IMG/VR virus record: IMGVR_UViG_3300048135_000736
Span: 1 to 32,333 of that record
Strand: one strand, 5' to 3'
DNA length: 32,333 bases
Origin: a virus
Shown: positions 1 to 32,333 of the stretch, one piece after another
How the letters are laid out: every line of letters starts with the position of its first letter
Numbering within the stretch: position 1 is the first letter of the stretch
The notes under the pieces: generated by a model
The model's input: the letters and a program-made list of their open reading frames with translations, nothing else
Told to the model about the DNA's origin: nothing
Database searches by the model: none
Translations under genes and position numbers: made by a program

Positions 1-354
1 CAATGCTGCAAACCGTGCCTCACTATAAGTATCAACTTCTACGTATTCAACATTCTCATCTCGTTTGATTGCAGAGATGTATCTGTCTGTTAAATCTACA
101 GTAGGATCCAGAGTAATATCATTGTTATTATGAAAACCAGAACTATCCAGATTGCTAATATCTTCAGCAATGCTATTAATGTACGAATAATCTTTGATTG
201 CATCTTTACGTGACTGAACACGATTCATTGCCTCTTGAAGGCTGGTTTCAGGAACAGCCTTTTCTACCACCCTTGGTTTAGGAGCAGGAACAATACCATC
301 AATCTCTTCCATCAAGGAAGAAATCTCAGCACTAATATCACTAAAGTCTGCCAT
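1..354 (-). CDS. Hypothetical protein, 3'-truncated by window edge
   Basis: An open frame starts at ATG 354-352 and runs off the left edge without a stop (118 codons visible). It begins MADFSDISAEISSLMEEIDG and is acidic and mostly helical in look, with a Pro/Lys/Val linker (PAPKPRVVEK) after about 20 residues. A good ribosome site (TTAGGA) lies just before the ATG, and a perfect late promoter TATAAATA lies 17 bases upstream, so it is probably a late virion or assembly gene like its neighbours. I do not recognise the family. The gene is real by start, ribosome site, promoter and codon openness; its function is unknown. Confidence 0.8.
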   Translation of the reverse strand, partial: MADFSDISAEISSLMEEIDGIVPAPKPRVVEKAVPETSLQEAMNRVQSRKDAIKDYSYINSIAEDISNLDSSGFHNNNDITLDPTVDLTDRYISAIKRDENVEYVEVDTYSEARFAAL

Positions 355-370
355 TTCCTAACTTTTTAAC

Positions 371-378
371 TATTTATA
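371..378 (-). promoter_or_regulatory. T4-type late promoter TATAAATA
   Basis: Minus-strand TATAAATA matches the full T4 late consensus. The TAA stop of the collagen-like gene upstream is embedded in it. It lies 17 bases before the start of the left-edge gene; with initiation a few bases downstream, the leader would be only about 10 bases and still hold the AGGA ribosome site. Confidence 0.75.
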
Positions 379-1432
379 ATGATACAGAATCAAGAGGCAA
401 CATGTCATTACTTGCTGCGTTAATTTGTTCCCATGAAGATCCTGTCCATACTCTCATCAAATTAGTAGTTGGTATAGTCCAAAGATCGCCAATTTCTGGG
501 TCACTTGGTGGTATTAAATTATATGTCACATTATTTGACTTATTAAGTTGTATCCAAGAATCTCCATACCAAATGTATAATTTGATTGTCGTTGATTCAA
601 TCCAAATATTTCCATCATCTGGATTTTCAGGAGCATCAACACTAAAGGTAACGTACTTCTCAATTCTGTTTACTTTTGTTTGAAGATTGGTTACTTTGAT
701 GGTGAGATCAACAATTGACTCCAAATACCAAGTATTAGCATCTGACTGGAATTCAAGGTTATCAACAGCTGGTAAGGCTAATTCCTTCAGATTCTCAAAG
801 GGGTTTATACCATCAAATGCTAGAGGTAAGTTGGCTGTATTACTAGGATCATCTGGTCCAAGTTTTAGACTATCTAACCACTCTTGCTCTGTTCCTACAA
901 ATCCTTCGTCAAGAGCAATTTGATAAGCAGATTTACCGTTTAATCCCTGATCACCTTGTTCTCCATCCTTTCCATCCTTTCCATCAATACCTGGAATACC
1001 TTGAGGACCCGGCAGAACTGCAAAAGGTCCAACATTATTCCACTTTGTTCCATCATAAACATGAAGATTATTATTTCTATCTGTTACATTCGCACCATCA
1101 TTCTGTACGGCTGGATAACCTAACATCTGAACGTATGTTCCAGATCCAATGTAATTAATAGATAAACCAGATGGTCCTATTGGACCTTGGATTCCTTGAA
1201 TTCCTTGTTCACCTTTCTCACCTTGTAACCCATCATCACCAATAGGACCAGGAGGACCTTGAACAGAACCTGTGTTCCAGTATGCAAGATCCCGCCAGAG
1301 TGTAACCCCATCACCCACCTTCATAAAGGTGGTGTCTAATTCATAACCTTGTTCGCCGCTGGCAAGTATTGGATTGTTCTCTATCCACTTCGCCGCATAA
1401 TCACGGCGAATTTGAATTCTAACGTTTGCCAT
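374..1432 (-). CDS. Tail fibre-like protein with Mtd_N-like head and collagen-like repeats
   Basis: A 352-residue protein. Residues 1-57 (IQIRRDYAAKW, NPILASGEQGYELDT, FMKVGDGVTLWRDL) match the N-terminal module seen in phage tropism determinants and fibres (Mtd_N type). Two Gly-X-Y collagen-like runs follow (about residues 58-92 and 142-165), the second leading into SAYQIALDEGFVGTEQEWLD, a motif often seen beside phage collagen repeats. Residues about 203-243 hold an NPF...NLEFQS...WYLE block shared with the gene at 2486-3109. The C-terminus carries two W-rich beta modules (DDGNIWIE, IGDLWTIP). It is probably a trimeric fibre or tip component; the receptor is unknown. It has its own late promoter and a ribosome site (AGGCAGG) before the ATG. 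Confidence 0.8.
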   Translation of the reverse strand: MANVRIQIRRDYAAKWIENNPILASGEQGYELDTTFMKVGDGVTLWRDLAYWNTGSVQGPPGPIGDDGLQGEKGEQGIQGIQGPIGPSGLSINYIGSGTYVQMLGYPAVQNDGANVTDRNNNLHVYDGTKWNNVGPFAVLPGPQGIPGIDGKDGKDGEQGDQGLNGKSAYQIALDEGFVGTEQEWLDSLKLGPDDPSNTANLPLAFDGINPFENLKELALPAVDNLEFQSDANTWYLESIVDLTIKVTNLQTKVNRIEKYVTFSVDAPENPDDGNIWIESTTIKLYIWYGDSWIQLNKSNNVTYNLIPPSDPEIGDLWTIPTTNLMRVWTGSSWEQINAASNDMLPLDSVSL

Positions 1433-1452
1433 AACCTGCCTGGTTTATTAGT

Positions 1453-1460
1453 TATTTATC
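1453..1460 (-). promoter_or_regulatory. Late promoter GATAAATA
   Basis: Minus-strand TGATAAATAACT, where TGA is the stop codon of the 340-residue fibre gene. It lies 21 bases before the ATG of the collagen-like gene, the usual spacing in this window. Confidence 0.72.
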
Positions 1461-2481
1461 AGACGCTTGCCAGATTCGTGAAGTCGTTAGTAAGGTAAAA
1501 TGACTTGACTTGAAAAGGGCTCATAGCCTTATCAGTGTCTACGCCATTTTCTGCTTCCGTGCCGGTTGCAAATCTTGTAACACCTTTTTGACTGTCAGAT
1601 GCATCTTTGACGCTGTAAGTAACATTGTCACTTGAATCCACACTAACTGTAATGGGATCATCACCCAAGAAGTTGTAGAGACTCAAGTCATCTACTGTGA
1701 GTTCCAAAGCAATAATTTTATCATTGACAGTCTTCAGTTGTGAAGCGTCAACAACTCTCTCACTGGTTCCATTAGCGATTGCAGTGGAGTCTGCTAGTCT
1801 CACAACACCTACAGCTGCAGTTGTTGCTGGCTTAATACTAATAACTGGTTCTGACTCACCATCAAGTACTTCTATTGGAAGTGAAGCTGTGACTTTGGTA
1901 ACTGTACCAATATCAGAACCTTCTTGAATTCCATCAAGTTTTGCTTTGTCAGATGCACTCAAAGAACCTGCAGCAGAATCAGTTGCCTCACTAATGCTAA
2001 TAACAGGATTGCTAGCATCACTTGAATCAACGACGATTGGTGCTGTACCCTTTACATGGATAACACCAACTCCAAATAGACCTGAGATTATATCCCACTC
2101 ATCTCCATCTTCACCTGAATACACACAGACATCACCAATATTACCAGTGGTTCCAGCAATATTTTGAAATGTTACGTCAAAGGTTCCATCATTAGATACA
2201 ATGTATGCTTCACCAGGAGTAGCGCCTGGAGCTGGTTCTACTGGATTAATATTGCCCTGATAACTAATCGTGCTTGGAAGGGTTACATCCAGCACTCCAG
2301 TGTTTGAGTCAATTACTAGATTCTCACCAACTCTAATAGCACCTAATGTAGCTGCCGTTGCAATTGGAAGATCTGTTGGTTGTGTTTGTGAATTGACGCC
2401 AGCCGAAAGAGTAGCATAGTCTACACTCTTTACGACGGCACCTTGTTGTACGACAAATAAGTCGGTTGGTTGTAGGGCCAT
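1459..2481 (-). CDS. Tail fibre-like protein with phage fibre repeat motifs
   Basis: A 340-residue protein. The start TDLFVVQQGAVVKSVDY resembles short N-terminal attachment segments of phage fibres. Residues about 162-184 hold ATDSAAGSLSASDKAKLDGI, a motif common in phage tail fibre shafts. Residues about 305-325 (GVTRFATGTEAENGVDTDKA) are another common fibre repeat. Beta-rich GTAPIVVDSSD and ASLPIEVLDG segments alternate between them. It starts 4 bases after the stop of the gene at 2486-3109 with no clear ribosome site or promoter, so it is probably translated by coupling from the same transcript. It is probably a peripheral fibre or shaft protein; the exact attachment is unknown. Confidence 0.78.
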   Translation of the reverse strand: MALQPTDLFVVQQGAVVKSVDYATLSAGVNSQTQPTDLPIATAATLGAIRVGENLVIDSNTGVLDVTLPSTISYQGNINPVEPAPGATPGEAYIVSNDGTFDVTFQNIAGTTGNIGDVCVYSGEDGDEWDIISGLFGVGVIHVKGTAPIVVDSSDASNPVISISEATDSAAGSLSASDKAKLDGIQEGSDIGTVTKVTASLPIEVLDGESEPVISIKPATTAAVGVVRLADSTAIANGTSERVVDASQLKTVNDKIIALELTVDDLSLYNFLGDDPITVSVDSSDNVTYSVKDASDSQKGVTRFATGTEAENGVDTDKAMSPFQVKSFYLTNDFTNLASV

Positions 2482-2485
2482 TTTA

Positions 2486-3109
2486 TTAACTGATGGGGTT
2501 TAGTAGTTTGATATCAAATCCATGTTGAACCACCTTGTCAGCTGATTGAACAGTGATAGGTGCTTTTGCTTTGAATTCAATAGATGCGCCAACATTATTT
2601 AGAGATTCAATGTCTTTTTCAATAAGTTCGACGTCACCATAAAGTGCGATAATCGCCTCAAGATACCAGGAGTTTGCATTAGACTGAAATTCTAAGTTAT
2701 CAGTTGAAGGCAAATCAGTTATCTTCAGGTTGTCAAAGGGGTTTAATCCTGCGAAGGAAAGTGGTAAGTCTGAAGTATCAGTGACGCCTCCGCCACCTCC
2801 TCCGCCACCACCAGAACCGCTATCTGGATTATTATCAATAAAGCCATTCCCTAAAGAGTCGCCACCATCAATAATAAAATCCCCATCATAATTAACGTTA
2901 GAACCAATAACCTGCCATTCACCTATTGCATAGATGTAAGTTAGTTCAGAATTTGGTTGAAACCAAAAGTCACCCTCGCGCAAATTAGAACCATCATCTC
3001 GTGTCGTGGGTTCGACATTAGAGACGATAACAAGACTACCACTTCCTGAACCACCACCTGGCAGTCCAGCAACACTGGCAATTGTTTTTATTGGTCTGTA
3101 ATAAGGCAT
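2486..3109 (-). CDS. Small fibre or tip protein with GDFW module and polyglycine linker
   Basis: A 207-residue protein. Residues about 28-70 hold a W-rich beta module (LREGDFWFQPNSELTYIY, then W). A run of nine glycines (about residues 100-108) links it to a block at about 113-153 (LNPFDNLK, DNLEFQSNANSWYLE) that is clearly paralogous to one in the collagen-like gene at 374-1432. The C-terminus (APITVQSADKVVQHGFDIK) resembles fibre beta repeats. A strong ribosome site (AAAGGA) and a late promoter precede the ATG. It is probably a virion tail accessory; I know no characterised homologue. Confidence 0.75.
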   Translation of the reverse strand: MPYYRPIKTIASVAGLPGGGSGSGSLVIVSNVEPTTRDDGSNLREGDFWFQPNSELTYIYAIGEWQVIGSNVNYDGDFIIDGGDSLGNGFIDNNPDSGSGGGGGGGGGVTDTSDLPLSFAGLNPFDNLKITDLPSTDNLEFQSNANSWYLEAIIALYGDVELIEKDIESLNNVGASIEFKAKAPITVQSADKVVQHGFDIKLLNPIS

Positions 3110-3127
3110 CGTGCGAGTCCTTTTTGT

Positions 3128-3135
3128 TATTTATC
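3128..3135 (-). promoter_or_regulatory. Late promoter GATAAATA
   Basis: Minus-strand TGATAAATAAC; the TGA is the stop of the gene at 3134-3721. It lies 19 bases before the ATG of the 207-residue gene. Confidence 0.72.
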
Positions 3136-3721
3136 AATAAGTAGAGAATGTGTCGCCTGGATCTGTACCCTCGCCACCACCGTCACCACCTGAACCAGGT
3201 GGATTAATTGGATCTGGTCCTGGATCTACATCATTACCACCTGGATCTGTACCCTCACCACCACCGTCACCACCTGAACCAGGTGGATTAATTGGATCTG
3301 GTCCTGGATTCACATCAGTACCAGGTTCTGATGTATCGTCCTCATAGTTTCTGATAAGGCCAAAAGCCTTACTCACAAATACCAATCCACTGGTTGCTTC
3401 AACAAGCCTGTCATCTGGAAACTGGATGACAACACTGTACACATACTTACCTTCCTCCATCTTATCAGTGTCTAATGCACTCATTTGAATTGCATAATGT
3501 CCTGACTGTGGATCTGGTAATGAAGTTGTAAACATCATTGCATTTGTTGTCTTGATCCCTTCTTTTAGTGCATCCTGAGCATTAGAGTGTTTGGCAACGG
3601 CACCAAAAACCTGACAACCTGTAAGATCTGTTGCACTGAAATCAGGATTCGCTAAAAAGAATGACTGGTGAAAGTCTGCTCCTGATGTGATTGCAATATT
3701 GACTTCGTATTGAGTTGCCAT
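3134..3721 (-). CDS. Structural protein: Ig-like beta domain with duplicated Pro/Gly tail
   Basis: A 195-residue protein. Residues 1-120 look like one beta-sandwich domain (FHQSFFLANPDFSATDLTG, PDPQSGHYAIQMSALDTD, GKYVYSVVIQF), of the kind seen at the N-terminus of baseplate or neck accessory proteins (BppU-like; recognised by pattern only). The C-terminus is two nearly identical 28-residue units rich in Pro, Gly and Asp (PGPDPINPPGSGGDGGGEG), probably a flexible arm. It begins two bases after the stop of the 98-residue gene, with no clear ribosome site, so coupled translation is likely. Confidence 0.72.
   Translation of the reverse strand: MATQYEVNIAITSGADFHQSFFLANPDFSATDLTGCQVFGAVAKHSNAQDALKEGIKTTNAMMFTTSLPDPQSGHYAIQMSALDTDKMEEGKYVYSVVIQFPDDRLVEATSGLVFVSKAFGLIRNYEDDTSEPGTDVNPGPDPINPPGSGGDGGGEGTDPGGNDVDPGPDPINPPGSGGDGGGEGTDPGDTFSTY
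3156..3323 (-). repeat. Two-copy 84-bp tandem repeat
   Basis: Bases 3156-3239 and 3240-3323 are direct copies of an 84-base unit. They are nearly identical over the first 70 bases (one difference, at 3172 versus 3256) and diverge at the end. Each copy encodes 28 residues of the Pro/Gly/Asp tail. The length is a multiple of three, so copy number can change without breaking the frame. Confidence 0.9.
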
Positions 3722-3723
3722 AT

Positions 3724-4020
3724 TTAAGGAAGCGTATTAGCGTTAGGTGTATCTCTGAGTGATGTCAACACCCATTGAATTCCAGAACCCAATGCATTGG
3801 GCATTGCAATCCATAAATGATTTTCAGGTGTCTGAAACCAGAAGTCTCCAACCACAGCACCAAGTGGTGGATTCACTCCAGGATTACCACCAAGAGAGGA
3901 GTTCCTGCTTGTTGTTTGTGTTGTCCACTTATCTCCATCCCATTGATAATTTACACCATTCACACCTGAGTGGATATAGTCAATGGGTGGGTTAGCAGGA
4001 AAGTCTAAAGGAAAAGACAT
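3724..4020 (-). CDS. Small fibre-like protein, 98 residues
   Basis: It starts with an FP...Y.W.G..W module (LDFPANPP, then VNYQWDGDKWTTQ) also found at the N-termini of 4023-5036 and 28559-29128. A GDFWF beta module follows (GAVVGDFWFQTPENHLWIA). The whole protein is these two modules plus a short tail, so it looks like a minimal version of its neighbours. It lies two bases from the genes on both sides and has no own promoter, so it belongs to the operon led by the giant gene or the coiled-coil gene. It is probably a tail accessory; the exact role is unknown. Confidence 0.7.
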   Translation of the reverse strand: MSFPLDFPANPPIDYIHSGVNGVNYQWDGDKWTTQTTSRNSSLGGNPGVNPPLGAVVGDFWFQTPENHLWIAMPNALGSGIQWVLTSLRDTPNANTLP

Positions 4021-4022
4021 GA

Positions 4023-5036
4023 TCAGTACTTGATAAAGGTGAAATAAGGAGTTGAGTTAATTTCTGGAATGCTAAAAGTGTTCACTTTATCTCCACTACC
4101 AAAATTGGAACCTGTTACAGCAAAGAGAGAAGCATAAGTGATTCTACTAACTGTTCTACCATCACATAACAAATAACCAGCAATGTCATCACCTGCAACA
4201 TGTTGAATGAGAGTTCCAACTGGAACTGCACTGACACCTGATAGAGTTGCAGGAGTGACTGCCTTATTAGTTACAGTTCCTGCTGCCACCTCATCTGCGG
4301 TTGCAACCTCTAAAGTTGTTACATAATTCTGAATTGCTGCCTTCAGTGAACCTGGACTGATTACTGTCTTTGTCCCTGTTCCACTGTTAACTTCTGACTG
4401 AGTGGCAAACCTTACAGTTCCTTCAGTTGTGTTTGTTGCAGAAGGTACTTCCTCTGCTTCAGGAGCAACGACCTGCTGAACAATGGGAGTGTCTCTTTGG
4501 AGTGGTTTCCAACCAACAAAGCCCTCTATGTCAGAGTAAATGTGTGCCTTATTACTATTTCTATCATACCAAATGTCTCCACGCTGTGGGTTTCTTTGTG
4601 GATAATGTGAGAAAGTAACACCCCTCTTATCCTTTTCAGTAACCTTATAAAAGTCTAAGATATCCTGAATCAAATCATACCAACCACCTTCAGAATAAAT
4701 GTGAAGCCTTTTAGATGTGGTGTTATACCAGAAATCCCCATCATTAGCAGTGTTGGGAGTAAAGGGACCTGAGGATGTACTAACTGCAGTTGCTGATGGT
4801 GATGTCTCAACCCATTGAGTTGAGTTTTCGTCTTTATAATAGACATACATTGATCCACCAACACTATCCCACCAGAGGAAACCTGGAATGTCAACTAGTG
4901 GCGGTGACGCACTTACAATAACAGGAGGTTGAATGGCAGTTTCCCAACCACCAACTTCACCATTGTATAGGTATTTTAATCCAGATGACGGATCAACGTA
5001 TGGTTGACTGGTATCTGATGGAAAATTTAGTGCCAT
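4023..5036 (-). CDS. Tail fibre-like protein with short tail-collar tip
   Basis: A 337-residue protein. It opens with the FP...YLYNG...W module, followed by three W-rich beta modules (IPGFLWWDSVGGSMYVYY; NDGDFWYNTTSKRLHIY; QRGDIWYDRNSNKAHIY). Fibre-shaft repeats follow (EGTVRFATQSEVNSGTGTKT, AVTPATLSG). The last 70 residues are a compact tail-collar domain (VGTLIQHVAG, GYLLCDGRTVSRITYASLF, FSIPEINSTPYFTFIKY), the fold used at tips of T4-like short tail fibres. The ATG overlaps the TAA of the upstream coiled-coil gene by one base. Probably a host-contacting fibre. Confidence 0.8.
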   Translation of the reverse strand: MALNFPSDTSQPYVDPSSGLKYLYNGEVGGWETAIQPPVIVSASPPLVDIPGFLWWDSVGGSMYVYYKDENSTQWVETSPSATAVSTSSGPFTPNTANDGDFWYNTTSKRLHIYSEGGWYDLIQDILDFYKVTEKDKRGVTFSHYPQRNPQRGDIWYDRNSNKAHIYSDIEGFVGWKPLQRDTPIVQQVVAPEAEEVPSATNTTEGTVRFATQSEVNSGTGTKTVISPGSLKAAIQNYVTTLEVATADEVAAGTVTNKAVTPATLSGVSAVPVGTLIQHVAGDDIAGYLLCDGRTVSRITYASLFAVTGSNFGSGDKVNTFSIPEINSTPYFTFIKY

Positions 5037-5245
5037 TACGTTATAGCTTTAGTCAATTGATGTAGAAGAGACTTGATTTCTGAGATCTCATCACTGAGTC
5101 TTTGAATCTCTGAACCTTGGTTGACAGATTTCAGAGCATTCTCTTTGGCGATCCTGTATCTGTCTCTGTCAGTTGATGCCTTATTGATAATGACGCCTGT
5201 TTCGGCGTCCTTATACAACTCTGCGTAACCTGAAACTTTATTCAT
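5036..5245 (-). CDS. Small coiled-coil protein
   Basis: A 69-residue protein. The N-terminal half has GYAELYKDAETGVIINKAST, followed by a basic stretch (DRDRYRIAKENALK). The last 25 residues form a leucine-rich heptad helix (IQRLSDEISEIKSLLHQL) likely to be a coiled coil. Proteins of this layout occur beside structural genes in marine T4-like phages (from memory, no characterised function). It overlaps the next gene by one base (TAATG). No ribosome site is visible before the ATG, and a late-promoter match sits only six bases upstream. Confidence 0.75.
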   Translation of the reverse strand: MNKVSGYAELYKDAETGVIINKASTDRDRYRIAKENALKSVNQGSEIQRLSDEISEIKSLLHQLTKAIT

Positions 5246-5250
5246 ATTAT

Positions 5251-5258
5251 TATTTATT
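5251..5258 (-). promoter_or_regulatory. Late promoter-like AATAAATA almost touching a start codon
   Basis: Minus-strand GAATAAATA contains the TAA stop of the giant gene. Only five bases separate it from the ATG of the 69-residue gene, against 14-22 elsewhere, so RNA starting here would be leaderless or begin inside the gene. It may serve the downstream fibre genes or be chance. Confidence 0.45.
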
Positions 5259-8200
5259 CAGAGCAGATCATCATAAAATCATCAATCAGTGGAGTCTGAC
5301 AAGGATTATCTGATGTCATCACAATCTTGATTGCAATACCATCAAATCTTGCTAGGTTCTGTGCTGAGAATGTCAAACTCTCCCACTCATGTGACTCCAC
5401 CATAAATGGATTCACATTTGAGTAAGTTCTTGCTTCAATCTTATCAGCGTTGTCTGATAATCCAGGTACAAACAATGTAGTTGTCTGTCCAAATTCATTG
5501 TTAGTCTCAACTGATTGAGTTGGGTTGAATGGTGCCCAACTCAAGTCTCCAAACTCACCATCAAATCCAACAGCTTTTAATCTGTAGTATGCTCTGATGT
5601 TAGTCACATTATAGAAGACTGATGTCAATCTAAGTTCAATGCCATCGCATGCGTTATCAAAGATAAACATTCTTGACGACCACTTAGCGTAACTTGAACC
5701 ATTAGGAAGTGTCTCATCATTCCAATAATTACCTGAGTCTGCCTTAGAAACAGTTGCGATACCTAAGTCAGCAAGAGAACCAGAGACAGTTGATGTCTTG
5801 GTTGGAATTGAGTTACCTCTCAACACCAACTTATTGATGTTAGGTAATGCCTTAACTACCTGTGCTGATGTACCATCAAATTCAAGTTTCTCAACAACTT
5901 GTGCTGCATCAAATGTACTGTCAAAGGTAACTGTACTGGTGATAGGTCCGTAGATTGGATGTGTGGGTGGGAAGTTCTCAACCAAGTTTCTTGTACAAGT
6001 AACGGCTGTTCTCTGAAGATCAATAACAGGAGAGATCTTAGAGGAATCTGTTCTCAGCTTAACATCCATCTCAAAACTTCTTCTACCACCAAGAAGTGTT
6101 GGACCGCTAAACTTACCTTCATTGAGGTAGTTACCAATCACCATAGGATCTTCAAAGTAAACATCATCTGTAAGTTGAACATTGATTGGTACTGATCTGG
6201 TGTAAACAACTGCGTCATTATAACCAGAAATGCCTTGTCCATAAGCCGTTGTTACTTCAGTCTTGAATGATGCTCCAGGGAAAATCATTGCTCCTGTGTA
6301 GAGGTTCATCACCTCGTATGGACGACTTGGCGTCAGACTTACAATGGTACCACCACCTCTTTCAGCAGAGGTTGCATCCATTGGCATTTGGATTGTGAAA
6401 TAATCAAAGTGAGAGTGGAGGACTGTGTGAACGTTATTGAATAATGTACCATCAATTCCACCAATGTCCCCAACAACTCCTCTGATTTCTGTAAGATCTC
6501 CAGGATGAAGTCCATGGTTACCATGATACACACGAACGATTGATGGATTATCACCAAAGGCTGTACCAGTACCTACATTACCATTCGTTTCAATTGGATC
6601 CAAGTCAACAAACTCTTGTCCAATTGGTTGGTTCTGTAAGTGGAGTCTTGCTTCAAAGTCAGTTGAGAATTCTGCTCTCTTCATCTCAAACTTAATGTCT
6701 TGTGTCTGATCCTCAGTCCACAATCCACCATTCTGTGATTTGAACAGAGATCCAAGTGAAGGTTGTTCTACCACACGAGTTTGAGTGTTCAGTAAATTCT
6801 CACCCAGCTTAGAACAATAAGCAGTGTATTCAACTGAGTTTGGAGATTTCAGAACGAATGCATAAGTCTCACCTGGCATCAGGAAGATAGGATTCTTAAA
6901 TCTAAACTTCGTTCCAGCTGATGCATCAGCTGATGTTGAGACGCCCATGATGACAGCTTTCTCATGAGGCTTCACCCTCACTTCAAATCCTGCACCTGCT
7001 CCCTTAATTGTTGGGTGAAGTCCAAGATCAATAACGGTAACAGTTGGGATTTCTGTGTAACCTGAACCAGGATCAAGTAATCTAACATCAAAGAGTCTTC
7101 CTTCCTGACTCACTCTTCCTGTTGCCGTTGCAGATACACCACCAGGAAGTTGTGGTCCACTACAAATCAGTTGAATGAATTGATCATCAAATCCGTCAAT
7201 GTCACCTGATGCACCAATTGTTGCTCCATAACCAACTCCAAGAGAGGTGACATCAATTCGTGTGAGTCTTAACTCATCCTGGACGATCCTAAACTGTGAA
7301 CCATCTCTTGCTGCAATTGATTGTGGATCCTGGTTAATCAGAACCTCACCTGGTAGGAATGTACCATTGTAATTGGTAAGGACCAAATCATAAACGTGGT
7401 TGTCAACATTTTGTGAAGGATTAGAAGTTGCTGATGAGAACACAACAGCTGACTTAACAATACCAGTTGCATTTGATGTCTCACCCCTAACACTTACTCC
7501 TTCTCTAATTGATGTCTGATTAACAGCAGTACCACCAAGGATACAAGTCATTCTCAGAATTGTGTCACTATTAAGATTCACAATAGAGTTTGGCATGATA
7601 GTTGTGGTTGGTACTGAACCTTCTGTGGTGGTAAGGTAAGCCTCAACACCCTGTGTTGGATCCTTCGTCTTAAAGAAAGTCTCCAACTCAGTAACAAACA
7701 CACCATCAGGATGCTGAACATCATCTACGATAAATGTCTGTGCAATGGGGTCAAAGTAGTTTGCTGAAGTAACTCGTGAGGAAGTTGAGCTTGAACTTCG
7801 AGTCTCAGATCTTCCTGTTGAGATGGTAGAGTTAGAGAACCTTGGAATTCTTGTTCCAACAATTGTCTCCTGTTTGTCAATAAGAACACCTGATGCTGTA
7901 AAGGTTGCATCTGCAAATCCTTCCACCAAGTCCAAATCAGTTTCATCTGAAGGCGATGAAGTGATTCTTACACTTCTTGTTCCTGTTGAGAAAGATCTCG
8001 TAGGTCCAGATGTCTCATAAGAAATTCTGTCAAAACTTATGTACCTTCCTCCTTCAACTGGTGGTCTACCATTAGGAATCAACATGATTCCAGTAACAGT
8101 ACCCACATCATCAGAGATAAGAGGAAGACCAAAACCAGCGTTAGTGGAGCCACCTAACCCAGAGTACCTTAAAAGGTCATCTGAGCCAATTGTGGGAGTG

Positions 8201-11200
8201 TCAGGAGAGCACCAACGAGAGATCTCAACACCATCAAAGAAGATGTAGTATCTTGTATTTGGCTTCAACCTGTATGCCTGGAATACAACTGGAACAGACT
8301 TCATTGTCCTTGCAACCTGGACATCAGTCACCCTGTCACCATAAGAGGTTCTATCAACTCTTGCGGTGTTTACATTGATGATGTTTTGGAACTCATCTCT
8401 GCGCTCATTAATTGTCGTCGTGGTTGTTGTGGTTGTAACCCTAATTGGTGCTCTGTTTCCTCTAGAATCACCTGTGATTGGTGCACCAACTTGATTGGCA
8501 AGTGCTGCATTACCATCATTCAAACCTGTACCAACTCTTCTAATTTCTGTATTAGAATTAGAAGATCTGTTAACACCTGTAACTCTCCAAGATCCCCAAT
8601 GAGTACCTAAACCTGCTCTCTGCATTGCAGTTGTGAGTCCTTGCATGGCGTTGAACAGACTGTTGTCTTCAATCACCAAGTCTGGACGACGTCTCACATC
8701 AGTCCAAGTGTCAATCTCTGGAATCAGATTTAGTTCACCATCATAAGTGAACACGGTATAAGGTTGTAGGTTGATGAACCTGGTGGCGAATGGGTTCCTC
8801 AGGAATTGAGCGTCATCATATTCAAGAGTCACAATACCATTGTGATTTCTATAATTCTTGAACAGTCTTACATCATCTGCCTGATACTCTTCCTCAAGTC
8901 CCACTTGCTCAGTGAAGTGTGCTGCTCTCAGAGTTGATGATGCTGGGTCAATTGAGTTTCTGTACTGAGATGAGATATCACCTCTTGAGTGATCCTCAAA
9001 TGGATCCACAACAATACCATTCTTGAATCTGTCAAGTCCAGTAACAGCATCTCTTACATTGAAGTTAACTGCAGTCTGTTCAAGGATTGACAACGTAACC
9101 AAATCCTCCAGTCTGTCAATCCTTCTCTCAATACCAGCAATGTCCTTCATCTGGAATCGCTTGTAATTGTACTTCTTAACTCTTACATCCTTAATATTGA
9201 ATGTATATGCTGGAAGTTCAATGTCATAAAGTCTCAGTCCTGTTGCCAGATCAGGTGGTTTAACAGGTGTCTTATCTGAATCACCTTCAAGAATCGTAAG
9301 TGTACCTGATTTATCTAAGAATAAGGAATCAACCTTAGGAAGATAATACTGAATGTCACACTTGAAGAATGAGTTAGGAGCAGGGAATCTAGGAAGATGT
9401 GAGTTACCACCATTGATAGAGTCAAAGAAGTTCATTGCTGATTGTCTATCTCTACCATCTGTAATGGTAGCAATAACAGAAGAGTCAGGACCAACAGTGT
9501 TTACAATTGGTCTAAAGTCAATTGCATCTCTCAACTCAGTGTAGACTCTCTCATCCGTGTGGGCATCAGTTCCACTAAACCTAGGAATGTCTCTGTATGT
9601 GAAATCTGCTCCTGAGGTGTATGAGTCAACACTGAAGAAGTCTCCTTCATTCACATGCTTGAAGTAATCCATTGTAACCACAAGGTCACCTGATGGATCT
9701 CCACCATTTCGACGAATCAATCTTGAAATTTCATAAAGGTTACTTCTTTGTCCATTATCAAATTCGTATCTGTCAGTGACGTCATTTCCATTCATCGTGA
9801 TGGATTTAACTCTAACAACATCTGCGTATCCCAGTGAGATGATTGGGTAAGCAGCTGCTTCTGCATGAGGAATGACAACAACTACATCTCTCTGGATTTC
9901 CTTTCTCTTAGCTTGTGCGTTCTCAACAAACACTGGAGCAATCACCTTAACTGATGCAACAGCTGCAAACTCGTAATCAGTTCCAAATGTAATCTTTCTG
10001 TTGTTGTCTTCTAGGCTGATGTCATCAATCAGCTTGATGAACTTGCCTTCTTCCTGTGTATTGCCAGGCATCTTCATAATACAAGCAGTTGCCAAGTTCA
10101 CATCAGGTAAGAATGTCTCATTGGCTTTGCTGGTAATACACTGAAGTTCTTTAGCTCCAATGTTGATATCAAGAACAAACTGTCTGAAGATTGTGTATGA
10201 GATGCGAGTGTTTAGAGGATCAGTCTCAATAGAAGCTGTAACATCTTGAGGTAGATCATAAATCAGTGAGTCACTCTTGAATCCACCAGCTCTCAGTCTC
10301 AGTCTTTCAATCTGGAAGTTTGTAATTGTCTTCTCAAGGGTTGTTGTAAGGAATATCTTACATGAGTTTCTCTGTCCATTGAAAGCAAAAGGTTTGGTGA
10401 CAAAATGCACCATCTTTCTGATTTCATTATTTAACTCATCAGAGAACACAATGATGTCACCAGAAACCAATTGATCTGATGCATCACCTGCAAGTGTCAT
10501 ACACTCCAGGACATTACTATCAACATTACCAGTAAACAAATTGCCATTAGCAAGTAGAGTCAATTCAGACTCATCATTGTTCCTTCCAGAAACATCAGCA
10601 GAGAACTCATCAGTTCCATTTAATGACAAGGTTGAGTAGAATGACTTTGTCTTTGTGATTGTATTACTAATCTTCAGAGTTGGTACGACTGCATAACCCT
10701 CAGCAATTGGAGTCATACTTGGAATGTTTGTGAAGTCTCCTTCAAGTGCTGTACACTTATAATCCATTACAGTGTCATCCTCATCATCTTGAAGGAATGG
10801 GAATCTTCTCAAGAATAGTCTTCCTTCTTCAGTTGGAATAAGGTTGTATCCATCAAAGATAAAGTGATTACCTTCAATCAGGTGCTCTGTTGATCCAAGA
10901 GTCTCAACCTTGATTGCCTTAACATTAGACAAGTCATCCTGTCCATCCAAGAAAGCAAATCCAGTAACCTCACCATCTCTAATAATCTTTGCTGACTTTC
11001 TAGTCTGATACACACCCTCACCAGGCATGAACTTACCAATGATACTTGACAGAATCAGAACCTGATCTGTAGAACCTTCCTCAATGGTTCCAATCGCACC
11101 ACTAATCTCACCATAAAGCAAATCACCTCTTACCCAAGGCTCGTTGATTGTAAGGATGTCAGGAACAATAACAAACTCAGTGAAGTAAGTTGAGGTAACC

Positions 11201-12825
11201 ACACCCATCTTGTAGGTGGAGTTCTTATCATATGTGTACTCTGGTGTAGCAAGGGTTGAACCTTTTGTGAAGTACCTGGCGTGCATCACACCAGAAGGTA
11301 CAGGCTCAATCTTCACAACATGCTTGACGATTGATGCACCACCATCAATTGACACTCCTCTTACAACATCAAAGTTTGGAGATGTAACAACAGCTGAATT
11401 AGTTCCTTTGTAGATTGTCTCATGATTCAGAGATTCAATTCCACCAATGGGTCCATTACAAATGACATGGAATGTTTCCAGAGGTCTGTTACCCATGTTG
11501 AAATCATGTTCACCAAGATAACCATCATTGTACATTCTGTACGCCTGGATGGCATTCAGGGCTTCAGTTGACTGGGTTGCATTGATAGTTTGAATATCAG
11601 GATGACTGTTGACGTGAGTCACAGGGAAGTAGTCTCCCTCAGTCATCTTGATAATGTTATTTGTTTCAAACGTTACCTGACGTGGCTTCTTACCATAAAC
11701 GTAAACATGACTCTTGAATCCACACTCATAACCCTGAACATATGCCTTGCCTGGATCCACCTTTAACACATAAGTGTCGTCTGCATCTGCTAAGGAAATC
11801 CTCTCAGTTTCGCCAGAACCAGGAACTGGTGGATACAAACCATTGAGATCTGCATCATACAATCCCTCAATATCCTCAGTGTTGTAGTACTCCATCTTGA
11901 TAAGAGGGAAGTCTCTGGCGATGTAATCGCCAGATTCATCATTAGTTCTTCTTGCTAAGATGTCATATAACCATTGCCACTTAACTGTCTCATCTGCACC
12001 TCTGGTTACATTACCTTGGACAATGTTCGCCAACATAATAAAGTTGGGATCAGAATCACCAGGATCTCTTACCTTGAGTCGCAGTGTAATCTTCAGTCTG
12101 TCTGCACCAGGTGCAGCAAAGTTAGATGCTCCTTGTGAGTTATCCAGAAGAGAAGAGTCTTCTGTTGAAGTGACAAATGACTCAGAAACAACAAAACCAA
12201 CTTCCTTATTGGGTCTTGTGGTATATGGATCTACAACTACAATTTCAGTCTCACATCTTACAATAAATCCATTAATAAAATATGAACCATTAGTCACCTG
12301 GAACAGCGTACCTGCTCCCATTGGACGACTGGTAACTGGACGACTAATCTCATTGATGCCAACAACGGCAGTGAATCTGTTAGGGGTGGATGACTCTAGA
12401 GTTTCTCCCTCAACAAATTTCTCATTCTCTTTATCATCACCTGACGACTCATACAACACATATAAGGTTGCATCTGCTTCTTCAGATTTATTCGTTGCGT
12501 GAATAACCTTTGCAACAACACCAGACGATACACCAGTAACCTTATAGCCAATAAAATCTTCTGCCTCAGCACCAAGAGTCAGTTGCGAGAGCCTCACATA
12601 AGGTGCAGGGTTGATAAGTGAAAACTCACCTGGTACAACTACATCACCATCTGTCATAAAGTGAGAAGCAAACTTCTCAAGTTGATCTTGTAGGATCGTC
12701 TGACTTTGAGTTAACTCCCTTGCCTGAACAGGAGTACCAGCCTTGAATAATACTCGATGAAAGTTTTTACTCTCATCAAAGTCGTCATAATATGGAGATA
12801 CATTAAGAGAACGTTGGACTGGCAT
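5254..12825 (-). CDS. Giant DUF4815-type virion structural protein, 2523 residues
   Basis: The N-terminus (NVSPYYDDFDESKNFHRVLF, KAGTPVQARELTQSQTILQD, FASHFMTDGDVVVPGEFSL) is the signature of DUF4815 proteins found after gp8 in marine T4-like phages. Later parts hold a helical segment (IERRIDRLEDLVTLSILEQT), an eight-threonine linker near residue 1465, NTRYYIFFDGVEISRWC, a region with VFVTELETFFKTKD, and a GxGY pair (GVGYGATIG, DPGSGYTEIPTVTVI) coded around 7045-7240. The C-terminus looks like a beta-rich, galactose-binding-like domain. It is probably a large baseplate-periphery component that anchors fibres, perhaps doing the work of T4 gp9-gp11; that equivalence is inference. It has its own late promoter and only a weak ribosome site (AAGA). 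It takes up about 23% of the window in one uninterrupted frame. Confidence 0.88.
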   Translation of the reverse strand: MPVQRSLNVSPYYDDFDESKNFHRVLFKAGTPVQARELTQSQTILQDQLEKFASHFMTDGDVVVPGEFSLINPAPYVRLSQLTLGAEAEDFIGYKVTGVSSGVVAKVIHATNKSEEADATLYVLYESSGDDKENEKFVEGETLESSTPNRFTAVVGINEISRPVTSRPMGAGTLFQVTNGSYFINGFIVRCETEIVVVDPYTTRPNKEVGFVVSESFVTSTEDSSLLDNSQGASNFAAPGADRLKITLRLKVRDPGDSDPNFIMLANIVQGNVTRGADETVKWQWLYDILARRTNDESGDYIARDFPLIKMEYYNTEDIEGLYDADLNGLYPPVPGSGETERISLADADDTYVLKVDPGKAYVQGYECGFKSHVYVYGKKPRQVTFETNNIIKMTEGDYFPVTHVNSHPDIQTINATQSTEALNAIQAYRMYNDGYLGEHDFNMGNRPLETFHVICNGPIGGIESLNHETIYKGTNSAVVTSPNFDVVRGVSIDGGASIVKHVVKIEPVPSGVMHARYFTKGSTLATPEYTYDKNSTYKMGVVTSTYFTEFVIVPDILTINEPWVRGDLLYGEISGAIGTIEEGSTDQVLILSSIIGKFMPGEGVYQTRKSAKIIRDGEVTGFAFLDGQDDLSNVKAIKVETLGSTEHLIEGNHFIFDGYNLIPTEEGRLFLRRFPFLQDDEDDTVMDYKCTALEGDFTNIPSMTPIAEGYAVVPTLKISNTITKTKSFYSTLSLNGTDEFSADVSGRNNDESELTLLANGNLFTGNVDSNVLECMTLAGDASDQLVSGDIIVFSDELNNEIRKMVHFVTKPFAFNGQRNSCKIFLTTTLEKTITNFQIERLRLRAGGFKSDSLIYDLPQDVTASIETDPLNTRISYTIFRQFVLDINIGAKELQCITSKANETFLPDVNLATACIMKMPGNTQEEGKFIKLIDDISLEDNNRKITFGTDYEFAAVASVKVIAPVFVENAQAKRKEIQRDVVVVIPHAEAAAYPIISLGYADVVRVKSITMNGNDVTDRYEFDNGQRSNLYEISRLIRRNGGDPSGDLVVTMDYFKHVNEGDFFSVDSYTSGADFTYRDIPRFSGTDAHTDERVYTELRDAIDFRPIVNTVGPDSSVIATITDGRDRQSAMNFFDSINGGNSHLPRFPAPNSFFKCDIQYYLPKVDSLFLDKSGTLTILEGDSDKTPVKPPDLATGLRLYDIELPAYTFNIKDVRVKKYNYKRFQMKDIAGIERRIDRLEDLVTLSILEQTAVNFNVRDAVTGLDRFKNGIVVDPFEDHSRGDISSQYRNSIDPASSTLRAAHFTEQVGLEEEYQADDVRLFKNYRNHNGIVTLEYDDAQFLRNPFATRFINLQPYTVFTYDGELNLIPEIDTWTDVRRRPDLVIEDNSLFNAMQGLTTAMQRAGLGTHWGSWRVTGVNRSSNSNTEIRRVGTGLNDGNAALANQVGAPITGDSRGNRAPIRVTTTTTTTTINERRDEFQNIINVNTARVDRTSYGDRVTDVQVARTMKSVPVVFQAYRLKPNTRYYIFFDGVEISRWCSPDTPTIGSDDLLRYSGLGGSTNAGFGLPLISDDVGTVTGIMLIPNGRPPVEGGRYISFDRISYETSGPTRSFSTGTRSVRITSSPSDETDLDLVEGFADATFTASGVLIDKQETIVGTRIPRFSNSTISTGRSETRSSSSTSSRVTSANYFDPIAQTFIVDDVQHPDGVFVTELETFFKTKDPTQGVEAYLTTTEGSVPTTTIMPNSIVNLNSDTILRMTCILGGTAVNQTSIREGVSVRGETSNATGIVKSAVVFSSATSNPSQNVDNHVYDLVLTNYNGTFLPGEVLINQDPQSIAARDGSQFRIVQDELRLTRIDVTSLGVGYGATIGASGDIDGFDDQFIQLICSGPQLPGGVSATATGRVSQEGRLFDVRLLDPGSGYTEIPTVTVIDLGLHPTIKGAGAGFEVRVKPHEKAVIMGVSTSADASAGTKFRFKNPIFLMPGETYAFVLKSPNSVEYTAYCSKLGENLLNTQTRVVEQPSLGSLFKSQNGGLWTEDQTQDIKFEMKRAEFSTDFEARLHLQNQPIGQEFVDLDPIETNGNVGTGTAFGDNPSIVRVYHGNHGLHPGDLTEIRGVVGDIGGIDGTLFNNVHTVLHSHFDYFTIQMPMDATSAERGGGTIVSLTPSRPYEVMNLYTGAMIFPGASFKTEVTTAYGQGISGYNDAVVYTRSVPINVQLTDDVYFEDPMVIGNYLNEGKFSGPTLLGGRRSFEMDVKLRTDSSKISPVIDLQRTAVTCTRNLVENFPPTHPIYGPITSTVTFDSTFDAAQVVEKLEFDGTSAQVVKALPNINKLVLRGNSIPTKTSTVSGSLADLGIATVSKADSGNYWNDETLPNGSSYAKWSSRMFIFDNACDGIELRLTSVFYNVTNIRAYYRLKAVGFDGEFGDLSWAPFNPTQSVETNNEFGQTTTLFVPGLSDNADKIEARTYSNVNPFMVESHEWESLTFSAQNLARFDGIAIKIVMTSDNPCQTPLIDDFMMICSE

Positions 12826-12845
12826 TCTTATACGTCTATTTCAGT

Positions 12846-12853
12846 TATTTATC
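12846..12853 (-). promoter_or_regulatory. Late promoter GATAAATA
   Basis: Minus-strand GGATAAATAACTG, starting just after the TGA of gp8. It lies 21 bases before the ATG of the giant DUF4815-type gene. Confidence 0.73.
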
Positions 12854-12854
12854 C

Positions 12855-14300
12855 TCAATAATTAACAATAATTACAAGCTTCTCTGCTTTCTTGGCGTTT
12901 CTTCTTACGGGACGAATATTAGACAAATATAAGATGTTTCCAGAGTATCTGTCAAGTTCTGGATATGCATATCCATCATCATACGTCATGTTGTCAAACT
13001 TGCCACTGAATGATATGTCCGCAATTGTAGATTTAGAACTTTGAAGTCCAGTAATAATCTCTGGACCTGTAAAACGTGTCAACTTACCATCTTCATTATG
13101 AAGATCATAATCTTGGTAATAATGCATGACACCATCAGTCTTATTATAGTACATGACAGTTCCTCTTGCAACACCATTATTGTTACTTTGGTAAATCTCT
13201 TCACCCAAATAAAATACTCCATCAGAGGTGTCAAGTGTCTTGATGGAGAACATTGCAGATAATGTACTCAATGTATCTGCAATATTAATGACTGGATCTT
13301 GTAGGATACCAACCTGTCTGAATTCAATGTCAGTAACAAAGTCATCAGTATCAAAATCTAATTTGGAGAACACACCCACATCAGTTGCAATCAACTGAAG
13401 AGGAAGATTCATTCTCCATCCAGCTGGTGGTGAGATAATAACTCTTGTTCTCAGGTCTCCATTTCCCTCAGGATTCAATGGACTCAATTCATTATCCAAA
13501 TCATAAAGTGTTTTATAAACCTTATCAACCCTAAACTCAAGTGTTGCATGTCTGTATCCTGAACCTCTTCTTACCATCTCAATCTTTGAGATTGATGTTC
13601 CATCAACATGAACTTTGGCAACTGCACCAGTTCCATCACCGATCACATTACAATAGTATGCCCTAACTCTGGATCCAACTCCTTCTGGAAAATCAGTGTA
13701 ATCAGAACCTCTGTTCTCAATAATCACTGTATTAATTTCACCAGCAATCCTTGGATCGTAGCTGTCAATAACAGGAATCCAATTATCAGTTGAATAACTG
13801 GTATTAAGAACAGTGTTTAATGAATAAACCAACAACCACTGATAACCATCAGCAGTTACAAATGGATCTCCAGATCTGTTTAGTGGTTCATTCTCAGACA
13901 AAGAGTTATTATTGTTATTCAAACAAACGTAGATGTCATTCTGTGAGTTGATGATATAAAAGTTTGATTCCTTCAGTGTGGTGGCACCTGAATATGCAGG
14001 ATGCTCATAACTGATATCATCTCTATAGTAATCATAAACAATATTCTGTGTCCAGAACTTCCTTTTAATCATTGGAAATGCATCACTCTTCTCAATTCTG
14101 ACAAGAGACAGCATCTGATTATGAACCTCAATCATCTCCTTTACATCATTCTGTGGAAGAGGAGGTTCTCTATCATTAATCCAAGGAGTGGGCTTACCAA
14201 TGAAGATGTATCCTCTAGGATCATTAGAAGGATAGTTAAAGCTTTCAATTAGATTAATTGTGTTATGGACTCTCAGCCCATCCATCAAGTTTGTTGACAT
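12855..14300 (-). CDS. 8: Baseplate wedge subunit gp8
   Basis: A 481-residue protein, longer than T4 gp8 (334). The N-terminal half has the gp8 pattern: RGYIFIGKPTPWINDREPPL, RKFWTQNIVYDYYRD, NDIYVCLNNNNNSLSENEPL and DPFVTADGYQWLLVYSL. The C-terminal half carries a GxGY-type insertion (NRGSDYTDFPEGV, GDGTGAVAKVHVDG, RRGSGYRHATLEF) that resembles modules in the gp7-like and giant proteins and explains part of the extra length. In T4, gp8 forms a dimer within each baseplate wedge next to gp7 and gp10. The order relative to gp25, gp6 and gp7 agrees with this call. A late promoter lies 20 bases upstream; the ribosome site is weak. Confidence 0.88.
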   Translation of the reverse strand: MSTNLMDGLRVHNTINLIESFNYPSNDPRGYIFIGKPTPWINDREPPLPQNDVKEMIEVHNQMLSLVRIEKSDAFPMIKRKFWTQNIVYDYYRDDISYEHPAYSGATTLKESNFYIINSQNDIYVCLNNNNNSLSENEPLNRSGDPFVTADGYQWLLVYSLNTVLNTSYSTDNWIPVIDSYDPRIAGEINTVIIENRGSDYTDFPEGVGSRVRAYYCNVIGDGTGAVAKVHVDGTSISKIEMVRRGSGYRHATLEFRVDKVYKTLYDLDNELSPLNPEGNGDLRTRVIISPPAGWRMNLPLQLIATDVGVFSKLDFDTDDFVTDIEFRQVGILQDPVINIADTLSTLSAMFSIKTLDTSDGVFYLGEEIYQSNNNGVARGTVMYYNKTDGVMHYYQDYDLHNEDGKLTRFTGPEIITGLQSSKSTIADISFSGKFDNMTYDDGYAYPELDRYSGNILYLSNIRPVRRNAKKAEKLVIIVNY

Positions 14301-14319
14301 CAGTTAATGGATTTATTAT

Positions 14320-14327
14320 TATTTATT
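14320..14327 (-). promoter_or_regulatory. Late promoter AATAAATA
   Basis: Minus-strand TTAAATAAATAATAATA, directly following the TAA of the collar fibre gene and 20 bases before the gp8 ATG. Confidence 0.7.
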
Positions 14328-16720
14328 TAAGTCTTGATGAGATACATCAAGGCGACGTTGCGAGGACGGGTTTCACTAGCAATACGTGGTGTACCATTCG
14401 TACCATCACTTTTAGCACCTTTAACATAATCTGATCTAAACTGTAACGAGCCCCCTGCGGAAACAGCGCCTGCATTGGCAACTGCTGTAACTGCGGTGGA
14501 GGCAGAATGATGGTGACCTTGGAATGCGTCATCCTGAGAACTCAGTAAGTTACGACCAGAATCCACACCTCTACTGTGATCCCATGCTCTCACAAACTCA
14601 CCACGAAGATCTGGAACATTAGGCCCAACCACAGCAGCTAAATCTGGATAAGCTGCAGTAGATTGTCCATTACACTCAAGATAACCAACTGGTATTGTTA
14701 GGGTCGCCCACATAATAATCGATCCAGTAATAACTGGTGCGTTTGTGTTTATTGTTGGAAAGACAACATACAACTCATTGTCAATATTCTTTTTAATTGA
14801 TACGTCATCATAAACAACATTAACTTTGTTATTCAGAAGATTGATTGCATCACCTGCATTTACCTGCAATGCATTATTTACAGCATCGTGATTTAATCCA
14901 GCTCCTGCAACAATGGCAATGTTGTTGTTTAAATCAACTTCAAGTCCACTACCAACTCTGACATTGAGTTTACCATCAGTTGTGTCATTGGCAATGCCAG
15001 AATCAATCTGGAGTCCACCATTGGATGGTGTGTAAGTAAGTCCAGGACCACTGTCTACTGTGATGTCATTATTGAGGTTTACGTTCGCGCCATCGCCAAC
15101 TCTTACATTAATGAAATCAGCATCAATTGAACACGCAACGCCACTCAGAATTTGTAACTTGTTATCACCATCAACTGTGATTCCATTACCATTTCTGACA
15201 TTGATGATGTCACTGTCAATTGAGCAGGCGTTCCCACTCAGAATCTGTAAATTGTTATCAGCATCAACTGTGATTCCATCACCAGGTCTGACATTGATGA
15301 TGTCGTTATCAATTGAAGCAGCAACACCAGCCAGAATCTGAATCTGGTTATTGACATCAACTGTGATTCCATCACCAGGTCTGACATTAACTGTATCATT
15401 GACTGTATCAATTGCAACACCAGGATTGACATCTAACCCATCAAGTGATGGTGTGTAAACTAATCCATTACCTGGATTAATTGTGATGTCATTCTGAGAA
15501 TCAACAAATGCACCCTTACCAACTCTGACATTCAGTTTGTCTCCATTGACATCTGATGCAATACCAGGAACAACATCCAATCTGATAGTGTCACCAAGGA
15601 CAAGAGGTCTTCCTCCACCACTGAGTGCATCACCAGCAACAATGTCATCAATGATTTGAACCTTCTCCATATCCCACATCGCCTTAGCGGTGTTATAGAA
15701 TAGGATTGCCCAGTGTGTACGATACGTGTCATCAACGTTGATGAGATCTTCTAATGGATTATCAACGTTCTTCCATTCCTGTGTTCTTGCTTCATATTTC
15801 AGAACCTGTTGATCCTGAGGATTGGTTACCTCAACATCATCAATTCTTGTAATACCCTTAATTCTTGGATGTCCATTTCTCCAAATCTTAGTCAGTGGGT
15901 TGTAATTAAGGGTATCATCTTCACCAGGTGACTCAGCACTAACGTCAGCAATCTCTTTAACTCTGATTGATTTTAGATAACCCTCAACAGCGTGGTTACC
16001 CCACATATAAGCTTCATTCCACTTATCAATGTCACTCCCACCAATTGTGTGGGCTGGATGAGACATGAAGTAAGGATCTTGTTCAATGAAATCGTCAATC
16101 AGAAGATACTCACTTAAGTCTGGTGCTGTGTAATCAAGTCTATAACCATTGACATCCAGTCTCCCTCTTCTGTTAAGTGGCTCTGGTGGTAAGTTGAGAG
16201 TTGTTATTACAATCGCAGGAGTTGCTTGCCACAACCTTGTTGCAGAACTCCAACTTAGTGTGTCTCTATCAACAGGATTTGGATATGTGGTATTAGGTGA
16301 AACGTTCTCGTGATTCTCTAAAGGTCCAGTGGTGTCTGCTGGATAGAAGTTAAAGATTCCCAATCTTGAATCGTAATCTAACCTTCCACCAAGTGATGCT
16401 TTATCTACAGGATAGTTCTTTACAGACAGATCAGTAAGAATGATATGTGAGTCATCTTCCTTATCATTGATCCATTTACTTCCATCCCACCTTAGGATCT
16501 GTCCAGCAGTGGGAGTTGTGAGTACAACATCCTGGAGGTCTTTTACAAAAGTCCTCTCAGCAGTTGCAAGAGCAAGATCATCAACTAAGATAGTCTTAGA
16601 GGTGGTGATTCCAGTAGCTGGATCGTTGTCGTTAACAATAAGGTAGTCTCCATCAGTCAGCCTTTGAACAGCTGCTAACTCACTAACCTTAACGACGTCA
16701 AAGATTGTCGTGGTAGCCAA
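14327..16720 (-). CDS. Tail fibre with tandem beta repeats and tail-collar receptor tip
   Basis: A 797-residue protein. Residues about 10-52 (KVSELAAVQRLTDGDYLIVN) form an attachment-like segment shared with the next upstream gene. A middle region has fibre-type segments (RIDDVEVTNPQDQQVLKYE). From about residue 385 to 640 come repeats of the NVRPGDGITVDxDN type, three of them exact 31-residue units. The C-terminus is a full tail-collar domain: GYLECNGQSTAAYPDLAAVV, VPDLRGEFVRAWDHSRGVDS, DDAFQGHHHSAS and RPRNVALMYLIKT. The GHHH is like the metal-binding histidines of the T4 gp12 tip. Probably a short-tail-fibre type host-binding protein. The start is TTG, chosen because AGGA lies six bases before it and the late promoter 21 before. 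Confidence 0.85.
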   Translation of the reverse strand: MATTTIFDVVKVSELAAVQRLTDGDYLIVNDNDPATGITTSKTILVDDLALATAERTFVKDLQDVVLTTPTAGQILRWDGSKWINDKEDDSHIILTDLSVKNYPVDKASLGGRLDYDSRLGIFNFYPADTTGPLENHENVSPNTTYPNPVDRDTLSWSSATRLWQATPAIVITTLNLPPEPLNRRGRLDVNGYRLDYTAPDLSEYLLIDDFIEQDPYFMSHPAHTIGGSDIDKWNEAYMWGNHAVEGYLKSIRVKEIADVSAESPGEDDTLNYNPLTKIWRNGHPRIKGITRIDDVEVTNPQDQQVLKYEARTQEWKNVDNPLEDLINVDDTYRTHWAILFYNTAKAMWDMEKVQIIDDIVAGDALSGGGRPLVLGDTIRLDVVPGIASDVNGDKLNVRVGKGAFVDSQNDITINPGNGLVYTPSLDGLDVNPGVAIDTVNDTVNVRPGDGITVDVNNQIQILAGVAASIDNDIINVRPGDGITVDADNNLQILSGNACSIDSDIINVRNGNGITVDGDNKLQILSGVACSIDADFINVRVGDGANVNLNNDITVDSGPGLTYTPSNGGLQIDSGIANDTTDGKLNVRVGSGLEVDLNNNIAIVAGAGLNHDAVNNALQVNAGDAINLLNNKVNVVYDDVSIKKNIDNELYVVFPTINTNAPVITGSIIMWATLTIPVGYLECNGQSTAAYPDLAAVVGPNVPDLRGEFVRAWDHSRGVDSGRNLLSSQDDAFQGHHHSASTAVTAVANAGAVSAGGSLQFRSDYVKGAKSDGTNGTPRIASETRPRNVALMYLIKT
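15110..15388 (-). repeat. Three 93-bp tandem repeats in fibre gene
   Basis: Units at 15296-15388, 15203-15295 and 15110-15202 each encode 31 residues beginning NVR(P/N)G(D/N)GITVD and containing LQILSG and (S/A)SID. The landmark CATCAACTGTGATTCCA on the plus strand recurs at 15169, 15262 and 15355, exactly 93 bases apart. Degenerate, longer copies flank the array on both sides. This fits repeated shaft strands of a trimeric beta-helix-like fibre. Confidence 0.9.
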
Positions 16721-16740
16721 TGTCTTTCCTACTTTTCAGT

Positions 16741-16748
16741 TATTTATT
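16741..16748 (-). promoter_or_regulatory. Late promoter AATAAATA
   Basis: Minus-strand CTAATAAATAACTG, two bases after the TAA of the LamG gene and 21 bases before the TTG start of the collar fibre. The constant spacing supports the TTG. Confidence 0.74.
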
Positions 16749-16750
16749 AG

Positions 16751-18184
16751 TTATGTTGAGGTAGGTAATTGAGCAGTTGGGATATCAATCAAACTTCCAC
16801 CAAAGTTCTGACTGTATCTTTGATCGTCTGTCAATCTATAATCATCAATCCAGGTATTTGGCCCACTAAATTGGATTGCCTGTACAATCATTACAGGATT
16901 GAAGAATACATTTAGACAGAGTGTTCCATTAAGGAAGATGTCAACAGTTTCTCTAGCTCTCATAACACAGATATGATTCCATGCATTTAATGTAACTGGA
17001 GCATTAGTAGAACCTAATGAAGAATTACTATTTTCTATGGTTAGAAGATTAGAAGTAGCATGTCTCAAATTAAAATAATATACAGATCCTGCACTTTGCG
17101 TCCTGTAAATTATTGAAATAATCTGCTGACCATGAGCACTAGTAGGGTAGTACCAGAATTCACTGGTGAAATCGCCAACAATTGTTGGGTGTGTGATAAA
17201 TTCATAATCCATTCTTGGTGAAGATGCCAACTTCAGAGATCCTCCACCAAATTTTGAATTTGTATCATCAATATAAACACTACTAGAAATTGAAGTCATA
17301 GCCAGATCACTAACATTTGTAGTGTCATCATTAAATGTCATTCTTGCAAAGACATTACTCCAGGCAGGATCTGGAACATCAGGAGCACCAGGACGATTAT
17401 AGAGATAGAATCTTCTCCAATCAATACCATCAAAGAAATAAGGTTCCTTATTGAACTGACAAATATCTCCTGTCTCAGCAATTTCAGGTAGAGAAACTAA
17501 AGTGTTCAGATTTAGTACATCAGATACTTTGGGATTTGTGAGTTCTGCGTTCTCAATAATAATCTTACTATTTGGTTTCCTATTAATGATTTTTAGATCA
17601 TCATTATCTTTGACAATATGAATGTCTCCATCAATCTTCAATCCACTTGATGATAGTGTAGATGAAATAGCTGAATTTCCTGCTACAAACCCACCAATAC
17701 TATTGACACCAGAATTTGACAGAGTGACATCACTTCCTGTTCCCGTTGTCAGTGTGATAGTTCTGTTATCAATAATAAGGAAAGGTTGTTTATCATGTTG
17801 AATGTCAACTCGTCCAGTCTGCATCGTAAGACGAGTTGGACCTATAGACATTTTATTCGCAGTATCATCAACCAATACCATGTCTTGACCTATGGCAGTG
17901 TTGTCAACTGACAACACTTCATTTAATCCTGGACTTGATAATCCTGCACCATCAACGTTTATCTCTACAATTCCTGTTCCAGTAGATGGAGTGATTGAAA
18001 CTCCATCACCTGCAACAATCTGTGCAACACCACTTGTAATGTTGGATCTGATGTGATCAGTTAATACCTTGACATCAACTTTCTTTGATGTACCAGAAGA
18101 TGCGTCATTCGCAAGCAAATAATCATTATCAGTGACACTCGCTATTGAGTCAAGGTTACTAAATCTTATTCCGCTTGTAGACAT
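16751..18184 (-). CDS. Fibre-like protein with C-terminal LamG/ConA-like domain
   Basis: A 477-residue protein. Residues 1-50 (RFSNLDSIASVTDNDYLLAN) match the attachment-like start of the collar fibre downstream. The middle is beta-rich (VAGDGVSITPSTGTGIVEIN; TGDICQFNKEPYFFDGIDW). Residues about 280-470 look like a LamG / concanavalin-like jelly roll: FGGGSLKLASSPRMDYEF, FTSEFWYYPTSAHGQQI, LNAWNHICVMRARETVDIFL, and a closing IDDYRLTDDQRYSQNF. Such domains usually bind glycans, so a role in binding host surface polysaccharide is a fair inference. It sits between gp7-like and the collar fibre, both baseplate-linked. Confidence 0.8.
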   Translation of the reverse strand: MSTSGIRFSNLDSIASVTDNDYLLANDASSGTSKKVDVKVLTDHIRSNITSGVAQIVAGDGVSITPSTGTGIVEINVDGAGLSSPGLNEVLSVDNTAIGQDMVLVDDTANKMSIGPTRLTMQTGRVDIQHDKQPFLIIDNRTITLTTGTGSDVTLSNSGVNSIGGFVAGNSAISSTLSSSGLKIDGDIHIVKDNDDLKIINRKPNSKIIIENAELTNPKVSDVLNLNTLVSLPEIAETGDICQFNKEPYFFDGIDWRRFYLYNRPGAPDVPDPAWSNVFARMTFNDDTTNVSDLAMTSISSSVYIDDTNSKFGGGSLKLASSPRMDYEFITHPTIVGDFTSEFWYYPTSAHGQQIISIIYRTQSAGSVYYFNLRHATSNLLTIENSNSSLGSTNAPVTLNAWNHICVMRARETVDIFLNGTLCLNVFFNPVMIVQAIQFSGPNTWIDDYRLTDDQRYSQNFGGSLIDIPTAQLPTST

Positions 18185-18192
18185 AACACTTT

Positions 18193-21100
18193 TTAGTTAT
18201 TTATTCTGAGTTTGAATTCATTACGAGACTCAATGTGAGTAATAATCAATGGATTACTGGCTCCATCATCAAGTAGCAATTGATCCTCATAATCAATCTC
18301 ATCTGGTGCTGGTGGATTGATTGGAGATGGAGCACTGTTGTCATAGTTGCTACTACCTGGATCCCAAGCAATAACTGTTCTAATTGGAATAATCATATCA
18401 GAACCAATAATTTGTTCGTCTCCTGCTCCATCTGTACCAGCAATATCAATGATTTGTATATCGCCATCAAGATCAAGAGGCTCGACATCTATCAATGTTT
18501 GGACAGACTCAATAATCTCAATGTCTGTGAACATTGCAAATCCTGCAGGATGTACCAGACTGTTAACAAAGTTAACATAAGTTTCACTCTCAAGTTGAGA
18601 AGAAATTACATATGAGAAGTGCTGATAATAGAAGGAGTCTTGTAGAACAGAGTAGAAAGAACTTACAAATGATTTCTCAGTAACAAATCTACCAGACTGA
18701 AGTGCTGCTCCTGAAACATCAATGTTTGTCTTTGCTTGTTTCACATTAACAACCATTGCCTGCTTTCCGTTGACTGTTTTGATAATCTGATCTTTCATAA
18801 AGATTCCTGTTATATCATCAATCAATAAGGTATGGTTAAGAGCATCATACTCTACAACAGTTGCCTCTGCTTGTCTGATGACTCCAGTACCCTGGTAGAT
18901 AATATCTCCCTCATCTAAGAATCCAAATCTACTATCATGCTCAATTAGTAATCTTGTCTCTACTTCTATCTCAGGTCTAATAGAAAGGTCAGAAGGAATG
19001 TTTCTGCCTGGATTCAATACATTGATGGATGTGATTCTTCCAATGTCCTCACTGTCAGCATAGACAATATCATCCATCTCCACAAACTCAACCACTGGTT
19101 CAGTGTAACCAATACCAGGAACAATCACCTCAACATCCACAATCAAATCATCAAGTAAGACACATTTGCCTCTTGCTCCACTTCCATTACCCGCAAGATC
19201 TGAGAAGATTGGAATTGGATTGTGATATCTGTTTCCTGTATGCATCATTCTGACAGAACTGATTGATGTTCCATTTAACTGAGGCATCCCTGATGCTCTA
19301 TCAATCTCTTTCTTAATAAGTCCATCAACAGGCGGTAGTTCAAGATAACCATCACCATTTGTCTTGACTGCAATCTTATGAACATCAGATTTGACGGTTG
19401 GTGACTTGGTTGTGTAAGTGATTGAGTTACGTTCCACCTCTCTCAAACCGTCAACAATAAGAGCAAAGTAGTTTCTTGCATATTGTCCTGCTGCTGGTGT
19501 ACACACCAAGATTGGTGCCTCAGTGTATCCAATACCACCACTGTTGATGGTAAATCCGATTACTTCACCAACTCCGCCCATCTCAAATGTTTCAACGTGA
19601 GCAATAATCTGTGCTCCAATACCATCTCCAATAGTTTCAACATAGAAGTCACTTTCATATCCGTAACCAGGATCATCAATAAACGCATCAGATACCTCAC
19701 CAGATGCATTGATACGAGATCTCATCTTAGCAAGTCTTACTGTACCAACTTTGGCAATTGCATGCTCTTTATTAACTGCATCAATTGATGAACCATTGAT
19801 AGTAACTAAGTCACCTTTGTTCATTTGGTGATCTACATCAGTCCACACTTCATACAATGAATTGTTTATGTTCTTGATAATTGTGAAGTCTGGGATCTCA
19901 CTCACATTCAAAGTACCTCTAGTGAGAGCTGATACATCAACTCCTCTAAGAGTGTCAATTTCACTATTTTCCTTATCATATAATAGTTTAGCTTCAAGTG
20001 TCACAATCTCATTATAGTCAGGATCTGCTTGAAGAACAATCTCATACTGATCTCCAGGTACGAACATTTCATAATCCAGAACCCATAACACTTCTTGATC
20101 CTCAAGTTCAGGAACAACATCTAATCCACCAGGAACTCCAGGAAGATCTCCACCTGGAGGAATGATAATTGAACCACCTTCCCAAGGAAGTCCACTAATT
20201 GTGTATGGAGCAAAGGCCATTGATGAGGATGGATTAGTTACAACCCAAACATCACCTGATGGAGAGTTGAATAAGATGTACATCTTACCATTTGCATTAC
20301 TCCACCACAAATCACCAACCTCAGGTGGATTGCCATCAAGTCCAACAGTTGGTGCTCTCTCTGAGATGATAACACTGATGTCCTCTACAAAGATCTCATT
20401 ATCAGTGTCAAATGTGACTCCTCTCAGGTTATCAGGATAAGGGAAGAACACATCAGAAGCATCATCACCAAAAGGAATGTTGGCAACTGGATCAGTACAA
20501 ACCCACTCTCTGGTTGCAGAGTATCCAACAGGTGGTGGCCCATCTGGAATCTCACCTGTCTTGTTAAACTCATTGACATAATATGTAATCTCATCTGAAT
20601 GCCAAACATACAAGCCACCAGTATGAGGTGACCACCACAAGTCACCAATCACAAGTGGTGTGGAATCAGGTCTTGATCCAGGAGCCCTCTCTGAGATGGT
20701 TAATGTGTTATTTGTTGCCTCATGATAGATAGCACTTCCAGATGGTTCGTCATTTCCCCATCCCTCATCAGAGGAACCATTAAGAGGAATCATACCTAGT
20801 GGTTGAGTGCAAATCCACATGTCTTTGAGTGGCTCTGCCTGAGTATAGTAAACATAAAGTCTACCATTCTTGGTACTCCACCACAAATCACCTTCTTTAA
20901 GTGTGTCACCATTAGGTCTCTGGACAGGAGCAAAATAACCTGTCACTGACATATTATTAGGAATAACTCCTGTGTATTCCTCTGGTGTGATTGCAACTAA
21001 TGAGGTTTCTTCTGAATCAATGTCTTCACCACTTCTTTCTGTTGTCAGAGTAAACTGAGACACATTAACATTTGCAATCTCAAAGCTTCTATTTTGTGCA

Positions 21101-24100
21101 GTTACAATAACATTTCTGTTATCCAAGAACACATCACCCTCCTGTATCAGATTAGGTGTGATGGTTTGCACATCAAGAATTTTATTGAAAGGATCATAAC
21201 TTCTGACTCTTGCAATTGCAAATGATGTTGTTCTAAGAAGTGATCCCTCAACAAACACAAATGTGTCATAAGAGTTGTTTTTAAGATCCAGAATTTGATG
21301 GTGAGATACGATTCTGGACTGAATCCAATTGTTCTCATTCTTGATGACTCGCTCACCAATCATCTCACTCACAATACCAACTGCACCAGATCCCTCTGTC
21401 ATCACCTTGCTGATATAAGTGATGTCACCCACCATCTTATCTCTTGATTGGGAAACTGATGTGTAATGGAAATCTGATACAGAACCTGCACCAATTGTTG
21501 CAATCTCTAAAATCAACTCGTTAGCACTTGTTCCAATGTATGGATGTCTGTATCTCTCAACCTTACCAAAATCCAATTGTAACTGAGTGTCATCAAAGGA
21601 ATCAGGTTCATATGTAACATCACCAAAGTTTAGAGCAGTGGTAGTGTCCACCACAATCCTTTGTGACATTGGAACACTGTTAAATGACTCACCAATGATA
21701 TAAGGAAATACAGGATTGTCAAATGAATCAACAGTCAAGAAGTAGCAATAAACACCTTCTGGATATAACTCCTTAGGAAAATCAGGAGTGTTACAGAGTT
21801 TACCATTGAAGGAATCTAACACTCCACTAAAAACATCAGCAGACTCATTGAATCCAAAGGATGCCACATCCTGAATAAACTCTGCTTCCATCTGCATATA
21901 AGATTCTGTTTGGATTCCCTCATCATTCTCATCAGTTAGAGGCGCTGAAGCAACAGTGACTCTACCTTTGAATGAGTAATCATTTACAAATGTACCCATG
22001 GGGTACTCAATAGTTGTTGGAGGATTTAATCCTGGTAGTATATCAACAGAGTTATCAGGAATTGATTGCTTCCTGTCTACGTTAAGAATGTAACCACTAC
22101 GTTGTCTCAGTATTCCTTCTCTATCATCTCTCTCATTCTTATAACCATAAGGTCCATAGATTGGATTGCCATCATATGCCCATCCAAGGATAGGTGAGTG
22201 TTTGGTACCATCATCACCTAAACTCCTTCTCAGTTCAGTTGGTGATACAGAATAACCAAAGACATTCCTATCACCATTTGGATTCTCATAGAGGAAACCA
22301 TTTCCTTTATCAAAGAACCATACAGGATTATTTTCAATCTCTTTGACTCTATCAAAAGTATAGTACTCAACATGAGCAGCGATGGCAGCACCAAATCCTT
22401 GTGAAATAACATTCACATAAGTTGAGGAAGCGATGTAGTCAATACCTTGTGTAATAACATCAACACTTGTAATTTGTCCACCACTGACGTTTGCCTTAAA
22501 TTGCCCACCTCTACCTCTTCCAGACTTATCAACAACTTGAATAATAGGAACATCAATGTAATTCTGTCCAGGATCAACAACTCTGAATTGAGTCACCCTC
22601 CCAAAAGGATCAAAGGATGGTTCAATGACTGCACCATCACCAGATGAAATCTCAACTGATGGTGTGAATTCATAATTACCAACAGTGGTCACTTCAACAG
22701 AAACGATCTTACCCTTGTCAACCACTGCAACAGCAGATGAATTATTTGGTGAGATAAGAACAGTTGGGTTGATGTACTCTTCACCACCATTAACCACTTC
22801 AAATCTTGTAATCTTACCTTGTGTGATGATAGTTGGTGAGTTACAACTGAGGGCTGAGACACCATCAACAAAGAACCCAACCCTGGTGTTACCCTTTTTC
22901 AGTTTATACTGAACCGTATTAATCTTATGTCTTCTTGGAATGACATGGACAATATTTCTTGCACTGATTGTCGCACCAACTGAGTTGTCATCACTAAACT
23001 TACCAATTGAGTAGTAAGGTAAGTTAGTTGAAGTGGTATAGATATAATCATCATCAAAAAATACACCACTGACACCAGCAGCATAATTTCCAACATATTG
23101 CATGTTGATGGAATCATATTGTTTGACTAAGTCATAATTATAATTCTCTTTGATTGATGCAAGTGCAACTTCACGAGGATCATCCTTACCAGGTTTGTCC
23201 AAGTGGATGTTGTCTGTCTTCTTATAATAAAGTCCACCGTCAACAACATTAACTCCCTCTACCAATCCAGTTGGAAATGATCTTGTTTTATATGTGAGTC
23301 CATTGATTTCTCTTTCTGACTCAAGATAATAAGGACCATAAACAATCTCACCAATGGCATGATCACCAGGAACACCAATGTGTCCTCTCTTACAATTCAA
23401 GAACTGATTAAATGACTTGGAACCATATCTAATTGCCTCATCATTGATGATAATAATTCCTGTCTCAGGAAATCCAGCAGTTGACTGTACTGTAATTGTA
23501 TCAACGTCTCTCTGGGCAAATGTTGTTGTGCCTGGAATCCTTACCTCTCTCATCAGAAGGCTACTTGGATTGACAAACACATCACCAACAACTTTCTCCT
23601 TATCCACAGTGATGTCATACTGTACCTCAGACTCAATTGGATAAGAAGTTACATAATCACAACTGACTCTTGCATAAACTTCATCATCATTATATGAGAA
23701 CAATCTCATATTTTGTCCAATCAACTTATCAGGTAGTTCGTATCTCTCTAATACATCAACACTACAAAGTAAAGGTGAGACAGGAACAGTTCTAATGACA
23801 AGTCTCTCATCAAAGGTTGACTCTGATGGTTTAATCATCATGTCACCTGGATAGTTGACATCTACATCCAGATCAGCAAACAGGATCTTGAAGAGTGATT
23901 GAATACCAAGTTTAGTTCCCTTTGATTGAAAGAAGTCCTTAACCTTTTGAAGCAGTGTAGATCTGTTAATCTGACTGTTAATATTCTCTGAAACCAATCC
24001 ACTGGTGTAAGTGTCATGAATGGTTGATACAAAGGCAGATAAAGTCAGTGAGGAGATATTCTCAACTCTTGAACCCAGCTGGTGAGGTCTGGCAACTGTA

Positions 24101-24513
24101 TCCAGGTACTCACCTGGTTTGATGTAAGAAGGTAGTTTTGTTGTGCCTGACACTCCTCTGAGTATTCCTGAGAGAACATTTCCTTCTCTAATCCTGTAAA
24201 GAATTACTTCCTCATCAATAAGAATAACACCATCATTTTCAGGAAATCCTCTGCCATCATCAACAGTGATTTCATCCTGTTCAATTGTAATGTTCTCAGA
24301 TAAGATTGTGTGAGTGATAATCTCACTTTGATAAACATCAAAGTCACGATACCTATCCAGATTTTGTAACAAGTCGTTACTGAATCCAATTCGCTCTTCT
24401 GCTTCAAATGCAGTTGACATAAAGTCAACAAAGGTTGTGTAGTTCTCTACAATAAAGTCAGGTAGGAAAGTTGTTACCTGATCTGAACCCTTAACTCTCT
24501 TTTCGTTTATCAT
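18193..24513 (-). CDS. 7: Baseplate wedge gp7-like giant protein with YHYH-type motif
   Basis: A 2106-residue protein, about twice T4 gp7 (1032). It is called gp7-like mainly by position directly after gp6 and by a start (TFLPDFIVENYTTFVDFMST, LLQNLDRYRDFDVYQ) and end (SFYYQHFSYVISSQLESETY, LVHPAGFAMF) of the marine T4-like gp7 type. Around residue 765-800 lies LGWAYDGNPIYGPYGY, the hallmark of YHYH domains. Three W-rich modules (EGDLWWSTKNGRLYVYY; IGDLWWSPHTGGLYVW; VGDLWWSNANGKMYILF) sit near residues 1205, 1290 and 1400. Several GxGY-type modules (DPGQNYIDVP, DPGYGYESDF, SGGIGYTEAP, VPGIGYTEPV) are scattered through it. The ATG overlaps the gp6 stop by one base, with GGAGG seven bases upstream inside gp6, so the two are translated together. 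The exact match to T4 gp7 is inference. Confidence 0.8.
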   Translation of the reverse strand: MINEKRVKGSDQVTTFLPDFIVENYTTFVDFMSTAFEAEERIGFSNDLLQNLDRYRDFDVYQSEIITHTILSENITIEQDEITVDDGRGFPENDGVILIDEEVILYRIREGNVLSGILRGVSGTTKLPSYIKPGEYLDTVARPHQLGSRVENISSLTLSAFVSTIHDTYTSGLVSENINSQINRSTLLQKVKDFFQSKGTKLGIQSLFKILFADLDVDVNYPGDMMIKPSESTFDERLVIRTVPVSPLLCSVDVLERYELPDKLIGQNMRLFSYNDDEVYARVSCDYVTSYPIESEVQYDITVDKEKVVGDVFVNPSSLLMREVRIPGTTTFAQRDVDTITVQSTAGFPETGIIIINDEAIRYGSKSFNQFLNCKRGHIGVPGDHAIGEIVYGPYYLESEREINGLTYKTRSFPTGLVEGVNVVDGGLYYKKTDNIHLDKPGKDDPREVALASIKENYNYDLVKQYDSINMQYVGNYAAGVSGVFFDDDYIYTTSTNLPYYSIGKFSDDNSVGATISARNIVHVIPRRHKINTVQYKLKKGNTRVGFFVDGVSALSCNSPTIITQGKITRFEVVNGGEEYINPTVLISPNNSSAVAVVDKGKIVSVEVTTVGNYEFTPSVEISSGDGAVIEPSFDPFGRVTQFRVVDPGQNYIDVPIIQVVDKSGRGRGGQFKANVSGGQITSVDVITQGIDYIASSTYVNVISQGFGAAIAAHVEYYTFDRVKEIENNPVWFFDKGNGFLYENPNGDRNVFGYSVSPTELRRSLGDDGTKHSPILGWAYDGNPIYGPYGYKNERDDREGILRQRSGYILNVDRKQSIPDNSVDILPGLNPPTTIEYPMGTFVNDYSFKGRVTVASAPLTDENDEGIQTESYMQMEAEFIQDVASFGFNESADVFSGVLDSFNGKLCNTPDFPKELYPEGVYCYFLTVDSFDNPVFPYIIGESFNSVPMSQRIVVDTTTALNFGDVTYEPDSFDDTQLQLDFGKVERYRHPYIGTSANELILEIATIGAGSVSDFHYTSVSQSRDKMVGDITYISKVMTEGSGAVGIVSEMIGERVIKNENNWIQSRIVSHHQILDLKNNSYDTFVFVEGSLLRTTSFAIARVRSYDPFNKILDVQTITPNLIQEGDVFLDNRNVIVTAQNRSFEIANVNVSQFTLTTERSGEDIDSEETSLVAITPEEYTGVIPNNMSVTGYFAPVQRPNGDTLKEGDLWWSTKNGRLYVYYTQAEPLKDMWICTQPLGMIPLNGSSDEGWGNDEPSGSAIYHEATNNTLTISERAPGSRPDSTPLVIGDLWWSPHTGGLYVWHSDEITYYVNEFNKTGEIPDGPPPVGYSATREWVCTDPVANIPFGDDASDVFFPYPDNLRGVTFDTDNEIFVEDISVIISERAPTVGLDGNPPEVGDLWWSNANGKMYILFNSPSGDVWVVTNPSSSMAFAPYTISGLPWEGGSIIIPPGGDLPGVPGGLDVVPELEDQEVLWVLDYEMFVPGDQYEIVLQADPDYNEIVTLEAKLLYDKENSEIDTLRGVDVSALTRGTLNVSEIPDFTIIKNINNSLYEVWTDVDHQMNKGDLVTINGSSIDAVNKEHAIAKVGTVRLAKMRSRINASGEVSDAFIDDPGYGYESDFYVETIGDGIGAQIIAHVETFEMGGVGEVIGFTINSGGIGYTEAPILVCTPAAGQYARNYFALIVDGLREVERNSITYTTKSPTVKSDVHKIAVKTNGDGYLELPPVDGLIKKEIDRASGMPQLNGTSISSVRMMHTGNRYHNPIPIFSDLAGNGSGARGKCVLLDDLIVDVEVIVPGIGYTEPVVEFVEMDDIVYADSEDIGRITSINVLNPGRNIPSDLSIRPEIEVETRLLIEHDSRFGFLDEGDIIYQGTGVIRQAEATVVEYDALNHTLLIDDITGIFMKDQIIKTVNGKQAMVVNVKQAKTNIDVSGAALQSGRFVTEKSFVSSFYSVLQDSFYYQHFSYVISSQLESETYVNFVNSLVHPAGFAMFTDIEIIESVQTLIDVEPLDLDGDIQIIDIAGTDGAGDEQIIGSDMIIPIRTVIAWDPGSSNYDNSAPSPINPPAPDEIDYEDQLLLDDGASNPLIITHIESRNEFKLRINN
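18198..18205 (-). promoter_or_regulatory. Late promoter AATAAATA inside gp7-like 3' end
   Basis: Minus-strand AGAATAAATAACTAA is read as the last codons and TAA stop of the gp7-like gene and also matches the late consensus. It lies 14 bases before the ATG of the LamG gene. Confidence 0.7.
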
Positions 24514-26402
24514 CAGTTACCTCCATCAACGATTGCGTTGATTTCAGATGTAGCAACATCAAACTCCATGTAAACAGATCCTCTTGATTCAATCATTTGT
24601 CCATTGTTAAATGGAATGGTTCTAATCATTATCAAGTCATCCTTAAGAACTGTTGACATAATTCTTATTGGACTGTCAATACCAAATAAGAGTTCACCAT
24701 TGGAAAAATTAAGTGTTCCAATCTCTTCTTCAACTGTTATCTTAATGTTCCTTTCATCCAAGTAGAATAATCTGACTGGAGAAATGAGTTCTGGACTGTC
24801 GTCCTGACAACTTGGTGGTATGTTTTCCATATAATGAACCTCCTCAGATCCATCAATGTAGAAACCAGTTGTTGACAGGACTGAATTGTGATAATCAACA
24901 TCTAAAGCGTTCTCAAAACACACTTCATAAGAAGCAAGAGTGTTAGGAACAATTGTTAGATTCTTCCTCATCCTAATTGCTGACACGTTCCTTGTAATTG
25001 CATCATTTGAGTCATCAATCAATCCAACAATCTTAGAATATCTTACAATTCCACCAAATCTAGCAACACCAGGTGAATCTGCGTACTTTTGAAGTCCAAC
25101 TCTTGCTCCACCAATGATTCCAGCAGCATCTAAGTTGGTTTGTCTGTCATCATAGAAGATTAGTGAGTCAACTTCCAAGTAAAGTACCTCAGGATCAATG
25201 AATTTGATGTCAATAGATGCAACTCTGTAAGATTCAATTGACTGTCTGATGAATTGTTTAGTTGTTGTGTTCAGTGTGATACCAGATTTGGGTTTGATGG
25301 CAACATACACTCTTCCAAACTCAGGAATTGGTAGTGTTTCACCACCATAAACGTAAATATCATCAACCGCAGGATAAACAGAGCGAATAACTGCTTCATA
25401 ATCATCAGTTGTGACGCATCTGTTCTGTGCAGCGTAGTTTTTAGGTGCCCTAAACTTGATATCTCTGGTTTCTTCTGTTCCTGAACCTCCAGAAGACATT
25501 GAAACTTGAGTTACAGTGGGTTGGACATTCAGGAAGTTACCAAAAGAGTCCTCAACCCTGCCTGTAAATGTAAAGTTGTTGGTTCCTTGTATACCATTTG
25601 CCTCTTCACCTGTTGAGATAAGGTATTCAACAAAGATTTTAGAACCATTTTGTAATTTTTTGCCAAAAACACCATCACCAAAGGTGATTTCATACTGATT
25701 ATCTTCAACTTCTTCCACCCAATAGACTCTAGAGTTCTGATTTAGAGTCGTAAGATTGATTGCCTGAGAATAAAAGGTGTTTAACTCAATATTTGGATCT
25801 TCTTGTACCTCAATTCTAATGATTGAAGTGTCAATCTTCTCATTTTCAAGGATAAATCTCTGTGCGTAATCTGATTCATCATTTACAAACGTCTGTCTAA
25901 TCCTTAATCCTTCATAAATGATAGAATTCAGGAAGACTGATCTTCCATCAGATGCAATTGATGAGGTAAAAGTGTCAACTGTGTTGAATGTATAAGTCTT
26001 ATCTTCTGAATACACCTGGAAAACAGGTCCAGGAGCAATCTGGAGTGATGCAGGAAGTCCACCTGGATACACTTCTTCCAAATCTAATCCTGAAGCAAGA
26101 TCAAATTCAAATGTAATTTCTGATCTAGAGCTTCTTGATGATCTTGGAGTATAACCAATCTGCCTTGCACTGGACACCACATTGTTTCTAATTGATGCAG
26201 TGGTGAGAAAGCTCTCATTTGCAATCATATTAGCTGAATATGCATTCAACTGAGACTGATAAGCGATCAGGTTCAGTATAACACTGAGGTTACTGGCTTC
26301 AAAATCAAAGTCAGTAAACTTATCTGTACTCTTTAGATAAGAGATGAGGTTCTTTTTGATCTGATCGAAATCAGTCTCAGTAAGTTGTATGGGACCTGCC
26401 AC
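24513..26402 (-). CDS. 6: Baseplate wedge subunit gp6
   Basis: A 629-residue protein, close to T4 gp6 (660). The N-terminus (LTETDFDQIKKNLISYLKST, FTDFDFEASNLSVILNLIAY, NAYSANMIANESFLTTASIR) and the core (YEITFGDGVFGKKLQNGSKI, APKNYAAQNRCVTTDDYEAV) are typical of the gp6 / baseplate J-like family. In T4, gp6 forms the continuous ring of the baseplate that links wedges around the hub and contacts gp25 and gp53. The start is GTG, with AGAG just upstream and a late promoter 22 bases before it. The last codons carry the ribosome site of the gp7-like gene, with a one-base overlap (TGATG). Confidence 0.93.
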   Translation of the reverse strand: MAGPIQLTETDFDQIKKNLISYLKSTDKFTDFDFEASNLSVILNLIAYQSQLNAYSANMIANESFLTTASIRNNVVSSARQIGYTPRSSRSSRSEITFEFDLASGLDLEEVYPGGLPASLQIAPGPVFQVYSEDKTYTFNTVDTFTSSIASDGRSVFLNSIIYEGLRIRQTFVNDESDYAQRFILENEKIDTSIIRIEVQEDPNIELNTFYSQAINLTTLNQNSRVYWVEEVEDNQYEITFGDGVFGKKLQNGSKIFVEYLISTGEEANGIQGTNNFTFTGRVEDSFGNFLNVQPTVTQVSMSSGGSGTEETRDIKFRAPKNYAAQNRCVTTDDYEAVIRSVYPAVDDIYVYGGETLPIPEFGRVYVAIKPKSGITLNTTTKQFIRQSIESYRVASIDIKFIDPEVLYLEVDSLIFYDDRQTNLDAAGIIGGARVGLQKYADSPGVARFGGIVRYSKIVGLIDDSNDAITRNVSAIRMRKNLTIVPNTLASYEVCFENALDVDYHNSVLSTTGFYIDGSEEVHYMENIPPSCQDDSPELISPVRLFYLDERNIKITVEEEIGTLNFSNGELLFGIDSPIRIMSTVLKDDLIMIRTIPFNNGQMIESRGSVYMEFDVATSEINAIVDGGN

Positions 26403-26423
26403 GCTTCTCTAGCTTATTTCAGT

Positions 26424-26431
26424 TATTTATG
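26424..26431 (-). promoter_or_regulatory. Late promoter CATAAATA
   Basis: Minus-strand CCATAAATAACTG; the TAA stop of gp25 is embedded in it. It lies 22 bases before the GTG of gp6. Confidence 0.74.
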
Positions 26432-26894
26432 GGGTGGATGTGGGAGTTAATATGTACTCTGTGTTGAAGATTTCAAGGTATCCAATAATCTTATACTTAA
26501 CACTCACTCTAACGAAGTTTTCATAAAACACCTTTGCCTTCCTTGTTGATTTCTTCACATTTCTTCCCATGGTGGTTGTATCTTCTGTCGTGTCAACCTG
26601 GACGTCTATAACCTCAACTCTTGGTTCATTATAAGCAATTGATCTTTCAACCTCTTTCTTAATGTCGTCCAATGCAAATGAATCGTTAAGTTCAAACAAA
26701 GACTCATTCACAACAGAACCAAAATCAGGAGTAAATGCAACTGACTTTGTAGAAATCATGATACAGTTCTTCAAAGCATTCTGAATCGCTCTCTCATTCT
26801 TCAGTAGGGTGATGTCTTTAGTGACAGGATTTGCTTGAAAAGACAACGAGATGTCTGTAAAGTCCCTAATTCTTCTTGTTAACTTAACAGGCAT
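26427..26894 (-). CDS. 25: Baseplate wedge subunit gp25
   Basis: A 155-residue protein (T4 gp25 is 132). The gpW/gp25 fold signature is clear: NPVTKDITLLKNERAIQNAL, AFTPDFGSVVNESLFELND and DDIKKEVERSIAYNEPRVEV. A C-terminal beta strand region follows (FVRVSVKYKIIGYLEIFNTE). In T4, gp25 belongs to the wedge core with gp6 and gp53 and resembles the sheath initiator of contractile systems. The ATG follows directly after GGAGG and seven T; the same bases form the 3' arm and tail of a terminator-like hairpin. A late-promoter-like CTAAATA overlaps the other arm. The stop is embedded in the gp6 late promoter. Confidence 0.93.
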   Translation of the reverse strand: MPVKLTRRIRDFTDISLSFQANPVTKDITLLKNERAIQNALKNCIMISTKSVAFTPDFGSVVNESLFELNDSFALDDIKKEVERSIAYNEPRVEVIDVQVDTTEDTTTMGRNVKKSTRKAKVFYENFVRVSVKYKIIGYLEIFNTEYILTPTSTP

Positions 26895-26918
26895 AAAAAA
26901 ACCTCCATTTCAGGAGGT
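26895..26918 (-). terminator. Terminator-like hairpin overlapping the gp25 ribosome site
   Basis: On the minus strand, ACCTCC (26918-26913) and GGAGGT (26906-26901) pair across the six-base loop TGAAAT, followed by seven T up to the gp25 ATG. This is an intrinsic terminator for the small-gene run upstream. GGAGG is also the gp25 Shine-Dalgarno sequence, so in read-through RNA the hairpin would hide it. Confidence 0.8.
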
Positions 26919-26925
26919 ATTTAGA
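26918..26925 (-). promoter_or_regulatory. Late promoter-like TCTAAATA at gp25 hairpin
   Basis: Minus-strand TCTAAATA differs from the ATAAATA core by one base (C for the first A). Its last base is the first base of the hairpin 5' arm. A start 6-7 bases downstream would fall in the loop near 26911, giving RNA with a free GGAGG. Confidence 0.5.
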
Positions 26926-26926
26926 T

Positions 26927-27067
26927 TCACTTTTTATTGTTTTCTTCCCATCTCTTCCTCATTTCTTGAGTGTAATGAGGTGGCTGAGGGGGTTTGGGAG
27001 TTGTATCAAGGTTTACGTCCTCTTCAAAGGTCGTTTCCTGAAGAAATGTGCGCTTTTGTTGAGTCAT
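26927..27067 (-). CDS. Small hypothetical protein, 46 residues
   Basis: ATG 27067 to TGA 26927. The protein starts MTQQKRTFLQETTFEED, has a proline-rich middle (TPKPPQPPHY) and ends in a charged helix (TQEMRKRWEENNKK). The ATG overlaps the TGA of the previous gene (ATGA), and a clear ribosome site (AAGGA) lies seven bases upstream inside that gene. Start, ribosome site and overlap together make it a convincing gene despite its size. The hairpin terminator begins nine bases after its stop, so it is the last gene of the small run. I do not recognise a family. Confidence 0.75.
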   Translation of the reverse strand: MTQQKRTFLQETTFEEDVNLDTTPKPPQPPHYTQEMRKRWEENNKK

Positions 27068-27210
27068 CGTCTTCCTTGTCCTCTGTAAGGTTTGCGTCGA
27101 GGTCTACGACCTCGTTGACAGAACTTAGTGTTCTTTGATAATCCTTGGTAAGTCTTCTTGTTAGTAGGAATAATTACCGCTTCACCAGATTTAGTAAAAA
27201 TTCGTGCCAT
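27064..27210 (-). CDS. Small basic protein, 48 residues
   Basis: ATG 27210 to TGA 27064. It begins MARIFTKSGEAVIIPTNKK and ends in a strongly basic tail (RGRRPRRKPYRGQGRR) that could bind nucleic acid or an acidic partner; that is inference from charge alone. An AAGGA ribosome site lies 11 bases before the ATG, inside the preceding gene, and the start overlaps that gene's TAA by one base (TAATG). It overlaps the following 46-residue gene by ATGA. Family unknown; short proteins ending in a YRGQGR-like tail recall cyanophage ORFs, from memory only. Confidence 0.75.
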   Translation of the reverse strand: MARIFTKSGEAVIIPTNKKTYQGLSKNTKFCQRGRRPRRKPYRGQGRR

Positions 27211-27359
27211 TACTTAATTTTCCTTTCAATCTCTTGAACTTTCTTTTCAAGAGCAACCAGCCTTTCAGCAATCATCATCACTCTTTCCACTACAGGATCT
27301 TTACCTGCTTTGGGGGTTCTGGCAACAACACCAGACTGTTCACGATTTGTGTAACTCAT
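27210..27359 (-). CDS. Small coiled-coil protein, 49 residues
   Basis: ATG 27359 to TAA 27210. It starts MSYTNREQSGVVARTPKAGK, then a long amphipathic helix (DPVVERVMMIAERLVALEKK, VQEIERKIK) with leucine, valine and isoleucine at heptad spacing, a likely coiled coil. The ATG overlaps the TGA of the gene before it (ATGA), and the stop overlaps the next ATG (TAATG). It has no membrane segment or catalytic motif. Its coiled coil may pair with the similar helix of the gene just upstream; that is inference. Confidence 0.72.
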   Translation of the reverse strand: MSYTNREQSGVVARTPKAGKDPVVERVMMIAERLVALEKKVQEIERKIK

Positions 27360-27508
27360 TGCTCTAATTTGCTCAAACGATTCTGTAGGTTTTCAAGTTG
27401 AATAAGGATGTCGTCAAGAACATCCGTCATACATTCGTATTTATCTCTACTTTGAGGACGTCTGTACATAAGTTTGACGTCTGGCTCAAAGGGTTTATCA
27501 GTACTCAA
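27356..27508 (-). CDS. Small coiled-coil protein with uncertain start
   Basis: The frame runs from TTG 27508 to TGA 27356 (50 residues), overlapping the end of the 78-residue gene by 11 bases. TTG has GGAG six bases upstream. In-frame ATGs at 27469 (37 residues) and 27430 (24 residues) lack a comparable ribosome site. With the TTG start the protein reads STDKPFEPDVKLMYRRPQSR, then a leucine-heptad helix (DVLDDILIQLENLQNRLSKL). The ATGA overlap with the next gene supports the frame. No family is recognised. A late-promoter match (GATAAATA, 27438-27445) lies inside and may be chance. Confidence 0.6.
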   Translation of the reverse strand: MSTDKPFEPDVKLMYRRPQSRDKYECMTDVLDDILIQLENLQNRLSKLEQ

Positions 27509-27734
27509 GAGTCACTCCATAAAACTCACTAGGACGTGGCATCTTACCAGTCCACAGTGAAGGTAGAATTGCAGTTCGTGCAGCTTCTGGACCAAAACGA
27601 TTCCAGAGCTCATAAAAAGAATCACGAGCTGAGGGAGTACAAGGAAAGAAGCGAATCTTCTCAACATGGAGTAGATTCACCTCTGCCTTAGCCTCTTCAA
27701 CTGTGAGATTGTAGTGATTGACAAGCTCAGTCAT
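27498..27734 (-). CDS. Hypothetical protein, 78 residues
   Basis: It starts MTELVNHYNLTVEEAKAEVN, then HVEKIRFFPCTPSARDSFYE, LWNRFGPEAARTAILPSLWT and GKMPRPSEFYG. The Trp, Pro and Cys pattern suggests a compact folded domain, and the family looks conserved, but I cannot name it. A sigma70-like promoter (27756-27784) lies 22 bases upstream and no late promoter precedes it, so it seems to lead the small-gene run that ends at the hairpin before gp25. Only a weak ribosome site (AAGAA) is visible. Confidence 0.78.
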   Translation of the reverse strand: MTELVNHYNLTVEEAKAEVNLLHVEKIRFFPCTPSARDSFYELWNRFGPEAARTAILPSLWTGKMPRPSEFYGVTLEY

Positions 27735-27755
27735 TTGTTCTTAGTAACTGAGTTT

Positions 27756-27784
27756 ATTATATCATCTAGCCTTCTGATGTGCAA
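27756..27784 (-). promoter_or_regulatory. Sigma70-like promoter before the small-gene run
   Basis: Minus-strand TTGCAC (27784-27779), a 17-base spacer, then a perfect TATAAT (27761-27756). The -35 matches only three of six positions, but spacing and -10 are ideal. Most gene groups here use late promoters instead. It overlaps the 3' end of the lysine-rich gene. Confidence 0.55.
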
Positions 27785-28523
27785 GGAATGCTCTGTCCTT
27801 GCTATTCATTCTAGCTTGTCCTTGTGGTTTCTGGCTACCACCAGCAGGGTTAGCTCCAGTGTTCTTAGCTCTATAAGAGTAATTAGCTCCGGAGCCTTTA
27901 GAATCGCCAGAAATCATTTTTCCAGCAGGTGATCTTCCATCTTGGTACTGCTTCTCTGACTGGCCGTGCTTACCTTGATAAATCTCCATGATGTCTTCCT
28001 CAATAGACTCAAGGAACTCATCAGAGATGTGATTGAAGAGTACTTCAGCAGAGACTTCATTAGAAGCGAAGCTGTTCTCAATCATATAATCAAGGACATC
28101 TTCCTTGACTACCTTCTTCTTCTTAGCTTTAACTTCACCACCTTCTTGGTACCCATCACAGGAAGATTCTTTGAACAAAGGCTTCCCATCTTTGCCCATC
28201 ATGGTTTGAGTCTTGTTCTTGGGGTTTGTGGGACCCTTTGGCTTAGAACCATCACCCACCAATGGATGACCACCATTTGCCATGGCGCGATTCTCACTCA
28301 TAGTTTCTTCATTGCACTCACAGTCGTCGTCCTTAGACTTCTTCTTAGTGTCCTTACCCATCGCTTTCTTGATGGCTTTGTCCTTAGAACCAAAGTACTC
28401 ATCCTTAGAGGATTCTACTTTGCCATCTCCATCATAATCCTTGGTTGCTTTCTTCTCAGCAAGGGTTTGTTCGTAACTATCAAAGCGGTTGTAAGTCCAA
28501 CTGCCTCCTGACATTGACATCAT
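27762..28523 (-). CDS. Lysine-rich virion-associated-like protein with Ca-loop-like motif
   Basis: A 253-residue, highly charged, low-complexity protein. Residues about 29-55 (KDYDGDGKVESSKDEYFGSK, then DKAIKKAMGK) resemble a DxDxDG calcium-binding loop, though position 12 is Lys rather than the usual Glu. A Cys/Asp patch (DDDCECNEE) and Gly/Lys stretches follow. A helical segment near residues 142-185 (DVLDYMIENSFASNEVSAEV, LFNHISDEFLESIEEDIMEI) resembles a GFA...SDEW motif I recall in marine T4-like phage proteins. It may be a structural or scaffold-type protein; I cannot assign it. Three ATGs (28523, 28520, 28514) compete and the ribosome site is weak. A perfect late promoter lies 22 bases before the first. 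Confidence 0.75.
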   Translation of the reverse strand: MMSMSGGSWTYNRFDSYEQTLAEKKATKDYDGDGKVESSKDEYFGSKDKAIKKAMGKDTKKKSKDDDCECNEETMSENRAMANGGHPLVGDGSKPKGPTNPKNKTQTMMGKDGKPLFKESSCDGYQEGGEVKAKKKKVVKEDVLDYMIENSFASNEVSAEVLFNHISDEFLESIEEDIMEIYQGKHGQSEKQYQDGRSPAGKMISGDSKGSGANYSYRAKNTGANPAGGSQKPQGQARMNSKDRAFLAHQKAR

Positions 28524-28544
28524 GGTTCTAATTGTCTTTTTTGT

Positions 28545-28552
28545 TATTTATA
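28545..28552 (-). promoter_or_regulatory. Late promoter TATAAATA
   Basis: Minus-strand TATAAATAAC, a perfect consensus, six bases past the TAA of the 189-residue gene and 22 bases before the first ATG of the lysine-rich gene. Confidence 0.77.
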
Positions 28553-28558
28553 AAAAGT

Positions 28559-29128
28559 TTATGGGGTTGGTACGTAGTTGACAAATGCCTTCACATCCTC
28601 AAGCTCTTGTCTCAGAGCAACTATCTCATCAACAGTTGCCTGTGGAATACCTATCTCACCTGTATTAGGATCGTAATACATTGATGTATCAGGATAAACT
28701 TCACCAGGTGAAGTACTCTGAACCGCCAACCTTTGATTAACTTCAACCCAACCGTTAGGATTGGTGTAAATGAATGTTCTATTGGTTACAACATTGTACC
28801 AGAAGTCACCAACCTCAGCTCCAACAGGAGTGTTGCTTGAGTAGAAGGTTGTGTACCTCATTACTGGGTTCCATCCTGTCACGTTTGTGTCAGGATTAAT
28901 CACCCACATCATTAGATTGTAGGTTCTTGTATCAAACCATGCCTGTCCATTCTCTGGTTGAGTTGGTGCATCAGGTCCTACTGTTGTACCAGGAGGCAAA
29001 ACTAATTGAGGTCTACCAGATACTCTCCAAGCAATACCATCCCACTCCCAGGTATATCCATTCTGTTGATGAAATTCTGAATAATGAGGATCAATTGGAT
29101 CTGTTGGTGGAAAATTAATTGATGCCAT
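28559..29128 (-). CDS. Small fibre-like structural protein, 189 residues
   Basis: It begins with the FP...YTWEWDGIAWRV module shared with 3724-4020 and 4023-5036. Two W-rich beta modules follow (ENGQAWFDTRTYNLMMWV; VGAEVGDFWYNVVTNRTFIY), then a short segment (YPDTSMYYDPNTGEIGIP) and a C-terminal helix (VDEIVALRQELEDVKAFV) that could be a coiled coil for oligomerisation. It sits beside the large adhesin but away from the left fibre cassette, so the same module set occurs at both ends of the window. A late promoter overlaps the adhesin stop 15 bases upstream. The role is inferred as tail accessory or fibre connector. Confidence 0.75.
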   Translation of the reverse strand: MASINFPPTDPIDPHYSEFHQQNGYTWEWDGIAWRVSGRPQLVLPPGTTVGPDAPTQPENGQAWFDTRTYNLMMWVINPDTNVTGWNPVMRYTTFYSSNTPVGAEVGDFWYNVVTNRTFIYTNPNGWVEVNQRLAVQSTSPGEVYPDTSMYYDPNTGEIGIPQATVDEIVALRQELEDVKAFVNYVPTP

Positions 29129-29141
29129 AATATCTTTTTAA

Positions 29142-32100
29142 CTATTTATTACGACGTAATGTCCTTTCGTCAATCACAGCTAACTTTGACTCTTCCAGAA
29201 CAAATTTATGTCTTAAGTATTGATAAATTTCTGGATTATGATCAGCGAGATAGTTGACACAATCTTCTCTCGTCATTCGACCACTATGAAATTCATCTTG
29301 TAGATAATCAATTACTTGCGACCTCTCTAATTTAACTGCATTAACCATTCGTTCAATTCCACCCTGGATACTACCACTGTTATTGATGGTTACTCCATCA
29401 GTGGATTCAATTCCATATCCATTTGCTCCAGTTCTTGCTTTATAAGGGTTATCATATGGACCATTGTCACAACCAGTCCAACCAGATTGATTACCTGATT
29501 TAGATCCTCCTCTAGCACCTTGACTACCACCTGCCGCAATTCCACCACCATTACCACCTCTACCGCCAGAACCTGACTTACCATTACTTCCACCACTGCC
29601 AAATCCTGACTCACCATTCATTACACTATTACCATTTGCCCACCATTGACTATTGTGAGAGAACGATGAGAGACCACCAGCGCCCCATCCACCGTTACCA
29701 CCTAGTCCACCTCTTGTGCACTTACCTGATCCTGAACAATTGGTTGTTGCTGCATTTTGTCCTAGGCCACCCATTGTTCCTCCACCGCCACCACCGCGAA
29801 TGGTTCCACTATTATTGATGACTACTCCTTGGTTTTCTGGATCCACACTGTCTAAAATTGATAGTCCAAAGACAGCAATTCCTGGTTCCCCAGCAGCTGC
29901 TGGAATGTCCCTACCATGACTTCCAGGTTCGCACGCGCCTTTTGGTGGGCGATCACTAAATTTATTACCATAACTGTTGGTGCTGCTAGTCTTATAGATG
30001 TTCCAAACTTGTGGCATTCCTGGTCCTCCTGTGATAACCTTACCACTAAGGACATTAATTGTTAATTTTCCTTTCAAACCGTACATTATTCTCAAAGCTG
30101 GATAAGCAAATCCAGCAAAAAGTCCTACACCACTATTCTGATCATACATGTCACCATAAAGGTTAACGTCAACATTAAAAATCTTATCACAACATGCATC
30201 CGTCCAATCAACCTGCTTAAAGTTGTCTTTTTCATCGTAGGCACCACTAAAACCACTACTACTACCAAGTGCAACAGTATGCTTTTTAGAGAGCTGACTT
30301 GCATTGAGAGTGACTGTACGTCTTACACATTCTACTTTGATATCTTTATATAGAGTAATGATATTACTAGCCAGTGTATAGATTTTCCACTCAAGTTGAA
30401 ACGTTGAACCATTTTTTGAGTAAGTACATCTCAAATCTATTGCTAAATCACTAATATGATCAATGTTGTTATAGCTACTTTGCGATGCAAACGTACGAAA
30501 AAGTGGAAAATCAGGTGGAATGGTTAATGTATAACGATTAGTGGAGTTCTCTGTAATCGTATTAGGTCCATTGATAGCAAACAGACTCGTATCAATCTGA
30601 TTAACTACAACAGTCTTACACGCTTGAATATTTTCTTGGTCTGTACGTGGTTTAACACACAACTGAGATGAACTAGTTGGGTTTAAAAAGTATATTTTTA
30701 CTATTGAATTATCATTTTTACCTGAGATGTCTACAACTGAAAGTTCATTCGCACTTCCATCAAGTGTCCAAGTGTATTGGACTCTTCCTGCTCCTGTACC
30801 AACTGCATTCACATAATATTCAACTTCTGTATACTGAGTTGCAACTGATGGACCAACAATATCCAACGAGTTTAGAGTTCCGTCAATATAAACTGATTTT
30901 GTGCCAGTTTGTGGTGAATCAGTTGCATACCGACTAGTTATTTTAGCACTAATTTCAACATAACGTCCTGGTCCTCCAAAATAAATGTCATTATTTTGTT
31001 GATACTTCCCATCTCTTCTCCATTCTTCTTCAAACGTTACAATTTGATACCCATCATCCCTATAGTTTCCATCATTATCCCAAGTATAAACTTGATTATC
31101 CTCAATAACGACCGCATCAGGTCCAACAATTTCAACATTACCAATCATGTTTAGTCCATCTTGATTATGTGGACAGGTACCCCAGATAGGTTGTTTATCA
31201 AATTGTGACTCAAATCCTGAACCAATATCAAATTCAGTTGGACGTGAAACCATCTGTCTCACACACCACAAACTAAGGTCATGATCAAACAATGTTGCAC
31301 CAGTAAACATGTTCTCCATCGTCACAGCACGAGGAGTATTCCACCCACTAATGTCTTGATTGAAACTGCTTGCATTCTCAAAGACTGAATCCATCAATGT
31401 AATATGAGACATGTCCCAATTAGGAAGTTGATCTCCACCCTCGCCAGTATAGTTTGGGCAGTCTTTCAAGAAGTTAGTGAGTGACGTTACGTCACGTCTA
31501 AGATAATCATTTACAAACTCCCAATCAGCATCAGATCCTTCAAAAATAGTATCCTCACCATAGATAAAATACTCACCAGGAAGGGTTAACTCATGAGTAT
31601 TTACTGGAAGAAAGTTTCCATAAGGAAATGCAATAATATTATTATTTGAAACTTTGATAGTTCCAACATCATTATGCTTATAGATTTTATAATGATAGTT
31701 ACGTTTCGCAACATCAGGATCACCTAACATCACACGATTAGACAAATAGTCAATTGGCATGTAAGGACGCCTTTCAATTCTATTCGCAAACCAGAAGCCA
31801 CGATCAGGCTTCACAACCTGCTCAATAAGAATCCAAGTGTGCTCAACATTATTATAAACGTACTTCTGTCCAGGAATTGGATCGTCTGGGAAGTTTATTT
31901 CTGTGAATCTTTCAGGGGCAATCTCATTCCTAATAAAAATGTCATACTGTTCTAAGACTTGGACTTGTCCACCATTATCACTAAGGTAAATAACTTCAAG
32001 AGTGTTATTACTGAGATCAACTTTTCTGATAATATATCTTCCTTGCTTATCATCTGACGTATATCTTAAGTAAATGAGATATCCAACTTCAACCATGGAC

Positions 32101-32333
32101 AGATCATTACCAGGTCCAAATTTAATCTCAGTTACATCACTCCAATCCCTATACTCAGTCGCATAATTTGGTATACCAATATGAAATGATTGGTATGGGT
32201 TTTTATCATACAACAAGTAATCATTAAATCCTACAACAGGACTGTCATCAACTGCTCTAAAGAATTGAAAGTCATAATCCTGAAAAAGGTTTGCTTTATA
32301 ACCAAGCTTCTTCTCAAAGAACTTTACTTCAAA
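29142..32333 (-). CDS. Composite adhesin: DUF285, Ig-like and glycine-rich tip; 5'-truncated
   Basis: The frame stays open to the right edge (1063 residues visible), so the true start lies outside; a TTG at 32216 is not the start. The N-terminal part is beta-rich, with HIGIPNYATEYRDWSDVTEI and PGQKYVYNNVEHTWILIEQ. A DUF285/BspA-like unit is coded at about 31255-31530 (FENASSFNQDISGWNTPR, ENMFTGATLFDHDLSLW). Three Ig/PKD-like starts follow (EIVGPDAVVIEDNQVYTW, LDIVGPSVATQYTEVEYY, AINGPNTITENSTNRYTL). A glycine-rich block (about 29365-29825), bounded by two INNSG motifs, resembles polyglycine tips of T4-like adhesins. A 65-residue helical tail (RSQVIDYLQDEFHSGRMTRE) ends it. It is likely a host-recognition tip; the receptor is unknown. 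Confidence 0.85.
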   Translation of the reverse strand, partial: FEVKFFEKKLGYKANLFQDYDFQFFRAVDDSPVVGFNDYLLYDKNPYQSFHIGIPNYATEYRDWSDVTEIKFGPGNDLSMVEVGYLIYLRYTSDDKQGRYIIRKVDLSNNTLEVIYLSDNGGQVQVLEQYDIFIRNEIAPERFTEINFPDDPIPGQKYVYNNVEHTWILIEQVVKPDRGFWFANRIERRPYMPIDYLSNRVMLGDPDVAKRNYHYKIYKHNDVGTIKVSNNNIIAFPYGNFLPVNTHELTLPGEYFIYGEDTIFEGSDADWEFVNDYLRRDVTSLTNFLKDCPNYTGEGGDQLPNWDMSHITLMDSVFENASSFNQDISGWNTPRAVTMENMFTGATLFDHDLSLWCVRQMVSRPTEFDIGSGFESQFDKQPIWGTCPHNQDGLNMIGNVEIVGPDAVVIEDNQVYTWDNDGNYRDDGYQIVTFEEEWRRDGKYQQNNDIYFGGPGRYVEISAKITSRYATDSPQTGTKSVYIDGTLNSLDIVGPSVATQYTEVEYYVNAVGTGAGRVQYTWTLDGSANELSVVDISGKNDNSIVKIYFLNPTSSSQLCVKPRTDQENIQACKTVVVNQIDTSLFAINGPNTITENSTNRYTLTIPPDFPLFRTFASQSSYNNIDHISDLAIDLRCTYSKNGSTFQLEWKIYTLASNIITLYKDIKVECVRRTVTLNASQLSKKHTVALGSSSGFSGAYDEKDNFKQVDWTDACCDKIFNVDVNLYGDMYDQNSGVGLFAGFAYPALRIMYGLKGKLTINVLSGKVITGGPGMPQVWNIYKTSSTNSYGNKFSDRPPKGACEPGSHGRDIPAAAGEPGIAVFGLSILDSVDPENQGVVINNSGTIRGGGGGGTMGGLGQNAATTNCSGSGKCTRGGLGGNGGWGAGGLSSFSHNSQWWANGNSVMNGESGFGSGGSNGKSGSGGRGGNGGGIAAGGSQGARGGSKSGNQSGWTGCDNGPYDNPYKARTGANGYGIESTDGVTINNSGSIQGGIERMVNAVKLERSQVIDYLQDEFHSGRMTREDCVNYLADHNPEIYQYLRHKFVLEESKLAVIDERTLRRNK
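29143..29150 (-). promoter_or_regulatory. Late promoter AATAAATA at adhesin stop
   Basis: Minus-strand CGTAATAAATAG is read as the last adhesin codons (AAT AAA) and its TAG stop. It lies 15 bases before the ATG of the 189-residue gene. Confidence 0.7.

Follow-up and report, generated by a model that had tools for sequence, protein, structure and literature searches.

A probable late promoter of the T4 type within the base of a candidate intrinsic terminator upstream of gp25 in a T4-like phage contig

Overview

The element directly upstream of the baseplate wedge gene gp25 probably combines an intrinsic (Rho-independent) terminator with a late promoter of the T4 type, which is nested at the base of the hairpin. 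It was found in the window, the whole stretch of 32,333 bases analyzed here, which corresponds to the full IMG/VR record IMGVR_UViG_3300048135_000736. We infer promoter use of CTAAATA, the +1 position, termination by the hairpin and its timing as follows. Polymerase arriving from upstream genes would copy both hairpin arms, the hairpin would form, and the U run would end the RNA just before gp25. Polymerase recruited to CTAAATA would start about 6 nt farther on, in the loop, and the new RNA would be without the 5' arm. Such late RNA would be unable to form the terminator and would continue into gp25 and gp6. Within about 35 bases, gp25 would be cut off from upstream RNA and placed under its own late promoter. 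In this contig, the 3' arm is also the gp25 Shine-Dalgarno (SD) sequence, which would add a second layer: in any RNA that slips past the terminator, the SD would remain buried. Cyanobacterial hosts are generally not known to possess Rho; in a host of that kind, RNA would be ended mainly by intrinsic terminators.

Structure of the element upstream of gp25

The minus strand from 26929 to 26892 reads TGA AT CTAAATA CCTCC TGAAAT GGAGG TTTTTTT ATG, which agrees with an earlier sequence-only reading as to the stem ACCTCC/GGAGGT, the TGAAAT loop, the T run, the gp25 ATG and the place of CTAAATA. The features of the region are listed below.

26918..26924, minus strand: late-promoter-like box CTAAATA (26924-26918), with the stem beginning on its final A (26918)
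26913..26918, minus strand: hairpin 5' arm ACCTCC, from sequence and folding
26907..26912, minus strand: hairpin loop TGAAAT, from sequence and folding
26901..26906, minus strand: hairpin 3' arm GGAGGT, containing the SD GGAGG (26906-26902), 7 nt before the ATG
26895..26900, minus strand: T run of six T (seven with T26901), candidate terminator U tract and SD-ATG spacer
26894-26892, minus strand: gp25 ATG, from sequence
26912, minus strand: predicted late start (+1), 6 nt past the last A of the box, with G26911 as the nearest purine, based on the spacing in PMC1524935
26427..26894, minus strand: gp25 baseplate wedge gene, 155 aa (PHROG 261, E 7.7e-31; alignment)
24513..26402, minus strand: gp6 baseplate wedge gene, downstream of gp25 (PHROG 219), with its own TAAATA at 26424-26429
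26927..27067, minus strand: 46-aa ORF immediately upstream of the element, with its TGA stop at 26929-26927

Only 2 bases separate the stop codon of the 46-aa ORF from CTAAATA. The overlap of the box with the first base of the 5' arm and the identity of the 3' arm with the gp25 SD had both been described previously and were found as described. The earlier count of seven T is correct when taken from GGAGG; because one of these, the first, still belongs to the stem, six T remain after GGAGGT.

The hairpin has a 6-bp stem with four GC pairs, a 6-nt loop and T7, and its folding energy was about -9.6 kcal/mol (z -3.1). This GC-containing stem-loop followed by a U run has the form of an intrinsic terminator, in line with the earlier proposal that it may terminate transcription. 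When the whole window was shuffled with dinucleotide composition preserved, a 6-bp GC-rich stem with T6 arose in 8 of 1000 shuffles and one with an ATG behind it in 1 of 1000, and the full composite (stem, T6, ATG and TAAATA at the foot) arose in none (0/1000). The box has the [N]TAAATA form of T4-type late promoters and lies upstream of a presumptive late gene; in addition, the SD lies within the hairpin, as the SD or start codon does in the T4 hairpin switch.

Predicted transcription start and RNA folding

Late boxes of T4 (TATAAATA) extend from -13 to -6, that of phage Aeh1 (CTAAATA) begins at -12, and T4 late transcription starts 6 nt after the box (PMC1524935). With this spacing, +1 in the window would be T26912, the first loop base, followed by G26911. 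Because the last A of the box is the first stem base, the predicted late RNA from 26912 lacks the whole 5' arm, as the sequence-only reading had proposed for RNA started at CTAAATA. A T at +1 counts against the nested-promoter reading.

The sequence-only reading had also proposed that read-through RNA folds and hides GGAGG. In predicted folding of the two leaders, the mean probability of GGAGG being unpaired was 0.00 in read-through RNA and 0.33-0.42 in RNA from 26912, consistent with the proposal. By the T4 spacing rule, a late start would thus remove the 5' arm and free the SD.

Genomic context

The contig's long ORFs with recognizable phage products are on the minus strand. The best isolate matches of gp25 and gp6 were from Synechococcus phages, at approximately 36-43% identity. 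A DNA-level similarity search with the window returned an 88-base gp25 stretch of S-T4 as the closest match and no other, and an Rfam search of the 25-29 kb region matched no family. Upstream of gp25, five small, nearly overlapping ORFs (78, 50, 49, 48 and 46 aa) form a chain on the minus strand (window 26927-27734); the corresponding position in relatives is occupied by a tail assembly chaperone and small ORFs.

TAAATA was strongly biased in strand (19 on the minus and 2 on the plus strand of the window); CTAAATA, with 2 occurrences observed against 4.1 expected, was not enriched by itself. TAAATA was located just before minus-strand genes at 1453, 3128, 3721, 12846, 14320, 16741, 18198, 26424 (gp6), 26918 (gp25), 28545 and 29143. 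This frequency would come close to one late promoter per gene. Several genes upstream of gp25 on the same strand carry a TAAATA box, so that they are probably served by separate late promoters and the RNA reaching gp25 from them may itself be late. Among the minus-strand terminator-like sites in the 32-kb contig, only the gp25 hairpin combined a complete T run with a location at the border of a gene; others were inside coding sequence.

Distribution and covariation among gp25 loci

A scan of IMG/VR with the single gp25 protein gave no match, and gp25 loci in IMG/VR were retrieved through a gp6 query and gp25 alignment. Together with isolates, 105 distinct gp25 upstream regions were compared and scored by an automatic test. 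TAAATA with a terminator was present in 22, TAAATA alone in 75 and neither in 8, so that TAAATA preceded gp25 in 97 of the 105. Carriers were those whose gp25 is most similar to that of the window: 17 of the 19 closest scored as carriers, and of the other two, L201 is without the hairpin and L204 has the element, mis-scored via a wrong start codon. Joint conservation of the 5' arm and the box, which the sequence-only reading had named as a check, was found mainly in the closest relatives; distant gp25 genes are without the arm, with TAAATA alone (75/105) or with neither (8/105), and homologs of this kind had been named in that reading as evidence against it.

Stems preceding gp25 differed widely in sequence, as shown by these representatives.

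Window: ACCTCC/GGAGGT
L016: ACTCC/GGAGT
L197: ACCAGA/TCTGGT
L213: AGACCC/GGGTCT
S-CREM2: AGAGGGGC/GCCCCTCT
S-H34: AGAGGCGG/CCGCCTCT
L207: AGGGGC/GCCCCT

In carriers, TAAATA always lay at the stem foot, and the stem was always followed by T5-T7 and then the start codon. In 14 distinct aligned stems, 100% of cells were paired, a value that is partly built in because these stems were chosen for carrying the hairpin; four of the five pairs changed on both sides. Covariation was 1.05, compared with 0.19 in shuffled stems (0 of 500 shuffles reached the observed value) and at most 0.35 with the partner slid. What counts as evidence is the diversity of pair types together with the clade distribution, of which the latter is free of this selection.

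In most gp25 carriers, the 3' arm is C/T-rich and without an SD, and the hairpin and T run remain. Hiding of the SD therefore cannot be the conserved function, whereas ending of transcription can.

In L027, L033, L042, L059 and similar loci, GAGGTATAAATAGTTATATG is present just before gp25. Here, by the T4 rule, late RNA would begin at the A of the ATG or at a base beside it, giving a leaderless gp25 mRNA. An SD-like GAGG lies upstream of this predicted start and could serve read-through RNA only.

Survey of terminators in related sequences

A uniform scan was performed on 2.03 Mb, comprising the window, the loci retrieved by gp6 and gp25, and six complete genomes (S-CREM2, S-B68, S-H34, S-CRM01, S-T4 and S-SM2). 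It detected 228 distinct terminators, of which 54 had the start codon of an ORF of at least 40 aa right behind the T run. TAAATA was found at the foot of 26 of these 54, compared with 4 of the 174 others (Fisher p = 2.5e-15, a value that is too small because the surveyed loci are related by descent). Permuted hexamers of the same composition occurred at the foot with a mean of 0.27. S-SM2 was the only one of the six genomes in which no TAAATA-foot element was found.

The register was fixed in most of the 26 elements. The last A was the first stem base in 19, and in 5 it lay inside a longer stem that takes in AATA; TAAATA was absent at most other distances from the stem in the 2.03-Mb scan. A start 6 nt after the last A would leave 0-5 stem pairs in the predicted late RNAs, and the predicted +1 was a purine in 25 of the 26. 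An SD was present in the predicted late leader of only two, the window and L016. Orthologs that retain the hairpin thus mostly did not keep a hidden SD, and the proposal that an SD-hiding switch is the main function of the element was not supported.

TATAAT-like boxes, resembling the -10 box of host sigma-70, were located at the foot of 6 of 28 terminators right before a start codon, versus 1 in a shifted window. Such sites were found in S-T4 (L176 minus strand 8855 and 15681), S-SM2 (L191 8110), S-CREM2 (L144 3271) and L214 (511). From their sequence, these may be an early-promoter version of the nested layout.

Occurrence upstream of other genes

The same layout preceded a RusA-like gene in S-CREM2, S-B68 and S-H34, and a lysozyme or endolysin gene was located downstream of the RusA-like element in S-CREM2 and S-H34. 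It also preceded a glutaredoxin gene in S-CRM01 and a hypothetical protein gene in S-T4. The pattern TAAATA-GAGG..CCTC-T6 had at least 120 matches in IMG/VR, with an ORF start directly behind in 101 of 106 distinct contexts among the matches listed. With the box permuted to ATAATA, an ORF start was directly behind in 8 of 40, a control that is conservative and not neutral because a preceding T makes TATAAT, the host -10 box.

A search for the window's CCTCC/GGAGG form yielded 75 stretches, and an ORF start, mostly of a RusA-like gene, was right behind in 45 of 52 distinct contexts. A purine at +1 was predicted in 43 of the 52 distinct contexts of CTAAATA/TAAATA-CCTCC-GGAGG. In the cultured phage S-PM2, this form separates nrdB from a RusA-like gene and is close to a lysin gene; in S-CREM2, too, the RusA-like copy comes after nrdB. 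In the S-PM2 genome (AJ630128, approximately 115,170-115,200; L500 and L516), the element reads TAAATACCTCC-ATAT-GGAGG-T6, and a putative lysin gene is encoded further on. Early or middle nrd RNA would plausibly continue into late lysis genes in S-PM2, and for this reason an early/late reading is better founded at the S-PM2 element than at gp25. Judging from the motifs, the terminator arm appears to double as the SD both at gp25 in the window and, in S-PM2 as in numerous marine contigs, before RusA-like genes. In S-CREM2, positions 134,700-134,736 contain TAAATA, a terminator and the ATG of a 10-codon ORF, with the annotated gene starting at 134,753; this is possibly an orphan element.

These occurrences suggest that the layout is reused at other gene borders in this phage group. 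The chances appear about even that marine T4-like phages generally mark gene borders with a cassette that ends incoming RNA and spares the newly started one. Its promoter would sit at the terminator foot, recognized late by gp55 (TAAATA) and possibly early by host sigma-70 (TATAAT), with a stem sequence that is free to change and a 3' arm that acts as the SD in some lineages.

Evaluation of alternative explanations

A T4-type translational switch, with the hairpin serving mainly to cover the gp25 SD in early read-through RNA and with translation coming from late RNA that lacks the 5' arm, has a minor but real chance of being correct. GGAGG is fully paired in predicted read-through RNA and 33-42% free in RNA from 26912, the same logic has been shown for T4 e, soc, I-TevI and segB and for Aeh1 mobE (PMC3014915; PMC2988022), and RusA-like genes, including that of S-PM2 behind nrdB, are repeatedly preceded by the CCTCC/GGAGG form whose 3' arm holds the SD. 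However, the predicted late leader contains an SD in only 2 of the 26 elements, and orthologous gp25 elements without an SD retain the hairpin and T run. Further, SD hiding needs no T run, and the genes upstream of gp25 look late. It is improbable that the element is an ordinary terminator of the upstream operon beside an independent late promoter, the overlap reflecting compactness and reuse of GGAGG as an SD. Marine T4-like genomes are indeed compact, and it was common for an intrinsic terminator to have no start codon behind it (174 in the survey); yet TAAATA was at the foot of only 4 of those 174, and the fixed register (19/26) is unexpected from loose packing.

The hairpin is very unlikely to be a 5' stem-loop that protects the late mRNA from decay, with a start before the stem. 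Hairpins adjacent to promoters are common stabilizers, but a start before the stem would place the terminator at +20 of the message. In addition, T4 late transcription starts 6 nt after the box (PMC1524935), i.e., inside the stem. Least probable of all is an enhancer hairpin like that of T4 gene 25, by which a long gap between SD and AUG is shortened: it concerns the same gene, and T4 gene 25 has a hairpin between its SD and AUG, but the split site is absent from distant T4 relatives (PMC3014915), and the gp25 SD of the contig belongs to the 3' arm, only 7 nt ahead of the ATG. The split ribosome site itself, with the SD upstream of the hairpin and approximately 27 nt from the AUG, does not fit this position. 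As for the preferred reading of a late promoter nested in a terminator, a 6-bp stem is short for a strong terminator, and promoter-terminator adjacency could arise from intergenic compactness.

Implications

If the nested reading is correct, a minimal device of about 35 bp isolates a gene from its neighbors and retimes it in phages of ocean bacteria, the late polymerase being the only protein factor required, and this would explain the independent timing of genes packed a few bases apart. It would correct the simpler reading of such hairpins as mainly hiding ribosome sites. Operon tools that cut at terminators and promoters separately would misread these borders. S-PM2, a cultured isolate with the same element between nrdB and the RusA-like/lysin gene group, offers a place where the switch is testable.

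Comparison with known systems

A search of part of the literature on promoter/terminator overlap in phages found no description of such an arrangement. The element shares with intrinsic terminators of T4-like phages a GC-rich stem, a loop of 3-9 nt and a U tract, but differs from them in that a late box is merged with the stem foot and a start codon comes immediately after the U tract. The box is the same as in the late promoters of T4 (TATAAATA), S-PM2 (NATAAATA) and Aeh1 (CTAAATA), with C at -12 as in Aeh1. Unlike T4 late promoters, in which the initially melted segment is AT-rich (PMC2988020), that segment in the element is the GC-rich 5' arm of the terminator. T4 gene 25 likewise has a hairpin at the same gene, although in T4 it lies between the SD and AUG and aids translation, whereas the SD of the contig is in the 3' arm.

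The closest parallel is the late-promoter/ribosome-binding-site hairpin switch of T4 (e, soc, 49 and I-TevI; also segB, and mobE of Aeh1). In both, a late promoter at the 5' arm would yield late RNA without that arm, and the hairpin can sequester the SD of the next gene; the T4-like geometry proposed in the sequence-only reading was supported, the promoter/stem arrangement matching that of T4 gene e and I-TevI (PMC3014915; PMC2988022). In contrast to the T4 switch, the hairpin of the element is directly followed by a U run, as in a terminator, the SD is usually outside the hairpin in its relatives, where the stem sequence is free to change, and the element precedes gp25, RusA-like and many other genes. 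Since the hidden SD is not retained in orthologs, the element is best described as a terminator with a nested late promoter, despite the T4-switch anatomy in the contig.
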